Below, one piece after another: positions 1-64,000 of a stretch of 64,000 nucleotides of DNA. Every line of letters starts with the position of its first letter. Positions within the stretch are counted from its first letter, which is position 1. The DNA lies in NCBI GenBank assembly GCA_938027685.1, contig CALJAM010000003.1, forward strand, positions 1 to 64,000, given 5' to 3'. This stretch comes from an uncultured Bryobacteraceae bacterium (GTDB taxonomy: Bacteria > Acidobacteriota > Terriglobia > Bryobacterales > Bryobacteraceae). The translations under genes and the position numbers were made by a program. A model generated the notes under the pieces. The model was not told the origin of the DNA. It searched no databases and worked only from the letters and a program-made list of their open reading frames with translations.

Positions 1-367
1 GCACGGTACGACCCAGCTGCATTGGTTCTGCATGTGCGTGTCTAGGCCTCGCAAGTCGATCGACTGCGTGTAGATCCTCTTGCCGCCGCTGAACCCAGCC
101 TTGAAAAGCAACGCTACGTTCAAAATCAGTTCGCTCCGCGAAGCCGACACGCTGGATGCGGTCCGTCCAGCAAGCACTGGCTGCTCTCCAATCTACCTGC
201 CCCACCCCGCGTCAGCGGCCCAAGCCAACCGGCACCCGCGTCAGTCAGAAGCCACAGCCGGCACGCATGGTGATGTGGTAGACAACCGTGGTCACCGCGT
301 ACCTCGCGGTGAAACAATACAAACATGTAGCGTAAGTCCCCAGCGCCGTCCGGATCCGAGAACACAA
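1..367 (-). pseudogene. Out-of-frame C-terminal module of the SBBP protein, cut by the window edge
   Basis: Homologous-looking sequence continues through two breaks. Near 365-367 the frame must shift by -1 so that QAFE is followed by FVFSDPDGAGDLRYMFVLF, then WLLTDAGAGWLGPLT and SSQCLLDG. Near 160-161 a second -1 shift leads to ASSVSASRSELILNVALLF, then KAGFSGGKRIY and NQCSWVV, which is open to base 1. These blocks match, in order, what I know of the terminal domain of Solibacter-type SBBP proteins. Either the gene is decaying or the assembly has two single-base deletions. The true 3' end lies outside the window. Confidence 0.7.
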
Positions 368-2461
368 CTCGAACGCCTGGTTCCAGCCGCTGCCAGACGA
401 GGGGGTTACCGAGAGGACCTGAGGGGGAAAGTTCACGGCCACCTTGGTCAGAAAGGCGTCGCCGCCGCCCGCCGGGGAACTTCGGAATGCCCCTTGCGTC
501 GTGGGAAGATCGGTCGACAACGTCATGCCGGCCACGTACGCGTTCGCCGCAGCGTCGAGCGCCAGCGCGTAAATGCGGTCCTGCGCCGAGCCGCCGATCA
601 GTTCCGTCGCAGTCCAAGCGCTCCCGGCCGCATTCAAAACCGCAAGGAACCCGTCCTCCTCGCCGCGATAACTCCCGGAGGCGTTCACGCGGGGGAAATC
701 CGGCGAGCGGGTGTAGCCCACCACCCACACGTTGCCCGCCCCATCGACGCGGATCCCCGTCGCCTGCTCGGAATCACGGCCGCCCAGATAAGTCGCAAAC
801 CATGGCGCGCCGCCGCCGGATCCGATTTTAGCCACGAATGCATCGTAGGAGCCGGCAATCGAACGCTGCGGCGCATTGGCACTCACCGGAAAGTTCGCTG
901 AGTACGTGTAGCCCGCCAGATAGCAGGCACCCGCGCCATCGACAGCCACGGCCGTGACCGCGTCCGTGGCCAAGCCGCCTAAATAGCTGGAATAAAGCAG
1001 CGCACCGCCACTCGCGTCGAGCTTGACGACGAACCCGTCGCTCGAGCCGCCCGGCTGCGCCTGCGCCGCACTCGCGAGCGGGAAGTCGTTCGAATCCGTC
1101 TGGCCCCCAACCCAGGCCTGGCCGCTCGAGTCCACCGCAAGACCCAGGGCAATGTCACTCCGTGAACCGCCGAGCAGCGTGGCGTAGATCGGCGCCGAGC
1201 CGGTCGCATTGAGTTTCAACACAAACCCGTCAAAGTAGCCTCCGCGGTAGTCCCGCTGAAAGGCGCCCGGCGTGACGGGGAATGCCAAAGACGAAGTATG
1301 TCCGGCCACATAGGCGGCCCCGCTCGCGTCCACCGCGATGGCGGTGGCGTGATCGCTGCCGCCCGCTCCCAGGTACGTACTGTAGACGATCGTGCCCGTG
1401 CTGCTTAGCTTGACGACAAAGCCGTCCTCCAGCCCGCCGTGGGTGCGCCGCCATGCACCGGGCGTCGTGGGAAAATCGGCCGACGTCGTGACGCCGGCGA
1501 CATAGGCGTTAGCCGATCCGTCCACGGCGATCGCCTTGGCCGACTCGTTCCCCGCGCCGCCCAGGAAAACCAGGTACTGGAGCGAGGCCCCCGACGGATC
1601 CAGTTTGGCCACGAAAGCGTCCCGGCTGGCGCGCGCCGCCATGCTCGTGCCCGACGCCGGGAACTGGGCCGACCAGGTCTCCCCCGCCACGTAGGCGGCG
1701 CCGGCTGTATCCACCGCCGCCGCGAAGGCCGCATCCAAGCGGCCCCCTCCCAGATACGTCGAATACCGGATGACCGGATCGATCACCAGTGCGTGCGCGC
1801 GGGAGTACGGCCCGAGTTGGAACTCCACGAGTCCCTCCTGCAAAAGCCGGAAGCCGACCTTCACCGGCCACCTCTCGCCACCCACGTCCTGCCAGGCCTT
1901 CGGACGTCTCCAGCGTAGGCCGGCGCTCGCAGTCGCCATAATAAGATCGCCGGAGGAATCCACGCGGGCGTCACGGACGCCGCGCAACGCCAGTCGGATC
2001 CGCCCCGGCTCAGCGCCGGGCGCTACGTAGAACTCAAACTCCAGCGATCCATCCACGCTCCGATAAACCAAATCAATGCCGGGATACACGCTCCGGCAGC
2101 GAACGCGGCCGTAGGCCGGCACGTTGCGGAACCACTCGCGCGGATTCGCTCCGCGGTAGTAATGCGTGACGCCCGGCAAAGGCTCTTCGCCCACGACTTC
2201 AGGGACAGGATTGGCATCGACCAAATCGACGCCCACTTGCGCCAGCTCGCCCGCGTCACCGGACTCGGCCGGCAACAGGTACAGCATGCCGCCATCGCCG
2301 CGCACCAGCAGCGTGTAGGACGCACCCCGCACAAGGAAACGGATCGCAGTCGGCGCCTGGCCGACGTTGGCCTCGAAGCGGCCAACGGAGCTGAACGCAA
2401 AGGAGGCCGGACTCAGAAAGCAGATAAAGGCGATGAACACCAGCGGCCACCGTGCGGGCAC
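245..2461 (-). CDS. Secreted SBBP-repeat beta-propeller protein (frameshifted C-terminus)
   Basis: The GTG start at 2461 follows GGGAGG nine bases upstream and opens a signal peptide (hydrophobic stretch at residues 5-22). An N-terminal globular region (FEANVGQ, RFLVRGASYTLLV) is followed by about seven repeats of the type YLGG-D-A-AIAVD-GAAYVAG-T-S-DFP, the SBBP seven-bladed propeller signature. The protein then enters the PPQVLSVTPSSGSG linker that usually precedes a conserved C-terminal module. In this frame the module turns to nonsense after QAFE, and the true continuation is in other frames (separate entry). It is probably extracellular or surface-exposed; no enzymatic role is visible. 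It lies 61 bp downstream of lon on the same strand. Confidence 0.85.
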   Translation of the reverse strand: MPARWPLVFIAFICFLSPASFAFSSVGRFEANVGQAPTAIRFLVRGASYTLLVRGDGGMLYLLPAESGDAGELAQVGVDLVDANPVPEVVGEEPLPGVTHYYRGANPREWFRNVPAYGRVRCRSVYPGIDLVYRSVDGSLEFEFYVAPGAEPGRIRLALRGVRDARVDSSGDLIMATASAGLRWRRPKAWQDVGGERWPVKVGFRLLQEGLVEFQLGPYSRAHALVIDPVIRYSTYLGGGRLDAAFAAAVDTAGAAYVAGETWSAQFPASGTSMAARASRDAFVAKLDPSGASLQYLVFLGGAGNESAKAIAVDGSANAYVAGVTTSADFPTTPGAWRRTHGGLEDGFVVKLSSTGTIVYSTYLGAGGSDHATAIAVDASGAAYVAGHTSSLAFPVTPGAFQRDYRGGYFDGFVLKLNATGSAPIYATLLGGSRSDIALGLAVDSSGQAWVGGQTDSNDFPLASAAQAQPGGSSDGFVVKLDASGGALLYSSYLGGLATDAVTAVAVDGAGACYLAGYTYSANFPVSANAPQRSIAGSYDAFVAKIGSGGGAPWFATYLGGRDSEQATGIRVDGAGNVWVVGYTRSPDFPRVNASGSYRGEEDGFLAVLNAAGSAWTATELIGGSAQDRIYALALDAAANAYVAGMTLSTDLPTTQGAFRSSPAGGGDAFLTKVAVNFPPQVLSVTPSSGSGWNQAFELCSRIRTALGTYATCLYCFTARYAVTTVVYHITMRAGCGF

Positions 2462-2497
2462 CAGCGCGTACCTCCCGATCCTATGAATCGGTGGGAG

Positions 2498-2509
2498 GGC
2501 GCGCGCGCC
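2498..2509 (-). terminator. GC palindrome after lon, possible terminator
   Basis: A perfect 12-base palindrome of alternating GC lies 13 bases past the lon stop codon. It is followed on the same transcript by CCGAT-TCATAGG-ATCGG, a second small stem close to the ribosome binding site of the downstream propeller gene. There is no T-run, so this is a weak terminator call; it may instead be a processing or attenuating structure between lon and the propeller gene. Confidence 0.3.
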
Positions 2510-2522
2510 TTAGGGTAGCTGC

Positions 2523-4883
2523 TCAACCCGCCTTCACGGGCTCCGGCTTGAGTTGGAGATCGGGGATGGCCGCCGCCAGCACGTCCTCGATGCGCTCGAC
2601 GAAGACAAACTCGATCTCGCTGCGGACCTCCTCGGGAAGATCGCGCAAATCCTTCTCGTTTGCCTTGGGCAGGATCACGCGCCGGATGCCGGCGCGGCGC
2701 GCGGCCAGCACTTTCTCCTTCACGCCGCCGATAGGCAGCACCAGGCCCGTCAGCGTGATCTCGCCGGTCATCGCCGTGTCGCTGCGCACCGGCAGGCCCG
2801 AGTACAGCGAAGCCATGGCCACCGCCATCGTGATGCCTGCCGAAGGCCCGTCCTTGGGAATGGCGCCCGCGGGCACGTGAATATGCAACCCGTTCTTGCG
2901 GAACTTGTCGGCCTGAAGCCCGAATTCCGCGGCATGCGACCAGAGGTAGCTCTGGGCCGCCTTGGCCGACTCCTGCATGACCTCGCCGACGTGGCCCGTG
3001 ATGGTGAGCCCGCGGCCGCCCGGCAACAAAGTAGCCTCGACGTACAGGACCTCGCCGCCTGTCTCCGTCCAGGCCAGGCCCGTCGCCACGCCCGGAGGCA
3101 ACTGCTTGCGCAGCTCTTCGGGCACGAAGGGCGCCGGTCCCAAGTAGTCGGCCAGATGCTCCGGCTGCACCGTCACCGACGTCGTGTCGCCCTCGGCGAA
3201 TTTCAGCGCCACCTTCCGCGCCACCCGGCCCAGCGCGCGCTCGAGCTGCCGCACGCCCGCCTCGCGCGTGTAACGCGAGATGATCTGCCGCACCGCCTCG
3301 CGCGCGAACGAGCACTGCTCGGCCGTCAAACCCGCCTGCCGCAACTGGCGCGGAATCAGGTAACGTTCGGCGATGACCAGCTTCTCCTCTTCGCTGTAAC
3401 CCGGCAGCCTAAGGACCTCCATGCGATCGAGCAGCGGCCGCGGGATGGTGTCGAGCGTGTTCGCCGTCGTGATAAAGAAGACACGGGAGAGATCGAAGGG
3501 AAGGTCGAGGTAATTGTCGCGGAATTCCTTGTTCTGCTCGGGATCGAGGATCTCCAGCAGCGCCGCCGCCGGGTCGCCGCGGAAGTCCCGCCCCAGTTTG
3601 TCGACCTCGTCCAGCATCAGCAGCGGATTGTTCGAGCCGGCGCGGCGGATGGCCTGAATGATCCGCCCGGGCATCGCGCCCACGTAGGTCCGGCGGTGGC
3701 CGCGCAGCTCGGCCTCGTCGTGCAACCCACCCAGGCTCATGCGCTCGAATTTGCGGCCCAGAGCGCGCGCGATGGATTGCCCGAGCGAGGTCTTGCCGAC
3801 TCCCGGCGGACCCACGAAGCACAGAATCGGCGCCTTAGCCTCGGGATTGAGCTTGAGCACCCCAAGATGCTCGAGGATGCGCTCCTTGACGTCCTTGAGG
3901 TCGTAGTGATCCTCGTCCAGGATTTGCCGGGCGCGCGCGATGTCGAGCTGATCCTCGGTGGATACGCGCCAGGGCAGCTCGACGATGAACTCGAGGTAGG
4001 TTCGTATCACCTGGTAGTCGGGCGCCGCCGGCGGCAGCTTCTCCAGACGGGACAGCTCGCGCTCGGCCTCCTTGCGCACCAGCTCAGGCAGATCGAGCTT
4101 GGCCAGCCGCTCCCGCAGCATCTCGATTTCGGCCTGCTGCGGGTCCTTCTCGCCCAGCTCCTGCTGGATGGCGCGCAACTGCTGGCGAAGGAAGTATTCG
4201 CGCTGCTGCTTGGTCAGCTCGGTCTGGGTCTGGCTGGCGATCTTGGAGCGCAGCTCGAGCACCTGCACTTCGTGCGCCAGGTAAGAGTGCATCAGCCGCA
4301 GAGCCTCCGCGCAGGTCTGCGCTTCCAACAGGGCCTGCTCCTTGGCCAGCTCGAGGCTCAGCATGGAGGCCAGCAAGAACACCAGCCGAAGCGGATCGTC
4401 GGTGGATACCAGCAGCTGGTTCAGTTCGGGCGGCGCCTGCGGCTGGGCCAACGAAAGCGCCTTGGTGGCTAAATCCATCACCGCCCGGTGCAGCGCCTCG
4501 ACCTCGGTGGTGCGCTCGTTGGGAAGCGGGTACGGGCGCATCCGGCCCTTCAGGTACGGTTGGGTCTGCTCGAGCTTGAGCAGCACCATGCGCTCGACGC
4601 CCAGCACGATCAGCTCCATGTGCGACTCGCTGGGCCGCGACATGCGCTTGATCACTGCCTTGGTGCCCACCGTGTAGAGGTCGTCCTGGCCCGGCTTCTC
4701 CACGTTGGGATCGCGCTGGGCAATGATGACGATCTCCTTTTCCTCGGTGGCCAGCGCTGCTTCGGCCGCGGCCAGCGAGGCCGGCCGGCCTACGGAAAGC
4801 GGCATCAACAGGTGCGGGAAGAGCACGCTGTTTTTGAGCGGCAGCACCGGCAGGATTTCGATGTTCTCGACCGACTCGCTCAT
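2523..4883 (-). CDS. lon: ATP-dependent Lon protease
   Basis: A 786-residue LonA-type protease, the usual length. The N-terminal substrate-binding domain begins ILPVLPLKNSVLFP. The AAA+ module carries Walker A GPPGVGKT near residue 357. The C-terminal peptidase domain has the catalytic Ser in KDGPSAG near 677 and the catalytic Lys in GGVKEK near 720, so both parts look active. It degrades damaged and regulatory proteins in the cytoplasm. It starts ten bases after the hsp20 stop codon, with a GGAG ribosome site, as the last proteostasis gene of the clpB-hsp20-lon run. Confidence 0.97.
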   Translation of the reverse strand: MSESVENIEILPVLPLKNSVLFPHLLMPLSVGRPASLAAAEAALATEEKEIVIIAQRDPNVEKPGQDDLYTVGTKAVIKRMSRPSESHMELIVLGVERMVLLKLEQTQPYLKGRMRPYPLPNERTTEVEALHRAVMDLATKALSLAQPQAPPELNQLLVSTDDPLRLVFLLASMLSLELAKEQALLEAQTCAEALRLMHSYLAHEVQVLELRSKIASQTQTELTKQQREYFLRQQLRAIQQELGEKDPQQAEIEMLRERLAKLDLPELVRKEAERELSRLEKLPPAAPDYQVIRTYLEFIVELPWRVSTEDQLDIARARQILDEDHYDLKDVKERILEHLGVLKLNPEAKAPILCFVGPPGVGKTSLGQSIARALGRKFERMSLGGLHDEAELRGHRRTYVGAMPGRIIQAIRRAGSNNPLLMLDEVDKLGRDFRGDPAAALLEILDPEQNKEFRDNYLDLPFDLSRVFFITTANTLDTIPRPLLDRMEVLRLPGYSEEEKLVIAERYLIPRQLRQAGLTAEQCSFAREAVRQIISRYTREAGVRQLERALGRVARKVALKFAEGDTTSVTVQPEHLADYLGPAPFVPEELRKQLPPGVATGLAWTETGGEVLYVEATLLPGGRGLTITGHVGEVMQESAKAAQSYLWSHAAEFGLQADKFRKNGLHIHVPAGAIPKDGPSAGITMAVAMASLYSGLPVRSDTAMTGEITLTGLVLPIGGVKEKVLAARRAGIRRVILPKANEKDLRDLPEEVRSEIEFVFVERIEDVLAAAIPDLQLKPEPVKAG

Positions 4884-4893
4884 GGGCGACTCC

Positions 4894-5247
4894 TCAACGG
4901 CTCATGCGCACGAGCAGGATCCCGTCGCGATACTCGACGCGGATCCGCACGTCGCCGGGATCCCAGGGCAGCTCCACCGTCCGTTCAAAACGGCTGTAGG
5001 CAATCTCCATCATGTGCTGGTGATAGCCTTCCTCCCACGCCCAGTCGCGTCGCACGCCGCTGACGGTGATGCGGCTGCCCTGGCGGTTAATGCTGATGTC
5101 CTCCAGCCGCACGCCGGCCAACTCGAACTTCAGGAGCCAGCCGTCGGGCGTGCGGTAGACGTCCACCGGCGGGCGCCAGGGGACTTCCTCCCGCGGCGCC
5201 GGCGCCGCTACGAACACCGCAAACAGTTGCCTCGGTTTCTCATGCAC
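4894..5247 (-). CDS. Small heat shock protein (Hsp20/alpha-crystallin family)
   Basis: A 117-residue protein with the alpha-crystallin domain across residues 27-115: PPVDVYRTPDGWLLKFELAG opens it, then a beta-rich core with RITVSGVRRD, a FERTVELP strand and a final GILLVRM (the G-x-L motif of the family). It is an ATP-independent holdase in the cytoplasm. It is short, with almost no C-terminal tail and no IXI motif, so large oligomers may form differently from classical Hsp20. It sits between clpB (28 bp gap) and lon (10 bp gap), which fits a chaperone hand-off role. Confidence 0.92.
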   Translation of the reverse strand: MHEKPRQLFAVFVAAPAPREEVPWRPPVDVYRTPDGWLLKFELAGVRLEDISINRQGSRITVSGVRRDWAWEEGYHQHMMEIAYSRFERTVELPWDPGDVRIRVEYRDGILLVRMSR

Positions 5248-5275
5248 AACCCTATTCTCTCTCGGCCGCCACCCT

Positions 5276-7918
<2,643 letters not shown>

Positions 7919-7956
7919 GTCGGCCTCTGTTAAGCTGGATGATGTCAGCTAATATG

Positions 7957-7985
7957 AGTGTAGCAATATCAAGCCAGCCTGTCAA
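7957..7985 (-). promoter_or_regulatory. Sigma70-type promoter of the clpB-hsp20-lon operon
   Basis: On the minus strand a perfect -35 TTGACA (7980-7985) is separated by exactly 17 bases from TACACT (7957-7962). Transcription would begin near 7950, about 30 bases before the clpB ATG, leaving room for the AGAGG ribosome site. I see no CIRCE (TTAGCACTC-N9-GAGTGCTAA) element, so HrcA control is not indicated. Confidence 0.7.
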
Positions 7986-8025
7986 TACCGCCCGGTTCGC
8001 TCATGCTAAAATGCCTTCCTCCGCT

Positions 8026-8496
8026 ATGGACCTCAGTATCCGACTCGCCGACACCGCCGACTACCCGCACCTCGAGCGAATGGTTGTGGCCGCCTTCGAG
8101 CCCATCACGTGGGCCCGACGCGCCGACGAAATCTTCGGCCCCCTTAACGGCAAGGACTGGCGTGACCGCTGGCGCTTGCGCCTGGCCAAGGTCTTCGCTA
8201 CCCAGCATGTGCTGGTCGGCGAACGCGACGGGCGCATCGTGGCCATGGCCACCGCTACCATCGACACCGACTGCCGGCTCGGCTACATCGACCTGCTCGC
8301 CGTGGACCCCGCCTTCCACGGGCGGGGCTACGGCCGCACGATGCTTCGCGCCATGCTGGACTACCTCAAACGCCAGGGATGCCAACATGCCCACCTGGAA
8401 TGCCTGGAAAACAACGAAGCCGGCAACCGCCTTTACCGCTCGGAAGGTTTCGTCGAGGTGGCGCGCTCCATCCGCTGGTTCATTCGCATCCCCTGA
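8026..8496 (+). CDS. GNAT-family N-acetyltransferase
   Basis: A 156-residue GNAT enzyme. The acetyl-CoA binding core reads LLAVDPAFHGRGYGRTML (motif A, Q/R-x-x-G-x-G/A type), followed by the late motif ENNEAGNRLYRSEGF with the usual Tyr. The ATG at 8026 begins MDLSIRLAD, a typical GNAT beta-1 strand; a longer reading from 7939 would add residues encoded inside the clpB promoter and is unlikely. A TAAAAT hexamer lies 13 bases upstream. The substrate cannot be told. It is divergent from clpB. Confidence 0.88.
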   Translation: MDLSIRLADTADYPHLERMVVAAFEPITWARRADEIFGPLNGKDWRDRWRLRLAKVFATQHVLVGERDGRIVAMATATIDTDCRLGYIDLLAVDPAFHGRGYGRTMLRAMLDYLKRQGCQHAHLECLENNEAGNRLYRSEGFVEVARSIRWFIRIP

Positions 8497-8795
8497 ATGG
8501 CTGCGCTGCGCAGACAGATTAACTTCGGCTATGGTACTTACTAGTAACTTTGAGTATCATTTCTCTGATATTTTCTCCGGCTTTCCTGCCCTGTTGCCCG
8601 AAAAATCGCTTAAGGCGAAGACTGCATCGCTCGCTTCCGTCGACCCCCGGACGTAGGTGAGACCCCCTGTCCCAAGTACTAGAACTGAGCTCGGGTAAGT
8701 TACTTACCGAAGAATATACTTGGAGAGTCAGCCGGTTTCGTAGTAACATAGGGCGGGCGCAACCGTCCTGTTTAAATCTCTCGGAGGATGCCCCC
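8497..8795. other. Non-coding region with lower GC and short palindromes
   Basis: This gap is clearly richer in A and T than its neighbours. It holds two palindromes: TTACTAGTAA near 8537 and GGTAAGT-T-ACTTACC at 8694-8708. Short open frames exist on both strands (for example a 42-codon ATG frame at 8531-8656), but none looks like a known protein. It probably carries the promoter and operator of the downstream MPN-TonB gene. Confidence 0.5.
8694..8708. promoter_or_regulatory. Perfect palindrome, candidate operator
   Basis: GGTAAGT and ACTTACC are perfect inverted repeats around a single T, about 88 bases before the start codon of the MPN-TonB fusion. The size and symmetry suit a dimeric repressor or activator, but no regulator is identified. 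Confidence 0.35.
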
Positions 8796-11051
8796 ATGCC
8801 GCAACCGACAGCCAGCGCGCCACCCGATGCCTCTGCCGCGATGGCGCCACAAGCCTATCGCTGGAAGGTGTCCGGAAAGCCTCTCGCCATCGAGGTGCGA
8901 CTTGATGTCGTCGAGAGACTCGATCAGGAAGTCGTGCGGACCTTCCGCGCCATCACCAGCCGGGGATCAGAAATCGGCGGTCTGCTGCTCGGCCACGTGC
9001 GTCAGGGGCCCGAGCCGGTCGTCGTAATCGAAGATTACGAAACGGTAGCATGCGATTACCAGCGCGGCCCCCTCTACCTGTTGGCCGATGAGGATCATCG
9101 CCGTTTGCAAGAGGCCCTGGCGCGCCGGCAGCAGGCCTCGCCTGCGGATCTTCGCGTTGTCGGCTACTTCCGCAGCAATACCCGTAAGGAGCTGCAACTC
9201 GACGACGAGGACGTGGCCATCCTCAAGCGGTATTTTAGCGATCCGCTGCAGGTCTGCCTGCTGGTGAAGCCCTTCGCCAGCAAAGCGAACTTGGCCGGAT
9301 TCTTCCTCTGGGAAGGCGGCGAACCGCAACGCAAAAGCGACTTGACGTTCCCCTTCAACCGCGCTGAGCTGACCAAGGCGCTGGCCACTTCGAGTGTTTC
9401 CGCCTCTCCGCCGTCGACAGCGACCAGGTTGTCTGCCGCCGAGCCGGCCGACACGGACGGCAAAGCCGCAACCGCTCCCGAGGAGGTGAAGACCCAGGCC
9501 CCAGGCGCCTCGCGACCCACCATCGAGGTACGCATTGCTGTGGCCGAAGAAGGCGGGGCGCGCTTTAAAGCTGCGGCTACCCCCGCGCACGCGGGAGAGG
9601 CTGCAGCCGATAGACGGCCCGCGGAAGGCGTCTCTGCTCCCGCTCCAGCCGACAGTAAGCTTGTCGCCCCTCCTGTGCCGGCGCCCGCCGACGGCAGGGC
9701 TGCAACGGACGGCAAGGCGCAGCCGGAAGAAGAGGACCGAGCCGCCGGCAGGACCGCTCGCCACGGTCCTCGGCTGCTGATCCCCGCAGACGAACTGCCT
9801 GCGACGACGCCGGAGCCCGAAGGAAAAGAACCCGATAGAAGGCCACCCGAACCGGGGACTTCAACTCGCGCCTCGAGGGAAGAGCTGGAAGCCCAGCCTG
9901 GCGCCGCAGCGCGCCCGAAGCGATGGCGCGTCATCTTGGGCGTGGCTGTCCTCGCATTGCTCGGCATCGGCGGCGTCGCAATTTGGAACTTTTCGCGCGG
10001 CGGCGCGCCGGCAACCCAACCGGAGACCGCTTCGCTCGATCTCAGAGTCGAGCGCAGCGGTGGCCAGTTGTTGTTGAGCTGGAACCGGTCCCTGCCCCTG
10101 TTGCAAACCGCCCAGCGGGCGATCCTTTCGATCAGCGACGGCGATCACCACGAAGACGTCGAGATGGATCTGGGGCAGTTACGCACAGGCAGCATCGTTT
10201 ACTCGCCGATCACGGGTGACGTGAGCTTCCGCCTGGAGATCACGGATCTCAAAAACGGCAAGAGCGTCAGCGAGTCGGTGCGCGTGCTGGGCGGGCGTCC
10301 CTCGCCGACGGGTCCTCCGGCGGAAGCCGCCGGCGCCAAGGCGGAGGGCCAAACTTCGGCAGAAGCCCCGAAGAGCGAGCGCCAAGCTCCCAAAACCATG
10401 GCCCCCATACCGAGCCGTGACCACACGGAGTCGCTGGCGGCCCGGCTGAGCCCGGTCGAGCCCATCCCGGCTGCCGGCCCCGCTGTGGCCGAGCTCCCGA
10501 CCCGCGCGCTGCCAGTGGTCGCTGCGCATCCTTCTCCTCCCCCTACACCCGAGGCCGGCGGCGCGGCGCCGCCCGCATCGACCGCCACCCAGCCGCAGCC
10601 GCGCCCGATCGAGCCGGCGAGCTCGCAGGCCTCGACGGCTCCTTCGGCGCCCCCCACGCCGCAGGCCGCCGCCCCATCCCCGGCTCCGCAGCAGGTCAAG
10701 CCCGCTGCTGAGGCGGACCAGGCGGCCGTACAAGCCCAGGCTGCAGGCCGGCAACCCGAGAGTGTGCCCAGGGTTGGAGGGCAGGTGCAGGAGGCACGAC
10801 TCATCCGGCGCCGCGAGCCCATTTACCCGCCTCTGGCCCGCCAGGCCCGGATCCAGGGCGTGGTCCGGCTGGAGGCGGTGATCGGCCCTGACGGCCGTGT
10901 CGAAAAAGTGCAGGCCATCAGCGGTCCCCCTCTGCTGAGGCAGGCGGCGATCGACGCGGTCAAGGACTGGGTCTACGAACCCAGCCGTCTCAACGGCCGG
11001 CCGGTGCGCGTGACCACGCAGATCGAGATCAACTTCACGCTGGGTCGCTAA
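8796..11051 (+). CDS. MPN/JAB-like domain, TM segment and TonB C-terminal domain fusion protein
   Basis: A 751-residue protein with three parts. Residues about 25-185 resemble an MPN (JAB/Mov34) fold: EIGGLLLGH, then VVGYFRSNTRKELQLDDEDV where active members have a His-x-His metal motif, then a GFFLWEGG strand. The metal-binding histidines are missing, so it is probably a non-catalytic MPN. A Pro/Ala-rich stretch leads to one membrane helix at about 375-396, another long Pro/Ala-rich periplasmic linker follows, and the last 90 residues are a TonB C-terminal domain (IYPPLARQARIQG near 677, then VKDWVYEPSRLNGRPV). The orientation implied is MPN domain in the cytoplasm and TonB domain in the periplasm. 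A GGAGG lies upstream of the ATG. No exbB or exbD is adjacent. Confidence 0.75.
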   Translation: MPQPTASAPPDASAAMAPQAYRWKVSGKPLAIEVRLDVVERLDQEVVRTFRAITSRGSEIGGLLLGHVRQGPEPVVVIEDYETVACDYQRGPLYLLADEDHRRLQEALARRQQASPADLRVVGYFRSNTRKELQLDDEDVAILKRYFSDPLQVCLLVKPFASKANLAGFFLWEGGEPQRKSDLTFPFNRAELTKALATSSVSASPPSTATRLSAAEPADTDGKAATAPEEVKTQAPGASRPTIEVRIAVAEEGGARFKAAATPAHAGEAAADRRPAEGVSAPAPADSKLVAPPVPAPADGRAATDGKAQPEEEDRAAGRTARHGPRLLIPADELPATTPEPEGKEPDRRPPEPGTSTRASREELEAQPGAAARPKRWRVILGVAVLALLGIGGVAIWNFSRGGAPATQPETASLDLRVERSGGQLLLSWNRSLPLLQTAQRAILSISDGDHHEDVEMDLGQLRTGSIVYSPITGDVSFRLEITDLKNGKSVSESVRVLGGRPSPTGPPAEAAGAKAEGQTSAEAPKSERQAPKTMAPIPSRDHTESLAARLSPVEPIPAAGPAVAELPTRALPVVAAHPSPPPTPEAGGAAPPASTATQPQPRPIEPASSQASTAPSAPPTPQAAAPSPAPQQVKPAAEADQAAVQAQAAGRQPESVPRVGGQVQEARLIRRREPIYPPLARQARIQGVVRLEAVIGPDGRVEKVQAISGPPLLRQAAIDAVKDWVYEPSRLNGRPVRVTTQIEINFTLGR

Positions 11052-11135
11052 ATCGCAGAAGGACATCCCTTCTGCGCGGCGGCTCCGTGTGCCGTGAGGC
11101 CCCGACCCATCGGGCCCCGTGATAGGCTGAGGGAG

Positions 11136-12329
11136 ATGCCCGCAACGCAGGAAGAAATTGTCATCAAGGCTCTCGATTCATTCCGTATCGAGCTACCGTC
11201 GTGGGGCTTCGCCAACACCGGTACTCGTTTCGGCAAGTTCATTCAGCCGGGCGCGGCCACCACGATCGAGGAGAAGCTGGCCGACGCCGGCCAGGTCCAC
11301 AAGTTCACCGGCTGCTGCCCGACGGTCGCTGTGCACGTGCTGTGGGACTTCCCCCACGGCGTCTCCAGCGTGCCCGAGACCGTACAACTGGCGACGAAAT
11401 ACGGCGTCCGTATCGGCGCCATCAACCCCAACGTCTTTCAGGATCAGATCTACAAATACGGCTCGCTGGGCAATCCCGATCCCACCGTCCGCGAGAAAGC
11501 TCTCGCACACATCCTCGATTCCATTCAGATCGCCTCGCTCACCGGCAGCCGCGACATTTCGCTCTGGTTCGCCGACGGTTCGAACTTCCCGGGCACGGCC
11601 AACATCCGTCGCCGCAAGCACTGGTTCATCGAGGGATTGCGCGCCGCCCATGACCGCCTCGCCGAAGGCCAACGCATGCTCGTCGAATACAAGCCGTTCG
11701 AACCGGCCTTTTATCACACCGACATCGCAGACTGGGGCATGGCGTTGCTGATGGCTCGCGCCGCCGGCCCCAAGGCCAAGGTGCTCGTCGATACCGGCCA
11801 CCATTACCAGGGCCAGAACATCGAGCAGATCGTCGCCTGGCTGCTTGACGAGGACATGCTCGGCGGCTTCCATTTCAATGACCGGCGCTACGCCGACGAC
11901 GACCTGACCCTGGGATGCATCGACCCCTATCAGGTCTTCCGCATCTTCCACGAGATCCTGCTTTATGAGTTCGAGACCGGCCGGCGGGCGGACATTGCCT
12001 ACATGGTCGACCAAAGCCACAACCTGAAAGGCAAGATCGAAGAGATGATCCAGACCGCCCTGACCGCGCAGGAGCTTTACGCCAAGGCCGCGCTGGTGGA
12101 CCACGCCAAACTGCTCGAGCACCAGCAGCGCTCTGAGCTGGTGGACGCGGAGGAGTGCCTCAAGCAGGCCTTCGCCACCGACGTGCGTCCTTACCTGCGC
12201 CAGTGGCGCCGCGCCCACGGCCTGCCCGAGGACCCGCTGGCCGCATTCCGCGCATCCGGCTATCAACAGCGGATCGACCGGGAGCGGGCCGAGAAGAACC
12301 TGGCCGCCGCCTCGGGGGCCTACGCCTAG
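11136..12329 (+). CDS. rhaI: L-rhamnose isomerase (RhaI type)
   Basis: A 397-residue TIM-barrel sugar isomerase of the Pseudomonas/Rhizobium L-rhamnose isomerase group, unlike E. coli RhaA. Metal and substrate residues appear in the order MLVEYKPFEP (Glu), VLVDTGHHYQGQN (Asp, His), GGFHFNDRRYADDDL (His, Asp). It converts L-rhamnose to L-rhamnulose in the cytoplasm; related enzymes also isomerise other aldoses. The ATG at 11136 follows GAGGGAG. No rhamnulose kinase or aldolase is nearby, so the pathway partners lie elsewhere. Confidence 0.85.
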   Translation: MPATQEEIVIKALDSFRIELPSWGFANTGTRFGKFIQPGAATTIEEKLADAGQVHKFTGCCPTVAVHVLWDFPHGVSSVPETVQLATKYGVRIGAINPNVFQDQIYKYGSLGNPDPTVREKALAHILDSIQIASLTGSRDISLWFADGSNFPGTANIRRRKHWFIEGLRAAHDRLAEGQRMLVEYKPFEPAFYHTDIADWGMALLMARAAGPKAKVLVDTGHHYQGQNIEQIVAWLLDEDMLGGFHFNDRRYADDDLTLGCIDPYQVFRIFHEILLYEFETGRRADIAYMVDQSHNLKGKIEEMIQTALTAQELYAKAALVDHAKLLEHQQRSELVDAEECLKQAFATDVRPYLRQWRRAHGLPEDPLAAFRASGYQQRIDRERAEKNLAAASGAYA

Positions 12330-12351
12330 GGCCGCTTTCTGCTCGCCCGCG

Positions 12352-13251
12352 GTGCCGAGCCGATCGCGGCTGCGCGACTGGGCCGAGTACCTCGCCGCCC
12401 GCCTCGCCTTATTTCTGCTCGCCTGGACACCCCGGCCGTGCGCCGAGATCCTGGCACAGGTTTTCATGCGCGCTCTCCAGGCGGCGGTCCCGCGCCTGCG
12501 GCGGACGGCCCTGCGCAACCTCGAGCTGGCGATGCCGGAGCTGGAGCCGCAGCGCAGGGAGCGCATCGTCGCGGGAATGTTCCGGTCGCTCGCCCGTATG
12601 GCCGTCGTCTTCGCCCGCCTGCCCCGGCTCGACCATCGCAACATTTCCGAGTGGATACGTTACGATGGCTTCGAGCACTTCCGGCAAGCCTTGGCCCGCA
12701 GACGCGGCGTCCTTTTCGCCGCGGCGCATCTGGGCAACTGGGAGCTGAGCGCCTACGCTCACGGCCTGCTGGCCGGTCCGATGCACATCGTCGTCCGCCC
12801 CCTCGACAATCCCCTGCTCGACCGCCTGGTCGAAACCCGTCGCACGCTCCGGGGCAATCGCATCATCCCCAAAAAGCACGCCGCTCGCGCCGTCCTGAAG
12901 GCCTTGCGCGAGAACCGCGCGGTGGGCATCCTCATCGACCAGAACGCAGCGCCGGAGGAAGGCGTGTTCGTGGATTTCTTCGGGCTGAAAGCCTGCGCAG
13001 GAACGGCCTTCGCCCGCCTGGCGGCGCGCAGCGGCGCCACGGTGATCCCGGGCTTTGCGCTCTGGTGCGAAGGCGAGCGCCGTTATGTGCTTCGCTTTTA
13101 TCCGCCCGTGGAGATCAGCGGCGACGTCCAGCGCGACACGCAGCGGCTGCACGCCTTGCTCGAATCGGTTATCCGCGAATACCCCGAACAGTGGCTGTGG
13201 ATTCACAGGCGCTGGAAAACGCGGCCGCCCGGTGAACCGCCGCTTTACTGA
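12352..13251 (+). CDS. LpxL/HtrB-type lysophospholipid acyltransferase
   Basis: A 299-residue protein with a GTG start 22 bp after the isomerase. A hydrophobic N-terminal segment (AARLALFLLAWTP) anchors it to the inner membrane. The H-x4-E acyltransferase motif is AAHLGNWELSAY near residue 125, and a conserved GILIDQNAAPEEGVFVDFFG block follows. The end WLWIHRRWKTRPPGEP is typical of the family. It most likely adds a secondary acyl chain to lipid A or a related glycolipid, which supports an outer-membrane organism. Confidence 0.88.
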   Translation: MPSRSRLRDWAEYLAARLALFLLAWTPRPCAEILAQVFMRALQAAVPRLRRTALRNLELAMPELEPQRRERIVAGMFRSLARMAVVFARLPRLDHRNISEWIRYDGFEHFRQALARRRGVLFAAAHLGNWELSAYAHGLLAGPMHIVVRPLDNPLLDRLVETRRTLRGNRIIPKKHAARAVLKALRENRAVGILIDQNAAPEEGVFVDFFGLKACAGTAFARLAARSGATVIPGFALWCEGERRYVLRFYPPVEISGDVQRDTQRLHALLESVIREYPEQWLWIHRRWKTRPPGEPPLY

Positions 13252-13418
13252 GCCGTTTCGCCCGCGGTCTCCAGCAGGAGATGGCACTCGCAGCAGTCAC
13301 TGCAACGGCCACACTGCTCGCAGAGGTGGTTGGGACAGGCATCCTTGGTGCAGTAGACGCAGATCGCGGTCGAGGGCTCGCCGCAAATGCTGCAGCTAAA
13401 TTGGTAGACCTCGCTCAT
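13245..13418 (-). CDS. Cys-rich 57-residue putative zinc-binding protein
   Basis: A short gene read directly from the sequence. The product starts MSEVYQFSCSICGEPSTAIC and contains eleven cysteines in CxxC, CxxxxC and CCEC arrangements (CSICG, CVYCTKDACPNHLCEQCGRCSDCCECH), with one or two histidines among them, suggesting two zinc knuckles or a B-box-like fold. Its ATG overlaps the stop of the upstream gene as ATGA, so translation is probably coupled. Its tail overlaps the convergent acyltransferase by 7 bp. Function unknown; it may be a protein or nucleic acid adaptor. Confidence 0.75.
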   Translation of the reverse strand: MSEVYQFSCSICGEPSTAICVYCTKDACPNHLCEQCGRCSDCCECHLLLETAGETAQ

Positions 13419-14002
13419 GGGCGCTCCTGCGTGCCCGGCCCTCCGCTTCGGGAAGGCCTGGCGGGCGGCTGACGGATCAGGACGTCTCGGCAGCGCTGGG
13501 CTTCGCGATCGGCGATCTCGAGCTCCTGCTCCTTGGCCTGTGCCAGATCCAGCAGATACTGCCGGAGGCTCTCACGGCTGGGCGCTCCTTCGGCGTAAAC
13601 CGACCGCAGCAAGTCGGCCAGCGCGGGGTTTTGATAGCGACGCACGCCCTCCTCCAGCGAAGCTAGCAGCAACTGGAAGCGGTCGAGGCGGAGGAAGGTG
13701 TCCAGGACAGCCGTTAAGCGGTCGGGGCGTGCCCGCAGGATCTCCGCAGAGCGCTCAAGGTAACCGAGCTCCGTGCGCAGCGTCTTGAGTTGTTCTATGT
13801 AGGTATCGGGGGCTCCGCGGCCTGGCCACTCCTCGGCTCGCACTTGAGCAAGCACGGGCTTCAGCCTTGTCAGGCTTTCGGCCAGCGCCTCGATTTGCTT
13901 GCGGATCTCCCATTCCGGAGGCAGGCCCGTCTGAGCCCGCCAGGTCGGCGCCAGTAGGATCGCCGCGAAGATCGAAACAAAACCACGGGGCGCTCGCGCC
14001 AT
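13415..14002 (-). CDS. Secreted helical protein of unknown function
   Basis: A 195-residue protein with a probable signal peptide (RGFVSIFAAILLAPTWRAQ). The rest is predicted helical by composition: alternating Leu/Arg/Glu stretches such as RKQIEALAESLTRLKPVLAQV and LDTFLRLDRFQLLLASLEEG, ending in a Pro/Arg/Gly-rich tail. I recognise no family. It lies 57 bp after the FecR gene and overlaps the Cys-rich gene by 4 bp (ATGA), so the three form one operon. Confidence 0.7.
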   Translation of the reverse strand: MARAPRGFVSIFAAILLAPTWRAQTGLPPEWEIRKQIEALAESLTRLKPVLAQVRAEEWPGRGAPDTYIEQLKTLRTELGYLERSAEILRARPDRLTAVLDTFLRLDRFQLLLASLEEGVRRYQNPALADLLRSVYAEGAPSRESLRQYLLDLAQAKEQELEIADREAQRCRDVLIRQPPARPSRSGGPGTQERP

Positions 14003-14059
14003 CTCAGGAACTAGTTTCGCACGGACGACGCGTGCGCTCCGATTTCCCGCGCAGGCAAA

Positions 14060-14908
14060 CTACGGGGGCGGCGGAGGTCCGAGATCGGGATCAGGCGGGG
14101 GCGGAGGAGGCGGCGTCTGCGGCCCTGTGTCGCCGGGCAGGCCCCCGCCGGGGGCGCCTCCGCCCGAGGGCGGCGCGGAACTGCCGGGCCGCGACGGCCC
14201 GCCCGGACTGTCGTAGACGCCCGTGTAAATCGCCTCGGCGATGGCCTGCAAGGCGCGCCGCAGCACGGAACCCTTGTCGAGCGATTTCTGAGCCAACGGC
14301 TGCGCGCGGTAGACCCGGATCCACTCACCCGCATTCAGCAGACGCGGCTCCCCGCGTGGCAGCAGCTTGTGCTGGACCGCCACCTGGCCCTCGTCCACCA
14401 CGATGAGCGTTGTGCCCTCCTCGTCGCTCACTTCGACGTCGAACACCGTGCCGCGGACCGAGATCACGGCCGTGGGCGTATCCACGCGGTTGGGGTTGGG
14501 TCGCCCGTTCATCCGCTGGATGCGGAACTTCAGCCGCCCCAGCCAGACTTCGACCAAGTGGCGCCAGTCGCCCGGATTGCTGCGGAAAGTAGCGCGCGAA
14601 TTGGGATAGACCTCGAACGTGCTGCCGTCAGCAAGCTCGAATCGCGCGAAACCATCGGGGCCTGTCACGATCACCTGGCGCGGCAGTACCTCGTCGCCGA
14701 CTTCGAGCGCCCAAGGCACCGAATCGCGCAGAACCGAGACCTGCCCGGTGAGCGCCACCACGCGCGCCACGGCGGGGTTCGCAGGCGCGGCTGCCGGCGG
14801 CTTGGCGATGCTCGGGCTTGGGGGTTTCAGGGAGGGAACCTGCGCAAGACACACTCCGACGGTGGTTGCAGCAAGCAACCAGGCTCGCGACGGGCCCCTC
14901 CTCGGCAT
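14060..14908 (-). CDS. FecR-domain secreted protein with proline-rich tail
   Basis: A 282-residue protein from the ATG at 14908, chosen because it opens a signal peptide (RAWLLAATTVGVCLAQ); a longer frame upstream to 15016 runs through the AT-rich promoter. The central region is a FecR domain: VARVVALTGQVSVLRDS, LPRQVIVTGPDGFARFELADG, then TAVISVRGTVFDVEV, the typical fold of exported FecR proteins. The tail is Gly/Pro-rich with runs of prolines. No FecI sigma factor or TonB receptor is adjacent, so it is more likely a structural or peptidoglycan/surface protein than an iron-signal anti-sigma factor. Confidence 0.82.
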   Translation of the reverse strand: MPRRGPSRAWLLAATTVGVCLAQVPSLKPPSPSIAKPPAAAPANPAVARVVALTGQVSVLRDSVPWALEVGDEVLPRQVIVTGPDGFARFELADGSTFEVYPNSRATFRSNPGDWRHLVEVWLGRLKFRIQRMNGRPNPNRVDTPTAVISVRGTVFDVEVSDEEGTTLIVVDEGQVAVQHKLLPRGEPRLLNAGEWIRVYRAQPLAQKSLDKGSVLRRALQAIAEAIYTGVYDSPGGPSRPGSSAPPSGGGAPGGGLPGDTGPQTPPPPPPPDPDLGPPPPP

Positions 14909-15073
14909 ACGCACGCGCTTTCTTCCCGCCCGCGCTCGATCGCCCTTGAACCGAGCCGGGCCTCCTATGTCAACACCCAAGTTTACATCAAACTTGCTTG
15001 GCAATCTCAACGCCAACTTGAATTTTTTCGATTATACAAGCGGTTGGCGAACCGGCGAGGCTGACCCTCAGGT

Positions 15074-15097
15074 TAGAATGGACACAGCGAATGTGTC
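15074..15097 (+). promoter_or_regulatory. -10 element and palindrome overlapping the start codon
   Basis: TAGAAT (15074-15079) lies eleven bases before the ATG at 15091. It is followed by GACACA-GCGAA-TGTGTC (15081-15097), a perfect inverted repeat that spans the start codon. The spacing leaves almost no 5' leader and no ribosome site is visible, so the mRNA may be leaderless or nearly so, and a bound protein or an RNA hairpin here would block initiation. Confidence 0.4.
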
Positions 15098-16980
15098 GTT
15101 TTGACACAAGAGCGCTGCGGATGGCCTGCTGGCTGTTGCCCGCACTACCGGCCCTCGCGCAGGCACCTGTAGAACGCCGTTGGGACTGGCGCCCGCTGGG
15201 TGTTCCACTACTCGAGCTGGAGTTGGCAGCTCCCGCCGGCGGGCCCATAGACCGGGTCTGGTTTTCGCAGTCAGGCGATGAACTGTACGCGCGCACCCGC
15301 TCGGGGAAGGTGTACGTTACCAAAGGCGGCCAACGCTGGAGGCCCGCGCAGGATCCGGTCACACCGCCGCGCGCCCTGGAGTTCCGCGAACTCGATTCTG
15401 CGGGGAGCGTGTTGGTCTGGAAGGATCCGGCAGGCTCGCCGCGGATGTATGCTTTGGGGCGGCACCTGCTGCGTTCCGATGATGGCGGGCGGACGTGGCT
15501 GAACCTGACCGAATTTCGGGGTGGCTCGATTCTCGGGACCGCGCCCCGTGACCTCGCGGTCTCGCCGCACGACCCCGATGTCATCGTGGTGGCCAACGAT
15601 TACGGCTTGTGGCGCTCCCTCGACGGCGGGCTTTCCTGGAGCGGCATGAACGAGAACCTTCCCTCGCTGGCCATGCGCCGTATCCTCGCGCTGCCCGACG
15701 GCTCGACGGGCCTGCGGGTTGAGGTCGAGGGCATGGGCGCCTTCGAGTGGCCGCCCGGCGAGCGCAGGGCATGGCGACCGGTGCTCGACCCGGCTTTGGA
15801 GTACGAGGCCCGGTTGCGTAGCTTGCTTTCCGGGGTTCTGGAAACGGAAATCACGGCCGTGGCCATCGCAGGTGATTTCCTTTACGCAGGCTCTGCGGAC
15901 GGGCGCCTTTGGGTCTCCCGTGATCGCGGCCGTACGTGGCAGCTTCCCGAGAGCGTCGAACCTGTCGCAGCCGTAACCCGCATCTGGGCAGACCCCTCGC
16001 AACCGCAACTAGCTCTTGCCGCGCTCGCCAACCGCCAGGGGGCTCGCGTGCTGCGCACGACCAACGGGGGTCTCTTCTGGGATGATCTGACTGCAGACCT
16101 GCCGCCCGGCGCACGAGCTTATGGGGTGGCCGCGGACCGCGCTGGAGGCGCCGTCTATGTGGCTACCGAACGGGGGCTTTTCTACACCCGCACGCAAATG
16201 GACGTGCCGGCTCCCGCCACGCCCTGGATGGCTGCACCGGCCGGTCTGCCCGAGGCGCCAGTCGTCGACGTACGGCTCGATGCGGAGGGTAACCGCATCT
16301 TCGTCGCCCTGGAGGGCTACGGGGTCTATGCGGCTACGGCGCCGCATCGCAGGTGGGCGCCCAGGGTGGTCCACGGGGCGGATTTCAGCGCGCGGGCAGC
16401 CGCGCCCGGCGCCCTCCTCAGTGTCCTCGGTGCGCATGTAGAGCGGGCTTTGGCCGGGACGCAGCCTGCCGCGGTGCTCTCGGCTTCCGAGGCCGAGTCC
16501 CAAATTCAGATCCCATTCGGGATACACGGGGATCGGATCGAGCTTGCGCTGGAGACGCAGGCTCGCAGCCTGCACGTCACATGGCCGCTGAAAAGGGTCG
16601 CGCCCGCTATCGTCCTGGAACCGGACGGTTCGCCCTTGTTGCTCGACGCCGAAACCGGGCTGCTGCTCGACGCCATGAACCCGGCTCGGGCCGGCGCGCG
16701 CATCCAGGTCCTGGTGACCGGGCTGGGCGAGGTACGCCCGGCCTGGCCTGCGGGCCTTCCTGCGCCGCTCGATCAGCCCCCCTCGGTCGTGGCTCCCGTG
16801 CACGCGTTCCTGGGTAACGTCGAGATGCCGGTCCTTCGTGCCGTGCTGGCTCCCGGCTACGCGGGCCTTTACCTGGTCGAGATCCAGTTACCCGATCTCG
16901 TCGACCGCGGGCCTGCGGAGTTGTACGTCGAGGCGGACGGCGCGGCGAGCAATCGGGTTCGGGTCTATCTGGAACCGTAA
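15091..16980 (+). CDS. Secreted BNR/VPS10-type beta-propeller with TIGR03437 C-terminal domain
   Basis: A 629-residue exported protein. The signal peptide reads RMACWLLPALPALAQA. Repeats of S-x-D-x-G-x-T-W type (SDDGGRTWLN, SLDGGLSWSG, SRDRGRTWQLP, TTNGGLFWDD) mark a sialidase/VPS10-like propeller, without visible catalytic sialidase residues. The last 220 residues match the Solibacter C-terminal domain: VLVTGLGEVRPAWPAG, then VLAPGYAGLYLVEIQLPD and ASNRVRVYLEP. It is probably an extracellular binding protein. It is divergent from the FecR gene across an AT-rich 180 bp region. Confidence 0.8.
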   Translation: MCRFDTRALRMACWLLPALPALAQAPVERRWDWRPLGVPLLELELAAPAGGPIDRVWFSQSGDELYARTRSGKVYVTKGGQRWRPAQDPVTPPRALEFRELDSAGSVLVWKDPAGSPRMYALGRHLLRSDDGGRTWLNLTEFRGGSILGTAPRDLAVSPHDPDVIVVANDYGLWRSLDGGLSWSGMNENLPSLAMRRILALPDGSTGLRVEVEGMGAFEWPPGERRAWRPVLDPALEYEARLRSLLSGVLETEITAVAIAGDFLYAGSADGRLWVSRDRGRTWQLPESVEPVAAVTRIWADPSQPQLALAALANRQGARVLRTTNGGLFWDDLTADLPPGARAYGVAADRAGGAVYVATERGLFYTRTQMDVPAPATPWMAAPAGLPEAPVVDVRLDAEGNRIFVALEGYGVYAATAPHRRWAPRVVHGADFSARAAAPGALLSVLGAHVERALAGTQPAAVLSASEAESQIQIPFGIHGDRIELALETQARSLHVTWPLKRVAPAIVLEPDGSPLLLDAETGLLLDAMNPARAGARIQVLVTGLGEVRPAWPAGLPAPLDQPPSVVAPVHAFLGNVEMPVLRAVLAPGYAGLYLVEIQLPDLVDRGPAELYVEADGAASNRVRVYLEP

Positions 16981-17055
16981 GTGGGACGCATGAAATCCTG
17001 TAACATCGTGAACACGGTTGCGGTAAACTCGAAACAGCATCCGAGGTAAATTTCC

Positions 17056-17598
17056 ATGCGCAGAGTGGGTTCGTCGGTTTTCCTGTCGATCTTTCTCATC
17101 GTCGCCCTCCTGCCTGCGCAGCAGGAAGGAGAAAAACTCGCGCCTTACTACCCTACCCCGGAAACCATCGTCGAGAAAATGCTCCAGTTGGCGGAGCTCA
17201 AACCCGGCGAGAAGATGTTCGACTTGGGCAGCGGCGATGGGCGCATCGTAATCATGGCGGCCCAGAAATTCGGCGCCGACGCCACCGGCGTCGAGATCGA
17301 CAGGGATCTCTGGAAGCAGAGCATGGACCGCATCAGGGCCCTGGGCCTCGAAAAGCGGGCCCGCATCATTCTGGGCGACATCCTGAAGCAGGACTACAGT
17401 TCGGCTGACGTCATCACGGTCTACCTGTTGCCTTCGTCCAACGACCGGATCCGTCCGCTGCTGGAGAAACAGCTCAAGAAGGGTGCTCGCATCGTCGCTC
17501 ACGATTTCGAGTTTTCCGGCTGGACGCCGGAGAAGGTCGAGCACATCGACGACGACGGCGAAGGCCGCAGTCATACGCTGTATCTGTATCGGCGCTGA
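17056..17598 (+). CDS. SAM-dependent methyltransferase with N-terminal export or anchor sequence
   Basis: A 180-residue class I methyltransferase. The SAM-binding motif I is MFDLGSGDGRIVIMAAQKFG and the acidic motif II is ATGVEIDRD. The core resembles the FAM173/ATPSCKMT-type lysine methyltransferase fold (YYPTPETIVEKMLQLAELKPGE, then DVITVYLLPSSNDRIRPLLEKQLKKGARIVAHDFEF). Oddly, it starts with MRRVGSSVFLSIFLIVALLPAQQ, a signal peptide or membrane anchor, which would place the enzyme outside the cytoplasm if cleaved. A GAGG site lies nine bases before the ATG. Substrate unknown; a membrane protein is the family-based guess. Confidence 0.8.
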   Translation: MRRVGSSVFLSIFLIVALLPAQQEGEKLAPYYPTPETIVEKMLQLAELKPGEKMFDLGSGDGRIVIMAAQKFGADATGVEIDRDLWKQSMDRIRALGLEKRARIILGDILKQDYSSADVITVYLLPSSNDRIRPLLEKQLKKGARIVAHDFEFSGWTPEKVEHIDDDGEGRSHTLYLYRR

Positions 17599-17634
17599 TT
17601 GCGCCTGCGGCCCTCGCCCCGCATCGGGTTCGGC

Positions 17635-18792
17635 ATGAAGGAACACGAGGCCAGCGCTGCGCCGCTCTGGCGTGTCGGTCTTAGCGCCGCACGTCTGGTG
17701 CTCGGACTGCTGTGCCTGGCCGCGCAGGTCAGCAGTCATGGTCCTGTTTTCAGCGCAATCACGTTGGCTGCGCTGGTCTATGCCGTTCACGCTGCTTTCG
17801 GCCTGTTGATGGGGGGGTACCAGCGCATCACCGGCCTCGCGTTGCTGGGCCTTTTCCTGGATGCGGGCTTCTTCCTGATCTTCGCGCGCTGGGGACACGA
17901 TCCCGGTCTCTGGTTGAGCTCGGCGTTCTTCCTTTTCCTGATGCTGGAGGGCGTGCTGGAGCACGGCCCCAGTGATCTGTTGATCGTGTGCGGCGGTTCG
18001 ACGCTTTACTTGGCCGTGGCGCCCTGGCCCGAGGCCACTCCTTTGCGCCGTCTGGTGCTTTTCGGCGGACTGTTGGCTGCCGTGATCGCCTACGAAAAGA
18101 ATCGGCTCGAGCAACGCCTCCGGGAAGCGCGTCAAGAGGCCGAGCGCCGGCGCGCGGAAGCCGAGAGAGCGCGCCTGGAGGAACGCCAACGCATTGCGGG
18201 CGATTTCCACGACGGTCCGCTGCAAGAGTTCATCGGCATGCAGATCCAGCTCGACATCCTTCGTCGCCTGCTCGAGCGCGATCGCCAGGCGGCGCTGGAA
18301 GAACTCCGGCGGCTGCAGGAGGTGGCCAAACGCCAGGTAAGCGAGATGCGGTCCTTCCTGCGCACCATGCGCCCCCAGCCCGTCGAGAGCACCGACGTCG
18401 TCGCTACCGCGCGCCGCATCAGCGAGGAGTTCCAGAAGGACACCGGCATCCCGGTCCGCTTCAGCAGCTCGGAGGTTTCCCTGCACACCAACCCGGAGAC
18501 CTGTCAGGAGCTAATGCTGATTCTCCGCGAGGCGCTGAAAAACATCCAGAAGCATTCCCATGCCGGACGCGTCTCCGTCAGCATCCGGCGGGCCGGCAGG
18601 GACGTCGAGCTTTCCGTGGATGACAACGGCGCCGGCTTCGGCTTCAGCGGCACTTTCAACCTGGATGAGCTGGAGCTTTTGGAACTCGGACCGCAGAGCA
18701 TCAAACGCAGGGTCCGTAGCCTGGGCGGCGAACTTCTTCTGGAGTCGAGACCCGGCCAGGGATCCGGGTTGCGCATCCGCATCCCCGCGTGA
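17635..18792 (+). CDS. Membrane sensor histidine kinase, NarL-type (HisKA_3)
   Basis: A 385-residue kinase from the ATG at 17635 (a TTG at 17599 is possible but adds no recognisable sequence). About five hydrophobic segments fill residues 10-150. An arginine-rich linker precedes the HisKA_3 dimerisation domain, with phosphoacceptor His in RIAGDFHDGPLQEF near residue 196. The HATPase module has LREALKNIQKHSHA (N box) and SVDDNGAGFGF (G box). No NarL-type response regulator is nearby, so it is an orphan. Its stop overlaps the next gene's GTG (GTGA), suggesting coupled translation. Confidence 0.9.
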   Translation: MKEHEASAAPLWRVGLSAARLVLGLLCLAAQVSSHGPVFSAITLAALVYAVHAAFGLLMGGYQRITGLALLGLFLDAGFFLIFARWGHDPGLWLSSAFFLFLMLEGVLEHGPSDLLIVCGGSTLYLAVAPWPEATPLRRLVLFGGLLAAVIAYEKNRLEQRLREARQEAERRRAEAERARLEERQRIAGDFHDGPLQEFIGMQIQLDILRRLLERDRQAALEELRRLQEVAKRQVSEMRSFLRTMRPQPVESTDVVATARRISEEFQKDTGIPVRFSSSEVSLHTNPETCQELMLILREALKNIQKHSHAGRVSVSIRRAGRDVELSVDDNGAGFGFSGTFNLDELELLELGPQSIKRRVRSLGGELLLESRPGQGSGLRIRIPA

Positions 18793-19811
18793 GAGCTGCG
18801 CTCGCGGTCTCGCTTTCCTGCCTGCTAGCGGGCTGTACCTCCTACCGCGACTTCGAACTTCCGGCTCCGCCCGGCCTTCCTTCGGATCCTGCCATCCGTT
18901 GGCAGGTGCGGCCCGATCCCGTCTTGCCGCGCGGCGCCCCCGGCGACTTCGATTCCGTGGATGCTTTGAACCCTTCGGTGGTCTTCAGCGAGGGCCTCTA
19001 CTTCAACTTCTACTCGGGCTGGGACGGGCGCCGGTGGCGCACAGGTCTGGCCGTATCGCGCGACGGCGTTCATTGGCAGAAGCGCGGCGCCGTGCTGGCC
19101 CCGGACCCCTCCACATGGGAAGGTGATTACATTGCGGCCAATGGCTCAGCCCTGCTCGTCGACGGCATGTTCTACTACTGGTACCAGGCAGGCCGTCCGC
19201 CGCGCATCGGGCTGGCCGTGTCGCCCGACGGCCTGCGCTGGCAGAAGCATCCGCACCCGGTGCTCCCCTTGGGACCGCGGGGAGCCTGGGACGAGCGGGC
19301 CGTCGCCGATCCCTACGTGCTGCGCTTAGGCGATCACTTTTACATGTTTTACCTGGGCGAGGACCGCGCACGTCGTCAGCGGCTGGGCGTAGCGCGTTCG
19401 CGCGACGGCATCCGCTGGCAAAAGCTGCGGACCAATCCCGTGCTCGAACTCGGCGAGCCGGGATCGTTCGACGAAGTCGGCTTGGGCGAACCGGCGGTAT
19501 GGGCTTCGCACGGCTGGTACTGGATGCTGTACACCGGGCGCGACCGCCGGGAGCAGCGGCGTATCGGCCTGGCGCGTTCGCGGGACGGCGTCCGTTGGCA
19601 GAGAGTCTCGTCACGACCTGTTTTCCAGGCGCCCGCGAGCTGGGCTTCCGCGGTGATCTGTGATCCCACCGTGCTGTGGCAGGCCGGAGAGCTGCTCGTG
19701 TGGTTCGGGGCCGGCGACCGCCCGCGTCCCGACGAATACCTCAACGGACAAATCGGGCTGGCCGTCGCGCGCTTCTCGCCCCGAAATGAGGGCGCCTCGC
19801 CTGGTTTATAA
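18789..19811 (+). CDS. Lipoprotein of glycosidase-like (GH32/43/68-type) propeller fold
   Basis: A 340-residue protein with a GTG start and a clear lipobox, SLSCLLAGCTSYRDF (Cys at residue 16), so it is lipid-anchored at the envelope. The rest is built of repeats GLAVSRDGVHWQKRG, GLAVSPDGLRWQKHP, GVARSRDGIRWQKLR, GLARSRDGVRWQRVS, separated by Y/W-rich strands (FYFNFYSG-like, YWYQAGRPP, FYMFYLGE, YWMLYTGRD). This is the five-bladed propeller pattern of the GH43/GH32 superfamily and related phosphorylases. Catalytic acids cannot be assigned with confidence. It overlaps the histidine kinase gene by 4 bp. Confidence 0.75.
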   Translation: MRAALAVSLSCLLAGCTSYRDFELPAPPGLPSDPAIRWQVRPDPVLPRGAPGDFDSVDALNPSVVFSEGLYFNFYSGWDGRRWRTGLAVSRDGVHWQKRGAVLAPDPSTWEGDYIAANGSALLVDGMFYYWYQAGRPPRIGLAVSPDGLRWQKHPHPVLPLGPRGAWDERAVADPYVLRLGDHFYMFYLGEDRARRQRLGVARSRDGIRWQKLRTNPVLELGEPGSFDEVGLGEPAVWASHGWYWMLYTGRDRREQRRIGLARSRDGVRWQRVSSRPVFQAPASWASAVICDPTVLWQAGELLVWFGAGDRPRPDEYLNGQIGLAVARFSPRNEGASPGL

Positions 19812-19812
19812 T
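19807..19812 (+). promoter_or_regulatory. Consensus -10 TATAAT for greA
   Basis: A perfect TATAAT overlaps the stop codon of the lipoprotein gene, 26 bases before the greA ATG. No convincing -35 is present at 17 bases. It gives greA its own promoter independent of the upstream genes. Confidence 0.5.
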
Positions 19813-19838
19813 GACGGGCAGGCGTCCGCGTTCCCGCC

Positions 19839-20318
19839 ATGGAGGAGCTGAAGAAAAAGCTTCTCGAGGAGATCGCAGCTCTGGAGTACGAGCTTCGCAA
19901 CGAGCTGCCTAAGGAGATTCTCCGCGCCCGCGCCCACGGAGATTTGAGCGAAAACGCCGAGTATCACGCCGCTAAAGAGCGTCAGAGCTTCGTCGAGGCC
20001 CGTCTTGCGCAGCTCCGCAAGCGCCTTGCCGAGCTTTCCATGGTGGACCTCTCACGCATCCCGCGCGATCGGGTGGGCTTGGGTTCGGAAGTCGTGGTGC
20101 TCGATCGCCAGAAGGGAGAGGAGATCACCTACAGGCTGGTCGCCAGCGAGGTGGCGGACATCTCCAGGGGCTGGATCTCGACAAGTTCGCCCATCGGACG
20201 GGGCTTGCTCGGCAAAGAGGTGGGCGACGTGGCGCGCATTCAGATTCCCGGCGGCTGGCGCGAGCTTGAAATTCTGGAACTGAGAACCATCCACGATCTG
20301 GCGGAGTCGGACAACTGA
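19839..20318 (+). CDS. greA: Transcription elongation factor GreA
   Basis: A 159-residue GreA. The N-terminal coiled coil carries the catalytic acidic tip RAHGDLSENAEYHAAKERQ (Asp-Glu pair), and the C-terminal FKBP-like domain includes ISTSSPIGRGLLGKEVGD. It enters the secondary channel of RNA polymerase and stimulates transcript cleavage in backtracked complexes. It is followed after 16 bp by a phosphatidyltransferase gene. Confidence 0.96.
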   Translation: MEELKKKLLEEIAALEYELRNELPKEILRARAHGDLSENAEYHAAKERQSFVEARLAQLRKRLAELSMVDLSRIPRDRVGLGSEVVVLDRQKGEEITYRLVASEVADISRGWISTSSPIGRGLLGKEVGDVARIQIPGGWRELEILELRTIHDLAESDN

Positions 20319-20334
20319 TCCGTCCTGGACCCCC

Positions 20335-20973
20335 ATGACGTACACGCGCGCCATCGGCCTGGTGGCCGACAAGATCATCCGCGCCCTGGTTCGCACGCTG
20401 GCTCTCTGGCGCATCCACCCCAACGTCCTCACGTTCCTGGGTCTCATCATCAACGCTGTCGCCGCAGCCCTGCTGGCGCGCGGCCGCTTCCAGGCCGCGG
20501 CCCTCGTGATCATGACCGCGGGCCTCTTCGACATGGTAGACGGGCGCGTGGCGCGGGAAACCAACCGCGTGACGCCCTTCGGCGGCTTCTTCGATTCGGT
20601 AGTGGACCGCTACTCGGACTTGGTCCTGCTCATGGGCCTGCTGGTCTACTACGCCTCCATCAACCGCTTCTTTTACGTTGTGTTGACGGCCGTGGTGATG
20701 ACGGGATCGGTAATGGTCAGCTACGTGCGGGCGCGCGCCGAGTGCATCATCCCCAAGTGCAAGGTCGGCTTCATGGAGCGACCCGAACGCGTGGTCCTGC
20801 TTATCATCGGCGCGCTCTTCGACCGCATGGCGGCCGTGCTCTGGGTCATCGCCGTGCTGGCCAACGTCACCGTCATCCATCGGATGCTTTATACCTGGCA
20901 GGAGACCCGCAAGCTGGAGGCGGCCTCCGCGGCGGTGGAAGCGCGCGAAGCCGGTCTGCCGCAGGCGCGCTGA
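20335..20973 (+). CDS. CDP-alcohol phosphatidyltransferase
   Basis: A 212-residue membrane enzyme with about five to six helices. The family signature D-x2-D-G-x2-A-R-x8-G-x3-D-x3-D is complete: MVDGRVARETNRVTPFGGFF then DSVVDRYSD. It joins a CDP-activated lipid to an alcohol during phospholipid synthesis. The sequence between helices (VRARAECIIPKCKVGFMERPER) resembles the phosphatidylinositol-phosphate/archaetidylinositol-phosphate synthase branch more than PgsA, but the acceptor is not certain. It is convergent with acpS, only 2 bp apart. Confidence 0.88.
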   Translation: MTYTRAIGLVADKIIRALVRTLALWRIHPNVLTFLGLIINAVAAALLARGRFQAAALVIMTAGLFDMVDGRVARETNRVTPFGGFFDSVVDRYSDLVLLMGLLVYYASINRFFYVVLTAVVMTGSVMVSYVRARAECIIPKCKVGFMERPERVVLLIIGALFDRMAAVLWVIAVLANVTVIHRMLYTWQETRKLEAASAAVEAREAGLPQAR

Positions 20974-20975
20974 AG

Positions 20976-21356
20976 TTAAGCTTCCAGGATCACTACTGCC
21001 GCGGCGCTCTCGCGGGTGTGGGTGATCGAAAGGTGCACGGCTTGCACCCTCAGCCGGGCGGCGATGCGGGCGGCCTTCCCGTCCAGGCGCAGCATCGGCT
21101 TGCCTGAGGCCGCATTCGTCACTTCGAAATCCCGCCAGCGTACGCCACCCCGCAATCCCGTGCCGAGAGCCTTCATGCCCGCTTCCTTGGCCGCGAAGCG
21201 CGCGGCATAGCGTTCCCACCGATTGCCCCTGCGTTCCACGTAGGCGATCTCCGCGGCAGTGAAGATCCGCTCTAGGAAACGCCGGCCGTAGCGCTCCGCG
21301 ACGCGTCGGATGCGGGCCACCTCGATTACGTCAATCCCGCAGCCCGCTATCATCAC
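20976..21356 (-). CDS. acpS: Holo-[acyl-carrier-protein] synthase
   Basis: A 126-residue AcpS. It starts MMIAGCGIDVIEVARI (Asp of the Mg site) and contains RFAAKEAGMKALGTG with the second acidic metal ligand. It ends in VHLSITHTRESAAAVVI. It transfers the 4'-phosphopantetheine of CoA onto acyl carrier protein. It starts 9 bp after the nikR stop codon on the same strand. Confidence 0.95.
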   Translation of the reverse strand: MMIAGCGIDVIEVARIRRVAERYGRRFLERIFTAAEIAYVERRGNRWERYAARFAAKEAGMKALGTGLRGGVRWRDFEVTNAASGKPMLRLDGKAARIAARLRVQAVHLSITHTRESAAAVVILEA

Positions 21357-21365
21357 TGCTGCACC

Positions 21366-21836
21366 TCACGGTATCGCTCCCGCCGCGGTGATGGTGAGGC
21401 GGCCGAGTTTTACCCCCTTGGTGGCGATCAGGACGTCGGCGATCTGACGAACGGTCCGACTGGCGCCCCGCAGAACCAGCACCTCCAGACAGTGGTCGTG
21501 ATCCAGGTGGACATGAAGGGTCGAAAGGATGTGGTGAAAATGCCGGTGTTGCAGGTCCACCAGCTTCTCATTGAGCAGACGAACGTTGTGATCGTACACC
21601 AACGTCACCGTGCCCACGACCGGGCTGTCCGGCGCATCCGCCGCCTCCTCGACCAACTCCGCCCGGATCAAATCGCGAAAGGCTTCCGAGCGGTTGTTAT
21701 AGCCGCGCCGGCGGATGAGCCGGTCGAACTTCTCGAGCAGGTCGGAATCGATCGCCACCCCGATGCGTCTCAGGCCCGCTGACTTTCCGGTCCCGTCTGC
21801 CCTCCCCGGGGCCTGCCTCTCACGCTGAGCTGCCAT
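21366..21836 (-). CDS. nikR: Nickel-responsive regulator NikR
   Basis: A 156-residue ribbon-helix-helix regulator. The DNA-binding RHH domain reads RRIGVAIDSDLLEKFDRLI then RGYNNRSEAFRDLIR. The ACT-like metal domain has the nickel ligands in HHILSTLHVHLDHDHCLEVLVL (H-x-D-H-x-H-C type arrangement). It represses nickel uptake or controls nickel enzymes when nickel is bound. No nik or hydrogenase maturation genes are next to it; a hydrogenase-like operon begins 40 kb away in this window. The N-terminus has an extra basic 20-residue tail. Confidence 0.93.
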   Translation of the reverse strand: MAAQRERQAPGRADGTGKSAGLRRIGVAIDSDLLEKFDRLIRRRGYNNRSEAFRDLIRAELVEEAADAPDSPVVGTVTLVYDHNVRLLNEKLVDLQHRHFHHILSTLHVHLDHDHCLEVLVLRGASRTVRQIADVLIATKGVKLGRLTITAAGAIP

Positions 21837-21894
21837 GGCACAAACAGGTTAGCTCAGCCGCCGGCGTGCGGCAACCGGCCACTAAACCAGGGGA

Positions 21895-21940
21895 GCGAAC
21901 CGTCTCCGCAGTGGCAGCCGACGGCGATTGACCGGTTCGC
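21895..21940. promoter_or_regulatory. Inverted repeat in the nikR-ytxH intergenic region
   Basis: GCGAACCG (21895-21902) and CGGTTCGC (21933-21940) are perfect 8-base inverted repeats 30 bases apart, in the 284 bp between divergent nikR and the YtxH gene. Two-part operators with a long spacer are typical of NikR, although the sequence is not the GTATGA-N16-TCATAC of E. coli. Confidence 0.35.
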
Positions 21941-22120
21941 AGCTGCTTTGCACGGAGGCGTATCTTCGCGAACGACCCCTGGGGAAATATTCCGAGACTT
22001 CCCTACGATTGCCTCAAAGGGGTATGGTAGTATCTGAAGGCTGGTGGCCTGCGGGTGGCGAGTTCAACCGCGCCGCCGGCTTTGCGAGCCAAGCGAAGCA
22101 CGAGAGGGAGGCAGCAGCCC

Positions 22121-22435
22121 ATGGCCGACGAAAGCAAATTTTCCGCCTTTATCTTCGGGTTTGGCATTGGTCTGGCAGTCGGGGTGCTCTTCGCTCCCAA
22201 ATCGGGGCGTGAGACCCGCGAATACATCCGGGCCAAGGCCGACGAAGGTCGTGAGTATCTCAAGCGGCGCGGCGAAGAGCTAAAGGAATCCGCCGAGGAA
22301 CTGATCGAGCGGGGCAAGGAGGCGGTCAGCCGCCAGCGCGAAACTTTGGCTGCCGCCGTCGAGGCAGGCAAACAGGCTTACCGGGACGCCCTAGCCGGCA
22401 GATCGGCCGAAAAGGAAGCAGGCGCCGAGAGTTGA
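22121..22435 (+). CDS. YtxH-domain protein (first copy)
   Basis: A 104-residue protein. The ATG at 22121 is chosen because it follows GGGAGG and begins the domain (MADESKFSAFIFGFGIGLAVG). A glycine-zipper-like membrane segment is followed by LFAPKSGRETREYIRAKADEG, the YtxH signature, then a charged amphipathic helix rich in E, K, R. YtxH proteins are small membrane-anchored, stress-linked proteins without known activity. It is followed by a DUF948-like gene, a common YtxH partner in other bacteria. Confidence 0.85.
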   Translation: MADESKFSAFIFGFGIGLAVGVLFAPKSGRETREYIRAKADEGREYLKRRGEELKESAEELIERGKEAVSRQRETLAAAVEAGKQAYRDALAGRSAEKEAGAES

Positions 22436-22454
22436 ATCTGATCCGCGACGACGC

Positions 22455-22958
22455 ATGGAGCAAAGTGGCCTTCTGTACGTAATGGCGGGCGCGGTCGTCG
22501 TGGCCGCAGTCGCCCTCATCGCGCAGGCGATTCTCCTGATCGGGATCTACCAAGCGAACCGGAAGATGCGCGAGCAGATGGCGAGCCTGAGCGCAAAGGC
22601 GGAGCCCGCGCTGGAATCCGCCCGAAAACTCCTGGACGAATCGCGGCGTAACCTGGCGGAAATCTCCGGCAAAACGGCCGAAGTCCTCGATCTCAGCCGC
22701 CAGCAGCTCCATCGGCTGGACGAAGTCCTCCGAGACGCCGCTACACGCTCGCGGGCGCAAATGGAGCGGATCGAGCTCGTGCTGGACGACGTCATCAGCC
22801 GCTTTCAGGATACCGTCACCCTCGTGGAGAACGGAATCGTCCGTCCGATCCGCCATCTGAACGGACTGGCGGCGGGGGTGCGAGCGGCCTTTGCCGCGCT
22901 CGCAGGGCCTAAAACCACGGTCGCGCAGGCCAGCCACGACGACGAGATGTTCATCTGA
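22455..22958 (+). CDS. DUF948-like membrane-anchored coiled-coil protein
   Basis: A 167-residue protein with one N-terminal membrane helix (LYVMAGAVVVAAVALIAQAILLIGIY) and then a long predicted coiled coil (residues 40-130) of the kind in DUF948 proteins. DUF948 and YtxH genes are often adjacent, as here (19 bp apart), and may act together at the cell envelope. Confidence 0.7.
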   Translation: MEQSGLLYVMAGAVVVAAVALIAQAILLIGIYQANRKMREQMASLSAKAEPALESARKLLDESRRNLAEISGKTAEVLDLSRQQLHRLDEVLRDAATRSRAQMERIELVLDDVISRFQDTVTLVENGIVRPIRHLNGLAAGVRAAFAALAGPKTTVAQASHDDEMFI

Positions 22959-22994
22959 GACAAACCGCGCCGCCTGCGGGCGGACCGCCGCCCG

Positions 22995-23771
22995 ATGGTT
23001 GATATTCACGCCCATATCCTGCCCGGCCTGGACGACGGCCCGCGCGAACTCGCGCAGAGTCTGGCCATGCTGAGGCTGGCCGCGCAGAGCGGCACCACCG
23101 ACATCGTCGCCACCCCCCACGCCAGCCTGAAGTACCCCTACCGGCCCGCTGCGGTCGCCCAGCGACTGGCCGAGCTTCGCGCTGCCGCCGGAGACCTGCT
23201 GCGCATTCACGCGGGCTGTGACCTGCAACTGCACTACGAAAACATCCGCGAGGCGCTGGCCCACCCCGAGCGCTACAGCATCAACGGCAAGGGTTATCTG
23301 TTGGTGGAATTCTCCGACCTCATTGTTCCCCGCCACATGGAGGAGATCTTCGCCGAGATGCGCCAAGCGGGCCTGACGCCCGTCATCACTCACCCCGAGC
23401 GCAACTGGCTTCTGCAACAACGGTTGAGGGATCTGGAAAGCTGGGTCAGCCAGGGTTGCACGCTTCAACTCACGGCCCAGTCCCTGTTCGGCCGTTTCGG
23501 GCGTGAAGCGCGCATGTTCGCTATTCAGCTCCTCGAGCGCAACCTGGTGCACTTTATCGCCAGCGACGCCCACGATGCGCAGGACCGCACCCCCCGGCTG
23601 GACGAGGCCTGGCGGTGGCTAGCGCGCCGTTTCGGAGCGGAGTACGCCCGCCTGCTGCTGGAGGATAATCCCAAGGCGGCGCTGATCGGGGAAGGCGTGC
23701 GCACGCCGGCGGCGCCGCAGAAGCGCCGCCGCTTCTGGCAACTCTCGTTCTGGAAGCGCACTGGCAGGTGA
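22995..23771 (+). CDS. CpsB/YwqE-type tyrosine-protein phosphatase (PHP domain)
   Basis: A 258-residue PHP-fold metallophosphatase. The first metal motif is MVDIHAHILPGLDDGP; the others are VATPHAS, VITHPERN and FIASDAHD. In Gram-positive capsule clusters this enzyme dephosphorylates the tyrosine kinase that controls polysaccharide export. No Wzc-like kinase is next to it here. The C-terminal tail is basic (APQKRRRFWQLSFWKRTGR), possibly a membrane or nucleic-acid contact. Confidence 0.88.
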   Translation: MVDIHAHILPGLDDGPRELAQSLAMLRLAAQSGTTDIVATPHASLKYPYRPAAVAQRLAELRAAAGDLLRIHAGCDLQLHYENIREALAHPERYSINGKGYLLVEFSDLIVPRHMEEIFAEMRQAGLTPVITHPERNWLLQQRLRDLESWVSQGCTLQLTAQSLFGRFGREARMFAIQLLERNLVHFIASDAHDAQDRTPRLDEAWRWLARRFGAEYARLLLEDNPKAALIGEGVRTPAAPQKRRRFWQLSFWKRTGR

Positions 23772-24133
23772 AACGACAGGCCGCAGTTCCGCATGCGGCC
23801 CCACACGCGGCCCCGTCTGCGCCCAACGCCGGTGGCCCAGCACGCCCACCTAGTGGTTGACTTAAATCGAGCATTCGGCCGCATCCCGGCCTAACGACCC
23901 CCCGACCGCGCCACGCGGACTCCACTGCCGGCTCGGCTTCCGCTGGGCGGCGACACACGCTGAACCCGGGAAACCGCCGCCGCTCCGGCTTCTGTCCTCC
24001 TCTTTTGGGGAAGGGCGGCCTCCGGCCGATTTCTTCCGTCTTTTGGGCGCGCCAAGACCGTTCCCGTGCGGCACTGGGAGGTTCTCCCTAAAGCCAGAGC
24101 ATTCTCGGGCCGATTCCTGCGGTAGGAGAAATC
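23772..24133. other. Intergenic region between the CpsB-like and HEAT genes
   Basis: No convincing gene in 362 bases. It holds a GGCCGC...GCGGCC stem just after the phosphatase stop, a TTGACT hexamer near 23858, a GGCC-TCC-GGCC hairpin near 24016, and a sigma28-like promoter at its right end (separate entry). Confidence 0.5.
24089..24116 (+). promoter_or_regulatory. Sigma28 (FliA)-like promoter before the HEAT-repeat gene
   Basis: TAAA (24089-24092) is followed after 16 bases by GCCGATTC (24109-24116). The layout matches the two better FliA-type sites of this window, with a weaker -10 end (TTC instead of TAA). Transcription would begin around 24123, ten bases before the ATG at 24134, leaving only the AGGAG ribosome site. 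It may be a chance match. Confidence 0.35.
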
Positions 24134-25123
24134 ATGGCCCGCCCGGCCTCGGCGCTGCGCTCAGAGGAGGACTTCAAGGCCTACCTGGAGGAACTCGTAA
24201 AGGCGTACGACTTGCCTCGCTCCACCGCTCGCTCGGAACTGCACGATCTGCTCAACGCCGACCCGGTACGCTTCTGCAGGCACATCGGCCAGCTCGTGCA
24301 AGGCCTGCCTGAAAATGCCGCGGTGTGCCAGTTCTTGGCCGGCCTATTGGCCGGCTACGACAAGCTGCCTCGCGTCCTCGCCGATCCCGCCGCGATGAAT
24401 CCGCGCGAAGCGGTCGCTCTTGCCCGCTGGGTCGCCCGGACCGACCCATTACTGGATTCGAAGTTCGCTCAATGGTTGCTGCGGGGACTGGGCAACCGCC
24501 CGGACCCGGAAGCCGCCGACCCTGCGCGTATCCTCCGGATACTCGAGATCCTCGGGGCGCTCTCGGAAAACCCCCGCATTGTCCCGACGCTCGTTCAGTT
24601 GTTCCGGCACCAGAACCCCCGCGTGCGTTCTAAGGCCGCCCTGCTGGCGGGCAGGAGCCTGAAAAGCGGGCAGTGGGCGCAGCAGTGGCTCACGGAACCC
24701 GACGCGCGGGTGCGCGCAAACGTCATCGAATCGCTGTGGGGCACCCAAGGGTCGGCCGTGGCAGAGGCTTACAAGATCGCTTTGCGGGACTCCCACAGCC
24801 GCGTCGTAGGCAACGCGTTGGTCGGCCTCTACCTGCTCGGAGATCCCACGGCCGCGGAATTGCTGGCCGAAATGGCGCGTCACAAATCGGCCGCCTTCCG
24901 GGCCACCGCCGCCTGGGCGATGGGCTTCATCGAGGATCCTCAGTTCCTGCCCACGCTCGGCCGAATGCTGAAAGACCCCGAGCCCCTGGTGCGCCGTAAT
25001 GTACTCCGGGCCCTGGCGCGCATCAAGAGAGCTACCAGCCAGGCGCTAGGCAAGCTGCCGCCCGAAAACCCCCACGACGAGCAGGCGCCCGTCGCCAACC
25101 AAGACCACGGTTCGGCTGCTTGA
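24134..25123 (+). CDS. HEAT-repeat protein
   Basis: A 329-residue all-helical protein. Residues about 150-310 hold five to six HEAT-like repeats, for example LVQLFRHQNPRVRSKAALLAG, WLTEPDARVRANVIESLWG, ALRDSHSRVVGNALVGLYLLG, MLKDPEPLVRRNVLRALARI. It has no signal peptide, so it is a cytoplasmic scaffold. The possible FliA-type promoter hints at a motility link. The next gene, a second YtxH, follows after 77 bp. Confidence 0.8.
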   Translation: MARPASALRSEEDFKAYLEELVKAYDLPRSTARSELHDLLNADPVRFCRHIGQLVQGLPENAAVCQFLAGLLAGYDKLPRVLADPAAMNPREAVALARWVARTDPLLDSKFAQWLLRGLGNRPDPEAADPARILRILEILGALSENPRIVPTLVQLFRHQNPRVRSKAALLAGRSLKSGQWAQQWLTEPDARVRANVIESLWGTQGSAVAEAYKIALRDSHSRVVGNALVGLYLLGDPTAAELLAEMARHKSAAFRATAAWAMGFIEDPQFLPTLGRMLKDPEPLVRRNVLRALARIKRATSQALGKLPPENPHDEQAPVANQDHGSAA

Positions 25124-25200
25124 GATCAGGCGAGCCCTTTCCCCGCACACGAGCGACGAACCGCAGCTGTCCACTACAATCGAAGCAGGAGGCCCCCCTG

Positions 25201-25497
25201 ATGTCGAAAAATACCGAGAAACTGCTGTGGTTCCTGATCGGCGCTGCTTTGGGAGCGAGCGTGGCGTTGCTTTATGCGCCCAAATCGGGAAAAGAAACCC
25301 GCCGCTACTTGCGAAGAAAGAGCAGCGAAGCGCGTGACGCCTTGGTCGAAACGGGTGAACACTTGCTGGAGAAAGGCCGTGAACTGGGCGAGGAGATCGC
25401 CGAGCGCGGGCGCCGACTCTACCGCAAGGGCGTCGAAATCGCCGAAGAGGCGGGCGGGTTGCTCGAACGCAGCCGCAAGCTGGTCGCGCGCGAGTAA
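25201..25497 (+). CDS. YtxH-domain protein (second copy)
   Basis: A 98-residue paralogue of the protein at 22121. It starts at an ATG behind GGAGG (a longer frame from 25120 lacks a site). The hydrophobic WFLIGAALGASVALLYAPKSG is followed by KETRRYLRRKSSEARDALVE and a charged helix with the repeat GRELGEEIAERGRRLYRKG. The two copies share the APKSG-x-E-T-R core but differ beyond it, so the duplication is old. Confidence 0.82.
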   Translation: MSKNTEKLLWFLIGAALGASVALLYAPKSGKETRRYLRRKSSEARDALVETGEHLLEKGRELGEEIAERGRRLYRKGVEIAEEAGGLLERSRKLVARE

Positions 25498-25531
25498 GAA
25501 AAACGCGAGTCTCAAAACGGGGGAATAAGCG

Positions 25532-27112
25532 ATGAGTCAGCCGGCTGCGATCTCGTTGCAGACGCTCGCCCCCTTCCGCAACGAGCCTTACACGGACTTC
25601 AGCCAACCCGAGAACCGACGCGCTATGCTGGATGCGCTGGCTGCTGTCCGAGCCCAGTTCGGGCGGGAGTACGATCTCATCCTCGCCGGCCAGCGCGCCC
25701 GTGCTTCCGGCAAAATCCTTTCCCGCAATCCCTCGGCGCCCGATGAAATCGTCGGAATCCACCAGCGGGCGACAGCCGAGCAGGCCCGCGAGGCCGTCGA
25801 ACGGGCGTTCCGCTATTTCCCTACTTGGAGCCGCACCCCGGCGGAAGAGCGCGCAGCGCGCCTGCTTCGCGCGGCTGCGATCCTGCGACGTCGCAAGATG
25901 GAGTTCAACGCCTGGCTCATCTACGAAGCCGGCAAGACCTGGCCCGAGGCCGAGGCCGACGTCTCCGAAGCCATCGATTTCTGCGAGTACTACGCACGGG
26001 AAATGTTGCGGCTCGCCGGCCCTCACCCCATGGTTCAGTTCCCTGGCGAGCGCGACGAACTGATCTACATTCCCTTAGGCGTCGGCATCATCATCTCTCC
26101 CTGGAACTTCCCGTTGGCCATCCTCACCGGCATGACCACCGCGGCTCTGGTGACCGGCAACACCGTGGTCATCAAGCCCTCCAGCGACACCCCCACAATC
26201 GCAGCCAAGCTGGCGGAAGTGCTGGAGGAAGCCGGTTTCCCGCCCGAAAGCTTCTCCCTGGTGACGGGCGGCGGAGGAGAGATCGGCGATCTGCTGGTCG
26301 AGCATCCTAAAACTCGATTCATCTGCTTCACAGGGTCGAAAGCCGTCGGGCTCAGGATCAACGAGCTCGCAGCTCGCACGCAGCCCGGCCAGATCTGGAT
26401 CAAACGGGTGATCGCCGAAATGGGAGGCAAGGACGCCATCATCGTGGACCGGGAAGCCAACCTCGAGCGCGCCGTCGAAGGCGTGCTGGTCTCGGCCTAC
26501 GGCTACCAGGGACAGAAGTGCTCGGCCTGCTCCCGGGCTATCGTGGACCAGGAAATTTACGACGACTTCCTCGCCCGCCTGGTCGCACGTACCCAGAGCC
26601 TGAAGGTCGGCCCCGCTGATGATCCCGACAACTTCATGGGCCCCGTCATCAACGAGACTGCGATGAACTCCATCCTCGGCTACATTGAAATCGGCAAGCG
26701 GGAGGGGCGGCTGGTGACGGGCGGAGGACGCGCGGGAGGACCCGGTTACTTCCTGCAGCCCACCATCTTTGCCGAAGTCGGTCCCCAAGCCCGTATCTTC
26801 CAGGAAGAAATTTTCGGTCCCGTACTCGCCGTCACGCCGGCACGCGATTTCGACCACGCACTCGAACTGGCCAACAACTCCGAGTACGGGCTCACGGGCT
26901 CCGTTTATACCACCAATCGCGAGAAAATCAACCGCGCTCGGGAGGAGTTCTTCGTGGGCAATCTCTACATCAACCGCAAGTGCACCGGTGCGATGGTCGG
27001 CTGCCATCCCTTCGGGGGCTTCAACATGTCCGGCACCGACTCGAAGGCTGGCGGCCCCGATTACCTGCTGCTGTTCTTGCAAGCCAAGGCCATTGGCGAA
27101 AAGCTCGATTGA
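25532..27112 (+). CDS. pruA: 1-pyrroline-5-carboxylate dehydrogenase (RocA/PruA type)
   Basis: A 526-residue aldehyde dehydrogenase of the P5C dehydrogenase group. The NAD fold includes GVGIIISPWNFPLAILTGMT; the catalytic Glu is in VIAEMGGKDAII and the catalytic Cys in YQGQKCSACSRA near residue 330. The C-terminal region NRKCTGAMVGCHPFGGFNMSG is typical of this group. It oxidises glutamate semialdehyde to glutamate in proline breakdown. The proline dehydrogenase partner is not in this window. Confidence 0.93.
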   Translation: MSQPAAISLQTLAPFRNEPYTDFSQPENRRAMLDALAAVRAQFGREYDLILAGQRARASGKILSRNPSAPDEIVGIHQRATAEQAREAVERAFRYFPTWSRTPAEERAARLLRAAAILRRRKMEFNAWLIYEAGKTWPEAEADVSEAIDFCEYYAREMLRLAGPHPMVQFPGERDELIYIPLGVGIIISPWNFPLAILTGMTTAALVTGNTVVIKPSSDTPTIAAKLAEVLEEAGFPPESFSLVTGGGGEIGDLLVEHPKTRFICFTGSKAVGLRINELAARTQPGQIWIKRVIAEMGGKDAIIVDREANLERAVEGVLVSAYGYQGQKCSACSRAIVDQEIYDDFLARLVARTQSLKVGPADDPDNFMGPVINETAMNSILGYIEIGKREGRLVTGGGRAGGPGYFLQPTIFAEVGPQARIFQEEIFGPVLAVTPARDFDHALELANNSEYGLTGSVYTTNREKINRAREEFFVGNLYINRKCTGAMVGCHPFGGFNMSGTDSKAGGPDYLLLFLQAKAIGEKLD

Positions 27113-27135
27113 GCCGCTGGGATGGCCTGCCGGGA

Positions 27136-27972
27136 ATGAGGCTCTGGTTCGAAATCGGCAGGCAGGCGGTCGGCCTATGGTGGCGAAGTAACCCGGGCCG
27201 GCTTGCAGCCGCTCTCGCCTTCTATTCGCTCTTTTCGCTGGCGCCCGTGCTGATCGTCGCCGTAGCGGTCGCGGGAGCGGTTTTCGGCGAGCAGGCGGCC
27301 CGCGGCGAAATCGTGTTGCAAGTCAGCCGCTTCGCTGGCGAACCCGCCGCACAGGTCATTCAGAACATTCTCGCCGGCGCGGGCAGGCAACCCGCTGCGG
27401 AATGGTTTTCCGCAGTGGGTCTGCTGGGTTCCCTTCTGGGCGCCACGGCGGTCTTCGCCGAGCTGCAGGACGGCCTGAATACGATCTGGTGCGTACAACC
27501 CTCCGGGCGCGCCTGGCTGCACATCGCGCGCGGCCGCCTGTGGGCCTTCTTGATGGTCCTGTTCATGGGACTGGTCCTGTTGGCTTCCCTGATCGCGGCC
27601 ACGCTCATGGCCGCCCTACCGCGCTTGCTCGGCCCGGCGCTCGAACACCCCGGGCTGCTTCAGGCGATGCACCTGATGGGCTCGTTCGCCGCCTCCGCAG
27701 CAGTGCTGGCGTTCATCTACAGGTTCCTTCCGCAGGCGCCCGTCACCTGGACGGATGCATGGATCGGGGCGCTCGCTGCCGCCCTGTTATTTGTCGTCGG
27801 ACAATCGCTGCTCGGATGGTATTTGGCAGGCAGCAGCCTCCGCTCGGTGTACGGCGCGGCGGGATCGCTCGCACTGCTGCTGGTCTGGATCTACTACTCG
27901 GCTCAGATCCTTTACCTGGGCGCCGCACTGGTTCGTGCATGTTCGCGCCGCAGACACGCTGCGGCGCGCTAA
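27136..27972 (+). CDS. YihY/BrkB-family inner-membrane protein
   Basis: A 278-residue membrane protein with about six helices. ATG at 27136 is chosen because a longer in-frame start lies inside pruA. Family motifs include LAAALAFYSLFSLAPVLIVAVAVAG near the start, AELQDGLNTIW, and RSVYGAAGSLALLLVWIYYSAQILYLGA at the end. Once described as RNase BN, the family is now treated as integral membrane proteins of unclear role. It is 23 bp after pruA. Confidence 0.9.
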   Translation: MRLWFEIGRQAVGLWWRSNPGRLAAALAFYSLFSLAPVLIVAVAVAGAVFGEQAARGEIVLQVSRFAGEPAAQVIQNILAGAGRQPAAEWFSAVGLLGSLLGATAVFAELQDGLNTIWCVQPSGRAWLHIARGRLWAFLMVLFMGLVLLASLIAATLMAALPRLLGPALEHPGLLQAMHLMGSFAASAAVLAFIYRFLPQAPVTWTDAWIGALAAALLFVVGQSLLGWYLAGSSLRSVYGAAGSLALLLVWIYYSAQILYLGAALVRACSRRRHAAAR

Positions 27973-27984
27973 CATCGGGAAGCG

Positions 27985-30492
27985 ATGAACTCGCTGCCCA
28001 CCCGTAGACAGTTCCTCTCGGTGCCGTTGCTGGCTGCTCCCGCACTCGATCGGGCAAACAGCGACCTGTTGCTTTGGTACCGCGAACCGGCGCCCGATTG
28101 GAACGAAGCCCTACCCATCGGCAACGGTCGCCTGGGCGCGATGGTCTTCGGCGGCGTTCCAGTGGAACGGCTTCAGCTCAACGAGGATACCCTCTACTCG
28201 GACGAGCCCGGCCGTCGCGATCTGCCGCTCGACGTCACCAGCGGCTTCGATCACGTTCTCGCGCTTCTGCGCCGGCGGCGCTACGCCGAGGCCGAAGAGT
28301 ACGTCACCCGGCACTGGATCGGCCGTACGTGGCCGTGTTACCAGCCTCTGGGCGATCTCTATCTGGAATTCGATCACTCGCGGCGCATTACCGGTTACCG
28401 GCGCGAACTCGATCTGGCGGAGGCCGTATGCCGCATTCGCTACGAACACGACGGCGTCCTCTTCGAACGCGAGATCTTCGCCACCTATCCCGACCAGGTC
28501 ATCGTCCTCCGCTTGGCGGCCGCGCGACGCGGCGCACTGAACTTCACCGTCCGCCTGGCCTCCGTGCATCCCACTGCCAGAGTGCGGGCTGCCGCCCATG
28601 AACTCGTCCTTGCGGGTCAACTGCCCGGCCTGGTCGTGCGCCGCACGCTCGAATGGATCGAGCAGCGCGGAGACCAATGGAAGTACCCGGAGCTGTGGGA
28701 TCGGGACGGCAAACGCCGCCCGCACGCCAAACAGGTGCTCTACGCCGATGAGATCGGCGGCCTGGGGATGCGATTCGAAGCACGCCTGTGGGTGAGAACC
28801 CGAGGCGGCCGCGTCACGCCGGCGGGCGATCATCTCAGCGTCGACGGCGCTCGTGAGGCTCTCTTGCTGCTGGCCGCCGCCTCCAGCTTCAACGGCTTCG
28901 ACCGGAGCCCCTCGCGCGAGGGGACCGATCCGGCTGCGCATACGCGAGCACATCTGGAAGCGGCCGCACGCAAAAGCTACCGCCGACTCCGCGACGCCCA
29001 CGTGCGCGACTATCGCGCCCTGTTCGACCGCGTCCGTCTGCGCCTCGGAACCCCGGGATCGCACTCCGCCCTGCCCACCGACGAACGCATCGAACGCTTC
29101 AGCGGCGGGGGCGATCCCTCGCTCGCCGCACTCGTCTTCCAGTTCGGGCGCTACCTGATGATCGCAGGGTCGCGCCCCGGAACTCAGCCCCTGAACCTGC
29201 AGGGGCTGTGGAACCGCGAGGTCATCCCGCCTTGGGCCTCAGCCTACACGCTCAACATCAATGCCCAGATGAACTACTGGCCCGCGGAGGTTACCAACCT
29301 TTCTGAATGCCACGAGCCCCTGCTGCGGCTGGTACGCGAGCTGGCCGTCAACGGCCGCCGAGTGGCGCGTCAAATGTACAAGCGCCGGGGCTGGGTAGCC
29401 CACCACAACACCACAATCTGGCGCTGCGCGCAGCCGGTGGACTATGGTGCCATGCCCTCCTTTTGGCCCATGGCCGCCGGGTGGCTCTGCCGCCACCTCT
29501 GGGAACATTACCTGTTCACCGGCGACCGCCGCTTCCTGGCTGAGCACGCCTACCCGCTGATGAAACAGGCCGCCGAGTTCTACCTCGATTGGCTCATTGA
29601 AGACGACCAGGGCCGCCTCCTCACACCGGTCGGCGTCTCGCCCGAAAACCGTTTCCGCTACCGCGATCCCGACGGGCGCATCCGCACTGCAGGTGTCTCG
29701 ATGGCGCCCACCATGGACATCGCCATCATCCGCGACCTGTTCGCCAATACCATCGAGGCGTCGCGCGCGCTCGACCGCGACGAAGCCTTCCGGCGCGAAC
29801 TCGAAGACAAATTGCCGCGCCTATTGCCCTACCGCATCGGTCGGCGGGGCCAGTTGCAGGAATGGATGGAGGACTTCGAAGAAGCCGAGCCACAGCACCG
29901 CCATGTCTCGCATCTTTACCCGTTGCATCCGGGCTCGGAACTCACCCCGGCCAAGACGCCTGAGCTGGCCGCGGCCGCTCGCCGTTCGCTCGAGCTGCGC
30001 GGCGATGGCGGCAGCGGCTGGGCGCGCGCCTGGAAGATCAACCTGTGGGCCCGCTTGGGAGACGGCGACCGGGCCTACGCGCTGCTCAAGAATCTGATCC
30101 AGCCGGCACGCGAAGCCCGCGGTAAGTACAATCGGCCCGGCCTGCAGCCCAATCTGCTCTGCTCTCATCCGCCCTTTCAGATCGACGGCAACTTCGGCGC
30201 CACCGCGGGCATCGCCGAAATGCTCCTCCAGAGCCACGCGGGCGAAATCCACCTGCTGCCCGCGCTCCCCGAGGCCTGGCCCGAAGGCGAGGTACACGGA
30301 CTCTGTGCGCGCGGCGGCTTCGAAGTCTCGATCGCGTGGAAGGCAAGGCGTCTGACCAGCGCAACCATCGTCTCCAAGCTGGGCGCAGCCGCCCTGCTCC
30401 GATACCGCGATTTGACCGCTTCTCTGCCGGCCGCGCGCGGGCGCTACCATCTGAATGAAGCTTTGCGCTTGCACAGGAAGGAAAGACTCTGA
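27985..30492 (+). CDS. GH95 alpha-L-fucosidase, Tat-exported
   Basis: An 835-residue GH95 glycosidase. The start TRRQFLSVPLLAAPALD is a Tat-type signal. The N-terminal domain has PIGNGRLGAMVFGG and LQLNEDTLYSDEPGRRD. The (alpha/alpha)6 catalytic part has LNLQGLWNREVIPPWASAY and INAQMNYWPAEVTNLSEC (the Asn pair), and later WARAWKINLWARLGDGDRAY and FQIDGNFGATAG (the Asp). It removes alpha-1,2-linked fucose, or related L-galactose, from glycans in the periplasm or outside. Its stop overlaps the next ATG (TGATG). Confidence 0.93.
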   Translation: MNSLPTRRQFLSVPLLAAPALDRANSDLLLWYREPAPDWNEALPIGNGRLGAMVFGGVPVERLQLNEDTLYSDEPGRRDLPLDVTSGFDHVLALLRRRRYAEAEEYVTRHWIGRTWPCYQPLGDLYLEFDHSRRITGYRRELDLAEAVCRIRYEHDGVLFEREIFATYPDQVIVLRLAAARRGALNFTVRLASVHPTARVRAAAHELVLAGQLPGLVVRRTLEWIEQRGDQWKYPELWDRDGKRRPHAKQVLYADEIGGLGMRFEARLWVRTRGGRVTPAGDHLSVDGAREALLLLAAASSFNGFDRSPSREGTDPAAHTRAHLEAAARKSYRRLRDAHVRDYRALFDRVRLRLGTPGSHSALPTDERIERFSGGGDPSLAALVFQFGRYLMIAGSRPGTQPLNLQGLWNREVIPPWASAYTLNINAQMNYWPAEVTNLSECHEPLLRLVRELAVNGRRVARQMYKRRGWVAHHNTTIWRCAQPVDYGAMPSFWPMAAGWLCRHLWEHYLFTGDRRFLAEHAYPLMKQAAEFYLDWLIEDDQGRLLTPVGVSPENRFRYRDPDGRIRTAGVSMAPTMDIAIIRDLFANTIEASRALDRDEAFRRELEDKLPRLLPYRIGRRGQLQEWMEDFEEAEPQHRHVSHLYPLHPGSELTPAKTPELAAAARRSLELRGDGGSGWARAWKINLWARLGDGDRAYALLKNLIQPAREARGKYNRPGLQPNLLCSHPPFQIDGNFGATAGIAEMLLQSHAGEIHLLPALPEAWPEGEVHGLCARGGFEVSIAWKARRLTSATIVSKLGAAALLRYRDLTASLPAARGRYHLNEALRLHRKERL

Positions 30493-31607
30493 TGCCGGCC
30501 GTAGATGCCCCCAAACCGCCCCGCCAGCCCAACTTCGAAAACCTTCGCCGCGCCCTGCTGCTCGAGGGCGAACCCGATTACGTACCGCTGGTCGAGTTCA
30601 GTGTGGACGCCGACGTGAAGGCTGCTTTCTTAGGCCGCCCCATCGAGACCTTGCGTGACGAGGTCGAGTTCTGGTACCGGGCCGGCTACGACTTCGTGCC
30701 GCTGCAAGCCGGCATCCGCAGCTTCATCCGGCCGGGTCTTAGCGCCGGAGAGGGTATCGCGGCTGCCCCGCGCCAGCGCACCGGACTCGGGCGTTACAGC
30801 GTGTATTCCAACGATGAAAGGGTCAGAACGTGGGCCGAGGAGGGCCGCGGGGTGATCGCCGACATGGACGAATTCGAGCGCTTCCCATGGCCCGATCCCG
30901 ACCGCATGGATCTGTCCGCCTTCGAGCAAATTCGGCAGTACCTGCCTCCCGGCATGAAGGTCATCGCTTACATGGGATGGACCTTCACGTCGGTGTGGAC
31001 GCTGATGGGCCTGGAGACCTTCTGTTACGCGCTATACGAGCAGCCCGAACTCATCCGCCGCATGTACGACCGGGTCTGGTGGATCCAAAGCCGTGTCCTC
31101 ATGCGCGTCCTTCAATACGACGTCGTTGGGGCCGTCGCCCATCCGGACGACCTCGCCTATGCAGAGGCGCTCATCGTCTCGCCGAAACATTTACGTGAAT
31201 TTGTGTTTCCATGGTACCGCTGGAGCTGCGCCATGGTCCGCGAGCGGGGCCTCCCTAGCATTTTTCACTCCGACGGACGCCTCTACCCGGTGCTGGAGGA
31301 CATCCTGGCCTGCGGTTTCAACGCCCTTCACCCCATCGAACCCAAGGCCATGGACATCGTCGAGCTGAAGCGCCGCATCGGCCGCCGCATCTGCCTGATC
31401 GGCAACATCGACCTCGGCTACACGCTGACCCGCGGCACACCCGCCGAAGTCGAAGCCGAAGTGCGCGAGCGGATCCGTACCGTCGGCCCCGGCGGCGGCT
31501 ACTGCGTCGGCTCCAGCAACTCCGTCACCTCTTACGTCCCCCTGGAAAACTACAACGCCATGCGCGAGGCGACCTTCCGCTACGGCGTCTATCCCTTGGC
31601 CGCCTGA
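30492..31607 (+). CDS. Uroporphyrinogen decarboxylase-family protein
   Basis: A 371-residue URO-D-fold protein: RRALLLEGEPDYVPLVEFSV, then the glycine-rich GMKVIAYMGWTFTSVWTLMGL, IFHSDGRLYPVLEDILACG and GFNALHPIEPKAMDIVELK, which are the metal/substrate-pocket blocks of the family. HemE residues for porphyrin are not evident; it belongs to the large non-HemE group that includes corrinoid methyltransferases. It overlaps the fucosidase gene by one base (TGATG), so it is translated with it and may act on a sugar-derived or methylated compound. The reaction is unknown. Confidence 0.8.
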   Translation: MPAVDAPKPPRQPNFENLRRALLLEGEPDYVPLVEFSVDADVKAAFLGRPIETLRDEVEFWYRAGYDFVPLQAGIRSFIRPGLSAGEGIAAAPRQRTGLGRYSVYSNDERVRTWAEEGRGVIADMDEFERFPWPDPDRMDLSAFEQIRQYLPPGMKVIAYMGWTFTSVWTLMGLETFCYALYEQPELIRRMYDRVWWIQSRVLMRVLQYDVVGAVAHPDDLAYAEALIVSPKHLREFVFPWYRWSCAMVRERGLPSIFHSDGRLYPVLEDILACGFNALHPIEPKAMDIVELKRRIGRRICLIGNIDLGYTLTRGTPAEVEAEVRERIRTVGPGGGYCVGSSNSVTSYVPLENYNAMREATFRYGVYPLAA

Positions 31608-31614
31608 CCCCGCC

Positions 31615-33174
31615 TCAGGCGCCCGCCGGATTGCCGCCCGTAATGGGAACGTGCAGCACGGTAACGGCCGGCCTTTCCAAGGCTTGGCCCAGCGCGGCAG
31701 AGATCGCCGCGGGTTCCTCTACGCGCATTCCGCGGGCGCCCAGCGCTTCCGCCAATCGGTCGAAGGCTACCGGCCCCAGCGAGCTGGCGATCGGCTGGCC
31801 GAACTTTTCCATGTGTCCCACCCGCGTAATGCCCCAGCCCTGATCGTCGGCCACGATGGCCACGAAATGCAGCCCCTGACGAACCGCGCACTCCAGCTCC
31901 GCCGCCGCGAAGGTGAAGGCGCCGTCGCCCGAAAGCAGGATCACAGGCGCCTCAGGAAACGTCGCGCGCGCCGCCATCGCGCCCGCGATTCCCCAACCCA
32001 CCACCGCGCTGCGACCACAGGTCAGCCAGCGGCTGGGGTAGCGATCGCACAACAGTTGGTGCGCCCATTGCCCGATACTGCCGCCGTCGATCAACAGAAT
32101 GGTTTCCTCCGTGAGCGTCTCGGTCAGCGCCCGCACGATATGGATGGCATGCGTGCGCCCGTCCGATTGCCGCTCGCCTGACTCCCAGACGGCGCGGCGG
32201 AACGCTTCCCGCCGACGCGCCGCTTCTTCCAGCCACGGCCGCCGCACGCCTCCGCCCGCCCGCTCGTAAAGCCCTCCCACCTCGCGCCATCCGTGGTTCA
32301 GGTAGGTCACTCGCGCCCGTTCCGCGACGGCGCCCGGCTCCAGGTAGCCCACGCGGTAATCGGGCACAGCTCCCGCCATCACGATGCAGTCGGCGTCGGC
32401 GAGCAGACGCGGGCCGCCTGTGGCCGCCCCGATTACGCCCATGAAGGATTCCAGGCGCCGCTCGGCGCAGCCGCGATCCCAGATGGGGATCACGAAAGGA
32501 ATCCCGAAACGCTCGCAGAACTCCGCCAGCGCCTCGCCCTCTCCGGCGTAATACACGCCGCTGCCCGCCACCACCAGCGGCCGCTCGGCCCCCGCAAGTG
32601 CGCGCGCCGTCTCCTCAGGGTCTCCCTCGATGAAACGAGCGGGCGGACGCGGCGCGGGCCTTACCAATCGCGCTCCCTCCACCTCCGCGGTTTGCACGTC
32701 CATGGGAAACGTGATATGTACGGGCCCCGGTCCCTCGAGGGCCGCGCGCCAAGCCTCCTCGAGAATTTCGAGCACCCGCTCGGCGCAGTCCGCCAAGCGC
32801 GCATAGCGCGTGACGGGCTCTGCCAGCGCCACCTGGTCGAGATCCTGGAAGCAGCCCATGCCCCGCGTCCTCACGGCTGCAGCGCCGCTCACCAGCAGCA
32901 TGGGGGCGCCGTCCATGAACGCATCGGCTACTCCCGCCAGCGCATTCACGTGAGCCACGCCGCTCGAGACGGCCGCCACGCCGGGTCGCCGCGTCAGCCG
33001 CCCTGCCGCACCCGCCATGTAGCCCGCCGTCTGCTCGTTGCGGGTGTCGATGAGCCGCAGGCCCGCGCGCCGCGCCGCGTCATAGAGGGGATCCAGCCCG
33101 TGTCCGCACAGCGTCGCCATCCAGGTGACGCCACGCTCTTTCAGACTCCCCAGGAACCAGTCGACGGCCCTCAT
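31615..33174 (-). CDS. Thiamine-diphosphate-dependent enzyme of the acetolactate-synthase-like group
   Basis: A 519-residue ThDP enzyme with the three domains of the pyruvate oxidase/AHAS superfamily. The N-terminal PYR domain has the activating Glu in DTRNEQTAGYMAGAAG; the C-terminal PP domain has the ThDP motif GDGAFTFAAAELE ending in VADDQGWG. Length is shorter than AHAS large subunits and no small subunit is near, so acetolactate synthesis is doubtful. Possible roles are a 2-oxo acid decarboxylase or a benzoylformate/oxalyl-CoA-like lyase; I cannot decide. A TAGAAT hexamer lies nine bases before the ATG. Confidence 0.85.
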   Translation of the reverse strand: MRAVDWFLGSLKERGVTWMATLCGHGLDPLYDAARRAGLRLIDTRNEQTAGYMAGAAGRLTRRPGVAAVSSGVAHVNALAGVADAFMDGAPMLLVSGAAAVRTRGMGCFQDLDQVALAEPVTRYARLADCAERVLEILEEAWRAALEGPGPVHITFPMDVQTAEVEGARLVRPAPRPPARFIEGDPEETARALAGAERPLVVAGSGVYYAGEGEALAEFCERFGIPFVIPIWDRGCAERRLESFMGVIGAATGGPRLLADADCIVMAGAVPDYRVGYLEPGAVAERARVTYLNHGWREVGGLYERAGGGVRRPWLEEAARRREAFRRAVWESGERQSDGRTHAIHIVRALTETLTEETILLIDGGSIGQWAHQLLCDRYPSRWLTCGRSAVVGWGIAGAMAARATFPEAPVILLSGDGAFTFAAAELECAVRQGLHFVAIVADDQGWGITRVGHMEKFGQPIASSLGPVAFDRLAEALGARGMRVEEPAAISAALGQALERPAVTVLHVPITGGNPAGA

Positions 33175-33217
33175 CTCGCGCCGATTCTAACAGAGAGCCG
33201 ACAACGGCGCGTCCGGC

Positions 33218-34159
33218 TCACCGGGCGTGCGCGGGGTGCGTCCGGAACCAGGCGATGGTTTCCCGCAGCCCTTCTTCCAGGCTTACGCGCGGCTCCCAGC
33301 CCAGCACCCGGCGGGCCTTGCTGATGTCGGGACGGCGGCGGCGCGGATCGTCTTCCGGCAGGGGACGAAACTCGATCCGAGAGCTGGAGCCCGTCAGCTC
33401 GATAATGCGCTGTGCGAACTCCAGCACCGTAAGTTCGACGGGATTGCCCAGATTCACGGGGCCGGGTTCGTCCGACCACAGCAGCCTCCACAGGCCCTCG
33501 ACCATGTCTGAAACATAACAGAAGCTTCTTGTTTGACTGCCGTCCCCGTAGACCGTCAGCGGAACGCCGCGCAGAGCCTGATCCAGAAAAGTGGGCACCA
33601 CGCGCCCGTCGTCCAGTTTCATGCGCGGCCCGTAAGTGTTGAAAATCCGCGCGATCGAAGTACGCAGCCCGTAAACCCGACGGTAGGCCATGGTCAGGGC
33701 TTCCGCGAACCGCTTGGCTTCGTCATAGCAGGAGCGCGGCCCCACCGGGTTCACGTTTCCCCAGTACGTTTCCGTCTGCGGGTGCACCAGCGGATCTCCG
33801 TAGCATTCCGAAGTCGAACTCAGCAGGAAACGCGCCCCGTGGCCCCGCGCCAGCTCGAGCATCCGCCGCGTGCCGATCGAACCCACATCCAGCGTTTGGA
33901 TGGGATGGCGCAGGTAATCTTTAGGGCTGGCCGGAGAGGCCAGGTGCAGCACGCCGTGCACCGGCCCGGCGACCTCCAGCGGCTCGCAGACATCGTGGAG
34001 CATGAACCGAAACCGCGGGTGGCCCTCCAAATGTGCGATGTTCTCCCGCGAACCGGTAAGTAGATTGTCCACCCCCAGAACTTCGTGCCCCTCCGCAAGC
34101 AACCGATCACACAGATGCGAGCCGATGAATCCAGCCGCTCCCGTGACGACGAAACGCAA
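33218..34159 (-). CDS. UDP-glucuronate decarboxylase (UXS)-like extended SDR
   Basis: A 313-residue extended SDR. The NAD motif is [24 protein letters not shown]-type features are [21 protein letters not shown] and the catalytic Y-x3-K in [16 protein letters not shown], followed by [18 protein letters not shown]. It would convert UDP-glucuronate to UDP-xylose, a surface-glycan precursor. The start is TTG at 34159 behind GGAGG. It is 43 bp upstream of the ThDP enzyme on the same strand. Confidence 0.88.
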
Positions 34160-34284
34160 CCCGCGCCTCCGCGGCCTTCCTAGCCGAACTGATCATTGTA
34201 GCGGAGACCTTGCCCCCGGATGCCCGCTCGCCGCAGATACCTTCGGGCCGGACGGGACCGCAGCAACCTCAGGCGGGGGCTTCG

Positions 34285-34794
34285 TCAGGCGGAGGGCTCG
34301 TCGCCTCGTCTCAGCAGGCGGGAGGGACCCGTGTCGGGCGCTTCGATGAGCGAGACCCAGAAGACCCCGGCGCAGCACCGGAACGCGATCATCCCCGCCA
34401 GATTCCCGCCCAGAATCCGCAGGGCATAATCGGCGCCTTCGACCAACGTGGGCATGGAAAGGGCCACACCCGGCGGCAGTACGGGCTTCAGATTGCCCGC
34501 GATCATGTTGGCCAACTCCCCCACCGCGTCGCGCACGTCGTCGTTCACCTCATCCGGCGGATCCACGCCCAACAGCCGCCCGGTGAATGCACAGGCCTGG
34601 CCGGGGGTGCACTCCAGCAGCAACGCGCCCTTCCACGCGCCGGCATAGTGCACGGCCACGTTGATCAGTTCTTCGTCCGGCGGCCACACCACGATCACGG
34701 GCTCCACCTCTATGCCCAGCATGGTCCGGAAGACCTCCTGCACCACGCGGATGGCGTCTTCCCGGTATGTCTCGATTTCGAGCAGCGCCTGCAT
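34285..34794 (-). CDS. cheX: CheX-type chemotaxis phosphatase
   Basis: A 169-residue CheC/CheX/FliY-superfamily protein. The catalytic E-x2-N signature is in DDVRDAVGELANMIAGNLKP near residue 95. One such signature, and no SpoA domain, points to CheX rather than CheC or FliY. It removes phosphate from CheY-P. It is the last gene of the cheY-cheB-cheR-cheX operon, 11 bp after cheR. Confidence 0.85.
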   Translation of the reverse strand: MQALLEIETYREDAIRVVQEVFRTMLGIEVEPVIVVWPPDEELINVAVHYAGAWKGALLLECTPGQACAFTGRLLGVDPPDEVNDDVRDAVGELANMIAGNLKPVLPPGVALSMPTLVEGADYALRILGGNLAGMIAFRCCAGVFWVSLIEAPDTGPSRLLRRGDEPSA

Positions 34795-34805
34795 AAGATC
34801 TCCGC

Positions 34806-35654
34806 CTACCGTGCCTGGTACACGATCGCCTGCCCCACCTTCCTGCGCTCGAACAAGTGATCCAGGTCGAGCACGCTCTCTACGGCGCCCAGCAACAGGT
34901 AACCGCCCGCGTACATAGCCTCCCGCACCCGCTGCAAGACCCGACGCTTGGTCTCTTCGTCGAAGTAAATGAGCACGTTGCGGCAGAAGACCAGATCGAA
35001 CGGTCCCAAATGCCGCGCGCTGTCGCGCAGGTCGTGGCGCTGGAAGCGCGCGCGGCGCCGAATCTCATCCTTGAGAACCCATTCCAGCCCCTGGCGTGTG
35101 AAGTATTTGACCAGGTAGGCCGCAGGCAATCCACGGTTGACCTCGAGCTGCGAGTACCGGCCGGCCCGCGCCCTTTCAAGGACCGATTCGGCCAGGTCGG
35201 TGCCGAGGATTTGTAGCTCCGTTGGCGCCAAGCCCATCTCCGCCGCCAGCATCGCCAGACTGTAAACCTCCTGGCCGGTCGAGGCTGCAGCCGACCAACA
35301 GGCCAGCGGACGCGGAGAACGACGCGCGGCCAGCAGTTCCCCCAGCAGCGACGTGCGCAGCGCCTCGTACTGAGCAGGCTCGCGGAAGAACTGCGTCTCG
35401 TTGGTGGTCATGGCTTCGACCACCTTGCGGCGCAGCCCGTCATTGCCCACTGCCCGAAGGAGGTTGCAGAGGTCGTTGACCGAACCGAGCCCCTGCTGGC
35501 GCGCGATCGGCGCCAGGCGCGCCTCCACCAGGTATTGCTTGCCCGCCTCCAGTACGATGCCCGAATCACGGTAGATCTGCTGCTGCAAAAAGGCGAAGTT
35601 CTCGGCGGTGATCTCCTTGCCGCTCGTCGCCTTGCCCTGCTCGGTGCCGACCAT
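34806..35654 (-). CDS. cheR: Chemotaxis protein methyltransferase CheR
   Basis: A 282-residue CheR. The N-terminal helical domain ends in VVEAMTTNETQFFREPAQYE, the diagnostic CheR block. The SAM-binding Rossmann part has LACWSAAASTGQEVYSLAML and FDLVFCRNVLIYFDEETKRRV. It methylates chemoreceptor glutamates. No chemoreceptor gene is in the window. cheB lies 7 bp upstream. Confidence 0.95.
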   Translation of the reverse strand: MVGTEQGKATSGKEITAENFAFLQQQIYRDSGIVLEAGKQYLVEARLAPIARQQGLGSVNDLCNLLRAVGNDGLRRKVVEAMTTNETQFFREPAQYEALRTSLLGELLAARRSPRPLACWSAAASTGQEVYSLAMLAAEMGLAPTELQILGTDLAESVLERARAGRYSQLEVNRGLPAAYLVKYFTRQGLEWVLKDEIRRRARFQRHDLRDSARHLGPFDLVFCRNVLIYFDEETKRRVLQRVREAMYAGGYLLLGAVESVLDLDHLFERRKVGQAIVYQAR

Positions 35655-35661
35655 GCTCCCC

Positions 35662-36795
35662 TCAGACCAGCTTCATGATTTCCGTCGCCACCTGTTCCAG
35701 GCTCGCCACACGGTCCGCCAGCCCCGCTTGCACAACTGCGCCCGGCATGCCCCAAACCACGCTGGAAGCCTCGTCTTGCGCGATCACCCACGCGCCGCTG
35801 GCCTTGAGCACCTGCGTCCCACGCAAACCGTCCTGGCCCATCCCCGTCAGGATCACCGAGATCGCGGCGCCACCGTAGACCTCCTCCACTGAGCGGAACA
35901 GCACGTCCACGGAAGGACGGCAAGAGTTCTCCGGCGGCCCCTGATCCAGCCGCACGCGGACCTCGCCGTCCCTGCGCGCCAGCTTCATGTGGTAATCTCC
36001 AGGCGCGATGAGGGCCTTGCCGGCCTCCACAAGCATGCCTTCTTCAGCCTCCACTACCCTGATCCGGCTGTGCGCCGCCAACCGCTCGGCCAAAAAGCGC
36101 GTGAACAGCGGCGGCATGTGCTGCACGATGAGCACAGGCAATGGGAAGTCGGCGGGCAGCGCGGGGATGACGACCGAAAGCGCGTTAGGCCCGCCGGTCG
36201 ACACCCCAATCGCCACGACCTTTGGTCGGCTGCGGACCAGCGGGGCGGGGCGCGGCTGCGGTGACGGGGCCGGTGCAGGCCGCGCGCTCGCCGCCTCCGC
36301 GCCCGTCGCACGCAGAGGGGCTTCTCCCGGGAGGATAAAAAACTGCTTGATCTTGGGGATCAATTCGCTGCGCAGGGCGGCCATGGAAACATCTAGCGAA
36401 CCCACGTTGGCCGCTTTCGTCACATAGTCGTTGGCGCCCAGCATCAGCGCCTCCAGAGTGGCCGTGGCGCCCCGCTCCGTCAGCGTGCTGAACATGATCA
36501 CGCAGAGCTCGGGGTACTGCTTGCGGATGTGCCTGAGAGTCTCCAGCCCATCCATGTCCGGCATCTGGATGTCCAGCGTCACCACGTCGGGATTCAGTTG
36601 CGGTATGCGCGCCAGCGCGATCGCCCCGTTGGCCGCCGAACCCACCACCTCGAAAGCAGGATCCTCGCTCAAAGCATGGGTCACCAGGCGACGGATCACC
36701 ACCGAGTCGTCCACCACCAGCACCCGAATCCGGCTGCCCGGCTTGATCAGCCTCGCTTTCAACAACCCCGGCACGCTCGTCTCACCTCCAGACAC
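35662..36795 (-). CDS. cheB: Chemotaxis response regulator protein-glutamate methylesterase CheB
   Basis: A 377-residue CheB. The receiver domain has VLVVDDSVVIRRLV and the phosphoacceptor Asp in VTLDIQMPDMDG. After an Ala/Pro linker the methylesterase domain shows the catalytic Ser in GVSTGGPNAL, His in LIVQHMPPLF and Asp in ILTGMGQDGLRG. It opposes CheR by removing receptor methyl groups and is switched on by CheA-dependent phosphorylation. Confidence 0.96.
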   Translation of the reverse strand: MSGGETSVPGLLKARLIKPGSRIRVLVVDDSVVIRRLVTHALSEDPAFEVVGSAANGAIALARIPQLNPDVVTLDIQMPDMDGLETLRHIRKQYPELCVIMFSTLTERGATATLEALMLGANDYVTKAANVGSLDVSMAALRSELIPKIKQFFILPGEAPLRATGAEAASARPAPAPSPQPRPAPLVRSRPKVVAIGVSTGGPNALSVVIPALPADFPLPVLIVQHMPPLFTRFLAERLAAHSRIRVVEAEEGMLVEAGKALIAPGDYHMKLARRDGEVRVRLDQGPPENSCRPSVDVLFRSVEEVYGGAAISVILTGMGQDGLRGTQVLKASGAWVIAQDEASSVVWGMPGAVVQAGLADRVASLEQVATEIMKLV

Positions 36796-36810
36796 CCGCC
36801 CGCGCCACCG

Positions 36811-37182
36811 TTACGAAATCACTCCCAGCAGCCGCAACTTGTCCGTGATCACTTCCTCGGTGAACGGCTTCATCACGTACTCATTGGCCCCTGCCGCGAG
36901 CGCGCGGACCATCTGCTCGATTTCGGTCTCCGTCGTCACCATCATCAGTACGATCCGCGCCCTCTCCGGATTGGAACGTACGGCGCGCACCAGCTCCAGT
37001 CCGTTCATCTCCGGCATGTTCCAGTCCACCAGCATCAAGCGGACGTCCGGGTGCTGGTCGAGCACCGCCAGCGCCTCCTTGCCGTGGCCCGCCTCGTAAA
37101 CTTGGTAGCCGTGCTTCTCGAGCGTGCGTCGCAGGATCAGCCGCACCGCACGGGAATCATCCACGACCATCGCCTTCGCCAT
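36811..37182 (-). CDS. cheY: CheY-type response regulator
   Basis: A 123-residue single receiver domain: AMVVDDSRAVRLILRRTL (acidic pair), LMLVDWNMPEMNGLEL (phosphoacceptor Asp near 54), MVTTETE (Thr switch) and YVMKPF (Lys). It would bind the flagellar switch when phosphorylated. It is the first gene of the chemotaxis operon and sits behind a FliA-type promoter. No cheA or cheW is in the window. Confidence 0.93.
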   Translation of the reverse strand: MAKAMVVDDSRAVRLILRRTLEKHGYQVYEAGHGKEALAVLDQHPDVRLMLVDWNMPEMNGLELVRAVRSNPERARIVLMMVTTETEIEQMVRALAAGANEYVMKPFTEEVITDKLRLLGVIS

Positions 37183-37208
37183 GCCGCTTCCTTCGTGCTC
37201 CCCTGTCT

Positions 37209-37236
37209 TTATCGGCTGCCTTTCAGCAGCCCTTTA
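37209..37236 (-). promoter_or_regulatory. Sigma28 (FliA) promoter of the cheY-cheB-cheR-cheX operon
   Basis: On the minus strand TAAA (37233-37236) is followed after 16 bases by a perfect GCCGATAA (37209-37216). The E. coli consensus is TAAA-N15-GCCGATAA, so the spacer is one base long. The predicted start of transcription lies about 20 bases before the cheY ATG at 37182. Confidence 0.65.
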
Positions 37237-37341
37237 TGTAAGGGCGACGGGCTTTTCCGAGCAGTAGAGCAGCGCCCCAAACGCCGAGGATCTCTCGGAG
37301 ATGGCCACGGGAGCACACGGGGAGCGCCGGCGCGCTTCGAC

Positions 37342-37353
37342 TATAATTGCTCA
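37342..37353 (+). promoter_or_regulatory. Consensus -10 six bases before a GTG start (leaderless layout)
   Basis: TATAAT (37342-37347) is followed by only six bases and then the GTG of the transporter gene at 37354. The natural transcription start would fall on or next to the start codon, so no ribosome site is possible. No -35 is visible. An internal ATG 15 bases further on is the alternative start. Confidence 0.5.
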
Positions 37354-38613
37354 GTGTCGTCGGAGCGCATGAGCCACGTCCGGTGGTGGACGCTCGCCCT
37401 GCTGTTTTTCGCCACCACCATCAACTACCTGGACCGCATCGTTCTTTCCGTTCTGGCCCCCGTCATCCGCCAAGACATCCATCTGCCCGAGCAGCTTTAC
37501 GGTTACGTGACCGGCGCCTTCTCGTTCGCCTATATGATCGGCTTTCTGGCCGCCGGCAAGTTCATCGACCACTTCGGCACCCGCATCGGTTACGCCGTGG
37601 CCATCACCTGGTGGACGATCGCCGCCGCCTGCCACGCCTTGGCGCGCAGCGCCTTCAGCCTCGGCTTCTGGCGCGCCATGCTCGGTCTGGGCGAAGCGGG
37701 TAACTTCCCCGCCGCCATCAAGTCCGTCGCCGAGTGGTTTCCCAAGAAGGACCGGGCCTTCGCCACCGGAATCTTCAACGCCGGCTCCAACGTGGCTGCG
37801 ATGGCCGGGCCGCCGGTCCTGGTCTGGATGAACTCCCATTTGGGATGGCGGGCCTGCTTCTTCATCACCGCCTCGCTCGGATTCATCTGGCTCGTGCTCT
37901 GGCTGGCCACCTATCGCCCGCCCGATCGTCATCCGCGGGTCAGTCCCGCCGAGCTGGCCTACATCCGCAGCGATCCCGACGAAGCCCGCGAGCCTGACAT
38001 CGGCTGGAAAGCGGCGCTCCGGTACCGCGAAACCTGGGGCTTTGCCATCGCCAAGTTCCTGACCGATCCGGTCTGGTGGTTCTACCTCTGGTGGCTGCCG
38101 CTCTATCTGACCGACATCCGGCACCTGACGCTGAAGCAAATCGGATGGGCCCTGCCGGTCGTCTACCTGATAGCTGATGTGGGCAGCGTGGCCGGAGGTT
38201 GGATCTCCGGCTTCCTCATCCGCCGCGGCTGGCCTCTCAGTAAAGCACGCAAGACGGCCATGGCGCTGTGCGCGGGCGCGATGCCCGTCGCCGCCACTGC
38301 CGTCTTCATGCCCAACGTTATCTTGGCAGTCGCTCTGGTCAGCCTCGCCACGGCTTCCCATCAGGGCTGGTCGGCCAATCTGTTCACCACCGTCTCGGAC
38401 GTCTTCCCGAAGCGGGCGGTGGCCTCGGTGGTCGGCATCGGCGGCTGCGCCGGCGCCCTGGGCGGCGTGCTGTTTTCCTCCCTGATCCCCGGCTACGTCA
38501 TCGCCGCATTCGGCTACAAGCCCGTATTCGCCGCCATGGGATGCTTCCACCTGACGGCTTTGCTCGTCGTGCACCGCCTCATGGGCCGCATGCAGAAAAT
38601 CCAGGCCGCATGA
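37354..38613 (+). CDS. MFS transporter, hexuronate (ExuT)-like
   Basis: A 419-residue major facilitator with about twelve helices. Family blocks include TTINYLDRIVLSVLAPVI in helix 1, FRAMLGLGEAGNFPAAIKSV (the R-x2-L-G-x-G-E-A-x2-P block of anion:cation symporters) and AEWFPKKDRAFATGIFNAGS. These match the ACS family members that import galacturonate and glucuronate. GTG at 37354 is chosen over much longer frames that run antisense through cheY. It is convergent with the Gfo/Idh gene, 5 bp apart. Confidence 0.88.
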   Translation: MSSERMSHVRWWTLALLFFATTINYLDRIVLSVLAPVIRQDIHLPEQLYGYVTGAFSFAYMIGFLAAGKFIDHFGTRIGYAVAITWWTIAAACHALARSAFSLGFWRAMLGLGEAGNFPAAIKSVAEWFPKKDRAFATGIFNAGSNVAAMAGPPVLVWMNSHLGWRACFFITASLGFIWLVLWLATYRPPDRHPRVSPAELAYIRSDPDEAREPDIGWKAALRYRETWGFAIAKFLTDPVWWFYLWWLPLYLTDIRHLTLKQIGWALPVVYLIADVGSVAGGWISGFLIRRGWPLSKARKTAMALCAGAMPVAATAVFMPNVILAVALVSLATASHQGWSANLFTTVSDVFPKRAVASVVGIGGCAGALGGVLFSSLIPGYVIAAFGYKPVFAAMGCFHLTALLVVHRLMGRMQKIQAA

Positions 38614-38618
38614 GCCGC

Positions 38619-39716
38619 TCAGACAAGCTTGACGATGCGGCCTTCTTCAGCCGATCTTCGCGCGAGCAGCACGATCCGGTTCACGCGCAGGATTTCCTCG
38701 AGCGTGAGGCCGGGCCTGCCGCCCCGGTAGACCGATTCCAGGAAATCCACGAACAGCCAGCGCGCGGGCGGCAGTTCCTCGATCACCCGCGGCTTGCCGG
38801 CGTTCGACATCACCGTCACGCCCGTCGCAGCCTGGTATTCGGCGATCCCCCTGGAGCCCGCCAACCTCAGCCGGTCGTCCCCGTGCGTGGGCGCCGTCTG
38901 CGGCCGCAGGTAATCCATGTGCAACAACGCAGCTCCGCCGTTGTCCAACCGGAACAGCGTGCCCGTTACATTCTCCATCTCGCCCAGATCCGGGAAGGCC
39001 GAGCGAGCGAAACAGGTCTGGAAGGACACGGCTTCCACCATCTCGCGCCCGCTCGTCCAGCGCATCAGATCCACCATGTGGATGCCGATCCACGGTATCG
39101 TGCCCCCGTACGTCTCGCGCTTGCGGTACCAGGCGGCACGCTCGCCCAGCTTGTAGGATTTCTGCGCCGTGATCTGGCCGATTTCGCCGATCTCGCCCGA
39201 GTCCACTACCTGCTTGAGGGCTTGATAGGGCGGTGAGAAACGCATGGGCAACAGCATGCTCAACCGCACCGGACGCCGCTTGAGAGCCTGCTCGATGCGG
39301 TCCAACTCCTCCGGCTCGATGGCCAGTGGTTTCTCCGCCACCACGTGCAGACCCCGTTCGATGGCCGCCACGATGCGCGCCGCGCGTCCTCCGTTGGGCC
39401 CGCAAATCGCCGCGATGTCGAGCTGCTCGCGCTCGAGCAGGCGCCGATAGTCTGTGTAGGTCCTGGCCGATTTGAGCCTGGGATGGCGCACGGCTGCGGC
39501 CAGGGCCTTTTCATCCTCGTCGGCGACCGCTACGATCTCGACGTCCGGCAACTGCGGCAGCGGCCGCAGGATTTCACCCGTGTGCCCTTCCAAACCGATC
39601 AGCGCCACCCGCACACGCCGGTCCAGCCGCAGAAGGGGCTGGCTCTGCGCGGCGGCTGCGGTAAGGCTGCCCTGAAGCATCTCGCGACGGGACAGGTTCG
39701 CAGAATGGAATGCCAT
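38619..39716 (-). CDS. Gfo/Idh/MocA-family oxidoreductase
   Basis: A 365-residue sugar-type dehydrogenase. The ATG at 39716 gives SRREMLQGSLTAAAAQ, a Tat-like signal. The Rossmann region is VRVALIGLEGHTGEIL, with DVEIVAVADEDEKALAAAV. The conserved E-K-P motif is present in HVVAEKPLAI, and GTIPWIGIHMVDLMRW carries the usual catalytic His/Asp. The glycine motif GLEGHT differs from the classical G-x-G-x-x-G, so cofactor use may be unusual. Substrate unknown. Confidence 0.85.
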   Translation of the reverse strand: MAFHSANLSRREMLQGSLTAAAAQSQPLLRLDRRVRVALIGLEGHTGEILRPLPQLPDVEIVAVADEDEKALAAAVRHPRLKSARTYTDYRRLLEREQLDIAAICGPNGGRAARIVAAIERGLHVVAEKPLAIEPEELDRIEQALKRRPVRLSMLLPMRFSPPYQALKQVVDSGEIGEIGQITAQKSYKLGERAAWYRKRETYGGTIPWIGIHMVDLMRWTSGREMVEAVSFQTCFARSAFPDLGEMENVTGTLFRLDNGGAALLHMDYLRPQTAPTHGDDRLRLAGSRGIAEYQAATGVTVMSNAGKPRVIEELPPARWLFVDFLESVYRGGRPGLTLEEILRVNRIVLLARRSAEEGRIVKLV

Positions 39717-39880
39717 ACTGCGGATTCTGCCACAGCTCCCGCAGACCCAGCGCCCCAGCCACAAGCGAGGAGGCTTACTTTGATATTCGGACTGCCCACA
39801 GCATCGCGCTCCCCCCAGGGCCTCGGACGGCGCGCGGCCTGGCCACGGCCCGCCATGGCCGGCGCGCCCCGTAACCGGCT

Positions 39881-40105
39881 TCAGTTACCTCCGGCAAGCT
39901 CCCAGAATGCATCATCGTCGCCTTGGCAGCACGCCCCATGCAAGGATACAAGCTGGGGTCGGCATTCGGCCAACCGCACGCCGCGCTGGTAAGGCACGAA
40001 CCACCGCCGCAACGGAACCCCTTTCTTCGACGCACAGGCAGTGAAGCGCGCCCCCGTCGGCGGGTGTTGAACCGCATGCTCGCGCTTTAGATGACGTTTT
40101 GCTGC
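39881..40105 (-). pseudogene. Possible gene remnant without a start codon
   Basis: An open stretch of 74 residues with coding-like composition and high third-position GC: FTACASKKGVPLRRWFVPYQ, then RGVRLAECRPQLVSLHG and ending DDDAFWELAGGN. It begins at a TAA and has no ATG or GTG in its first half, so either it is a truncated gene or the start is non-standard. I do not recognise the family. Confidence 0.3.
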
Positions 40106-40202
40106 TTAGTAGTCTCACTCCGCTGTGCAACTTACTAGGAAGGAGTTGCGACGGCTATCTAGTGACCGAGCAGGGGTTAGTCAGCGATTGCATCGTGTAT
40201 GA

Positions 40203-40235
40203 GAAGGCGCGCTCTCCGCTTAAGCGGCCCCCTTC
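40203..40235 (-). terminator. Stem-loop after flgM
   Basis: Directly after the flgM stop the transcript can form GAAGG...CCTTC as an outer stem and CCGC-TTAA-GCGG (40216-40227) as an inner one. No T-run follows, so Rho-independent activity is uncertain. Confidence 0.35.
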
Positions 40236-40517
40236 TTAGCCCTCGCCGTCACCCTCCGGCTCGAGATAGAACTCGATGACCTGCCGGCTCACGTGGCTCG
40301 GCTCCACGACGTAGCCGCCGCGCTGCAACAATTCGCGCAGTTGCTGGATGCGTGCGTGCTCGCTGCCCGAGGAAAGCAGCAGTTGCGAGAGCCGCGACAG
40401 ATAGACGGCGTCACCGGCATCGCCGGCGCTCCAGCGGTCCTCGCCTGCAGACCTCTCCCCCTGGCCTGCAGCGGGGGCCGAACGGACCGCGGGCGGAGAG
40501 AGATCTTCGATGCGCAT
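40236..40517 (-). CDS. flgM: Anti-sigma28 factor FlgM
   Basis: A 93-residue protein with a disordered Ser/Ala/Gly-rich N-terminal half and a C-terminal FlgM helix pair: YLSRLSQLLLSSGSEHARIQQLRELLQRGG then YVVEPSHVSRQVIEFYL. FlgM binds FliA and holds it inactive until the hook-basal body exports FlgM. It has its own FliA-type promoter, so it is fed back by the factor it inhibits. No flgN follows it. Confidence 0.82.
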   Translation of the reverse strand: MRIEDLSPPAVRSAPAAGQGERSAGEDRWSAGDAGDAVYLSRLSQLLLSSGSEHARIQQLRELLQRGGYVVEPSHVSRQVIEFYLEPEGDGEG

Positions 40518-40543
40518 CCGGCGCCGGCGGACCTCCTACGCTC

Positions 40544-40570
40544 ATATCGGCCCGCCCTTCGTCGGCTTTA
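40544..40570 (-). promoter_or_regulatory. Sigma28 (FliA) promoter of flgM
   Basis: On the minus strand TAAA (40567-40570) is followed after exactly 15 bases by GCCGATAT (40544-40551), one base away from the enterobacterial consensus. Predicted transcription starts near 40537. An AGGAGG (about 40530-40535) lies just before the flgM ATG at 40517, so the 5' leader is about 20 bases. Confidence 0.75.
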
Positions 40571-41097
40571 GCCGCTCGCTTTCCTGCAGCGCTCGCGCGC
40601 AGGCGTGATGCTTGGTGCGGCGGGCCGGACTCTGCGCGCTTTTGCTGCGTTCGTCGGGTCCACGCCTGAGGCGTCCACGGCCTTCTCCATCGCTCCCGCC
40701 TCCGTCCGGCCCAGCAGCCTGTCCCGGGTGCACTGCGCTCGACTTAGTAGTACGGGCTGACGCCAACGGGGACCCCTCGCCACATGTGCGCAGTCCGGAG
40801 ATCGAGGCCGGTGCAGCTATGCGTCCCTGGACCTCCGGCGCATCGTTACGCGGGCCGGCCTCGACTGCTTCAGCCGATAGCGGCGGCTTCGCTCCGGCTC
40901 CGACTGGCTCCTTTCGGTGGACGGGCCCTCCCCACGGAATGCGGCACACCGGTTCCGTGGTCGCCCGGCCTTCTTATCGCGGCTGGACGCGCGATTTCGG
41001 GACGCGCAGCTTCGCCCGGCGCGGGCACGTAGCCGCCCCCGAAGGTTGCTCCGACCGTTTCCTTCACCCGACCGGCGCCTGCCCGCGCCCACGAGCC
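40571..41097. other. Gap between flgM promoter and flgJ without a recognised gene
   Basis: About 530 bases with long open frames on both strands, but their products are Arg/Pro/Ser-rich and match nothing I know, in the way of shadow frames of GC-rich DNA. A flagellar chaperone gene (flgN) might be expected here and is not seen. Confidence 0.45.
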
Positions 41098-41400
41098 TTA
41101 CCTCTCGCCGACGCCCGCCGCCCCGGCGCACCCACGCACACGCAAGCCCTCGATCAGCAGACCCTTCAGACCCAGGCCTCCGCCCGCCGCGATCACCGCC
41201 GCAAGATGCTCCTCCGCCAGCTCGAGCATCGACGCCGCAGCCTGATCCTCGCCCGTCCCCATCCAGCCACCCTCCCCGCGCGCAGCCTTCAGCAACTGCG
41301 CCACCAGCAGAGCCTCGAAGTCCGTCGCCGCCTGCTCCAGCCGCCGCTCGCCCGCGCAGTCCGCCGCCTGCGGCGTCGGCCTACTCACCGCCTCCAGCAT
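41098..41400 (-). CDS. flgJ: FlgJ-type rod-binding protein, minimal form
   Basis: A 100-residue protein with the rod-binding core LEQAATDFEALLVAQLLKAAR and a following MLELAEEHLAAVIAAGGGLGLK. It corresponds only to the N-terminal half of enterobacterial FlgJ; there is no muramidase domain. It caps the growing rod in the periplasm. It overlaps flgI by one base (TGATG), which supports flagellar identity. Confidence 0.8.
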   Translation of the reverse strand: MLEAVSRPTPQAADCAGERRLEQAATDFEALLVAQLLKAARGEGGWMGTGEDQAAASMLELAEEHLAAVIAAGGGLGLKGLLIEGLRVRGCAGAAGVGER

Positions 41401-42500
41401 CAGATCACCTCCAGTTCGGCCTCAAGCGCCCCCGCCGCGCGCAGGTTCTGCAAAATGGCGATCACGTCACGCGGCGTCGAACCGATGGCGTTGAGCGCAC
41501 GCACCAGTTCTTCGACCGTGGCGCCCTCCTTGAGGACGATATTGCGCGCCTTGTCTTCCTTCACCCCCACTCCGACCTGAGGCACCACCTGCGTCGTCCC
41601 CGCCGAAAGCGGCGGAGGCTGCGAAACCGCGAACGCCGTCTGGATCTCGATCGTGAGCGAGCCGTGCATGATCGCCACCGGCGAGATGCGCACCTCCTTC
41701 CCCATCACGATCGTACCCGTGCGCTCGTTGACCACCACCTTCGCCGGCCGATCGGCCTCGACCGTCAAGTTTTCGAGTTCGGCCAGGAACTCCGGCAGGC
41801 GGTTGGCGTAGGCCGACGGCGCTTCCACCGTCACCAGGGCCGAATTCTCCGCCCGCGCCACGATCTTTTCAGCTGCCTGTTCGGCCGCGCCGAATCGCTT
41901 GTTGATCGCCTCCGCAATCCGCGCCGCCGTCGTGAAATCGGCGTGCCGCAACTGGAGCCGCAATCGGCCGGTGGGCGGAGGCGTCGGCGCGGCGCGCTCG
42001 ACGATCGCGCCGTTCGGTACGCGACCGGTCGTCGGATGGTTTACCGTCTGCTGCGTCCCCAGCCCGCCCGCCACGAATCCGCCGGTCACGACTGGACCCT
42101 GCGCCACCGCATAAACCTGCCCGTCGGCGCCGCGCAGGCTCGTCATCAGCAGCAGGCCGCCCTGAAGATTCGTCGCGTCCCCCACCGCCGCCACCGTCAC
42201 GTCGATCCGCGTGCCCGGCTGCGCGTAGGCGGGGAGGTTCGCCGTAACCATCACCGCCGCCACATTGTTGACGCGAATGGCGCCGGGATCCACAGTGATC
42301 CCCATGCGCCGAAGCACGTTCGTCAAACTTTGCGCGGAAAAGACCGTCTGGCGCCGGTCGCCCGTCCCGTTCAAACCGACCACCAGCCCGTAACCCATCA
42401 GCAGGTTCTCTCGGGCACCCTCGATCATCGCCAGCTCTTTCAGGCGCGCAGCGCCTGCCAGCGCCGTCGCTGCCACCAGGCATCCCGCCAGCCGCCTCAT
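41400..42500 (-). CDS. flgI: Flagellar P-ring protein FlgI
   Basis: A 366-residue FlgI. The ATG at 42500 follows GAGAGAGG and opens a signal peptide (RRLAGCLVAATALAGAARLKE). Conserved blocks: ENLLMGYGLVVGLNGTGDRR, FSAQSLTNVLRRMGITVDP, VRVNN-type NNVAAVMVTANLP, and ITPVAI-like ISPVAIMHGSLTIEIQ. It polymerises around the rod in the peptidoglycan layer. Confidence 0.96.
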   Translation of the reverse strand: MRRLAGCLVAATALAGAARLKELAMIEGARENLLMGYGLVVGLNGTGDRRQTVFSAQSLTNVLRRMGITVDPGAIRVNNVAAVMVTANLPAYAQPGTRIDVTVAAVGDATNLQGGLLLMTSLRGADGQVYAVAQGPVVTGGFVAGGLGTQQTVNHPTTGRVPNGAIVERAAPTPPPTGRLRLQLRHADFTTAARIAEAINKRFGAAEQAAEKIVARAENSALVTVEAPSAYANRLPEFLAELENLTVEADRPAKVVVNERTGTIVMGKEVRISPVAIMHGSLTIEIQTAFAVSQPPPLSAGTTQVVPQVGVGVKEDKARNIVLKEGATVEELVRALNAIGSTPRDVIAILQNLRAAGALEAELEVI

Positions 42501-42752
42501 GACCCTCTCTCCCGAAACCTCTCCCCGCGGCACCCTACAGCCCATAGTCCCGGCATGCACCTCGCCCTCGCCTTTGTTCGCCTCGCCGCCTTCTTAGGAA
42601 ACACGGAGGGCCGACCGTCGCCCCTCCGACCAAAACGGCCGAGATCCTCATCGCTCCCCCGGGCTGCCCGACCGATCGCCTCGGCCCACCCCGGGCCGTT
42701 GCTCCTGCTATGCTCGACGGCGCCCATCGCTGCAGCCCATCCCCGCCCAGCG
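42501..42752. other. Gap between flgH and flgI
   Basis: A 252-base gap is unusual in this tight operon. A 38-codon minus-strand frame starts MRISAVLVGG behind GGGGAG, but its product is Arg-rich and unlike a known protein, so no gene is called. Confidence 0.4.
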
Positions 42753-43442
42753 TCAGAACGGCAACAGGCCCATCAACAATCGATAGAGAAAGAACGGCCT
42801 GCGCACGGCGTCGCCCACTACGCCCTTGCCGTTGATGCGAACTTCGAGCATCGCTATGCGATCCGAGCGCACCAGGTTGCCCGGGGAGATGTCGTAGGGA
42901 CGCACAACGCCGCGCACCGTCACCCACTGCCGCTCGGAGTTGATCACGGTTTCCTTGGATCCCTCGATCAGCAGATGGCCGTTCGGAAAGACCTCGACGA
43001 CGCGCGCCGAAATCGTCGTCGTCAGCACCGTGTCGCGCGAGGTCGCCCCCTGGCCGTCCAGCGCACTGGCGCCGTTCAGGCCCGTCAGACTGGCCAGGCG
43101 CGAGCCGGCCTGCACCGGTCCAAACAAAGCTTTGACGGAATGTTCCGACTCGGCCTGCCGCTGCGTCTTGGTCGCTCCGCGCGCCACGGCCGAGGCCCGC
43201 TCGGAAACCACGATCGTCACGATGTCGCCGATGCGGCCGGCCACCACGTCGCGCGTCGCATCGGCCAGCCCGGCATCGGGATGCCAAATGGATCCCGGCG
43301 ATCCCCGCGCCGATGGCTCGCGGCCCGCCGCCCGCGCCTCGGCCACCCAGGCCTCCAGCGCGCTCGGCGCCGGCCGCGACGGCTTGTCAGCGCCCTCCGC
43401 CAGGCACGCCCACAGGAGCCACACGCTCCATGCCACTCGCAT
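42753..43442 (-). CDS. flgH: Flagellar L-ring protein FlgH
   Basis: A 229-residue FlgH. Signature blocks: GSIWHPDAGLADATRDVVAGRIGDIVTIVVSE, VVEVFPNGHLLIEGSKETVINSERQ and VRGVVRPYDISPGNLVRSDRIA. FlgH is an outer-membrane lipoprotein; the candidate lipobox here is LLWACLAEG with Trp at -2, which is unusual. Its start lies 56 bases inside the flgA coding region, a long overlap that is needed to keep the signal sequence. Confidence 0.95.
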   Translation of the reverse strand: MRVAWSVWLLWACLAEGADKPSRPAPSALEAWVAEARAAGREPSARGSPGSIWHPDAGLADATRDVVAGRIGDIVTIVVSERASAVARGATKTQRQAESEHSVKALFGPVQAGSRLASLTGLNGASALDGQGATSRDTVLTTTISARVVEVFPNGHLLIEGSKETVINSERQWVTVRGVVRPYDISPGNLVRSDRIAMLEVRINGKGVVGDAVRRPFFLYRLLMGLLPF

Positions 43443-44334
43443 GCACCACCGCCTTTCCCCGACCCTCGACGCGGGCGGCGACGCGACGCCCGTTCACCGG
43501 GTTGCGCACTACGATCGTGTCGCCGCTCCGCCCACCTGTTTCGGCCCGCGCGCGGAAGCGCAGCTGCGCGCCGCCGCTGGCCACCTCGACCAGAACCTCG
43601 TCGCCCCGTTCGATTTCGCGGGGCATCGTCAGCAGTCGCGCGTACAGGACGGCGCCCGCAGGGATCCACCGCCGCGGCAGCCGCCCCACGGCCTGCCCGA
43701 CCTCGGTGAGCGGCGGCTCCCCGAACGGAAACCACTCGCCCTCTTCCAGCCTGACCTGCGACGGCTGAATCGCCCGCGTGGGCGCCAAGTTTTCGGCAGC
43801 TACCAACCTGCGCCCCGGCGCCGTGATCCGCACGCGCGCCCAGACCGGCAGGCTGCGCGTGCCGTCGTAGCGCAGCCGCCCGCGCCACAGCGCGATGCCT
43901 CCCGCCGGCGCCGCCAGATGCGCACGGTCGAATTGCAGTTCGCCGCGCGGTACCTTGCGCCGGCTGTAGTCGACCAGTTCGATTCGCACGTCCTCGCGCC
44001 CGATCGCGCCTCGCAACGCCGCGAGCACCCGCTCGGCGTTAAGCTGCTCCATGGCCCGCTCGATGCAGACCGGCCGCAGGCCCTCGGCCTTCAGGCCGTA
44101 GCGTGCGGCCAGCCGCGCCAGCTCCTCGGCGCCCATCAGTCGCCGCGCTCCGGGCGCAGGCGACCAACCTAAGACCGTCTCCGCCGGCAGCGCCGCGAAA
44201 CCCGGCACGGCGACCGCCAGATCGCCGGACCGCAGCCGCTCGCCCTCGACGGCCACGCATTCGGCGGCCGCCGCTCCCCCCGAGATGACATGCAGAGCCC
44301 AGACGATCGCGACTATCTGCCTAACGCCTGACAT
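43387..44334 (-). CDS. flgA: Flagellar P-ring assembly chaperone FlgA
   Basis: A 315-residue FlgA. The ATG at 44334 follows GGAGG at 12 bases and opens a signal peptide (IVAIVWALHVISGGAAAAE). The C-terminal SAF-like region has RRLVAAENLAPTRAIQPSQV, RRWIPAGAVLYARLL and DTIVVRNPVNGRRVAARVEG, typical of FlgA. It helps FlgI assemble in the periplasm. It is longer than the usual 220 residues because of an extra N-terminal domain. Confidence 0.9.
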   Translation of the reverse strand: MSGVRQIVAIVWALHVISGGAAAAECVAVEGERLRSGDLAVAVPGFAALPAETVLGWSPAPGARRLMGAEELARLAARYGLKAEGLRPVCIERAMEQLNAERVLAALRGAIGREDVRIELVDYSRRKVPRGELQFDRAHLAAPAGGIALWRGRLRYDGTRSLPVWARVRITAPGRRLVAAENLAPTRAIQPSQVRLEEGEWFPFGEPPLTEVGQAVGRLPRRWIPAGAVLYARLLTMPREIERGDEVLVEVASGGAQLRFRARAETGGRSGDTIVVRNPVNGRRVAARVEGRGKAVVHASGMERVAPVGVPGGGR

Positions 44335-44422
44335 TCCAGTACGAATCCTCCGCTGGCTCGCCGGCCGCCGACTGCCGCAGCTCAGCAAGCAACGCGGCCG
44401 ACAACCGGTCCCATCCCGCCAC
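44321..44422 (-). CDS. Possible 33-residue micro-ORF overlapping the flgA start
   Basis: A GTG-initiated frame encodes MAGWDRLSAALLAELRQSAA then GEPAEDSYWNVRR and stops 14 bases inside flgA. The third-position GC is high and the composition natural, in contrast to the other frames here. It may be real or a remnant; there is AGGA directly before the GTG but no proper ribosome site. Confidence 0.25.
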   Translation of the reverse strand: MAGWDRLSAALLAELRQSAAGEPAEDSYWNVRR

Positions 44423-44523
44423 TTCCTGGCTCTTGCGATCCCGACGGACATACCCTGTGCAGTTCCTGCTCTCCTTCGGGGGACCCGCCGCGCTCGCTCC
44501 CGGTCTGCGGCCCCGCCCGAGAC

Positions 44524-45315
44524 TCAACGCGTCAGGTTGTTCACCTGCTGGTACATCTCGTCGGCCGCCCGCACCACCCGCGCGTTGGCCTCGTAGGCCC
44601 GCTGCGCGATGATCAGCGAAATGAATTCCTCGACGACGCTCACGTTGGATTCCTCGACGTAGCCCTGAAGCAGCGTACCCAGGCCTTCCTGTCCGCCGGG
44701 GTTGCCCACGATGGGGTCGCCCGAGGCGTCGGTGGGCGTGTACAGGTTCCGTCCGATGCTGTTCAGTCCGGCCGGATTCGGGAAGTTGGCGAGCTGGATC
44801 TGACCGGCGATCTGCGCGGCCGTCTGACCAGGTTGCGTATAGCTCACGGTGCCGTCCGATGCTATGGTGATGGTCTGCGCGTCGGGCGGCAGCGTGATCT
44901 GCGGCTCCAGTGGATCGCCGTCCATGGTCACCAGGTTGCCGTCGCGGTCCAGATGGAAGGTGCCCGCGCGCGTGTAGGCCAGCTCGCCCGAGGGCAGTCG
45001 CACCTGGAAGAAGCCGCGGCCCTGAATGACCAGATCCAGCGGATTGCCGGTCATCTGGAAGTTGCCCTGGGTGAAGATGATCTCGTTCGAGGCGGGTCGC
45101 GTCCCCAGGCCGAGCTGCAGGCCGCTGGGCACCACGGTTTGGGCGCTGGCCGATGCGCCCGGCTGCACAAAGTTTTGATAGAGCAGATCCTGGAACTGCG
45201 CGCGCCGCGCCTTGAATCCAACGGTCTTGGCGTTGGCCAGGTTGTGCGCGATGTTGTCCACGTTCATCTGCTGCGCGGTCATGCCGCTGGCCGCACTGTA
45301 AAGCGCCCGAATCAT
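44524..45315 (-). CDS. flgG: Flagellar distal rod protein FlgG
   Basis: A 263-residue FlgG. The N-terminal rod motif is ALYSAASGMTAQQMNVDNIAHNLANAKTVGFKARR; the C-terminal motif is EEFISLIIAQRAYEANARVVRAADEMYQQVNNL. It forms the distal rod of the axial structure. It follows flgF after 12 bp. Confidence 0.96.
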   Translation of the reverse strand: MIRALYSAASGMTAQQMNVDNIAHNLANAKTVGFKARRAQFQDLLYQNFVQPGASASAQTVVPSGLQLGLGTRPASNEIIFTQGNFQMTGNPLDLVIQGRGFFQVRLPSGELAYTRAGTFHLDRDGNLVTMDGDPLEPQITLPPDAQTITIASDGTVSYTQPGQTAAQIAGQIQLANFPNPAGLNSIGRNLYTPTDASGDPIVGNPGGQEGLGTLLQGYVEESNVSVVEEFISLIIAQRAYEANARVVRAADEMYQQVNNLTR

Positions 45316-45327
45316 GCGTCAACCTCC

Positions 45328-46071
45328 TCAGGGATTCACCCTCGCCAGCTCCTCGATCGCCCGGCGATTCATTTCGCCGCCCAGCATGACGGCCCGCTGC
45401 AACATTTCGAACTGTCGCAGTACGTTGATGAGCCTCACGGCGGACTCGGGAGCCGACACGTTCGAGTTCTCGATCTTGCCCTGCTCGATGACGTAGCCCG
45501 AGGCAGGAGCCGGAGCCTCGGCCGAGCGGAAATAGCCGCCGCCCGCCTTCTCGAGCCGTTCGGGCGCGGCGAAGGTGACAATTTCCAGTCGCCCGATCGC
45601 CTGCCCGCCCTGCCGCAGCTCGCCCTCCGGCGTCACTTCCAGGGTTCCGACGCCCGACGAGCGGATCCGGCCGCCGCCTGCCGCGCGCACCGGGTAGCCT
45701 TCGGCCGTCACCAGTACGCCCTCGCTCGACCACCGGAGGGCGCCATTGCGGGTGTAAAGCGGCCCGTGGGGTCCCTCCACGACGAAAAACCCCGGACCTG
45801 ACAGCGCCAGGTCGGTGGGGTTGCCCGTCGCGACAAGCGCGCCCTGCCGGAAATCCGTCCAGTGCTTTTCGATCACCGGCAGCAATCCCGGCAGCGGCGC
45901 CTCGCCGGCCAGCGCGGGGTTCAGGGCCTCCTCGGCCACGTACAAGGAATAGGACTCGCGGTCCAGCTTGAAACCCGCCGTGGCCGCGTTCGCCAGATTG
46001 TTGGCCAGCATTTCCAGGGCCTCCATGCGGGACCGCATGCCCGCGGCCGCGGCGATCATCAGCGGATCCAT
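45328..46071 (-). CDS. flgF: Flagellar proximal rod protein FlgF
   Basis: A 247-residue rod protein from the ATG at 46071, which follows GGGAGT (a GTG 15 bases upstream is less likely). The start DPLMIAAAAGMRSRMEALEM then LANNLANAATAGFKLDR is the rod/hook N-motif; the end NVLRQFEMLQRAVMLGGEMNRRAIEELARV replaces the usual FlgG-type end and identifies FlgF. It is the first gene of the minus-strand arm, divergent from fliK. Confidence 0.9.
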   Translation of the reverse strand: MDPLMIAAAAGMRSRMEALEMLANNLANAATAGFKLDRESYSLYVAEEALNPALAGEAPLPGLLPVIEKHWTDFRQGALVATGNPTDLALSGPGFFVVEGPHGPLYTRNGALRWSSEGVLVTAEGYPVRAAGGGRIRSSGVGTLEVTPEGELRQGGQAIGRLEIVTFAAPERLEKAGGGYFRSAEAPAPASGYVIEQGKIENSNVSAPESAVRLINVLRQFEMLQRAVMLGGEMNRRAIEELARVNP

Positions 46072-46290
46072 CGCGGTGACTCCCACCGCGCACCATGCAA
46101 GAATCGGACCGGGGCGGGGACCTCGCGAACCAACTCAGCGCACGCAAGATGGCCGTGCCAAGCAGGCTCGGCGGCCGTCAAAATCCGGTCACCGGCGGCC
46201 CGTGCGACGAACTCTTGTACCCTGAGCCTCCTCCATCTCGTTGAATTCAAGCCGCCGCGCTCCGGCACGTCGCCTGCACGGAGGACGGGC

Positions 46291-47874
46291 GTGAACGAGC
46301 TGGCGCCGGCGGCGGCAACGATGCCGATGAGGCCGCTCGCGGACGGGCCCGCGATGGCCTGTGTCGCTCCGCTCTGGGGCGAAGAACCGGCGGGCGGCGC
46401 ACCCGCGGGGGACGGGCCGACCGCTTTCGCGGAGCTTCTGGCCTTGCTGGCGGGTCTGGCCGGCGAAGCGCCCGAGCGAGCGGCGGGGCGACAATCCGCG
46501 GCCGCTCACGCTCTTGATTCGACCAAAGAAGAAAAGACGCAAGAAGACGAACGTGATGCAGCAGCTAGTGCGCCGACCTTCGTAGTAGACGCCCCGACGC
46601 CCTGGGCGCCCGCAGCGGAACCGGCGAAGGCATCTGCTGACGAACCCCCCGCTTTCGACCGAATCTCGCCAGTCACGGGATTCACCGAACAGGTGACGGA
46701 GCCTTCCCTGAATCAGGCGCAGGCGGACCCGGAGGCCCTGCCGCCGGGCGCGCCCCCGGCTTCGGCTGTCGCGGCGCCACAGTCGGGGGCGCGCATGCCG
46801 GGCGGGCCGCAACCGCTAATGCAGAACGAGCCGGTCGGCTCGGTTGCGCAGCCCGCGCCCATGGCGCCGGCGACACAAGAGGTAGCCGGCGGCACGAATT
46901 TACCCGTGTCGTTCGGGCTGAGATTGGAGCCGCGCAAGGATTCTGAGTCCTCCTCCAGCACTTTCGCGGCGGGCGAACTCGGGTCCGGCGCGGCGGTCTC
47001 CGAAACGGTCGGGCCGTGCAAACAGCCGAGCGATGAGGGGCCCGCTGCCGGCAAGGTTATCGAGGCACGCCGCGCGCTCGCAGGCACGCTGATCGACGGA
47101 AGGACTGCGGCCGCACGCGCCGCCGACGGCCAAGGCTCCACGGGCCGAGCGAGCGAGACGGAACCCGCAGCGGGCGAACCGAGAGGTCCCGAGCAAAACC
47201 TCGGAACGACCGACTCGGGCGAGCGAGAACCCAACGGACCGGGCGCGAAGGCAGGCAAGGCCGGCGTCCAAGCTGCGCAGACTGCGGGTAGCGAGGAAGG
47301 CGGGCCGAGAGGCGCGGCGGGGAAAGCCCAGGCTTCCCACTCAACCGTCCTGACGTCGGAGTCGCGCACCGAGTTCCGGTCCGACCGCTCGGGCGCCGCG
47401 CCGCCCGCCGAACGGACGGGCGCGGCCCAGCGCGCCGAAACGCTTTCGCCGCCGGAAGCGCCGCGCGAGGTCTGGCTGCGGATTGAGCCGGCCGGGAGCG
47501 GCGGGGGCACCAAGCCCGCCGTGGCGCTGCAGGTGAGCGAACGCGCCGGGCGCATCGAGGTGCGGGTGCGCACGTCCGACCAGGCACTGGGCGAAGCGCT
47601 CCGGCGCGAGGTGCCGGGGCTGGTTGAAAGGCTCGAGCAGGAGGGCTTCCGGGCGGCGGCCATCGAGCAGTCCGGGCCGGCCTTCCCGGCGGCGGGTGGA
47701 GGGCTGAGGATCGAGCAGGCGGCTGCGGCCTTCGAGGAGGAGGGATCGCGCGAGGCATCTGGCCGGGGCGGCGGCAATGACGCTGGCCACGAGCAAGGGC
47801 AGCCGTCGAAGGGGGACGAGCAGGGCGATCCCGGCCCCTTTGTTCTGGAGGTGTCGCATTGGCTTCTTCGGTGA
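46291..47874 (+). CDS. fliK: FliK-like flagellar hook-length control protein
   Basis: A 527-residue protein starting at GTG with GGAGG six bases before. The first 390 residues are low-complexity, Ala/Gly/Pro/Glu/Ser-rich, as in FliK rulers. The C-terminal globular part has [32 protein letters not shown] and [21 protein letters not shown], matching the FliK C-terminal domain. Length and order before flgD and flgE fit. It measures hook length and switches the export apparatus. Confidence 0.8.
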
Positions 47875-48185
47875 CTCCGGTGACGGGCGCGGGAGCGGAG
47901 GGGGCGGTCGTGCGGACCGCGGCCGATGCGCTCGCGCAGAAGGAAACGTTTCTCAAGCTGCTGGTGGCGCAGATCCGTCACCAGAACCCGCTGCAACCGG
48001 CGGACGCCATACAGTTCGTCTCGCAACTGGCGCAGTTCAGCCAGCTCGAGCAACTGATCGCCGTGCGGGCGGAACTGGAGGCGATCCGGGCGGTACTGGA
48101 GGGCGCCGCCGGGAGCGCACAGGAGCAGTCGAGCGAGGACGCGAACCCTGCCGGAAGCGGCGGTACGAATCCTACAAGGAGTTAG
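47859..48185 (+). CDS. flgD: Flagellar hook cap protein FlgD, short form
   Basis: A 108-residue FlgD with a TTG start behind GGAGGT. The scaffold motif [42 protein letters not shown] is complete, but the Tudor/FLG_Ig domains that follow in E. coli FlgD (about 230 residues) are missing. It overlaps fliK by 16 bases, which supports co-translation. It caps the growing hook. Confidence 0.88.
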
Positions 48186-48189
48186 AAGA

Positions 48190-49449
48190 ATGTTTCAGGC
48201 GTTCAACACCGCGCTATCTGCGCTGGCCGCCCACGCCACGGCCGTGGACGTGGTGGGCAACAATCTGGCCAATCTGAACACGCCGGGCTACAAGGCCAGT
48301 TCGGTTTCTTTCCGCGATCTGGTCACGCAGTCGGTGGGCACGGGTCTGGGCGAGACGCAGGTGGGCTTCGGCACGGGCCGGCCGTTCACGCTGCGGCTGT
48401 TCTCGCAGGGCGCCATCCAGACCAGCCTGGATCCGCTCGACGCCGCCATTCAGGGCGACGGTTTCTTCGTGCTGCGCAACAGCCACGGCGCGATGCTGTT
48501 CACGCGGGCGGGCAACTTTCAGGTGGACGTCAACGGCTACCTGATGACGCCCTCGGGCGAGCGCGTGCAGGGCTGGATGGAAGGGCCCGACGGCACAGTC
48601 AACACCAACAGCGCCATCGGGGACATCCGCATTCCGGTGGGGACGCTGAAGACGCCGGTGCCGACCTCGCGCTTCTCGCTGGATCTGAACCTGGACGCGG
48701 GTGCGGTCGCCGGCCAGCCGAGCGGAACCTTCTCGACGGCGGTCGAAGTGATCGACTCGCTGGGGGTGACGCACGTGCTGACCATCACTTTCACCAAGGG
48801 AGACAATCCGGGCGAGTGGAGCTACAGGATCGAGATCCCGGGTGCGGACGTGGGTTCGAACAACGCCAGCGAGGTGCTGGCCGAGGGCACGTTGACGTTC
48901 GACAACACCGGCCGCCTGACCTCGCCGCCGCCCGACGATCCCGCGGTGAACTTCCAGATCACGGGCCTGGCCTCCGGCGCGGCGGACATGGATCTCAACT
49001 GGTTTCTGTACACGCCCACGGGGATCCCGCGGCTGACGCAGTATCGGCATCCCTCGGCCCTGTCGGCCGTCGAGCAGGACGGCGTGGCGCCGGCGGCGCT
49101 GATCCGGGTGGCGGTAGGTGACGGCGGCAAGATCCTGGCCCAGTATTCCAACGGTCAGCAGCGCGTGGTGGGCCAGCTCGCCCTGGCCTCGATCCGCAAC
49201 CCCGATTCGCTGATTGCGGTGGGCAACAACAACTTCCAGGTGAGTGCGCGGACGGCGTTGCCTGCGATCGGCCTGCCCGACACGGCGGGTCGCGGCCAGG
49301 TGGTGGGCGGCGCGCTCGAAAGCTCGACCGTCGAGATCGCGCGCGAATTCACGAACCTGATCGTGTATCAGCGCGGCTTCCAGGCCAACGCGCGCGTGGT
49401 GGTGACGGCGGACGAGCTCAGTCAGGAAACGATCAATCTGAAACGCTGA
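48190..49449 (+). CDS. flgE: Flagellar hook protein FlgE
   Basis: A 419-residue FlgE. N-motif: FNTALSALAAHATAVDVVGNNLANLNTPGYKASS; C-motif: REFTNLIVYQRGFQANARVVVTADELSQETINLKR. The middle region has the usual hook D1/D2 blocks (QGDGFFVLRNSHG, FTRAGNFQVDVNGYLMTPSG). It builds the hook and directly follows flgD. Confidence 0.96.
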   Translation: MFQAFNTALSALAAHATAVDVVGNNLANLNTPGYKASSVSFRDLVTQSVGTGLGETQVGFGTGRPFTLRLFSQGAIQTSLDPLDAAIQGDGFFVLRNSHGAMLFTRAGNFQVDVNGYLMTPSGERVQGWMEGPDGTVNTNSAIGDIRIPVGTLKTPVPTSRFSLDLNLDAGAVAGQPSGTFSTAVEVIDSLGVTHVLTITFTKGDNPGEWSYRIEIPGADVGSNNASEVLAEGTLTFDNTGRLTSPPPDDPAVNFQITGLASGAADMDLNWFLYTPTGIPRLTQYRHPSALSAVEQDGVAPAALIRVAVGDGGKILAQYSNGQQRVVGQLALASIRNPDSLIAVGNNNFQVSARTALPAIGLPDTAGRGQVVGGALESSTVEIAREFTNLIVYQRGFQANARVVVTADELSQETINLKR

Positions 49450-49465
49450 GGCGGGTTGAGCGGCG

Positions 49466-49714
49466 ATGACGCCCCTGGACGAGATCGCCTTCTTCGCGGA
49501 CGTGCCGGTCGACATCGAGCTGGTGCTGGACCGGATGACGATGACGGTGGGCCAGATCCTGGAACTCGAAGAGGGCAGTCTGCTGAGGCTGACGCGGTCG
49601 GCGGGCGAAAACATCGACGTGTATGCCTCCGACGCGCTGCTGGCCTACGGCGAAGTGGTGGTGATCGAGTCGGCGATTGGAGCGCGTCTGACCGACTTCC
49701 CGCACGAGCAGTGA
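49466..49714 (+). CDS. fliN: Flagellar motor switch protein FliN
   Basis: An 82-residue SpoA-domain protein: VPVDIELVLDRMTMTVGQIL, LLRLTRSAGENIDVYA, GEVVVIESAIGARLTD. It forms the C-ring base with FliM. It is short but complete for a FliN core. A second SpoA protein is encoded after fliA. It starts 16 bp after flgE. Confidence 0.92.
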   Translation: MTPLDEIAFFADVPVDIELVLDRMTMTVGQILELEEGSLLRLTRSAGENIDVYASDALLAYGEVVVIESAIGARLTDFPHEQ

Positions 49715-49727
49715 GGAGGAGGCAGGG

Positions 49728-50027
49728 ATGCAGGAGTGGGTGCGGGCGCTGGCAGCGATCGCGCTGGCGGTGGGACTGGCGGTGGCGCTGCGCTGGTGGG
49801 CCGCGAGACCGCGCCTGCCGATGCCGGGCGTGCGGCGGCGCGGGCCGCGCCGGCTGGAGGCGCTCGACCGGCTCCCGTTGAGCGCGCAGCACACGCTGCA
49901 CCTGGTGCGCGTAGGCGACCGTGCGCTGCTCATCGGCGTGCATCCGGGCGGATGCAGTCTGCTCGAGAGCCTGCCGGCGGCTCCCCTGGCGGCGGGCGGG
50001 AGCGCGGCGCCCGAGGAGGCCTCATGA
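49728..50027 (+). CDS. fliO: Flagellar export protein FliO
   Basis: A 99-residue protein with one N-terminal membrane helix (AAIALAVGLAVALRWWAA) and a small C-terminal domain RLEALDRLPLSAQHTLHLVRVGDRALLIGV, the FliO core. Position between fliN and fliP confirms it. It helps FliP form the export gate. It overlaps fliP by ATGA. Confidence 0.88.
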   Translation: MQEWVRALAAIALAVGLAVALRWWAARPRLPMPGVRRRGPRRLEALDRLPLSAQHTLHLVRVGDRALLIGVHPGGCSLLESLPAAPLAAGGSAAPEEAS

Positions 50028-50704
50028 TGGCGCTGCTGGCCGCGAACCCGCTGGCCGGGCTGGTGGCGCGCGACGGATCGCTCAGCGTGCCGATGCAGAT
50101 CGTGCTGCTGTTGACGGCGCTGGCGCTGCTGCCCGCCCTGATCGTTTCGCTGACGCCGTTCCTACGGATCGTGGTCGTACTGCATTTCCTCCGGCAGGCG
50201 CTGGGAACGCAGACGGCGCCTTCCAACCAGGTTCTGGTGGGGCTGGCGCTGTTTTTGACGCTGCTGATCATGCAGCCGGTGGCGGTCGAGATGTACGAGC
50301 GCGGGTGGGCGCCCCTGGCGCGCGGGCAGGCCACGCCGGAGCAGGCCTTCCGCGAGGGGACCGAGCCGCTCAAGAACTTCCTGCTGCGCTTCGCCCGGGA
50401 AAAGGAGCTGCGGCTGGCGATCGACATTGCGCGCGCGCCTCAGCCGCGCACGCCGCGAGACCTCGAGCTGCGCGTGCTGATTCCCGCCTACATCCTCTCG
50501 GAGTTGCGCGTGGCCTTTCAGATCGGGGCCGTGCTGTTCCTGCCTTTCCTGGTGATCGACCTGGTGGTGGCTTCGGTGACGCTTTCGATCGGCATGATTC
50601 AATTGCCGCCGGTGATGATTTCGGCGCCCTTCAAAGTTCTGCTGTTCGTGTTGGTGGACGGCTGGACGTTGGTGGTGGGTTCGCTGATGCGCAGTTTCTA
50701 TTAA
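50024..50704 (+). CDS. fliP: Flagellar export gate protein FliP
   Basis: A 226-residue FliP from the ATG at 50024, behind GAGGAGG and overlapping the fliO stop. Blocks: LLTALALLPALIVSLTPFLRIVVVLHFLRQALGTQTAPSNQVLVGLALFLT, and ELRVAFQIGAVLFLPFLVIDLVVASVTLSIGMIQLPPVMISAPFK. Core of the type III export gate in the inner membrane. Confidence 0.97.
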   Translation: MMALLAANPLAGLVARDGSLSVPMQIVLLLTALALLPALIVSLTPFLRIVVVLHFLRQALGTQTAPSNQVLVGLALFLTLLIMQPVAVEMYERGWAPLARGQATPEQAFREGTEPLKNFLLRFAREKELRLAIDIARAPQPRTPRDLELRVLIPAYILSELRVAFQIGAVLFLPFLVIDLVVASVTLSIGMIQLPPVMISAPFKVLLFVLVDGWTLVVGSLMRSFY

Positions 50705-50717
50705 GCGAGGTGGAAGG

Positions 50718-50987
50718 ATGAGTCCGGAAGCGGCGATTCATCTGATCCGACAGGCGGTGCTGGCGGCGTTCTGGGTGAGCGCCCCGCTGCTGCTGGTGGG
50801 ATTCGTGGTGGGCGTGTTGGTAAGCCTCGTGCAGGTGCTGACCTCGATGCAGGATGCGGCCTTCAATGCGATCCCGCGGTTGGGGGCTTTTCTGGCCGGA
50901 TTCGTGCTGTTGCTGCCCTGGATGCTGCGTTACATGACTTCGTACACGCTGGGCCTGCTCGAAGATTTCACGCGTTATGCCCGCTGA
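50718..50987 (+). CDS. fliQ: Flagellar export gate protein FliQ
   Basis: An 89-residue protein with two membrane helices. LLVGFVVGVLVSLVQVLTSMQDAAFNAIPRLGAFL is close to the usual FliQ L-x4-Q-x-T-x2-Q-x3-L motif, with NAIPR in place of TFIPK. It packs around FliP in the export gate. Confidence 0.95.
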   Translation: MSPEAAIHLIRQAVLAAFWVSAPLLLVGFVVGVLVSLVQVLTSMQDAAFNAIPRLGAFLAGFVLLLPWMLRYMTSYTLGLLEDFTRYAR

Positions 50988-51017
50988 AGCTTGCCTGCTC
51001 GGGGGAGGGCCGCATCC

Positions 51018-51779
51018 TTGACCGAGACGGTGCTCAGCTTCCTGTTGGTGCTGGCCCGCGTGGGCGGCGCCCTGGTTTTCGTGCCCCTGCCGGGCGTGCG
51101 TCAGGGCCCGGCTCCCGCAAGGGCGGCGCTGGCGGGATGCCTGGCGTTGGCGCTGTATCCAGCGTGGCCGGCCCCGCCCGAGTCGGCGCCGGATGGGGCT
51201 CGTCTGGCCTTGTGGCTGATTTCGGAGCTCGCTTTGGGCGTGACGGTGGGGCTGGGTGTGGCTTTTCTGAACGAGATCTTCGTCGTGGCGGCGGCGATTT
51301 TCGGGCTGCCGGCGGGCTACTCCTATGCGGCCACGATCGATCCGGCGACCGAGGCCGACAGCGCCGTGCTGCTCGTGCTGGCTCAGTTCCTCTCCGGACT
51401 GCTGTTTCTGGCGCTGGGTCTGCATCTGGAAGTGATCCGCATCTTTGCGCGCAGTCTGGAAGCCTGGCCGCCGGGCTCGTTCTTGGCGGATCCCTCGCGC
51501 ACGCGGGCGCTGATCGCGCTGGGCGCCGGCATGTTCTCGACCGGCCTGAGGCTCGCGCTGCCGGTGGTGGGCCTGCTTCTGCTGACGGATGCGACGCTGT
51601 CGCTGGTGGGCAGGATCCACTCGCACCTGCAGTTGCTGATGCTGGCCTTCCCGGTAAAGATGCTGGCTGCGCTAGCCGTGCTGGCGGGCGTGCTCGGCCT
51701 GTACCTGCGCCTGTACCGCAGCGCGGCCGAGGGAACGCTGACCGTGTTATGGGAGACTGCGGCGCGCCGTGGCGGATAA
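51018..51779 (+). CDS. fliR: Flagellar export gate protein FliR
   Basis: A 253-residue protein with about six helices. TTG at 51018 is chosen because GGGGGAGG precedes it; an upstream TTG at 50991 lacks a site. Blocks: FLLVLARVGGALVFVPLPG and AQFLSGLLFLALGLHLEVIR. It overlaps flhB by 11 bases. Confidence 0.9.
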   Translation: MTETVLSFLLVLARVGGALVFVPLPGVRQGPAPARAALAGCLALALYPAWPAPPESAPDGARLALWLISELALGVTVGLGVAFLNEIFVVAAAIFGLPAGYSYAATIDPATEADSAVLLVLAQFLSGLLFLALGLHLEVIRIFARSLEAWPPGSFLADPSRTRALIALGAGMFSTGLRLALPVVGLLLLTDATLSLVGRIHSHLQLLMLAFPVKMLAALAVLAGVLGLYLRLYRSAAEGTLTVLWETAARRGG

Positions 51780-52833
51780 GTCGCAACGCACCGAGCAGCC
51801 GACGCCGCGCCGGATCGAAAAGGCGCGACGGGAAGGGCGTTTCCCGACCAGCCGCGAATTCGTCTCCGCGGTGCAGTTTCTGGCCTTCGTGGCCGCTGCC
51901 GGAGCCGTAGGCAAGGCCACGGTGGCGGCGCTGGCGGAGAATACGCGACGGCTGCTCGAGCAGGCCTTCCACGGGGAACTGACGGGCGCGCGGCTGCTCG
52001 GCCTGCTCCGGTTGATCGCGGCGGCTGAGCTGGCGCCGCTGGCCTGGCTGGGCGTGCTGCTGTTGGCGGTAACGCTCGTCGCGCAACTGTGGACGACGCG
52101 CTTCGGCTTCGCCGTCAAGAGGCTGCGCCCGGATTTCAATCGGCTCAACCCGCTGGCGCGCCTGCGCGAGCTGCCGCGACAAAACGCGGCGCTGCTGCTC
52201 CAGGCTCTCCTGCTGCTGCCGCTGTTCGGGCTGGCGCTGTATCTGGTCGTGAAGAGCAACCTGGACGGGCTGATGGCCATGCCTTTCGAAGCGCCGGCGG
52301 GTGCGGCGGCGCGTCTGGGCCGGGCGCTGATGGATCTGTTCTGGCGGGCGGGCCTGGTTCTGCTGGCGCTGGGGGCATGGGATCTGTGGCGGCAGCGGCG
52401 CCGATACACGGCGGACCTGCGCATGACCAAGCAAGAGGTGCGTGACGAGGCCAAGGAAGTCGAAGGCAATCCGCAAGTCAGGGCGCGGATCCGGCGTCTG
52501 CAGCGCGAGCTTCTGCGTCGTCGCATGATGCAGCAGGTGCCGAAAGCGACGGCGGTGGTGGTCAACCCGACGCATTACGCGGTGGCGCTTCGTTACCGGA
52601 TGGAGGAGATGCCGGCGCCGGTGGTGGTGGCCAAAGGGAAGAACTATCTGGCGCTTCGCATTCGGCAGGTGGCGGTGGAAAACCAGGTGCCGGTGGTGGA
52701 GAATCCGCCGCTGGCGCTGGCGCTCTACCAGAGCTGCGAGGTCGGCCGTCCCATCCCGGTACACCTGTATCGCGCAGTGGCCGAAGTGTTGGCCTACATC
52801 TACCGGCTGATGAACGGACGGCTGCCGGGCTAG
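51769..52833 (+). CDS. flhB: Flagellar export switch protein FlhB
   Basis: A 354-residue FlhB with a GTG start. It opens SQRTEQPTPRRIEKARREGRFP, has four membrane segments, and carries the self-cleavage motif N-P-T-H in AVVVNPTHYAVALRY near residue 265. Cleavage there changes export from hook to filament substrates together with FliK. Confidence 0.96.
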   Translation: MADKSQRTEQPTPRRIEKARREGRFPTSREFVSAVQFLAFVAAAGAVGKATVAALAENTRRLLEQAFHGELTGARLLGLLRLIAAAELAPLAWLGVLLLAVTLVAQLWTTRFGFAVKRLRPDFNRLNPLARLRELPRQNAALLLQALLLLPLFGLALYLVVKSNLDGLMAMPFEAPAGAAARLGRALMDLFWRAGLVLLALGAWDLWRQRRRYTADLRMTKQEVRDEAKEVEGNPQVRARIRRLQRELLRRRMMQQVPKATAVVVNPTHYAVALRYRMEEMPAPVVVAKGKNYLALRIRQVAVENQVPVVENPPLALALYQSCEVGRPIPVHLYRAVAEVLAYIYRLMNGRLPG

Positions 52834-52848
52834 CGGCGGGAGGGCGCG

Positions 52849-54927
52849 ATGGCGGAAGCGTCGACAAGGACGGTGAACGCGGGCAGCGGCGGCGCGAGTC
52901 TGCTGACGCGGACCAATCTGGCGGAGCTGAGCGTACCGTTGGCCGTGCTGGCGATCCTGCTGGCCATGCTGACGCCGGTGCCGCCCTTCCTGATGGACGT
53001 GCTGATCGTGATCAATATCACGCTCTCGGTGATCGTGCTGCTGGTCTCGCTCTACATCCTGCGCCCGGTCGAGTTCAACGTATTTCCCACCACCCTGCTG
53101 CTGATGACGCTGTTTCGGCTGGCGCTGAACGTCTCCTCCTCGCGGCTGATCCTGCTTTACGGCAACACCGGCACGGCGGCCGCCGGTCATGTGATCGAAG
53201 CCTTCGGGCAGTTCGTGGTGGGGGGCAGCTACATCATCGGCGTGGTGATCTTCCTGGTGCTGATCGCCATTCAGTACGTGGTGATCAACCACGGCGCGGT
53301 GCGCATTTCCGAGGTCACGGCGCGCTTCACGCTGGACGCGCTGCCGGGGAAGCAGATGTCGATCGACTCGGACCTGAACGCGGGATTGATCGACGAGGCC
53401 GAGGCGCGGCGGCGGCGCAGGCAACTGGCGGCTGAGGCCGAGTTCTACGGGGCCATGGACGGCGCCTCGCGCTTCACGCAGCGCGACGCGGTGGCCAGCA
53501 TCCTGATCACGGGCATCAACATCGTGGCGGGGTTTTTGATCGGCGTGTTGCAGCACGGTATGGAGCTGCGCGAGGCGCTGGCGACCTACACGGTGCTGAC
53601 GATCGGCGACGGGCTGGTGACGGTGATCCCGGCGCTGATGATTTCGATTTCGGGCGGACTGATCATCACGCGGGCGAGCTCGGATCTCAGGCTGGGGGCG
53701 GAGTTCCGCCGCCAGGTTTTCGGCAACGCCCAGCCGCTGATGCTGGCGGGCGGCGTACTGGTGGCCATGGCGGCCTTCCCGGGCCTGCCCAAGTTGCCCT
53801 TCCTGGCCGTCGGCTTGGGCTTGAGCGCTGCCGCGTGGCGCATGAGCCGCGCCACGGCCGTCCCGGAGCGTGCGCCCGCTGCACCCGCTCCGCCGCCGCG
53901 CGAGAACCTGGAGGCGCTGCTGCGCATCGAGCCGATCGCGGTCGAGTTGGGGCTGGGCCTGGTTCGGCTGGTCGAGGGCGGACAGAACTCGCCTTTGCTG
54001 AGGCGCATTGCGGCCATCCGTCGTCAGCTGGCGCTTGATCTCGGCTACGTGCTGCCGGCGGTGCGCGTCACCGACAATCTCTCGTTGCGCGCGCGCGAGT
54101 ACGTGATCCTGATCAAGGGCGCGGAGGTGGGCCGCTACGACATGCCGCAGGGGCTCGAGCTGGCCCTCCCCCCGAGTCAGCCGGCCGGCCGGATCGAAGG
54201 GATGCCGGCACGCGAGCCGGCTTTCGGGCTGTCGGCCCTCTGGATCCGACCCGAGCAAGCGGAGGCGGCGCGTGCGGCAGGTTACACGGTCGTCGACACG
54301 GTAGCCATCATCGGCACGCACCTGAGCGAGGTGGTGCGGCGGCACGCGCATGAGCTTTTCTCGCGCCAGGACGCCAAGCGGCTGCTGGACCGCGTGGCGG
54401 AGGAGAACCCGAAGGTCGTCGAGGATCTGGTGCCGAAGCTGCTGCCTTTGGCCACGGTGCAGCGCGTCTTGCAAAATCTGCTGCGCGAGCGGGTCTCGAT
54501 CCGCGACGGCGTCTCGATCCTGGAGGCGTTGAGCGAGGCGGCGCAGATTACGCGCAATCCCGTGCTGCTGACCGAGTTCGTGCGGCAGGCGATCCGCCGG
54601 ACGGTGGTCAAGCCCTATCTGAACCGCAACGGCGACCTGCCGGCGTTCCTGCTGGATCCGGCGATCGAGCAGGAAATCGAGGGCGCCGTCGAGCACGGCG
54701 AGCACGCCAGCCACCTGAGCCTCTCGCCGCAGCGCTTGCGCGCGATCGTCGAGAAAATCCGCCAGGGGGTGGGGACGCTGGAGGCGCCGGCGGTCGTCGT
54801 GACCAGCTCCGGCGCGCGTTATTTCCTGCGCCAGATGCTGGAGCAGGCCATGCCTCAGCTCTACGTGCTGGCGCATAACGAGATCCCGCCGGAAGTGCGC
54901 GTGGTTTCGCTGAAGCTGATCCACTGA
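52849..54927 (+). CDS. flhA: Flagellar export protein FlhA
   Basis: A 692-residue FlhA. The N-terminal half has about eight helices with LMDVLIVINITLSVIVLLVSLYILRPVEFNVFPTTLLLMTLFRLALNVSSSRLILLYG, and TLDALPGKQMSIDSDLNAGLIDEAEARRRR in the cytoplasmic loop. The C-terminal cytoplasmic half has the expected ring domains, ending PEVRVVSLKLIH. It forms the nonameric export platform. Confidence 0.97.
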   Translation: MAEASTRTVNAGSGGASLLTRTNLAELSVPLAVLAILLAMLTPVPPFLMDVLIVINITLSVIVLLVSLYILRPVEFNVFPTTLLLMTLFRLALNVSSSRLILLYGNTGTAAAGHVIEAFGQFVVGGSYIIGVVIFLVLIAIQYVVINHGAVRISEVTARFTLDALPGKQMSIDSDLNAGLIDEAEARRRRRQLAAEAEFYGAMDGASRFTQRDAVASILITGINIVAGFLIGVLQHGMELREALATYTVLTIGDGLVTVIPALMISISGGLIITRASSDLRLGAEFRRQVFGNAQPLMLAGGVLVAMAAFPGLPKLPFLAVGLGLSAAAWRMSRATAVPERAPAAPAPPPRENLEALLRIEPIAVELGLGLVRLVEGGQNSPLLRRIAAIRRQLALDLGYVLPAVRVTDNLSLRAREYVILIKGAEVGRYDMPQGLELALPPSQPAGRIEGMPAREPAFGLSALWIRPEQAEAARAAGYTVVDTVAIIGTHLSEVVRRHAHELFSRQDAKRLLDRVAEENPKVVEDLVPKLLPLATVQRVLQNLLRERVSIRDGVSILEALSEAAQITRNPVLLTEFVRQAIRRTVVKPYLNRNGDLPAFLLDPAIEQEIEGAVEHGEHASHLSLSPQRLRAIVEKIRQGVGTLEAPAVVVTSSGARYFLRQMLEQAMPQLYVLAHNEIPPEVRVVSLKLIH

Positions 54928-54941
54928 GGAGTCGACGCACC

Positions 54942-56054
54942 ATGAGGATCAAGTCCTACTTCGTACCTGACGTGGCGGCGGCGCTAAGGCTGGCCCGCCA
55001 GGAACTGGGGCCTGAAGCCGTGCTGCTGGAGACGCGGCCCGCGCCGCAGGAAGCCGCGCATCTGGGCCGCTATGAAGTGATTTTTGCCACGTCGCCCTCC
55101 GCGCTCGAGAGATCGCAGCCTGCGGGGAGCGCCGAGGATGGCGATCGGGCGCTCGAGTCCCTCATACGCGAGGTGGGGCGGCTGCGCCGCGAACTGGAAC
55201 GGGTTCGCGCCAGCATGGCCCGCGCGAATCTGCTCGCCGGCCCCGTCACCGGCGCCGACGAGGGACGGCTGCTCGCGGGGCTGCTGGAAGCCGAGCTGGA
55301 GCCGGACCTGGCGCGCGAGGTCCTGGAGGCCGCACGGGCGCGTTCGAGCTCCTTGGGCCTCGAGCTCCAGCAGGCCGTCGAAGACGAGCTGGCTTCCCGC
55401 TGCGCGACGGACGGTCGCATAGGCAGGCGCGGTCAGGGCGCACGCGTGGTCGCACTGGTAGGCCCCAGCGGATCGGGAAAGACGACCACGCTGGTAAAGC
55501 TGGCGGTGCGCGAGGGCATTGCGCAGCGCCAGTCGGTCGAGTTGTTGAGCCTGGATAACTACCGCGTGGGCGGAGCGGAACAGCTCCGGCAGTTCGCCGC
55601 CATTCTCGGCTTGCCCTTTCGGGCCGTCACCAGCGGGCACGGCCTGGAGCAGGCGCTGCGCGAATCCGTGCGTAAGGATCTGGTGCTGATCGACACCCCC
55701 GGTTTCAATGCCGCCGAACAGGAGGAGGCGGCGGAAATGGCCCGGTGGCTGTGCAGCCAGCCGGAGCTGGAATGCCACCTGGTCCTAACCTCTTCGACCC
55801 GACCTGCCGATCTATGGCGTGTGGCTGAACGGTTCGAGCCTTTCCGGGCGTCGAAGCTGATCTTCACCCGTTTGGACGAGGCCGGTTCGTGCGGAGCGCT
55901 CTGGAGCCTGATGATGCGTTTGGCCAAGCCGGTTTCGTTCCTGTGCGGCGGACAGCGGATCCCGGAAGACATCGAAGCGGCCACAGCGGTCCGCATGCTC
56001 GAGCTGCTGGGGCTTAAAGGCTGCCTCCACCGCGCCGTAGGGGCCGCGGCCTGA
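54942..56054 (+). CDS. flhF: Flagellar biosynthesis GTPase FlhF
   Basis: A 370-residue SRP-type GTPase. It begins MRIKSYFVPDVAAALRLARQELG; the NG domain has VALVGPSGSGKTTTLVKLAV near residue 173 and LIDTPGFNAAEQEEA. The middle N-terminal region is a basic/acidic linker. FlhF places the flagellum at the pole. Its usual partner FlhG is not found between flhF and fliA, although this is the normal place. Confidence 0.93.
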   Translation: MRIKSYFVPDVAAALRLARQELGPEAVLLETRPAPQEAAHLGRYEVIFATSPSALERSQPAGSAEDGDRALESLIREVGRLRRELERVRASMARANLLAGPVTGADEGRLLAGLLEAELEPDLAREVLEAARARSSSLGLELQQAVEDELASRCATDGRIGRRGQGARVVALVGPSGSGKTTTLVKLAVREGIAQRQSVELLSLDNYRVGGAEQLRQFAAILGLPFRAVTSGHGLEQALRESVRKDLVLIDTPGFNAAEQEEAAEMARWLCSQPELECHLVLTSSTRPADLWRVAERFEPFRASKLIFTRLDEAGSCGALWSLMMRLAKPVSFLCGGQRIPEDIEAATAVRMLELLGLKGCLHRAVGAAA

Positions 56055-56576
56055 GGCGGGCAACAGCCTGGGGGCGCCCGGGCAAGGCCGACCTGCTTCG
56101 CGCATCCGGCAGGTCTGGCCGCAGTCGGTGGGGCTTGGAGCCAGCCGGCGGAGCAACCCGGCGGGACGGGCGCGGCAGCGGCGCGGGCAGGGAAGGGCGA
56201 AGGAGGGCCCGTCTGCGGGCTCGCCCGGCCGTGGTCCTTGGGCTGAGCGATAGCCGGCAGCAAGCCCGCGGAACGACCAACGCCCTCCGCGATGAGCCAA
56301 GAGGGCCGCGAGTCTCGGTTGACGGAAGGTGCACCAGAGAGGACCGCAGCCGGAGGTAAAAGGCAGAGACGGCCGAGGAGCAACGACGGCGACAGAGGCC
56401 GACGGGCCGGAGGGCGAGACCAGCGGCGACAGCTGCGTAGCGCGATGGCGTAAGGAAGGAGCAGCCCCGTGGGGACAGGAGCCAGGTCAGGGACGGCGAA
56501 ACGTGCAGTGCCAGGAGCTACGGTCACTCCGCCGAGCGGCGCGGGGGCACCCTCGGCAGGGTCCGGCAGGCGGTCC
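56055..56576. other. Gap between flhF and fliA, no recognised gene
   Basis: 522 bases in an otherwise closely packed operon. The right part is purine-rich (G/A), and I could find no MinD/ParA-type motif (FlhG) in any frame. A 53-codon frame begins MSQEGRESRL at 56292 but is unlike a known protein. A TTGACG hexamer near 56321 could belong to a promoter for fliA. Confidence 0.45.
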
Positions 56577-57377
56577 ATGCCCGTTCAGTCGGAAGACCGC
56601 ACGGCGCCGAGTGCCGGCCTTGCGGTCTCCTACCAGACCGCCGCGCAGACCAGCGCTGAGGAAAGGGAACGGCTGATCCTCGAGCACCTACCCCAAGTAA
56701 GGCTGATCGCACGCCGGATCCACGAGAAGCTGCCCGAAAGCGTCAGCCTGGAAGATTTGATCTCGACCGGCATTCTCGGCTTAATCTCGGCCATTGACAA
56801 TTTCGATCCCAGTCTCAACGTCAAGCTCAAGACGTACGCGGAGTACAAGATTCGGGGCGCGATCCTGGACACGCTGCGCGGGCTGGATTGGGCGCCCCGG
56901 CAAAAACGCAAGAAGGCCAAGCAGATCGAGGCGGCCATCGCCTCCGCCGAACGCAGGCTGCACCGGGCCCCGGAGGAAGAGGAAATCGCGCGCGAGCTGG
57001 GATTGACGCTCGAGGAGTATCACGATTGGCTGACGGAAGTGCGGGGCGTCAGCCTGGGGCGGCTGGAACAAGCGCGCGGGGATGAGGAGGGCCGCGATCT
57101 GCTGAAATTCGTGGCGGACACCGAGGACGGCTGGCCGTCCCGCATTCTGGAGCGAGCCGAGCTGGAGCGGCTCCTGGCCGAAGGGATCCGGCAGATGCCG
57201 GCCATCGAGCGCACCGTTTTGAGCCTGTACTATTACGAGGAACTCACGCTGCGGGAGATAGCGGCCATAGTCAACCTGCACGAATCGCGCATCTCGCAGT
57301 TGAAGTCGCAGGCCATCCTGCGGCTGCGCGCTTGGCTCGAAAAACGCTGGCCCATGGAGCGGAGGTCCGAGCGATGA
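56577..57377 (+). CDS. fliA: RNA polymerase sigma factor FliA (sigma28)
   Basis: A 266-residue sigma28 from the ATG at 56577 (longer frames are low-complexity). Region 2: LEHLPQVRLIARRIHEKLPESVSLEDLISTGILGLISAIDNFD, and YAEYKIRGAILDTLRGLDWAPRQ. Region 4: AIERTVLSLYYYEELTLREIAAIVNLHESRISQLKSQAI with a helix-turn-helix. It would read the TAAA-N15-GCCGATAA promoters found before flgM and cheY. It overlaps the next gene by ATGA. Confidence 0.95.
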   Translation: MPVQSEDRTAPSAGLAVSYQTAAQTSAEERERLILEHLPQVRLIARRIHEKLPESVSLEDLISTGILGLISAIDNFDPSLNVKLKTYAEYKIRGAILDTLRGLDWAPRQKRKKAKQIEAAIASAERRLHRAPEEEEIARELGLTLEEYHDWLTEVRGVSLGRLEQARGDEEGRDLLKFVADTEDGWPSRILERAELERLLAEGIRQMPAIERTVLSLYYYEELTLREIAAIVNLHESRISQLKSQAILRLRAWLEKRWPMERRSER

Positions 57378-58255
57378 GCCAGGCGGGCGCTGCCGGCAGG
57401 ACCGCCCTTCGGGAGTGGCTGACGGAAACCCTCGCCCAGCATCTGGGCGAAGCCCTCGAATTGATGACGGGTGAGACCGCCCAGGTGGCGTGGACCACCT
57501 CGGAGGCCGAACCGCCGCCGGAGGGGACGACCTGGTGGCGGCAGAGTTTCAGCCTGGGGGCGGCAGCCGAGGTCTGGATCGGGGCGCCCGAAGTCAGTTG
57601 GAGCGAAATCGGCGCCCATGTGTTGCGGGCTGCAGGCATCGAGCCTACCGCAGAAAGCGACCGCCAGAACACCTTCCGCGAAATCCTGGGGCAAGCTTTC
57701 GCGAGCCTGGCGCGCACGTTGAGCGATCGCACCGGCCGGGAGGTCGTCGCGGAGGAGGGGGCGGAGTCGCAACCACCTGAGGCGCCGGAAACCAGCTCGG
57801 TGGTGGACCTTACGCTCAGCGACGGCGCACCGCTGTCGCTGTGGGTGTTCTTCTCCGAGCACCTGCTGGCCGCGCTCCAGCAGCCGACCGACGAAGAGCA
57901 GTCGACCGCCGTCGCGCAGCAACAGGATGAGCCGATCACGCCGGCGCACGAGGACTTCGAGAATGTCGTACCTCCACCGCCGGCGGGCGGGCGGGGACGC
58001 ACACTGGACCTGTTGCTGGAAGTCGAGATGCCGGTTTCGGTTTCCTTCGGGCGCACCCAACTCCCCCTGCGCGATGTGCTGAAGCTGACCACGGGCTCGA
58101 TCATCGAGCTGAACCGTACGGTCAACGAGCCGGTCGAAATCATCGTGAACAATTGTGTGATCGCGCGCGGCGAGGTCGTGGTGATCGAGGGCAATTACGG
58201 GGTTCGCATCCAGCAGATCATCAGCCGTCAGGAGCGGCTGCGGACTCTCAGGTAG
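57374..58255 (+). CDS. FliN/FliY-like protein with C-terminal SpoA domain
   Basis: A 293-residue protein whose ATG overlaps the fliA stop and follows GGAGG. The last 80 residues form a SpoA domain: LLLEVEMPVSVSFGRTQLPLRDVL and GEVVVIEGNYGVRIQQIIS. The first 180 residues have a CheC-like look (LGEALELMTGETAQVAW, REILGQAFASLARTLSDR) but no clear E-x2-N phosphatase site. It resembles FliY, with the phosphatase part probably inactive, and is the second FliN-type protein here. Confidence 0.75.
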   Translation: MSQAGAAGRTALREWLTETLAQHLGEALELMTGETAQVAWTTSEAEPPPEGTTWWRQSFSLGAAAEVWIGAPEVSWSEIGAHVLRAAGIEPTAESDRQNTFREILGQAFASLARTLSDRTGREVVAEEGAESQPPEAPETSSVVDLTLSDGAPLSLWVFFSEHLLAALQQPTDEEQSTAVAQQQDEPITPAHEDFENVVPPPPAGGRGRTLDLLLEVEMPVSVSFGRTQLPLRDVLKLTTGSIIELNRTVNEPVEIIVNNCVIARGEVVVIEGNYGVRIQQIISRQERLRTLR

Positions 58256-58419
58256 CAGCCGGGCTAACCTGTGCCGAATGCGGTCGGGACGATGGTGACG
58301 CAGGGCAAACACCGCAGGTTTCACGGCGGTGAGTTGCACGGGATTAAGGCTGTGGTTCGCGAGGCCGTAACGCATGGCAAGCGGCGGATGCGCCAACCGA
58401 AAGCAGCGAGGTTGGGCCG

Positions 58420-58860
58420 ATGACGGTGGTCGCGCTGTTAGGACTGGTGGCCGCGGGGCTCGTGTTGTGCCTGCTGCTATTCCTGTTCGCCAAGGTGGAA
58501 CTGGCACGGTTGAGCCGCCGTTCAGAAAACGAAACCCGGCAACTGCACGACATGATCGAAGCCCTGCGCCGGAGCTTCGCGGAGATCGAACTCACGGTGC
58601 GGGACATCGAGGAACGCACCGGCGTGCTGGTGCCGCCCACTCCCCCGCCCTCCGGCCTGAATCTGACGACCCGGGCGCAAGCGCTGCGCATGCTGCGGCG
58701 GGGCGAAACACCGGATAGGATCGCCGCTGCTCTACAAGTGCCGGAAAACGAGATCCGGCTGCTTGAAAAAGTCCAGCAGTTGGCGGCGGGGCAAGCCTCC
58801 CGAGCTGACGCGGCGGACCGTCATGGCCCTCGGCGGGAAGCGCCGGCGACAAATTCCTGA
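58420..58860 (+). CDS. Membrane-anchored coiled-coil protein (DUF2802/SwrB-like)
   Basis: A 146-residue protein with one N-terminal helix (VVALLGLVAAGLVLCLLLFLFA), a coiled coil (ELARLSRRSENETRQLHDMIEALRRSF), and a C-terminal helix-turn-helix-like part RAQALRMLRRGETPDRIAAALQVPENEIRLLEKVQQL. This layout matches small proteins at the end of flagellar clusters (DUF2802, DUF6115, SwrB) that affect flagellar assembly. It sits 164 bp after the FliY-like gene. Confidence 0.65.
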   Translation: MTVVALLGLVAAGLVLCLLLFLFAKVELARLSRRSENETRQLHDMIEALRRSFAEIELTVRDIEERTGVLVPPTPPPSGLNLTTRAQALRMLRRGETPDRIAAALQVPENEIRLLEKVQQLAAGQASRADAADRHGPRREAPATNS

Positions 58861-59056
58861 CAGCAGGCGACTCCCGCTCTCGACGCACGAGTCTGCGCAT
58901 GACAGGCGCCCACAGGCGGCATCGGGGCTTGCTTCCGCAAGCTCCTCTTTGTGAGCCACGGCAAAATCCCACGGGCGATTCAGAGACGCGAAACGCCGCC
59001 CGCCGCGACTTGCGGGAGCCCCCGTTATCGAGCCCGAAGAATCGCTCGGGCGGTTC

Positions 59057-59977
59057 TCACGCCGGCCGCCTTTTCCAATCCTCCAGCGTGGGACCCGCGA
59101 CGGCCGCAGCTCGTTGCCTGAGACGGTCCATCTCCGTGGGCGTCAACGGCTGGAATTCGCACGCGAAACGCACGTCGTCCTCGATCTGGCCCAAGGTGAC
59201 GGCGCCAACCACGACGATGCTGACGGGCAGACTCAGCACGTAATAGAGGCATTCGCGAGCGCTGAGCACGCTCATCAGACGTGCGTTGGCGAAGGGCTTC
59301 ATGGCTTGAATCGCCAGCCCGCGATCCCTGGCCGGCGGCAGCGCCTTTTGTTCGAAACTCAGGAACGAAGGGTCGGCGGCATGCAACGGCATGAAGACGG
59401 AATCGAAGCCCTCGTAGCGACGCAGGAGCTCGACCAGCACATCCGGATCATGGTGTGCGGTGACGCCGATAAACCGGCACTTGCCCGCTTTCTTTGCGGC
59501 CTCGAAGGCCTCGATGGCGCCCCCCGGCGCGAGGATCTGCTCGATCTCGCTCATCTCGCTGACGGCGTGCACCTGCCAGAGGTCCACGTAGTCGGTACGA
59601 AGGGCCCTGAGCGAGGCTTCCAACTCGGCTTCGGCGGCCTTGCGCGACCGGGCGGTGGTCTTGGTCGTCAGGAAAATTTCCTTGCGGACGGGCGCTAGGA
59701 CGTCGCCGAAGACCTCTTCGGAACGGCCGTCCCAATAAGAGCGGGCGTTGTCGAAGAAATTGATGCCCAGCTCCCAGGCTCGCCTCACTACCTGCCGCGC
59801 CTCGTCGCGGCTGATCATGGCGAGGCGGCCGCCTGCCATGCCGATGACGGTCACCTCGACGCCGGTCTTGCCGAACTTGCGTTTGGGGATGTCGCCCGGC
59901 TTGAGCGAGGCGGTGGCGAGCGAGCTGCCGCCCGCGAGCGCGCCCACAATTCTGCCCACGAAGCTTCGACGTTGCAT
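59057..59977 (-). CDS. Aldo/keto reductase, Tat-exported
   Basis: A 306-residue AKR with a twin-Arg start (MQRRSFVGRIVGALAGGSSLATA). The barrel has FGKTGVEVTVIGMAG, FFDNARSYWDGRSEEVFGDVL (Asp and Tyr of the catalytic set), and VDLWQVHAV (His). The NADPH-pocket C-terminal part is in VVVGAVTLGQIEDDVRF. It reduces an aldehyde or ketone outside the cytoplasm, which is unusual for NADPH-dependent AKRs. Confidence 0.85.
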   Translation of the reverse strand: MQRRSFVGRIVGALAGGSSLATASLKPGDIPKRKFGKTGVEVTVIGMAGGRLAMISRDEARQVVRRAWELGINFFDNARSYWDGRSEEVFGDVLAPVRKEIFLTTKTTARSRKAAEAELEASLRALRTDYVDLWQVHAVSEMSEIEQILAPGGAIEAFEAAKKAGKCRFIGVTAHHDPDVLVELLRRYEGFDSVFMPLHAADPSFLSFEQKALPPARDRGLAIQAMKPFANARLMSVLSARECLYYVLSLPVSIVVVGAVTLGQIEDDVRFACEFQPLTPTEMDRLRQRAAAVAGPTLEDWKRRPA

Positions 59978-59995
59978 CTAGCCCCTCCCTTCGAA

Positions 59996-60940
59996 CTATC
60001 GTACCGCGGCCGGGGCCCAGCGTTCGCAAAACCAGCGGTAGGTCAGCTCGATGCCCTCGCGCAGACTGATGCGGTGACGCCAACCGAGCGCGTGCAGGCG
60101 GGAAACATCCAGAAGTTTTCGCGGCGTACCGTCCGGCATGGAAGGATCAAAGACGATCTCGCCTGGAAAGCCGACCACCGCCCGCACCAGCTCGGCCAAT
60201 TCGCGAATGCTCAGATCCTCCCCGGTGCCGACGTTGATCGGATCCTCGCCGTCATAGCGCTCCATCAGGAAAAGCGCGGCATCGGCCAAGTCGTCGACGT
60301 GCAAAAGCTCGCGTCGGGGCGTTCCGGTGCCCCACAGTACGACCTTCGGCGAGGCAGCCAGTTTGGCCTCGTGGAACTTGCGGATCATGGCCGGCAGCAC
60401 GTGCGAGGTCTCCAGATCGAAGTTGTCGCCGGGCCCGTAGAGGTTGGTCGGCATCAGGCTGATCGCGTTGAATCCGTACTGGCGGCGGTAGGCGCGACAC
60501 ATCTCGAGGCCCGCGATCTTGGCCACAGCGTAAGGCTGGTTGGTCGGCTCGAGCGGGCCCGAGAGCAGGTATTCCTCACGAATGGGCTGCGGAGCGTGCT
60601 TGGGGTAGATGCAGGAGGAACCGAGGAACAGCAGCTTGCGCACGCCGTGGCGCCAGGCGGCATGAATCACGTTGGTCTGGATGGCGAGGTTCTCGTAGAT
60701 GAACTCGGCCGGGTAGGTGCGGTTGGCATGGATTCCGCCCACGCGGGCCGCCGCCAGGAAGACGTAATCGGGCCTTTCGATCTGGAAGAAACGCTCTACC
60801 GCCGCCTGGTCCGTGAGGTCCAGCTCGCTGCGCGTACGCACGATCAGGTTGGTGAAACCGGCCCGCCGTAGGCGCCTCAGCAAGGCCGAACCGACCAGGC
60901 CACGGTGACCGGCCACGTAGATACGGCTCGCAGGCTCCAT
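59996..60940 (-). CDS. fcl: GDP-L-fucose synthase
   Basis: A 314-residue extended [23 protein letters not shown], then [25 protein letters not shown], and the catalytic Y-x3-K in [15 protein letters not shown], with [16 protein letters not shown]. It epimerises and reduces GDP-4-keto-6-deoxymannose to GDP-L-fucose. It lies 15 bp after gmd in the same operon. Confidence 0.96.
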
Positions 60941-60955
60941 GGCTCCATCCTCACT

Positions 60956-62005
<1,050 letters not shown>

Positions 62006-62373
62006 GTAGCTTCGCCCTATACGCTCATGAGTCAGTTTAAATCCATCTGGCGGGCCGGGCCAAGGGGTCGGCAAAATTTTGGGGGATTTCGCGCGTCAGG
62101 GCGCAAGAGTTGGGTTAGCGCGCGAAATCACCCACCCTTGGGTGGGGCGAAAGGCTCTAACTTCACGGTTTTTCAGCTCAAGGAGTTTGGAATATCGTGT
62201 GCATTAAGTAAGGGCGAATCTCGGAGCACTCTCGAAGTGGAGCAGCGGCCAGCCCTCCTCCTGACCCCCCATGGACTGATGCCCCCCAAGGCCGCTGCTC
62301 CCACCTTTTACGCGGCGCGCAGGCGAGATCCTGAGGCACGGGTGAGCACGGACGAGCAGCCAGGAGCGCACGG
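62006..62373. other. Divergent regulatory region between gmd and the hydrogenase-like operon
   Basis: 368 bases without a recognised gene. It includes an AAAATTTT block near 62073-62080, the large inverted repeats listed separately, and an AT-richer part at 62150-62210 that may carry the promoter of the downstream operon. Confidence 0.5.
62081..62146. repeat. Tandem perfect inverted repeats
   Basis: GATTTCGCGCG (62085-62095) and CGCGCGAAATC (62119-62129) are perfect 11-base inverted repeats with a 23-base loop; flanking GGG and CCC extend the stem to about 15 bases with one mismatch. Directly next to it CCCACCC-TT-GGGTGGG (62131-62146) is a second perfect palindrome. No open frame or T-run is attached. 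The structure may be an operator, a bidirectional terminator or a small RNA. Confidence 0.55.
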
Positions 62374-63492
62374 ATGAGCGAGCCTGACGCCAAGCGCGGT
62401 ACGGCGGTTTGGGTGAGTCGAGCAGGACTCAATCAGCTCATTGCAAACCTCAAGGCGCAAGGCTACCAGGTCGTCGGACCGAGGATCGCCGACGGGGCGA
62501 TCGTTTACGACGCCATCGAAGGCATCTCCGATCTGCCCTCGGGTTGGACCGAGCAGCAGGAGGCCGGCACGTACCGCCTGCGCCGGCGGGATGACGACGC
62601 CCTTTTCGGTTACAATTTGGGACCGCAGAGCTGGAAGAAATTTCTCCACCCGCCGCTGTTGCGATTCTTTGCGGCGGAACGAAACAACGGCGAGCTTCGC
62701 ATCCTGCCTTCCACTGAGCCTGCCCCGCGCTACGCTTTGCTCGGGGTGCGGGCGTGCGAACTAGCTGCCATCCAGGTGTTGGACCGCGTGTTCCTGAAAG
62801 ATGCGTTCGTGGAGCCGAACTACGCCTCCCGACGCCGTGACCTGGTGGTGATCGCGGTGCAATGCACGCGCGCCGCACCCACCTGCTTCTGCCGGTCAAT
62901 GGGGACCGGTCCCGCGGTGCGGAGCGGGTTCGATGTGGCCCTGACCGAGCTGGGCGAAGGCTTCGTGGCGCAGGCGGGCACCGAACGCGGCGAGCAACTG
63001 CTGGGATCCGTCGAGCGCGCGCCGGCCGATGAAGAGCTGATCCGGCAGGCCCAAGAAGCGGTAGAGCAAGCCGCCGCTCAAATGGTCCGCCGCATTGAAA
63101 CGCAGGATCTGGCGCGGCGGCTGCAAGAAGCTCTGGAAAGCCCACACTGGGACGACGTGGCGCGCCGATGCCTGGCTTGCGGCAACTGCACCATGGTGTG
63201 CCCGACCTGCTTCTGCACCACGGTGGAGGACACCTCCAACGTGCGGGGCAATCGCGCCGAGCGATGGCGCAAGTGGGACTCCTGCTTCACCGAAAGCTTT
63301 TCTTACATCCACGGCGGCAGCGTGCGCACATCGGTGCGCTCGCGATACAGACAATGGCTGACGCACAAGCTGTCCTGGTGGGTGGACCAGTTTGATATGT
63401 TCGGTTGCGTGGGCTGCGGGCGCTGCATCACGTGGTGTCCAGCCGGGATCGATCTGACGCAAGAGGTCAGCAAGCTGGTCGCCTCGGGGTGA
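62374..63492 (+). CDS. 4Fe-4S protein, hydrogenase/sulfhydrogenase beta-subunit-like
   Basis: A 372-residue Fe-S protein. Two cluster motifs near the C-terminus: LACGNCTMVCPTCFC (about residues 268-282) and GCVGCGRCITWCPAGID (about 347-363). The N-terminal part is the sulfhydrogenase beta-like domain with ALLGVRACELAAIQVLDRVFL and CFCRSMGTGP. In group 3 NiFe hydrogenases and related complexes this subunit passes electrons between the catalytic part and the flavin subunit. The remaining subunits lie past the window edge. Confidence 0.82.
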   Translation: MSEPDAKRGTAVWVSRAGLNQLIANLKAQGYQVVGPRIADGAIVYDAIEGISDLPSGWTEQQEAGTYRLRRRDDDALFGYNLGPQSWKKFLHPPLLRFFAAERNNGELRILPSTEPAPRYALLGVRACELAAIQVLDRVFLKDAFVEPNYASRRRDLVVIAVQCTRAAPTCFCRSMGTGPAVRSGFDVALTELGEGFVAQAGTERGEQLLGSVERAPADEELIRQAQEAVEQAAAQMVRRIETQDLARRLQEALESPHWDDVARRCLACGNCTMVCPTCFCTTVEDTSNVRGNRAERWRKWDSCFTESFSYIHGGSVRTSVRSRYRQWLTHKLSWWVDQFDMFGCVGCGRCITWCPAGIDLTQEVSKLVASG

Positions 63493-63525
63493 GGCCCGCC
63501 GGTCCGGGGTGACAGGGAGCGACCC

Positions 63526-64000
63526 ATGGAAAGCAAATCGCTAGAGGAAATTCTGCGGGAACACCCGTTTCTGCAAGGTTTCAAGCCTGAGCACATCCGT
63601 AAGATGGCCGAAATGGCTCTCGAGGTGCAGTTCGCGCGCGATCAGATCATCTTCCGCGAGGGCCAGGAGAGCGGACTGTTTTTTCTGATCCTCTCGGGCA
63701 AGGTCGCGCTGGAGGTTTCGGCGCCGGGACGGATTCTGCGCGTTCAGACTTTGGAGGCGGGGGAGGAGCTGGGCTGGTCGAGCGTATTGGGCGAAGGAGG
63801 CAAACACTTCCAGGCCCGTTCGCTCGAGACCGTGCGCGCGCTGGCGTTCGAGGGAGCGCGGTTGCGGCAGGCGTGCGAGCAGGATCCTTCCTTCGGCTAC
63901 GCGCTCATGCGACAACTGCTGAGGGTGGTGGCTGAGCGGCTGCAGGCGACGCGGCTTCAGTTGCTCGATCTCTACGCGCCCCGGGCGGCGAAACTGATAT
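63526..64000 (+). CDS. Cyclic-nucleotide-binding-domain protein, truncated by the window end
   Basis: The first 158 residues only; the reading frame stays open to the edge. A complete cNMP-binding domain is present: FLQGFKPEHIRKMAEMALEV, IIFREGQESGLFFLILSGKVALEV, and GEELGWSSVLGEGG, then ALAFEGARLRQACEQDP. Whether a Crp/Fnr DNA-binding part follows cannot be seen. In group 3b hydrogenase clusters a gene of this kind sits between the beta and gamma subunits, so a role in that complex is the best guess. Confidence 0.8.
   Translation, partial: MESKSLEEILREHPFLQGFKPEHIRKMAEMALEVQFARDQIIFREGQESGLFFLILSGKVALEVSAPGRILRVQTLEAGEELGWSSVLGEGGKHFQARSLETVRALAFEGARLRQACEQDPSFGYALMRQLLRVVAERLQATRLQLLDLYAPRAAKLI

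Follow-up and report, generated by a model that had tools for sequence, protein, structure and literature searches.

A conserved pseudo-MPN domain joined through one membrane helix to a predicted fibronectin-III-like domain and a TonB C-terminal domain in Bryobacteraceae: a possible un-energised trans-envelope adaptor

The gene at 8796..11051 (+) of the window, by which we mean the whole stretch of 64,000 nucleotides analysed here, encodes a protein of 751 amino acids in which an MPN domain devoid of its catalytic histidines, a linker, a single transmembrane (TM) helix, a fibronectin-III-like (FnIII-like) domain, a second linker and a TonB C-terminal domain (TonB_C) follow one another. This architecture is well supported; the function we infer. 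The reading that we favour tentatively, at somewhat less than an even chance, is that of an un-energised TonB-like trans-envelope adaptor, which would connect outer-membrane (OM) receptors to a binding pocket in the cytoplasm.

The reading frame is open from its ATG to the stop codon, and a Shine-Dalgarno-like CGGAGG stands directly 5' of the ATG at 8796. A same-genus orthologue (locus L051) is 69% identical to the full-length protein over 730 aligned codons, at a dN/dS of 0.19. The source genome assembly comprises 3.93 Mb in 45 contigs; the closest named relative is the metagenome-assembled genome (MAG) Bryobacteraceae bacterium SKYB110, in which the MPN domain is 84% identical. According to Pfam, an acetyltransferase gene and a ClpB-like gene on the opposite strand lie upstream, and a gene for a sugar-isomerase-like TIM barrel of the AP_endonuc_2 type and a lipid A acyltransferase gene lie downstream; as judged by eye, the two downstream genes recur in L051 and are absent at locus L107. 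No gene at the window locus names a partner. Rfam returned no match at gathering score within the window, promoter-like sites numbered 0 against 0.3 expected and terminator-like sites 5 against 3.6; neither an RNA element nor a promoter or operon finds support.

The MPN (JAMM-fold) domain occupies residues 21-186 (8856..9353, +). In the window sequence alone this part is invisible to Pfam, because the sole match of the protein at E <= 1 is TonB_C; among 68 relatives scanned at E <= 0.01, PF01398 (JAB) was matched in 22 and PF14464 (Prok-JAB) in 13. A profile built from 62 family members matched MPN proteins of solved structure in the PDB, the best being an Rpn11-like one at E 1e-12. The AlphaFold (AF2) model of the domain has a mean pLDDT of 93.3 and a pTM of 0.90; a Foldseek search with this model listed MPN proteins from rank 1, and VIA aligned it with Cap3 (Z 13.7, rmsd 3.4, 147 residues) and with a Caldiarchaeum Rpn11 homologue (Z 13.3, rmsd 3.0, 142 residues). 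The fold matches also include EMC subunit chains and the metal-free Mov34. Family matches, profile and predicted structure together assign residues up to 186 to the MPN/JAB superfamily, with the MPN fold that the first-pass annotation had supposed. The window's genome has one Prok-JAB match, in a stand-alone frame of 156 aa (G000:C24:116982-117287).

The JAMM/MPN+ signature, E...H-x-H-x(7)-S/T-x2-D, comprises the zinc-binding and catalytic residues. At its positions the window protein has E, R, N, D and D: the former JAMM motif GYFRSNTRKELQLDDED (residues 123-139; 9162..9212, +) carries Arg126 and Asn128 at both His positions and keeps Asp139, with the partner Glu59 upstream. The alignment thus places the protein outside the JAMM/MPN+ metalloproteases, and the histidines suspected earlier to be missing are indeed absent. 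Five of the 140 distinct family ORFs that we gathered have a short MPN part and were dropped before alignment and tree building, leaving 135 rows, window included, in which the first His position is R in 104, H in 16, V in 8, I in 3, L in 2, Q in 1 and C in 1. This R-type share of 104/135 is inflated, because 80 loci, kept out of 129 from one search, were collected with a single peptide pattern derived from an R-type alignment; in the first set, for which the window sequence, itself R-type, served as query, it was 35/66. The JAMM Glu and Asp are kept in all 104 R-type rows and an Arg follows four residues after the first His position in 99 of them, while the second His position is H in 75, N in 19 (the window's Asn among these) and something else in 10. 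The alignment of 81 rows from which the fold was predicted shows no variation at E45, R112 and D125 (59, 126 and 139 in the window protein). Such an Arg/Glu/Asp set is hardly to be expected of a domain in decay, and from this we infer a retained binding pocket with Arg in place of zinc; judged by these substitutions, the MPN domain is a conserved pseudoenzyme.

A cytoplasmic low-complexity linker (residues 187-378; 9354..9929, +) leads from the MPN domain to the one TM helix, as had been predicted, at residues 379-397 (9930..9986, +), TM helices being assigned throughout by hydropathy alone. The N-terminal flank of this helix (RPKRWR) is richer in Lys/Arg than its C-terminal side. Across the 107 ORFs of the order MPN-helix-FnIII, the bias lies on the N-terminal side in 79 and on the opposite side in 8, with a tie in 20. 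By charge, the helix N-terminus appears to be inside and the MPN domain cytoplasmic, which agrees with the side to which it had been assigned before.

Beyond the helix, the predicted structure shows two ordered units, an FnIII-like beta domain and the TonB C-terminal domain (CTD), joined by a mostly disordered linker. The first of these (residues 408-505; 10017..10310, +), overlooked by the first-pass annotation, has a block pLDDT of 91-96 over most of its length, and Foldseek returned FnIII and monobody entries at E 6e-4 to 8e-3 for a query that also contained the TonB CTD, the matched part being unspecified. Pfam gave no match to this domain at E <= 1, and the FnIII-like profile has a single match in the window's genome, the window protein itself. 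We read the beta domain as a probable fibronectin type III domain, less firmly than we assign the MPN domain. The periplasmic Pro/Ala-rich linker that follows (residues 506-673, about 165 residues; 10311..10814, +) has low pLDDT over most of its length and contains a short conserved motif, SLAARLSPVEP (residues 546-556; 10431..10463, +). Its pattern, x[LM]xxRL, is present in 18 of the 24 fusions matched by the FnIII as well as the TonB_C profile; they are exactly the 18 whose tips group with the window's, and the pattern was not found in the other 6 of the 24 tested.

The TonB C-terminal domain expected beyond the helix is present at residues 674-749 (10815..11042, +). PF03544 (TonB_C) matches it at E 2.2e-20 (73.3 bits against a cut-off of 24.6) and NCBIfam TIGR01352 (TonB family protein) at 42.5 bits against 27.1, and Foldseek matched TonB CTDs, best 6i97_D at E 1.6e-5; the PF03544 score and the CTD fold together identify the domain. 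The window's genome has 5 TonB_C, 4 MotA/ExbB-family and 3 ExbD matches; TonB-dependent barrels are matched 75 times at E <= 0.001, with 11 of these scores under the Pfam cut-off. The exbBD genes for which the first-pass annotation would have looked elsewhere in the genome are found on contig C10, where one TonB gene adjoins exbB and two exbD. The window TonB_C is 64% identical to that of this ExbB/ExbD-operon TonB, the best of 30 stand-alone domains compared (taken from the best-scoring loci up to a cap, near-copies included, after 3 of 33 frames had been dropped, two as pieces of MPN fusions and one as a wrong match). In a TonB_C tree, 18 of the 28 fusion tips, that of the window among them, cluster with four stand-alone domains at 95% SH-aLRT, a value obtained from few columns and with a long-branch warning; the remaining 10 have diverged and lie apart from this housekeeping-like group. 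Because of its kinship with the ExbBD-operon domain (64%, same group), the window tip looks like a working TonB tip. We also observed, at L208 (G018:C121), an M56 peptidase joined to TonB_C, with two TonB_C stretches and a tip in the window's sequence group.

Against the L051 orthologue, the MPN domain is 85% identical with a dN/dS of 0.083, the FnIII-like domain 94% with 0.037 and the TonB_C domain 94% with 0.032, the lowest of the whole protein, while the cytoplasmic linker (residues 186-375) reaches 41% with 0.43 and the periplasmic linker 54% with 0.26. As they come from this one same-genus orthologue, with dS near 1 to 1.4, these dN/dS values are rough. The MPN, FnIII and TonB_C domains are under purifying selection, and the linkers are looser.

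The N-terminal 335 residues were matched in 37 of 61 genomes, that is, in 36 of the 37 belonging to the window's family (itself included) and in 1 of 24 outside it. In 297 genomes of the phylum, with 12 candidates scored per genome, the R-type profile (E <= 1e-10) has matches in at least 6 and the broad profile (E <= 1e-15) in at least 12, the window's own genome being counted in both; there the window protein is the single broad-profile match. Of the 140 family ORFs, 15 are cut by a contig end; 114 of the remaining 125 have an FnIII-like match, and 107 also have a scored helix between MPN and FnIII. TonB_C was recognised in 28 ORFs, a list of distinct MPN plus TonB_C homologs such as the first-pass annotation had envisaged, and was not recognised in 112, of which 13 are contig-cut. 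As far as domain matches tell, the core of the family is MPN-TM-FnIII, with TonB_C as a probable addition in some members.

The addition is unevenly distributed. Counting uncut rows, TonB_C occurs in 25 of 93 R-type rows and in one Gln-type row (L053), in 0 of 16 H-type and in 0 of 13 V/I/L/C-type rows. The comparison of 25/93 with 0/29 gives a Fisher p of 0.001, which ignores relatedness and leaves out L053 (Gln); because the rows are related, the association should be taken as a pattern and not as 26 events. Once contig-cut rows are set aside, a quick MPN tree, 66 of whose 132 inner branches are weak, requires the TonB_C label to change 9 times (7 times without two doubtful rows), which would mean that TonB_C was gained or lost repeatedly. 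Of 138 loci, 53 contain an rsmI-like TP_methylase gene in the retrieved stretch (for example L090:6644-7576): 2 are contig-cut R-type, and the other 51 come from the 68 R-type loci that lack TonB_C. At 36 loci this gene adjoins the family gene in divergent orientation, at a median distance of 97 bases. The shorter MPN-TM-FnIII members fit a general role.

These family data bear on the main rival of the adaptor reading, according to which MPN-TM-FnIII would be a membrane scaffold unrelated to TonB-dependent uptake, and TonB_C a tip recruited for dimerisation or as an anchor to peptidoglycan or the OM. The 112 of 140 ORFs without recognised TonB_C (13 of them contig-cut), the rsmI-like gene at 51 of 68 R-type loci without TonB_C and the repeated gain or loss of TonB_C on the quick tree all speak for it, and so do the fold matches to EMC subunit chains and metal-free Mov34, pseudo-MPN scaffolds being common in eukaryotic complexes. 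Yet TonB_C, with the lowest dN/dS of the protein, is its most constrained part, and in the window's group it resembles a housekeeping TonB rather than a divergent anchor. We regard the scaffold explanation as possible, though doubtful.

Several observations on individual loci should be recorded. Beside one subgroup of the TonB_C fusions stand a divergently oriented gene, whose product is a CxxC protein, and a TPR gene (for example L128:4150-5700 and L110:2888-4537); the CxxC-protein gene is found in 20 of 138 loci, the TPR gene in the same 20, and the pair is absent from the window locus. Two copies of the CxxC protein scanned gave no Pfam match at E <= 0.01; by eye, it possibly has a C-terminal concanavalin-like domain, and that part alone has a relative elsewhere in the window's genome (G000:C8). 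In the same-genus genome G002, FnIII-like and TonB_C matches share one frame of 280 aa at the end of contig C317 and an MPN part is cut at the end of C90, which suggests that its copy of the fusion lies divided between these contigs. At L012 the start appears to be miscalled, giving an overlong N-terminus. L176 is an acidobacterial family member in a MAG record titled Bordetella parapertussis, a title that looks wrong.

The second rival takes up the idea of the first-pass annotation that the protein is a true TonB, energised by ExbBD and regulated by its cytoplasmic MPN domain. Its attractions are the 64% identity of the tip to the TonB_C of the ExbBD-operon TonB, the 4 MotA/ExbB-family and 3 ExbD matches in the genome, and the Gln that the ExbBD-operon TonB itself has for His, a departure by which the classical motif is not strictly kept in this case. 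In E. coli, too, TonB works with ExbBD encoded elsewhere. The helix tells against this rival. In published cryo-EM work (PMC12215075), Ser16 and His20 of TonB touch ExbB, the His being essential, and the D-box of TonB binds ExbD. Within the 19-residue helix core, Ser/Thr-x3-polar was found in 0 of 28 fusions versus 23 of 30 stand-alone TonB_C proteins, and near the helix 24 of these 30 have Ser/Thr-x3-His/Asn/Gln (18 His and 6 Gln, one Gln at the helix edge), the pattern being missed in 6. The other four TonB_C proteins of the window's genome, read by eye, have Ser-x3-His in three cases and Ser-x3-Gln in one, the ExbBD-operon TonB; two of the genome's TonB_C proteins, L098 and L099, are below the profile cut-off, and for them too the helix motif was read by eye. 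The four stand-alone tips that group with the window's have Gln in two (one being the ExbBD-operon TonB), Glu in one and no motif in one (the M56 fusion), and since these nearest stand-alone proteins depart from it, the classical His is not strict in the window's TonB_C group. In sequence, it is the whole Ser-plus-polar pair that the fusions lack, and not merely the classical His. Neither the window helix nor those of the other 27 fusions have the Ser-x3-His by which an energy-transducing TonB reaches ExbB.

Two further points weigh against energisation: the FnIII-like domain begins about 10 residues past the helix, roughly at the place of the D-box of E. coli TonB as described in PMC12215075, and all four MotA/ExbB-family matches are on contigs other than that of the gene. 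With the Ser and polar ExbB-contact residues missing in 28/28 fusion helices, the energised TonB is in our judgement clearly unlikely. An unknown energising system had been suggested in its stead; nothing that we found points to one.

It is very improbable that the MPN domain has kept metalloprotease or isopeptidase activity. A complete JAMM signature does occur in 13 of the 135 rows, none of which has TonB_C, and membrane-anchored proteins with complete JAMM exist elsewhere in the phylum; in the window protein, however, both His ligands are replaced, 104 of the 135 rows have Arg in place of the first His, and with the zinc ligands gone we reject this reading. The complete-JAMM, membrane-anchored MPN proteins belong to other families of the phylum: L240 (G316), L242 (G300), L050 (G057), which has no match to the FnIII or TonB_C profiles, and L188/L238 (G269), which by eye has a zinc-ribbon-like CxxC part ahead of its helix. 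Their existence suggests, on unrooted trees, that an active membrane JAMM protein may have come first, followed by a pseudoenzyme scaffold in Bryobacteraceae and then by the addition of TonB_C to some members.

A defence-system role (Ub-like/JAB or CBASS) is unsupported: the Pfam matches listed for the eight locus proteins at 5276-16977 include no E1, E2, Ub-like or CD-NTase family, PADLOC did not match the window domain, and none of its JAB models on its own hits more than 11 of 62 members. An assembly chimera or chance low-complexity segment, a doubt that the low-complexity linkers and the 15 of 140 contig-cut ORFs might nourish and that had been raised for the N-terminal part, can practically be dismissed, being refuted by the recurrence of MPN plus TonB_C in 28 distinct ORFs and by dN/dS values (0.083 for MPN, 0.037 for FnIII and 0.032 for TonB_C) that mark strong purifying selection.

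Comparison with known systems helps to place the protein. With TonB it shares the C-terminal fold, a single TM helix with the N-terminus inside and a long Pro-rich periplasmic linker; it differs in its large cytoplasmic MPN domain, in the FnIII-like domain after the helix and in a helix free of Ser/Thr-x3-polar. The M56/BlaR1-type peptidase-TonB_C protein at L208 also joins a non-TonB module to a TonB_C, one that clusters with the window's and is 53% identical to it, but its module is Peptidase_M56 instead of MPN, and Pfam finds M56 and TonB_C alone there. Of the JAMM/MPN+ isopeptidases (the Caldiarchaeum Rpn11 homologue, Cap3 and PfJAMM1; VIA Z 12.8-13.7) the protein has the fold and keeps the Glu and Asp, whereas both zinc His are replaced, the protein is membrane-anchored and the eight locus proteins include no Ub-like or E1-type family. 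The MPN- pseudoenzymes Mov34/Rpn8, EMC8/9 and KIAA0157/Abraxas serve as binding scaffolds and likewise have the MPN fold without a working zinc site; unlike the window protein, they are subunits of eukaryotic complexes, and the window pocket keeps Arg-Glu-Asp and is tied to a TM helix, an FnIII-like domain and TonB_C.

Let us assume, with the adaptor reading, that the guanidinium group of Arg126 replaces the zinc ion in the former catalytic cleft. The cleft would then have turned into a pocket for a cytoplasmic protein tail or an anionic ligand. The TonB_C domain, by homology, may be assumed to dock on the OM receptors of the housekeeping TonB, or on TonB itself, with the FnIII-like domain and linker spanning the periplasm and the helix perhaps serving as an anchor alone. 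Because the helix lacks the ExbB contact, as its residues indicate, such docking would be passive. From the cytoplasmic side, the protein might monitor or adjust the engagement of receptors, or it might act on TonB by competing with it or holding it; it would not power uptake. A more far-reaching proposal, which we consider somewhat unlikely, is that these fusions form a TonB-like class uncoupled from ExbBD and rewired to an Arg-for-zinc pseudo-isopeptidase pocket, in which one polypeptide across the whole envelope would relay receptor engagement to the cytoplasm, or the reverse, by mechanical means or through occupancy. In the literature searched, no paper was found to connect MPN or Mov34 with TonB, and co-mentions of Mov34 and TonB concern, judging by title and opening of the abstract, unrelated topics.

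If the adaptor reading is true, the protein would provide a one-protein line from OM receptors to the cytoplasm without the Ton motor, and this in a genome where receptor barrels are matched dozens of times and TonB_C five times. The membrane family to which it belongs offers a natural series, with complete JAMM sites at one end and a pocket fixed for the Arg substitution at the other, and with this series the question of what pseudo-MPN pockets bind becomes testable.
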